Source of the DNA: an uncultured Eisenbergiella sp.
GTDB lineage: Bacteria; Bacillota; Clostridia; Lachnospirales; Lachnospiraceae
Direction of reading: 5' to 3'
NCBI GenBank assembly: GCA_948960675.1
Contig: CARDPF010000078.1
Coordinates: forward strand, 1 to 11,745
DNA: 11,745 nucleotides
The translations under genes were made by a program, and so were the position numbers. Within the stretch, counting starts at the first letter, position 1, and each line of letters begins with the position of its first letter. A model generated the notes under the pieces. The model made no database searches. It had not been told where the DNA came from and saw only the letters and a program-made list of their open reading frames with translations. Shown here piece by piece: positions 1-11,745 of the stretch.

Positions 1-254
1 ACCAGATTGGCGACAATTTTACCCAGCGCAATCACCACCGTGTTGAACATAACCTGCTTGATGTCGCTCATCTGGAACATATATTGGAAATTTTTAAAAC
101 CGATAAACGGAGATTTCCACATGCCCAGCCCCGGATTAAAATCCTCGAACGCCATGACAATACCAAACATCGGCACAATGTTGAACAAAACAAGCCAAAG
201 CACCGCCGGTATCAGCATGATGTAATAATGCTTCAGGAACTTTTTGTTGAACAT
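1..254 (-). CDS. LplB/UgpA-type sugar ABC transporter permease (3'-truncated by window edge)
   Basis: Only the first 84 codons are present; the rest lies off the left edge. The reading frame starts at ATG 254-252, preceded by AAGGAGGG about 8 nt upstream, which fixes the start. The protein begins MFNKKFLKHYY, followed by a hydrophobic first membrane segment at roughly residues 12-36 (IMLIPAVLWLVLF...). It then has the loop GLGMWKSPFIGFKNFQYMF typical of binding-protein-dependent carbohydrate permeases (LplB, YteP, UgpA class), and the start of the transmembrane core with FNTVVIALGKIVANL. In the family this subunit pairs with a second permease and an extracellular binding protein to import oligosaccharides. 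The YesM/YesN-type two-component genes upstream are the usual regulators of such transporters, so control by that pair is a reasonable inference. The substrate cannot be told. Confidence 0.85.
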   Translation of the reverse strand, partial: MFNKKFLKHYYIMLIPAVLWLVLFNIVPMFGIVMAFEDFNPGLGMWKSPFIGFKNFQYMFQMSDIKQVMFNTVVIALGKIVANL

Positions 255-339
255 ATTCCCGCCCTCCTTGATATATTCATTTTTATTGTTCATGTTGTAT
301 ATGTTACCATGCTTTTCCAAATTCCTCTATGTGATATTG

Positions 340-400
340 TCAAAAAATAAAAGTGATTTATTTCCGATGACCCACACTTTTTCCGGAAATGAAATCACTT
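340..400 (-). terminator. Intrinsic terminator of the hisJ-kinase-regulator operon
   Basis: The arms AAGTGATTT-ATTTCCG (351-366) and CGGAAATGAAATCACTT (384-400) pair over about 16 bp with one bulged base and a loop of about 17 nt. Read on the minus strand, the hairpin is followed at once by TTTTATTTTTT (350-340). It lies about 50 nt past the response-regulator stop codon and ahead of the permease gene. It should therefore end the two-component transcript and isolate the transporter operon. Confidence 0.85.
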
Positions 401-450
401 TTTGCCCTTTTTATAAAATTTGTTTTCAAACCGCCAAACATTTTTTCGCC

Positions 451-765
451 TTACGTCCCCTCCTGTCCTTTTTCTGCCATTGCCTCCCGTTTACGGAACT
501 CCATCGGACTGCAGCCTACTGCCTTACGGAATACTCGGTTAAAATAATAAATATCGTTATAACCGGACTGGAAGGCAATCTCCGTCACTAAATCCCGGGT
601 ATGTAAAAGCAGCTCCTTGGCCCGTTCAATCCGGAGCTGCTGCAGGTAATCCCCAAAAGACAACCCGGAAAACCGTTTAAATATAATGCAGAAATAGCTT
701 CTGCTGCAACCGATATGATCCGCTACCGTACTGGTGGATAAATCCTCCCCAAGGTGTCCCTTCAT
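451..765 (-). CDS. AraC-type DNA-binding domain of a YesN-like response regulator (frameshifted C-terminal part)
   Basis: This frame encodes a complete AraC/XylS double helix-turn-helix domain of 104 residues. It has the first recognition unit near residues 10-30 (STSTVADHIGCSRSYF), the linker FKRFSGLSFGDYLQQLRIERAKELL, and the second unit TEIAFQSGYNDIYYFNRVFRKAVGCSPMEFRKRE, which matches the family hallmark closely. It has no receiver domain; that lies in another frame just upstream (677-1495). Joining the two at about position 766-770 restores a normal YesN layout of about 348 residues, with the family-like junction ILKAVLY-MKGHL. The ATG at 765-763 could start a separate protein, but only a weak AAAGG lies about 9 nt before it. 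I read this as the 3' part of one disrupted gene. Its role would be DNA binding at the sugar-uptake promoter. Confidence 0.8.
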   Translation of the reverse strand: MKGHLGEDLSTSTVADHIGCSRSYFCIIFKRFSGLSFGDYLQQLRIERAKELLLHTRDLVTEIAFQSGYNDIYYFNRVFRKAVGCSPMEFRKREAMAEKGQEGT

Positions 766-1495
766 ATAGGACAGCCTTTAAAATCCGCCCAGCATCGCTC
801 CCCGGCGGCAAATTGCCTGCACCGTCATAAACCTTCCTGCGGTATCCTGCAAGCCATCCAATCATCTCCTCCGTCCCGGAAAGCAGGGGAACCGTACTCT
901 CCGGAAGCTGCAGCATGTCTTCCAGTTCCCCGATACAGCGCGCCAGCATCATTTCCAGCCTGCGCACGGAAAGCAGCTTTGGCTCTGCCTCCCGGATACG
1001 CTCCTTAAGCCTTTCGAAAGCGACATCGCCAAAAAACCAATGCTGTAGCCTGCATTCCTCCCAGACCGCCCCCAAATCCGGCTCCTCCTTTTCCACCGCC
1101 TCTGCCTTTCTGGAACGGGCCTTATACTTTTCCACGATCCTCTCCAAAACCGTATCACAGTGATCCAATTCCATGGAGGTCTTGGAAATGTAATCCAGAC
1201 CGCCGAGGCGCAAGGTCGCCTGCACATAGGAAAAATCTTCAAAAAAGGAAAGCACCACAAACTCTATGTCCGGCTTTTGCCTGCGGCACTCCTCCATGAA
1301 AACGATGCCGTTCATTTCCGGCATGTCAATATCCACAAACACCAGATCCACCGGGTGCTGCACAATAAACTGCAGGGCCGCCTTTCCGTTTTGCACGTCC
1401 CCCACCACCGTCATGCCAAATGCCTCCCAGTTCATCAAGGATACCAGGCCTTTGCGCGCCAGTTTATCATCATCGACTATCAAAACCCTGATCAT
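677..1495 (-). CDS. YesN-like response regulator, receiver and linker part (frameshifted, lacks its own DNA-binding domain)
   Basis: The first 120 residues form a receiver domain. The acidic pocket VDDD is at residues 7-10, the phosphoacceptor Asp is D55 in FVDIDMPEMNG, S83 sits in VLSFF, and K105 is in YISKTS (the usual KP is KT here). A linker of about 120 residues follows. The frame then leaves the expected AraC domain after GRILKAVLY and runs out of frame to a stop at 677. The domain continues in the 451-765 frame, so this is the N-terminal part of a frameshifted gene. The start chosen is ATG 1495 (MIRVLIVDDD), with AGAGGG close upstream. ATG 1507 or GTG 1519 in the same frame are possible but have poorer ribosome binding sites. 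It overlaps the kinase gene by 26 nt, so the two are probably translationally coupled. In the family, phosphorylation by the cognate YesM kinase activates transport genes. Confidence 0.85.
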   Translation of the reverse strand: MIRVLIVDDDKLARKGLVSLMNWEAFGMTVVGDVQNGKAALQFIVQHPVDLVFVDIDMPEMNGIVFMEECRRQKPDIEFVVLSFFEDFSYVQATLRLGGLDYISKTSMELDHCDTVLERIVEKYKARSRKAEAVEKEEPDLGAVWEECRLQHWFFGDVAFERLKERIREAEPKLLSVRRLEMMLARCIGELEDMLQLPESTVPLLSGTEEMIGWLAGYRRKVYDGAGNLPPGSDAGRILKAVLYEGTPWGGFIHQYGSGSYRLQQKLFLHYI

Positions 1496-3242
1496 CTTCC
1501 CTCTCATTCTGCCGCGCACAGCGTTTGCCCGCCTGCAGCGGAATCATTATGGTGACTTTTGTCCCTCTTCCCAGTTCACTGTTGATCGTAAGGATACAAT
1601 TGCTTCCGTAAAACCCTTCCAGACAATGCCGCACATAGCGCAGTCCGATTCCCTCCATTTCCTCCGTCCCGCTTCCCCTATAGCAAAATGGCCGGTTCAA
1701 TTCCTCCAGCTTTTCCCTGTCAAGCCCCTCCCCAAAATCCTGAATGGTAAGTACCGCATAGCCGCGCCGTTCGTCACAGAAAATCCGGATTTCGATCATG
1801 TCCTTCTCGCCCAGTCCGTAGCGGAGTGCATTTTCAATCAACGGCTGGAGAAGCATCCGGATGGTCTCCGTCTCCAAATAATCTCCCTGCTCCACTTCCA
1901 GCACTACTTCAAAGTCATACCGCTGCTTTTGCAGGCTGATGTATTTTCTGGCAATTTCCACCTCCGTGCGCAGGGTGCTGGTCTTTTCCTCTTTCCCCAG
2001 GTTATACGCCAACAGCGCCTTGAAATCCGAAAGGAAGCGGCTGATCTGTTCCTGCTTTGCCAGCTGTGCCATCCATTGTACGGAGTTTAAGGTATTGAGC
2101 AGAAAATGCGGATTGATCTGATACATCAATTTTTCCCGCTCGGTCTTTTGCCGCTTTTCTTCCTCCTCCTGCACATTTAAAAGCAATTTGCGGATCTGGA
2201 TTTTCATCTCATTGATCTGGTGCATCAGTTCGTTAAATTCCCGGATCTCCATATCCTCGCTGACCAGTTCCAGCTTTCCCTTCCCCACTGCAATAATCGC
2301 CTGTTCCAGACGGTCAATGGGATTGCCCAGCATCTTTTTGGTGGCAAACACCAGCAGGGCCACCGGTACAAGGGAAAACAGACACAAAACCACAATCCGT
2401 TCATACCACTCCCACATTTCTTTCTGGTACCTGGCCAGCGGCACACCGTTCACATACACAAAACCCATCTTGGAGGTTCTTGCCACCAGATAATACCCCT
2501 CATACTCTCCCGCAAAGCTGCCGTTTTCATCCGGCAAAAGACGCAGCGTATCCCCTTTTTGAAAATCGCTGCAATTGGCAAAAAGTACCCTTCCGTCCTT
2601 ATCCAGCTGCAGGCTGATATAGGAGCTGTCCCCTTCCCCCTGTCCGTATTTCCCGATATTGGCCTTCATTTCGATATAAATGTCATACTCGTTTCCCGCA
2701 TAACGCTGTCCCTGCCGCAGCATGGAAACCATGATCGCGGTGCTGTAATTGGTACAGGAAGGGTGCAGGGCCTCAAAACGGTTCCCGTCGATCTGCATGA
2801 TATCGTCCGCCTCCAAAATCCCCCTGTCCGCAAAGCACTCATTTTCAAACAGCGATACCTTTGTGGCGCTGTCCAAATAAGCGGCATAATGGACGTAAGG
2901 ATTGGTAAAGCCTATGGAAACAATTTCGTTTTCCAGTTCCCGCTTGCGTGTGAACCTGTCAAAATTATTTTCCGCCTGCAGATAATTGAGCAGCATCGTG
3001 CCTGTGCTTCCTCCCTCTCCCAGCTGCTGCATCATCCTGACCATGGTAAAATAGCAAAACTCCAGATGTTCCACTTCCTTGTTAATATTGGTTTTCATGG
3101 CATCCTCCATCCGGTTCTGCCGGATGGAACGGATGGTGACATAGGAAACCATGACGCAGGACCAGATACCGGCCAACAGGCCGATAATACCGATCAGCAA
3201 AATCCGCCCCTGAAATGACCGGATAATCTTTCCCTTCCTCAT
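1470..3242 (-). CDS. YesM-type sensor histidine kinase
   Basis: This is a 590-residue membrane sensor kinase. A first membrane helix lies at about residues 14-36, an extracytoplasmic sensing region at about 37-275, a second helix at about 282-300 (IVVLCLFSLVPVALLVFA), and a HAMP linker at about 301-355. The kinase core follows, with the phospho-accepting H379 in QINPHFLLNTLNSVQWMA, characteristic of the His_kinase/YesM (LytS-like) family. The ATPase has an N box around N471 (LLQPLIENALRYG), DFGEGL at 502-507 and GIGLRYV at 531-537. Its cognate regulator is the YesN-like gene downstream, which it overlaps. Its ATG shares the sequence ATGA with the stop of the upstream HisJ-like gene, and only a weak ribosome site is seen, so translation probably depends on coupling. 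Family members sense extracellular sugars or peptides, usually via transporter components; the ligand here is unknown. Confidence 0.93.
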   Translation of the reverse strand: MRKGKIIRSFQGRILLIGIIGLLAGIWSCVMVSYVTIRSIRQNRMEDAMKTNINKEVEHLEFCYFTMVRMMQQLGEGGSTGTMLLNYLQAENNFDRFTRKRELENEIVSIGFTNPYVHYAAYLDSATKVSLFENECFADRGILEADDIMQIDGNRFEALHPSCTNYSTAIMVSMLRQGQRYAGNEYDIYIEMKANIGKYGQGEGDSSYISLQLDKDGRVLFANCSDFQKGDTLRLLPDENGSFAGEYEGYYLVARTSKMGFVYVNGVPLARYQKEMWEWYERIVVLCLFSLVPVALLVFATKKMLGNPIDRLEQAIIAVGKGKLELVSEDMEIREFNELMHQINEMKIQIRKLLLNVQEEEEKRQKTEREKLMYQINPHFLLNTLNSVQWMAQLAKQEQISRFLSDFKALLAYNLGKEEKTSTLRTEVEIARKYISLQKQRYDFEVVLEVEQGDYLETETIRMLLQPLIENALRYGLGEKDMIEIRIFCDERRGYAVLTIQDFGEGLDREKLEELNRPFCYRGSGTEEMEGIGLRYVRHCLEGFYGSNCILTINSELGRGTKVTIMIPLQAGKRCARQNEREDDQGFDSR

Positions 3243-4030
3243 AGTAAGCCTGTCCGGGCAATGATGCCCATGTCATCCAGCCTTTTGTACGCCGCCTCCA
3301 CAATGTCATCATAAACCTGCGCAGGGTCATGGCAGTCCGAGCCTACATACACGGCAATCCCCGTACCCTTCACCCGTTCCCAAAACTTCTCATGGGGATA
3401 CTGGTAACGTTCCCCGTCCGGATACCGCTTTTTTTCCCGCCGGAACCCGTTGGCATTATATTCCAGTGCAAAACCATACTTGACAGCACCGTCGATGAGA
3501 ATGTCACAGGCCCGGTCACAATGCACATCCCATGCCGAATCGTTTAAAAAAATCAGGTCAGGATGGGCCGCATAGGCAAAATAGCCCGTGCGCATCGCTT
3601 CCACTACATTGGCGCTGTAGATTTCATATCCTGCCGTATCCCGAAGCTGATACACATTGATCAGTTCCCCCTGACTGGTCTCATAAAAATGTTGTCCCAA
3701 AATCAGATAAGAACATCCCCCGCCGGAAAGCAGTCTTTCATAATAATCCCGGTCTTTGCGCACATATTCCCCCTCAAAGCCGCAAAGAATGTCTATCTTA
3801 TCCCGAAATTCCACTGACAGGGACGCAATTTCCTGCTGGTACTCCCCCAGTTCTACATACGGCATGCGCAGTCCGAAACGGTCGTCATAAAAAGGCATAT
3901 GGTCGGAAAATCCAAGCCTGACCACCCTGCTTTTGACCGCCTCCTCCACATACTCCCGGGCCTCTCCACGGGCGTGCCGGCACCGTCTGCAATGTGTATG
4001 ATAATTTACCCTTTCCCGCTCCTGCCCCAT
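3239..4030 (-). CDS. HisJ-family PHP-domain phosphatase (histidinol-phosphatase-like)
   Basis: This is a PHP-superfamily metal-dependent phosphoesterase of 263 residues from the chosen start. Expected metal ligands are visible: HTH (H11, H13), H19, SDH at 42-44, E86 in GFEGEY, H114 in GQHFYE, H156 in AHPD, E190 in LEYNANG, and SDCHD at 231-235. HisJ enzymes dephosphorylate histidinol phosphate in histidine synthesis, but no other his gene is here. The gene is instead coupled to a sensor kinase, so a sugar-phosphate or other substrate is possible. ATG 4030 is preferred because GGAGG lies just upstream and because the TATAAT at 4096-4101 would leave a leader of about 59 nt. The in-frame ATG at 4072 adds 14 residues but lacks a ribosome site and would have a leader of only about 17 nt. 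It is the first gene of the operon and overlaps the kinase start by 4 nt. Confidence 0.88.
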   Translation of the reverse strand: MGQERERVNYHTHCRRCRHARGEAREYVEEAVKSRVVRLGFSDHMPFYDDRFGLRMPYVELGEYQQEIASLSVEFRDKIDILCGFEGEYVRKDRDYYERLLSGGGCSYLILGQHFYETSQGELINVYQLRDTAGYEIYSANVVEAMRTGYFAYAAHPDLIFLNDSAWDVHCDRACDILIDGAVKYGFALEYNANGFRREKKRYPDGERYQYPHEKFWERVKGTGIAVYVGSDCHDPAQVYDDIVEAAYKRLDDMGIIARTGLL

Positions 4031-4095
4031 ACTCCTCCGTTCCGCCGCCAAAGATGGCGTTGTCCTTTGCATGTTTTTACTTTGATTGATATTTC

Positions 4096-4101
4096 ATTAT
4101 A
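4096..4101 (-). promoter_or_regulatory. Candidate -10 element for the hisJ-kinase-regulator operon
   Basis: A perfect TATAAT is read on the minus strand, 24 nt upstream of the outer ATG (4072) and about 65 nt upstream of the preferred ATG (4030). The sequence 17 nt upstream (TGGATG region) is a poor -35 match. The promoter may therefore be weak or activator-dependent. It lies between the end of the SGNH gene's hairpin and the operon it would serve. Confidence 0.5.
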
Positions 4102-4199
4102 CCGCTTTTTCCCCCAAACATCCATCCGGAATTGTTTTTCTTTTGGAAGAAAAATTTTACCATTCTAAAAATTGTTCTTTTCAGACAGGCCATTTTTTA

Positions 4200-4233
4200 A
4201 AGGCGGCGAAATCCCAAAGATCTCCGCCGCCTT
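4200..4233 (-). terminator. GC-rich hairpin after the MBOAT-SGNH genes, probable terminator
   Basis: A perfect 9-bp stem pairs AAGGCGGCG (4200-4208) with CGCCGCCTT (4225-4233) around a 16-nt loop. It starts 12 nt past the SGNH stop codon. On the minus strand only TTT follows the stem before TAAAAAATGG, so the U-tract is poor and termination may be inefficient. No plus-strand gene reads towards it. Confidence 0.55.
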
Positions 4234-4245
4234 CCCGTTGTCCCT

Positions 4246-5346
4246 TTATTTTTCCATAAAACCGTTCGCATCCGCCGCGATACCTTCTGAAACCGGTTTT
4301 GCCTCCACCGCACCGTTCTCCATCAAAAACTGTTTCCATATCTTATAGTATTTCGCCTTCAAATGCACCTGGTCATTGCTAAAGCCTTCCGACAGGTTTC
4401 CGTTTTCATCACAGAGCCGACCGTTTACATCCAGGAAAAAAACCGTTTTCCCGTCGGCCAACGTCGCAATTTTTTCGTTCCTTTCCTTAATATTGGTATT
4501 GTTAAAAACGGGATCCGACGCATTTTTTTGCGCCCCCACATGCATAATGGCCTGCACAAAAATAACCGCGTCCGGCTGCAGGCGCATAATTTCCCGGACC
4601 ACTTTTTGGTATTCCCCAAAAAAAGTATCTGCCGTACCGGTTCCCATCTCGTTAATTCCGATCATCAGGTAAATTTTTTGAAATGACCGTGCCCCCAGGG
4701 CCTCTTTTAGCGTAATATTGCGCCCGTCCTCCTTGATAAAAGCCTTCTCCTTCTTAAAAAGATCATACACCGTCAGGGATGTTTTGCAGTAAAAGGTCAC
4801 TTGCTCCCCGAAACCGCCATACTCATACAAACCCTGGGTGCGGGAATCCCCGATGAACAGCGCGTCGTCAAAATAAGACTCTTCCACCGGGCCAAGTGCC
4901 AAAACAGCCTGCTCCTCCCTGTCCTGCCCTGCAGCCTCCCCCTGCCCCTCTTGCACCGGGGGAAAATCCCCATTTCCTTGGGCCGCGGACGCACCTTTGC
5001 CCTCCCCTTCCAAACGGGCTTGGGTTTCCCCGGCCGTTTCCTGACAAACCTCTTCAAAATCCGGCGGCTTTTGCACACTCTCCTCCCCGCTTTGTCCTAC
5101 AGCCTCCCCAGTCTCCTGTCCCGCCTGCGAAACCCCTCCCACAGCAAGGGCCTCCTGTGCCGTGGACGTCCACGGATACACGCCTTCTCGGATTCCCCAG
5201 AAAAAAGCGCCCAACACCGGGGTCATCACCGTTTCCCCCTTATACTCCCTGTATACACCGTTCCGATTTATCCAGCTGACTGCCGTTATCATAAGCCCGC
5301 CGGCCAATACCAGAGAAAGCAGCGGACATTTATTCCAAAAACCCAT
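4246..5346 (-). CDS. Membrane-anchored SGNH/GDSL hydrolase-like protein, partner of the MBOAT acyltransferase
   Basis: The protein has 366 residues with one N-terminal membrane helix (about 8-25, LLSLVLAGGLMITAV). A low-complexity Gly/Glu/Gln/Ala linker follows at about 62-150. The SGNH domain then shows block I GDSRT (S168), the block III-like GINEMG (N232) and block V DQVH (D325, H328). The domain should face outside the membrane. Such proteins next to AlgI/DltB-like MBOAT genes are the usual second half of glycan O-acylation systems, transferring or trimming acyl groups. That role is inferred from family and context; plain esterase activity is the alternative. ATG 5346 is chosen because TGAGG stands 6 nt before it. 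The GTG at 5358 lies within that ribosome site and is unlikely. The start is 18 nt past the MBOAT stop codon, so the two genes form one operon. Confidence 0.85.
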   Translation of the reverse strand: MGFWNKCPLLSLVLAGGLMITAVSWINRNGVYREYKGETVMTPVLGAFFWGIREGVYPWTSTAQEALAVGGVSQAGQETGEAVGQSGEESVQKPPDFEEVCQETAGETQARLEGEGKGASAAQGNGDFPPVQEGQGEAAGQDREEQAVLALGPVEESYFDDALFIGDSRTQGLYEYGGFGEQVTFYCKTSLTVYDLFKKEKAFIKEDGRNITLKEALGARSFQKIYLMIGINEMGTGTADTFFGEYQKVVREIMRLQPDAVIFVQAIMHVGAQKNASDPVFNNTNIKERNEKIATLADGKTVFFLDVNGRLCDENGNLSEGFSNDQVHLKAKYYKIWKQFLMENGAVEAKPVSEGIAADANGFMEK

Positions 5347-5364
5347 AAAAAACCTCACAATTTT

Positions 5365-6774
5365 TCAAAAATTCGCATACATGAAAGGATTCCCCTGCAT
5401 ATTTGTGATTCTGTATACCGCAGCCCAAAAAAGTACCGCCAATGCCATTACCACACATTTGTTCTTTTTGTGCCGTTCATACCATTTCCACACTGCCGGG
5501 ACACAAAAGAAAATCCCTGCCCCCACCGCAGGCGCAAAGGCCGACAATTCTTTTACAAAATCATTGACATTGACTGAAACCCCACTCCCAAAAAGGCAAA
5601 AAAGCCTTGAAAAATAAACCCCGATATCCGCAAAAGACGGAATCGCAAAAATCATCCAGGTAAACGGTATGAGCAATAGCACATACAGATGGGAAAAAAA
5701 CGCATGCCGTTTCAAAAATTTCCCCAGTCCCTGCTTTTCTGCAATCAGCAAAACGGCAAGCACCAGCCCCCAAACCACAAAATTCAGGCTGCCCCCGTGC
5801 CAGAAACCGGTCAGTCCCCATACGATCAAAATGTTCCGCAATGTCCTGGCCGTTCCCCTGCGGTTGCCCCCCAATGGAATATATACATAATCCCGAAACC
5901 AGCTCCCCAGCGTCATATGCCATTTCCTGTAAAACTCACCCACACAGCGGGACGCATAAGGCTGGTCAAAGTTTTGAATCGCGGGAAACCCCATCATTTC
6001 CCCGATTCCCACCGCAATCAGGGAATATCCGGCAAAATCAAAATACAGCTGCAAAGAATAGCCAAACATCCCAAGCCATGCAAGCGGCGTGGAAATACTC
6101 TCAAACCCGATGGTACAGATATCGTTCCATAAAATACCCAGCCGGTCCGCCAGCAAAACCTTTGCGGCAAGGCCGAGCACCAGCTTCTTAAGCCCCTCCT
6201 CCATTCCTTCCCATGTGATCCTGCCGTATTTCATTCCCTTCTGCGCATCCCGGTAACGCATAATCGGCCCGGATACAATCTGCGTAAAATTGCACAGGTA
6301 TGCGCCAAAATGCACAAAAGAAGGCTCCACATCCACTTCCAGACGGTAAACGTCGATCAGGTAGGACAGGCTTTTGAAAGTATAAAAACTCAGCCCAACC
6401 GGCAGCAAAAACCCGCTGTCCAGCGCGTTGGAAATTTTAAAATATACCAGCAAAAGGACATTGCAGGAGACCGAAACCGCCAGCCAAAGCTTCCTCTTTC
6501 TTTTTTCCGTCCCGCTCTGGAACACCGAAAGCTTTTCCATGCTTTTGCCAAACAGATAGTTCATTACTGCCATTCCCAAAAGCAGCAGTACATATTTGGG
6601 TTCCCCTACTGCATATAAAAGCAGGCTTCCCGCAAACAGCACCGCCCCCCGAAACCGCTGGGGCGTCAGGGCATAAACTGCCAAAAAAACTGGCAGATAC
6701 CGGAACAAAAATTCCAGGCTGCCAAATACCAATGTGTTCAAACCTGTAAAATTTACCGTTCCGATTCCTGCCAT
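5365..6774 (-). CDS. AlgI/DltB-like MBOAT family O-acyltransferase
   Basis: This is a 469-residue polytopic membrane protein with about ten hydrophobic segments. Family signatures appear in order: PVGLSFYTFKSLSYLIDVYR (125-144), QIVSGPIMRY near 165-174, YFDFAGYSLIAVGIGEMMGF near 244-263, FYRKWHMTLGSWFRDYVYIP (281-300, H286), and GFWHG with the predicted catalytic H326. MBOAT proteins of this group move an acyl group, often acetyl, across the membrane for attachment to a polysaccharide or teichoic acid. The adjacent SGNH gene fits that. The glycan target is not visible. ATG 6774 is taken as the start, although its ribosome site (GGGACGG, about 10 nt away) is weak. Typical family members begin near LVFGSLEFL, so a TTG at 6741 or 6732 is an alternative. 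The gene begins 66 nt after ackA and may be read from the pta promoter. Confidence 0.92.
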   Translation of the reverse strand: MAGIGTVNFTGLNTLVFGSLEFLFRYLPVFLAVYALTPQRFRGAVLFAGSLLLYAVGEPKYVLLLLGMAVMNYLFGKSMEKLSVFQSGTEKRKRKLWLAVSVSCNVLLLVYFKISNALDSGFLLPVGLSFYTFKSLSYLIDVYRLEVDVEPSFVHFGAYLCNFTQIVSGPIMRYRDAQKGMKYGRITWEGMEEGLKKLVLGLAAKVLLADRLGILWNDICTIGFESISTPLAWLGMFGYSLQLYFDFAGYSLIAVGIGEMMGFPAIQNFDQPYASRCVGEFYRKWHMTLGSWFRDYVYIPLGGNRRGTARTLRNILIVWGLTGFWHGGSLNFVVWGLVLAVLLIAEKQGLGKFLKRHAFFSHLYVLLLIPFTWMIFAIPSFADIGVYFSRLFCLFGSGVSVNVNDFVKELSAFAPAVGAGIFFCVPAVWKWYERHKKNKCVVMALAVLFWAAVYRITNMQGNPFMYANF

Positions 6775-6802
6775 TTTCTCATTCCGTCCCTTATCCTCCT
6801 GC

Positions 6803-6838
6803 CTTTGGGATTGCCGCCCCCCAAAGACAAAAGTCTTT
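6803..6838 (-). other. Two overlapping short hairpins in the ackA-MBOAT gap
   Basis: On the minus strand, AAAGAC-TTTT-GTCTTT (6838-6823) begins 2 nt after the ackA stop. It overlaps a second possible stem, CTTTGGG (6825-6819) with CCCAAAG (6809-6803). The two share CTTT, so only one can form at a time. Neither is followed by a U-tract, so a simple terminator is unlikely. They lie just before AGGAGG (6799-6794). Confidence 0.35.
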
Positions 6839-6840
6839 CT

Positions 6841-8028
6841 TCACTTTACAAGCGCATATGTCTGTCTTGCAATTGCCAGTTCCTCGTTGGTCGGAATCAC
6901 AAAAACTTTTGTCCGGGATTTGGGCGTTGTAATGACAATCTCCCCACCGCGCTTACGGTTTGCCTCCTCGTCCAGCGTAATACCTAAGTAGCCCAGATAC
7001 GTATTGCAAATCTTATCGCGCATAAACGCGCTGTTCTCCCCAACCCCGGCAGTGAAGCAGATCGCATCCACCCCATTCATGGCGGCCACATACGCGCCGA
7101 TATATTTTGCCGTGCGCAGCGCAAACACTCCCAAGGCCCTCTCCCCTTTTTCCAAACCGTTCTCCAAATCACGGAAATCGGAGGAGAACCCACCGGAAAG
7201 CCCCAACACACCGGATTCCTTGTTCAAAATGTTTATGATTTCGCCGATGGACTTTCCTTCCTTATTGGCGATAAACCCTAAAATGGATGGATCCAGGTCA
7301 CCGCTCCTGGTGCCCATGGCCAATCCCTCCAGAGGCGTCATCCCCATGGAAGTGTCCACACATTTGCCGTATTTTACGGCTGATACAGATGCACCGTTTC
7401 CCAGATGGCAAACGATGATTTTCAGGCTTTCATACGGTTTGCCAAGAAGCTGCGCCGCCCTGTGGGACACGTAGTCATGGCTCGTTCCGTGAAATCCGTA
7501 TTTCCTGATTTTATATTGTTCATAGTAGCGGTAAGGAATCGCGTACAGGTACGCCTCTTCGGGAAGCGTCTGATGGAATGCCGTATCAAATACCGCTGCC
7601 ATGGGCACACCGGGCAGCAGCGCCTCACACGCCTCCACCCCGATTAAATTTGCCGGATTATGAAGAGGCGCCAACTCACTGCACGCCGCGATGGCTTCCT
7701 TGACCTCTTTCGTAATCAGGCAGGCCTTGGAAAACGCTTCCCCGCCATGCACAATCCGGTGTCCCACCGCCCCGATCATGGAAAGATCCCTGACCACACC
7801 GGTCTCTCGGTCAGTCAGGGCATCCAATACCAGTGAAACCGCCTCCCGGTGATTGCCCATGGGAACCTGTCTGCTCCATTTCTTGTGACCCGCAGCCGAA
7901 AACGTGATCTGGCTGCCGCCGATACCAATTCTCTCACATAATCCTTTCGCTGTCAATTCCTCAGTTTGCGCATCTATAAGTTGGAATTTCAGGGAGGAAC
8001 TTCCACAGTTTATTACCAATATATGCAT
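6841..8028 (-). CDS. ackA: Acetate kinase
   Basis: This is a full-length 395-residue acetate kinase, the normal size for the family. It catalyses acetyl phosphate + ADP to acetate + ATP, the energy-yielding last step of acetate fermentation, in the cytosol. The ASKHA fold signatures are all present: N7 in VINCGSSSLKF, R91 in GHRIVHGG, D148 in FDTAFH, H180 in YGFHGTSHDYV, the phosphate loop HLGNGAS, R241 in GTRSGDLDP, GVGENS near 329, and E382/E383 in PTNEE. The numbers coincide with the well-studied Methanosarcina enzyme. The start ATG 8028 has GGAGG about 7 nt upstream. It follows pta by 133 nt with no obvious terminator between them, so co-transcription from the pta promoter is likely. Nothing looks degraded. 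Confidence 0.97.
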   Translation of the reverse strand: MHILVINCGSSSLKFQLIDAQTEELTAKGLCERIGIGGSQITFSAAGHKKWSRQVPMGNHREAVSLVLDALTDRETGVVRDLSMIGAVGHRIVHGGEAFSKACLITKEVKEAIAACSELAPLHNPANLIGVEACEALLPGVPMAAVFDTAFHQTLPEEAYLYAIPYRYYEQYKIRKYGFHGTSHDYVSHRAAQLLGKPYESLKIIVCHLGNGASVSAVKYGKCVDTSMGMTPLEGLAMGTRSGDLDPSILGFIANKEGKSIGEIINILNKESGVLGLSGGFSSDFRDLENGLEKGERALGVFALRTAKYIGAYVAAMNGVDAICFTAGVGENSAFMRDKICNTYLGYLGITLDEEANRKRGGEIVITTPKSRTKVFVIPTNEELAIARQTYALVK

Positions 8029-8161
8029 GTATCACCCTCCGTCCGTAACACTTCAACCCAAACAGTACAGGCCCATCCGCCCTATTTAGGCATTCCCCGC
8101 CAAAATTGCTGCGCGTACAGACCGTTATCCCTGCCTGAACCCTTGTCCCACAAACCAAGCG

Positions 8162-9163
8162 CTACATCAACTGCGCCTGCACAGCGGTCAGGGCTACTAC
8201 ACCCACGATATCCTCCCAGGAACACCCCCTGGAAAGATCGTTGACCGGCTTTGCGATTCCCTGCAGCATCGGGCCGTATGCCTCCGCTTTGGCCAACCTC
8301 TGTACCAGCTTATAGCCAATGTTGCCACAGTCCAAATTGGGGAAAATCAGCACGTTTGCCTTCCCCCCCACTTCACTGCCGGGCGCCTTGGACTTTGCTA
8401 CGCTGGGCACAATGGCCGCATCGGTCTGCAGTTCCCCGTCCAGCGTCAGGGATGGATATTGTTCATGTGCAATCTGCACGGCTTGCGCCACCTTATCGAC
8501 CAGGGGATGCTTGGCACTGCCTTTGGTGGAATGGGAAAGCATGGCGATAATCGGCTTGGCTCCCACCAACGTCTTAAAACTCTTGGCACTGGTATCTGCA
8601 ATCGCCGCCAGTTCTTCCGCACTGGGATCCTGGTTCAGTCCGCAGTCTGCAAACAAAAACGTACCGTTCTCCCCAAACTCACAATTGGGAACATCCATGA
8701 TAAAGAAGCCGGACACCAGCTTCACGCCCGGCGCAGTCTTTAAAATCTGCAGGGCGGGACGCAGGGTATCCGCCGTCGCGTGACAGGCGCCCGCCACCAT
8801 ACCGTCTGCATCGTTGGCCTTGACCATCACCACGCCAAAGGTCAGGCTGTCGCTAAGCAGGATCTCCCGCGCCTTCTCCGGTGTCATCCCCTTGTTTTTC
8901 CTCGTCTCGTAAAGAAGTTCCACGTACTCTTCCAGCTTATCATAATGGTTGGGATCCACCACGGTCACCCCGTCAAGATCCAGTTCCAGCCAGCCGGCGC
9001 CGTCCATGATCTTCTCCTCATTGCCGATCATGACAATATCCGCAATCTTCTCCTCCAAAATATGCGCCGCCGCAATCAACGTCCTTCTGTCATTGGTCTC
9101 CGGCAGCACGATGGTCTTTTTGTCGATCCTTGCCTTTTCCTTGATAATATCAATGTAAGACAT
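8162..9163 (-). CDS. pta: Phosphate acetyltransferase
   Basis: This is a 333-residue short-form Pta: the catalytic PTA_PTB domain only, without the N-terminal regulatory domains of the enterobacterial enzyme. It converts acetyl-CoA + phosphate to acetyl phosphate + CoA, feeding AckA. Recognisable blocks are VLPETNDRRTLIAA (about 19-32), DGMVAGACHATADTLRPAL, SGFFIMDVPN, FADCGLNQDPSAEELA, AMLSHSTKGSAKHP, DGELQTDAAIVP and the C-terminal VLIFPNLDCGNIGYKLVQRL. ATG 9163 is the start, since AAGGAG lies 8 nt before it. The GTG at 9172 sits directly against that ribosome site and could not use it. The stop TAG lies at 8164-8162. The gene is preceded by a strong extended -10 promoter. Confidence 0.97.
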   Translation of the reverse strand: MSYIDIIKEKARIDKKTIVLPETNDRRTLIAAAHILEEKIADIVMIGNEEKIMDGAGWLELDLDGVTVVDPNHYDKLEEYVELLYETRKNKGMTPEKAREILLSDSLTFGVVMVKANDADGMVAGACHATADTLRPALQILKTAPGVKLVSGFFIMDVPNCEFGENGTFLFADCGLNQDPSAEELAAIADTSAKSFKTLVGAKPIIAMLSHSTKGSAKHPLVDKVAQAVQIAHEQYPSLTLDGELQTDAAIVPSVAKSKAPGSEVGGKANVLIFPNLDCGNIGYKLVQRLAKAEAYGPMLQGIAKPVNDLSRGCSWEDIVGVVALTAVQAQLM

Positions 9164-9204
9164 CCCCTTCACTCCTTTCCGCCTATCTTCCCTATTTAAT
9201 TTAA

Positions 9205-9232
9205 ATTATAGCATTTTCCTGCCGATAGACAA
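9205..9232 (-). promoter_or_regulatory. Promoter of pta-ackA
   Basis: On the minus strand, TTGTCT (9232-9227) stands 16 nt before a perfect TATAAT (9210-9205). That -10 is preceded by TGC, giving an extended -10 element. Transcription would begin near 9198, leaving a 5' leader of about 35 nt before the pta ATG. Confidence 0.8.
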
Positions 9233-9256
9233 GGCATTTTTTTAATTCTTGTCCGG

Positions 9257-9307
9257 AACATTCGTTATTATTCACAGCCCTTATGGCCGCTCATAGTAAC
9301 GAACGTT
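9257..9307. repeat. Imperfect palindrome 1 between the HEPN gene and pta
   Basis: AACATTCGTTATTAT (9257-9271) pairs with ATAGTAACGAACGTT (9293-9307). There is one mismatch and one G-T pair over 15 positions, with the exact core TTCGTTA/TAACGAA, around a 21-nt loop. No U-tract follows on either strand. It lies upstream of the pta promoter and may be part of a dispersed repeat together with palindrome 2. Confidence 0.55.
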
Positions 9308-9320
9308 TTGCCCTGTTTTG

Positions 9321-9360
9321 GCATCCGCCCATTAAAATCGCTGCGCAATGGGGCGGATGC
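9321..9360. repeat. Palindrome 2 between the HEPN gene and pta
   Basis: GCATCCGCCC (9321-9330) and GGGCGGATGC (9351-9360) pair perfectly over 10 bp. Three more pairs (ATT/AAT) follow after a one-base bulge. The hairpin begins 35 nt past the HEPN stop codon. The minus-strand flank CAAAACAGGGC is not U-rich, so a classical terminator is not supported. The loop contains AAAATCGCTGCGC, close to AAAATTGCTGCGC in the pta-ackA gap (8102-8114). Confidence 0.6.
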
Positions 9361-9394
9361 TTGCCTCCGCTACGTTTTCACACAGTCTGCTGCT

Positions 9395-9907
9395 TTATAG
9401 CTTTTTCCGAAACATAATATAGTAGCAGTTGAGGCAAAAATCATTGCATTCCCTTTTTTCGTGCGGTAAACACTCCAGCAGCTTGCTTTTTGTCTTGGGA
9501 TTTTGCAGTTCTTCCCGCAAATTATCCCGAATACCGTTGATGTCCAAAAAAACGCCGATTTCCTTCATCGCCTGATCGAGTTTACGCTTCTCTACAAGAA
9601 AATCCATGTCATAGCGGGCTTGCGCCTCCCACTCCCCAAGCATTTCTGAATGGTCGTCAACCCAGTCGGTTATAATAAGGTTTGCCCCATGATCGGATAT
9701 CATTTTCACCAGTTTTGATATCTTATGGGTATTCGGAACCGTTACCCCCACACACTCCAAAGCGCCTTTTAGTACCTTTTCAACCGCCTGCTGCAAATGG
9801 TATGCCGCATTATTCAATATCAATTCATCATAAAAAGAGCTTTTCCAAATCATTGCCGCTGTTTCATAATCCATCTTTGCACTTCTGAATAACCGGATAT
9901 CACACAT
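9395..9907 (-). CDS. HEPN domain protein of an MNT-HEPN pair, with a Cys-rich tail
   Basis: The protein has 170 residues. The HEPN fold is recognisable from LNNAAYHLQQAVEKVLKGAL (31-50), PNTHKISKLV (58-67) and WEAQARYDMDF (93-103), the last matching the family's usual ARYP block. No R-X4-6-H sequence, the RNase signature of HepT-type toxins, occurs anywhere. RNase activity is therefore not supported, and a binding or scaffold role is possible. After the HEPN part, the tail carries C146, H149, C154, C158 and C161 (CX2HX4CX3CX2C), a spacing that could bind a metal. The start is ATG 9907, with AAAGGA 6 nt upstream; a TTG at 9922 is less likely. It overlaps the nucleotidyltransferase stop by 8 nt, so the genes are translationally coupled. 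Such pairs usually form toxin-antitoxin or phage-defence modules. Confidence 0.82.
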   Translation of the reverse strand: MCDIRLFRSAKMDYETAAMIWKSSFYDELILNNAAYHLQQAVEKVLKGALECVGVTVPNTHKISKLVKMISDHGANLIITDWVDDHSEMLGEWEAQARYDMDFLVEKRKLDQAMKEIGVFLDINGIRDNLREELQNPKTKSKLLECLPHEKRECNDFCLNCYYIMFRKKL

Positions 9908-10256
9908 CTTCTTTCCTTTCAAAAAGTAATAAACCCGTCCGTTCTATTTTTTGATATAACGGATTATCTGCCCTAAGGTTTGTTATAATATCAATTTCAC
10001 AATCCAAATCCGGAAGATACCTCAACTTTTGGGCGGGGTCATATTTTTCAATATAGAGATCAATATCACTGTTGCTGCTACACCGAAATTCCAATGAACT
10101 GCCAAATAATATCATTCTGCAAATATTCGGATCCTTTTCCAATTCTCGGACCAGCTTTTCTATCCTTCCCTGCATCAGCGGGTGTATACGATTCGCATTT
10201 TGTAAAGCTACCCCTTCCATTACCGGAAAATCCCACATATTCTCCATCTGGTTCAT
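9900..10256 (-). CDS. MNT-type minimal nucleotidyltransferase
   Basis: This 118-residue protein has the polymerase-beta-like minimal nucleotidyltransferase signature. G52-S53 in LFGSSLEF is followed by D64 and D66 in SDIDLYIE, and the third carboxylate is D89 in EIDIIT. All catalytic positions appear intact. In characterised MntA-HepT pairs the MNT enzyme adds nucleotides to its HEPN partner and neutralises it. That mechanism is inferred here, because the partner lacks the usual toxin motif. The N-terminal stretch of about 45 residues, before the beta strand leading to GS, is slightly long for the family. The start ATG 10256 has AGGAGG 5 nt upstream, an excellent site. It is the first gene of a two-gene operon under a recognisable promoter at 10285-10313. 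A transferase acting on another target cannot be excluded. Confidence 0.85.
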   Translation of the reverse strand: MNQMENMWDFPVMEGVALQNANRIHPLMQGRIEKLVRELEKDPNICRMILFGSSLEFRCSSNSDIDLYIEKYDPAQKLRYLPDLDCEIDIITNLRADNPLYQKIERTGLLLFERKEDV

Positions 10257-10284
10257 AGCACCCTCCTACTTCCCCCACTCCTAC

Positions 10285-10313
10285 AGTATAAATAATCCAC
10301 CACCAAAATACAA
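10285..10313 (-). promoter_or_regulatory. Promoter of the MNT-HEPN operon
   Basis: On the minus strand, TTGTAT (10313-10308), a 17-nt spacer and TATACT (10290-10285) form a good sigma-70 type promoter. It lies about 29 nt ahead of the MNT start codon. The left copy of the 9-bp direct repeat is 20 nt further upstream, so the palindromic insertion sits just behind this promoter. Confidence 0.65.
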
Positions 10314-10333
10314 CCACTTTCGCACTACGGCCC

Positions 10334-10342
10334 AAGGTTTCG
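10334..10342. repeat. Left 9-bp direct repeat (putative target-site duplication)
   Basis: AAGGTTTCG here is identical to 10680-10688. The two copies exactly abut the outer ends of the terminal inverted repeats of the palindromic element, as a target-site duplication should. Confidence 0.7.
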
Positions 10343-10354
10343 CACGGAAATCGT

Positions 10355-10384
10355 GTAACAGTTCAGACAAGTCTGACCTGTTAC
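10355..10384. repeat. 30-bp palindrome near the left end of the element
   Basis: GTAACAGTTCAGAC (10355-10368) and GTCTGACCTGTTAC (10371-10384) are inverted copies with one mismatch, separated by AA. It could be a hairpin in RNA or a binding site for a dimeric protein such as a transposase. It has no counterpart at the right end. Confidence 0.7.
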
Positions 10385-10392
10385 CGGAAACC

Positions 10393-10669
10393 AATTTTGC
10401 GGGAGGGGACTTCCCGGCAGCCCACAGGGGACGCATAGCCATTACAGGCTTGCAAGGCTTGCGGACGGGAAATTCCCCCAGAAAGCAGGCGTTCCTAAAC
10501 ACAACAGGGCACAAAAAACGCACTGCGTTTGTACGGTTTTGCGCCCTGTTGCAGGGACAGCCTGCTTTTTGGGGGGATTTCTCCGTCCGCAAGCCAGCAG
10601 CCTGTAATGGCTATGCGTCCCCTGTGGGCTGCCGGGAAGTCGTCCCTGCCTCTCCCCTCCCGCAAAATT
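10393..10669. repeat. 277-bp long imperfect inverted repeat
   Basis: The outer arms AATTTTGCGGGAGGGG (10393-10408) and its complement (10654-10669) match over 16 nt. A 42-nt perfect block follows (10409-10450 against 10599-10640), with about 13 extra bases in the right arm between these two blocks. GGCTTGCGGACGG (10456-10468) matches 10583-10595, then come imperfect blocks around GCAGGC/GCCTGC. The apex is AACAGGGC (10503-10510) with GCCCTGTT (10543-10550), enclosing AAACGCA-C-TGCGTTT (10516-10530). A transcript of either strand would fold into one hairpin of about 120 paired bases. No U-tract follows on either side. Confidence 0.9.
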
Positions 10670-10679
10670 AATTCCCGTG

Positions 10680-10688
10680 AAGGTTTCG
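10680..10688. repeat. Right 9-bp direct repeat (putative target-site duplication)
   Basis: AAGGTTTCG is identical to 10334-10342. It ends one base before the -35 element of the tmcAL promoter. Confidence 0.7.
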
Positions 10689-10689
10689 T

Positions 10690-10718
10690 TTGAACTGTAC
10701 AGAAAACTATGCTATGCT
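10690..10718 (+). promoter_or_regulatory. Promoter of tmcAL
   Basis: TTGAAC (10690-10695), a 17-nt spacer and TATGCT (10713-10718) form the promoter. The -10 is preceded by TGC, giving an extended -10. Transcription would begin near 10725, leaving a leader of about 40 nt. The element's right flank touches this -35, so upstream activator or UP-element sequences would now come from the insertion. Confidence 0.6.
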
Positions 10719-10745
10719 GATAGCAGGTTTTGGTACTTTCATAGT

Positions 10746-10751
10746 AAGGAG
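10746..10751 (+). promoter_or_regulatory. Ribosome binding site of tmcAL with long spacing
   Basis: AAGGAG lies 13 nt before the tmcAL ATG (10765), longer than the usual 5-9 nt. No in-frame start codon lies closer to it. The ATG at 10752 next to it is in another frame. Confidence 0.5.
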
Positions 10752-10764
10752 ATGCCGGATATAC

Positions 10765-11745
10765 ATGAAAACCACAGGAATCATCGCCGAGTACAATCCC
10801 TTCCATAACGGACACCAATTTCATTTGGAGCAGGCCCGCAGACAAACCGGGGCCGATTATATCGTCGCCATAATGAGCGGGGATTTTGTCCAGCGGGGAA
10901 CCCCGGCGGTCACAGACAAGCACCTGCGCGCAAAAGCCGCGCTTCTTGGGGGGGCAGACCTTGTTCTGGAACTCCCCGTATTTTTTGCCACCGGCAGCGC
11001 AGGGGATTTCTCGGCAGGTGCGGTTTCCCTGCTAGACAAGCTTGGCGTCGTAGACGCCCTCTGCTTTGGCAGCGAATCCGGCACGGCATCCGCCTTCCGG
11101 CAGGCCGCCGCTTTTCTTGCGGATGAACCGGAAGAATTTTCATCCGCCCTGAAAAGCAATCTGCGGCGTGGCTATTCCTTCCCCTTATCCCGTTCCATGG
11201 CCCTGCAAAGCTGCCTTTCTGCCTCCGCTTCCTGCAACCAACCAACAGGCGGCACGGCAGAAGCTTTCCCCGATATCCTATTGGCGGATCTTTTCGCAGC
11301 GCCGAACAATATTCTGGGCGTTGCCTATTGTACCGCGCTGCACAAAAGAAACAGCACGATCACTCCCGTCGCAATCCGGCGCAAAGGGGACGGCTACCAT
11401 GCCGACACCCTCCCTGCCAAAACCGGTTGCAATCTTCCCTTTCCCTCGGCGCAGGCCATCCGCCGCACCCTGCAGAACATGCAGGAGCGTCCGGACGCTT
11501 CCGCTTTTTTGGCTTATCTGCCAAAAAATCTGTTTCCCCTCTGGGAAAACGTCCTTTTGCAGAATGCGTTTTTATTTCCGGAGGACTTTACCAAAGAACT
11601 GCGCTGCCGCCTCCTTCTGGAAGAAAAAGACGGCTTTACCCGCTATGCGGACGTTCCCAAGTCCCTGTCCGACAAGCTTTACAAAAACTGCCTGTCCTTT
11701 ACCGACTGGGAGTCCCTGTGCCATACGCTCAAATCCAAAGAACTG
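10765..11745 (+). CDS. tmcAL: tRNA(Met) cytidine acetate ligase (TmcAL/YlbM), 3' end outside window
   Basis: The first 327 codons are present with no stop; the family is about 400 residues long, so about a fifth is missing. The N-terminus MKTTGIIAEYNPFHNGHQFHL carries the nucleotidyltransferase HXGH motif (H14, H17), followed by MSGDFVQRGTPAV (37-49), a hallmark of the YlbM group. Later family blocks are AKAALLGGADLVLELPVFFATGSAGDFS, LCFGSESG, PNNILGVAY and SAQAIRR. The enzyme activates acetate with ATP to acetyl-AMP and forms N4-acetylcytidine at the wobble position 34 of elongator tRNA-Met, in the cytosol. It is transcribed away from pta-ackA, which makes its substrate, acetate. Its start has a distant ribosome site (10746-10751) and the promoter abuts the palindromic insertion. 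Earlier annotations often call this family a plain nucleotidyltransferase. Confidence 0.93.
   Translation, partial: MKTTGIIAEYNPFHNGHQFHLEQARRQTGADYIVAIMSGDFVQRGTPAVTDKHLRAKAALLGGADLVLELPVFFATGSAGDFSAGAVSLLDKLGVVDALCFGSESGTASAFRQAAAFLADEPEEFSSALKSNLRRGYSFPLSRSMALQSCLSASASCNQPTGGTAEAFPDILLADLFAAPNNILGVAYCTALHKRNSTITPVAIRRKGDGYHADTLPAKTGCNLPFPSAQAIRRTLQNMQERPDASAFLAYLPKNLFPLWENVLLQNAFLFPEDFTKELRCRLLLEEKDGFTRYADVPKSLSDKLYKNCLSFTDWESLCHTLKSKEL

What the first reader, a model, noticed from the sequence alone, without database searches (positions are those of the whole stretch)
10334..10688. Complete MITE-like element with terminal inverted repeats and an exact 9-bp target duplication, built around a 277-bp palindrome
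Three independent signs line up to the base: identical AAGGTTTCG copies at 10334-10342 and 10680-10688; inverted ends CACGGAAAT / ATTCCCGTG directly inside them; and a long palindrome with a 42-nt perfect arm block filling the interior. It has no gene of its own. The internal structure (30-bp palindrome plus a hairpin of about 120 paired bases) is much larger than a typical REP or simple MITE. It may be an undescribed family of non-autonomous element, or a source of long double-stranded RNA.
Basis: seen in the sequence. Interest (0 to 1): 0.75.

Follow-up and report, generated by a model that had tools for sequence, protein, structure and literature searches.

The report
Palindromic mini-transposon carrying a nested mini-transposon
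A 337-base hairpin-forming stretch of DNA in an uncultured gut-type bacterium is a transposon without genes, one of a family seen in a sister species, and an even smaller 30-base transposon of another type sits inside one of its ends.

Summary
In detail: 10343-10679 is nearly all one hairpin (139 pairs, 43-nt perfect arms) with ends CACGG..CCGTG and an exact 9-bp duplication AAGGTTTCG. It belongs to a mobile family. A sister species (G415, 86-90% identical over 7.7 kb of the window) has 40-42 sites with this end; 396 other genomes drawn from the family have at most 2 each. Four complete G415 elements (64, 127, 217, 547 bp) have the same ends and four different 9-bp duplications. So it is a non-autonomous transposon (MITE).

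One correction: the 30-bp palindrome 10355-10384 is a second, nested element. Alone it has 42, 40 and 87 copies in three genomes. Of 35 copies read, 13 carry an 8-bp duplication at the exact edge with 0-1 mismatch (control 0.25%). An IS66-type element in G010 has the same ends and an 8-bp duplication. In the window the duplication is CGGAAATC/CGGAAACC, inside the CACGG end.

No transposase with CACGG ends was found, in a limited search. Nothing supports a double-stranded RNA role. New member of a known kind; the 30-bp unit is the more striking part.

The parts
10334..10342 (.). left 9-bp target-site duplication AAGGTTTCG
   Evidence: same length in four G415 relatives
10680..10688 (.). right 9-bp target-site duplication AAGGTTTCG
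10343..10679 (.). the mobile unit: palindromic CACGG-family MITE, 337 bp including the nested 30-bp element
10343..10352 (+). outer part of the left terminal inverted repeat, CACGGAAATC
10345..10352 (.). left copy (CGGAAATC) of the 8-bp duplication made by the nested element; two extra bases GT follow (10353-10354)
   Evidence: read from sequence, 7 of 8 match the right copy
10355..10384 (.). nested 30-bp palindrome GTAACAGTTCAGACAAGTCTGACCTGTTAC: two abutted IS66-type ends
10385..10392 (.). right copy (CGGAAACC) of the nested element's 8-bp duplication
10393..10407 (+). rest of the left terminal inverted repeat, AATTTTGCGGGAGGG
10408..10450 (+). left perfect arm, 43 nt
   Evidence: (I1)
10465..10590 (+). 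core hairpin shared (about 80% identity) with three other palindromic repeats of G415, more weakly with others
10599..10641 (-). right perfect arm, 43 nt
   Evidence: (I1)
10642..10654 (+). 13 nt present in the right arm only (unpaired in the fold)
10659..10679 (-). right terminal inverted repeat (reverse complement CACGGGAATTAATTTTGCGGG)

Best explanation
Two nested non-autonomous DNA transposons. The outer unit (10343-10679) is a MITE of a family that is abundant, as far as seen, in one Lachnospiraceae genus. It ends in CACGG(A/G)AAT(C/T)NATTTTGC, forms one long hairpin, and is moved in trans by a DDE-type transposase that cuts at CACGG and duplicates 9 bp. The inner unit (10355-10384) is a 30-bp element made of two abutted IS66-type ends. 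It is moved in trans by an IS66-type transposase that duplicates 8 bp, and it landed in the left end of a CACGG element. Shown: the ends, relatives with different 9-bp and 8-bp duplications, a full IS66-type element with the inner unit's ends, and another inner unit inside a CACGG-type end in G415. Inferred: the trans-acting transposases, the class of the outer one, and the order of events.
For: Outer: the end pattern occurs 40 times in G415 and at most twice in each of 144 other relatives of G001; a second pattern 42 times against at most 2 in each of 396 others. Complete elements with 9-bp duplications: window AAGGTTTCG, L169 ACAATTCCC, L181 CTTTTCCGA (exact), L164 and L171 (8 of 9). A search for any inverted ends with an 8-9-bp duplication over 100 G415 stretches (815,029 bases) returned 5 hits, 3 of them CACGG elements; those 3 lie among the 20 stretches fetched because they hold the end. 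Inner: 42, 40 and 87 copies in G010, G233, G272. 13 of 35 distinct copies read have 8-bp duplications at offset 0 with 0-1 mismatch; tested at 5, 6, 7, 9 and 10 bp 0-1 copies do; control 0.25% of flank pairings. In G415 4 of 7 copies. L130: IS66-type gene (PF03050 E 6.5e-18; NCBIfam IS66 E 1.1e-37, under that model's cut-off) between GCAACAGTTCAGAC and GTCTGAACTGTTAC with TAATTGGA on both sides (one extra C on the right), beside a 105-bp element with the same ends and a third TAATTGGA. L205: a 30-bp unit with exact 8-bp duplication CGTAAAAT inside the end variant CGCGGAAATCAATTTTACG.
Against: No transposase with CACGG ends was found: PF01609, PF06782 and PF03050 gave none in G415 (for PF06782 the controls did not ring), and of two IS256-type pieces in G415 the longer (L293) shows no CACGG end by eye, the other ends with its contig. 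Other transposase families were not searched. G415 has no IS66 match, so present mobility there is unproven. Of 25 G415 ends examined, 7 belong to the four complete elements, 7 run off a contig within 90 bp, and 11 have no partner in the stretch held, so many copies are truncated or mosaic. 22 of the 35 30-bp copies lack a clean 8-bp duplication at offset 0. The window's inner duplication is 7 of 8 with two extra bases. No empty site was found for this insertion. A possible relative in G444 (L136) means the outer family may not be confined to one genus.
Confidence: 0.86

Rival explanations
1. The long palindrome is not a transposon. It is a repetitive extragenic palindrome spread and reshaped by recombination and template switching, and only the 30-bp IS66-type unit transposes.
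For: 11 of 25 CACGG ends in G415 have no partner in the stretch held; the core occurs in repeats with other outer ends; no helper transposase was found.
Against: Five complete elements carry 9-bp duplications with 0-1 mismatch where chance predicts about 0.15; lengths of 64 to 547 bp with the same ends fit a unit defined by its ends.
Confidence: 0.08
2. It is a transcribed structured RNA or double-stranded RNA source.
For: Very stable fold, z -21.8; in the core alignment pair 44-90 is GC in 4, UA in 4 and AU in 1 of 10 sequences.
Against: No Rfam match at gathering score or at E up to 1; no promoter-like site in 10200-10900; it lies between divergently oriented genes; the covariation term is only -0.2 kcal/mol; Watson-Crick symmetry follows from DNA palindromy; complete relatives differ in length from 64 to 547 bp.
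Confidence: 0.03
3. Outer and inner units are moved by one IS66-type enzyme and the CACGG ends are only its preferred target.
For: IS66-like end sequence lies just inside (C/T)ACGGAAATC in the window, L197, L211, L174 and C95, with some variation in its letters.
Against: L164, L169, L171 and L181 have CACGG-type ends and 9-bp duplications without a 30-bp unit in the sequence read; the middle of L169 reads N. Duplication lengths differ, 9 against 8.
Confidence: 0.03

Closest known systems
Bacterial MITEs, e.g. MITECca01 of Cardinium (PMC9769881, passages seen)
   Same: Short, gene-less, inverted ends, many copies, depends on an enzyme in trans
   Different: MITECca01 (about 240 bp) has a parental IS982-family element in the same genome; here no parent of the outer unit was found. 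The outer unit is almost wholly one hairpin and its arms differ between copies.
IS66 family (PMC11946415, passage seen: ends beginning GTAAGCG, 8-bp repeats)
   Same: The 30-bp unit begins GTAA and leaves 8-bp repeats; the L130 element has GCAAC at one end and GTAAC at the other
   Different: Ends are GTAACAGTTCAGAC; the L130 transposase scores 130 bits against the NCBIfam cut-off of 180; the unit is two ends with 2 bp between them
Small dispersed repeats of cyanobacteria (Elhai et al. 2008; only a reference-list line and one mention seen; the rest recalled)
   Same: Very small mobile repeats, of about 20-30 bp (size recalled)
   Different: Here a full-length IS with the same ends and an 8-bp duplication point to the likely enzyme
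REPINs (PMC3116915, passages seen)
   Same: Short extragenic palindromic repeats, described there as miniature mobile DNA
   Different: Here target duplications are present; a RAYT-type partner was not searched for
PATEs and small mobile repeats of Haloquadratum (PMC3119063, passages seen)
   Same: Gene-less palindromic elements, including small elements inserted in others
   Different: PATEs are described as having no terminal inverted repeats and making no target duplications

Membership tests
MITE (outer unit) | terminal inverted repeats | tested here: met
MITE (outer unit) | target-site duplication of fixed length with differing sequence | tested here: met
   five complete elements, 9 bp, 0-1 mismatch
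MITE (outer unit) | multiple copies, no transposase gene | tested here: met
   40-42 ends in G415; the three listed ORFs of over 100 aa that overlap the window element have no Pfam match
MITE (outer unit) | ends shared with an autonomous parent | tested here: inconclusive
   none found; G415 is a fragmented assembly and other transposase families were not searched
IS66-derived element (30-bp unit) | ends shared with an IS66-type element | tested here: met
   L130
IS66-derived element (30-bp unit) | 8-bp target duplication | tested here: met
   13 of 35 copies read, control 0.25%; window copy 7 of 8 with a 2-nt offset
IS66-derived element (30-bp unit) | an IS66 gene with these ends in the same genome | tested here: inconclusive
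   IS66 genes in G010, G233 and G272, none in G415; of 10 loci examined only L130 has the matching ends within the stretch held; window genome not held
REP/REPIN | associated RAYT gene | not tested
   RAYT not searched; target duplications are present here
PATE | no terminal inverted repeats, no target duplication (PMC3119063) | tested here: not met
Structured RNA of a known family | match to an Rfam model | tested here: not met

The most novel reading that the evidence does not exclude
The 30-bp unit is a transposon at the physical lower limit: two transposase-binding ends back to back, with only 2 bp between them, that still transposes in trans with normal 8-bp duplication and reaches 40-87 copies per genome. 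The long CACGG palindromes are elements whose two arms are copied from each other (template switching or conversion), so that each copy stays self-complementary while copies drift apart.
Probability: 0.4. Interest if true: 0.68.

Novelty: new member of a known kind. Interest (0 to 1): 0.48.

Why it matters
It adds a family of mostly palindromic mini-transposons in a gut-type Lachnospiraceae genus. It also gives an unusually clear case of a 30-bp mobile repeat whose likely enzyme is pointed to by a full-length IS with the same ends and the same duplication length. That makes directly testable how small a transposon can be, a question that tiny dispersed repeats have left open. Several of the palindromes sit at contig ends, so they also seem to break short-read assemblies.

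Tried and rejected
Searches without useful hits: blastn of the window element in plasmids and phages and of L181 in plasmids; six viral-contig patterns (none; three matches, which by their flanks look unrelated); Rfam; the long palindrome by blastn in 397 family genomes (2 of 397 with one weak short match each). The ISLre2 loci of two other genomes and two IS66 loci showed no convincing bracketing ends. Transposase hunt for CACGG ends: PF00872 in 7 genomes (two hits in G415, one in G003), PF01609 and PF06782 in G415 (none). IS4 and ISLre2 elements give 9-bp repeats (PMC8024623, passages seen), so they remain guesses by duplication length only.

Dropped readings: that the window is a clean empty site for the G415 insertion beside pta. 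Similarity is clear up to the CACGG end, but the window carries other sequence there and the aligner ran on across the boundary with gaps. In the other 162 loci a search for CACGG-like ends with 9-bp duplications gave 20 hits with 0-1 mismatch; 17 look like chance, and three overlapping ones in L136 (G444) were first dropped and are now listed under noticed in passing. Literature searches listed no paper on these sequences; they cover open-licence papers only and cannot look for the letters.

Full report
What is there. AAGGTTTCG stands at 10334-10342 and 10680-10688; directly inside are CACGGAAAT and ATTCCCGTG; the interior is one long palindrome with a 43-nt perfect block. As a single strand it folds at -253.3 kcal/mol against -123.4 for shuffles, with 139 pairs in 10343-10679. 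It lies between a nucleotidyltransferase gene (9900-10256, minus; PF18765), which is followed by a HEPN gene (9395-9922, minus; PF05168), and a tmcAL-like gene (10765 onward, plus; PF05636; the gene name is recalled). The three listed ORFs of over 100 aa that overlap the element have no Pfam match.

Host. No genome is held for the window. A scan of one genome per species for the tmcAL-like protein confirmed 219 relatives, of which 80 were kept; the best, in Eisenbergiella, is 53% identical. Among 145 relatives of that genome (G001), G415 turned out to be a sister species: 86% identical over window 4096-8041, 90% over 8142-9196, 88% over 1470-4080 (query coordinates converted). The tmcAL side of the window has no gene match in G415, so the site of this insertion cannot be compared.

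The outer unit is a transposon family. The end pattern CACGGRAATYAATTTTGCGGG (up to 3 mismatches) occurs 40 times in G415 and at most twice in each of the other 144 genomes. A second pattern (up to 2 mismatches) occurs 42 times in G415 and at most twice in each of 396 other genomes drawn from the family. Of the 25 places listed I fetched 20 stretches. Four elements there are complete: L164 (127 bp, TTTTTCTGG/CTTTTCTGG), L169 (547 bp, ACAATTCCC twice; much of its middle reads N), L171 (64 bp, ACATGCAAA/ACATACAAA) and L181 (217 bp, CTTTTCCGA twice). L171 and L181 are near-complete hairpins; in L164 the two arms differ beyond the ends. Over the window and 130 G415 loci (some overlapping) 1,395 pairs of CACGG-like ends were formed; flanking 9-mers agree with 0 mismatches in 3 pairs, 1 in 2, 2 in none, 3 in 18, and more beyond. 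The first five are the window element and the four above. A search not told the end sequence, over 100 G415 stretches of 815,029 bases, returned five pairs of inverted ends with an 8-9-bp duplication, three of them CACGG elements; all three are in the 20 stretches chosen for the end, and the 80 others held no complete CACGG element.

Evidence against neatness. Of 25 ends examined at up to 3 mismatches, 7 belong to complete elements, 7 reach a contig end within 90 bp, and 11 have no partner in the stretch held. Some of these have other inner sequences or a second end type (GTTACTTTTCACGG..). The family is therefore partly mosaic or decayed. At the pta locus of G415 a CACGG end abuts sequence shared with the window; the window has different sequence there, and the pairwise alignment runs some twenty columns past the boundary with gaps, so this is a suggestive boundary, not a clean empty site.

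The core and the arms. The core 10465-10590 is shared, at about 80%, with L187, L188 and L190 and more weakly with others. In a 10-sequence alignment 4 of 19 predicted pairs, 3 of them in the inner stem, keep pairing through changes on both sides, best at pair 44-90 with GC, UA and AU; the covariation term is small, -0.2 kcal/mol. Outward from the core, the two arms of one copy match in 65 of 67 (window) and 70 of 74 (L187) aligned positions, gaps not counted, while arms of different copies match in 61-74%, with alignment scores of -5.8 to 15 against a best of 9 for 200 shuffles. L190's arms match in 56 of 73 over the stretch taken; L188's left arm reads N. With only two full cases this suggests, but does not prove, that arms are copied from each other.

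The nested unit. 10355-10384 is a 30-bp palindrome found on its own elsewhere: 30 blast matches in G010, Lachnospiraceae bacterium CE91-St56, some of them the two strands of one site, and by pattern 42, 40, 87, 3, 2 and 1 copies (175) in G010, G233, G272, G126, G382 and G291, none in the other 391 of 397 genomes. I read 35 distinct copies of these 175, chosen by the tools' ranking and not at random. 13 have an 8-bp duplication with 0-1 mismatch at the exact edge; with 5, 6, 7, 9 or 10 bp only 0-1 copies do; flanks of different copies match so in 0.25% of 1,190 pairings. The other 22 have weaker or no duplication at that place. In G415 4 of 7 distinct copies do.

The likely enzyme. In G010 an IS66-type gene (507 codons; PF03050 E 6.5e-18, NCBIfam IS66 E 1.1e-37 but 130 bits against a cut-off of 180) lies between GCAACAGTTCAGAC and GTCTGAACTGTTAC, with TAATTGGA on both sides (one extra C at the right edge). 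Next to it a 105-bp element with GTAACAGTTCAGAC ends is followed by a third TAATTGGA. IS66 elements are described with ends beginning GTAAGCG and 8-bp repeats (PMC11946415, passage). Nine other loci holding IS66 genes or pieces in G010, G233 and G272 show no such ends within the stretch held. No IS66 match was found in G415.

Nesting. In the window the 30-bp unit is flanked by CGGAAATC (10345-10352, then GT) and CGGAAACC (10385-10392): 7 of 8. With the insert left out, the left end aligns to the right end along its whole length. A cleaner case is L205 in G415: a 30-bp unit with exact CGTAAAAT on both sides inside the end variant CGCGGAAATCAATTTTACG. IS66-like end sequence, with some changed letters, also lies directly inside (C/T)ACGGAAATC in L197, L211, L174 and C95, so this spot was hit repeatedly or a composite end was amplified; the data do not decide.

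Mechanism. Most likely each unit is cut and joined by a DDE transposase supplied in trans, with a 9-bp stagger for CACGG and 8 bp for GTAAC. For the inner unit the enzyme class is supported by L130. For the outer it is unknown: the longer IS256-type piece of G415 has no CACGG end where read, DDE_Tnp_1 and UPF0236 (ISLre2) models found nothing in G415, and other families were not searched. A role as RNA has no support.

Novelty and weight. The literature searches listed no paper on these sequences. The outer unit is a new family of a known kind, the MITE. The inner one resembles the very small mobile repeats known elsewhere but comes with a named candidate enzyme, which makes it the more useful of the two.

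Noticed in passing
L136 1474-1578 (genome G444): Two head-to-tail 48-bp hairpins with ends TAAGGAAATCAATTT / TACGGAAATCAATTTT(G/A)CC, separated and flanked by CATATAACT, CATATAACT, CATATAATT: a possible distant relative of the CACGG family in another genome.
   Followed up: partly
window 9321-9360: A hairpin-like repeat by eye (GCATCCGCCCATT..AATGGGGCGGATGC; the inverted-repeat finder did not report it) with relatives in G415 (C94, C43, C156, C207); a similar GCATCCAGCCCATT sequence borders several 30-bp units in G272 and G233.
   Followed up: partly
window 9395-10256 (minus): A HEPN gene and a nucleotidyltransferase gene overlap, like a HepT-MntA type toxin-antitoxin pair (that name is recalled); the second has weak PADLOC matches to PDC-S09.
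   Followed up: no
L163, L200, L202, L209, L210: A second end type, GTTACTTTTCACGG.. with variants, in G415 repeats; in four of these five loci it lies beside the core shared with the window element. Its duplication, if any, was not determined.
   Followed up: no
L130 486-2501: An IS66-type element and a 105-bp element with near-identical ends lie side by side with three copies of TAATTGGA, as if both used one target.
   Followed up: partly
G415 contig ends (L164, L165, L173, L176, L178-L180, L200, L202, L207, L209, L210): Many of these palindromes sit at contig ends, so they probably break short-read assemblies and copy numbers are likely underestimates.
   Followed up: no
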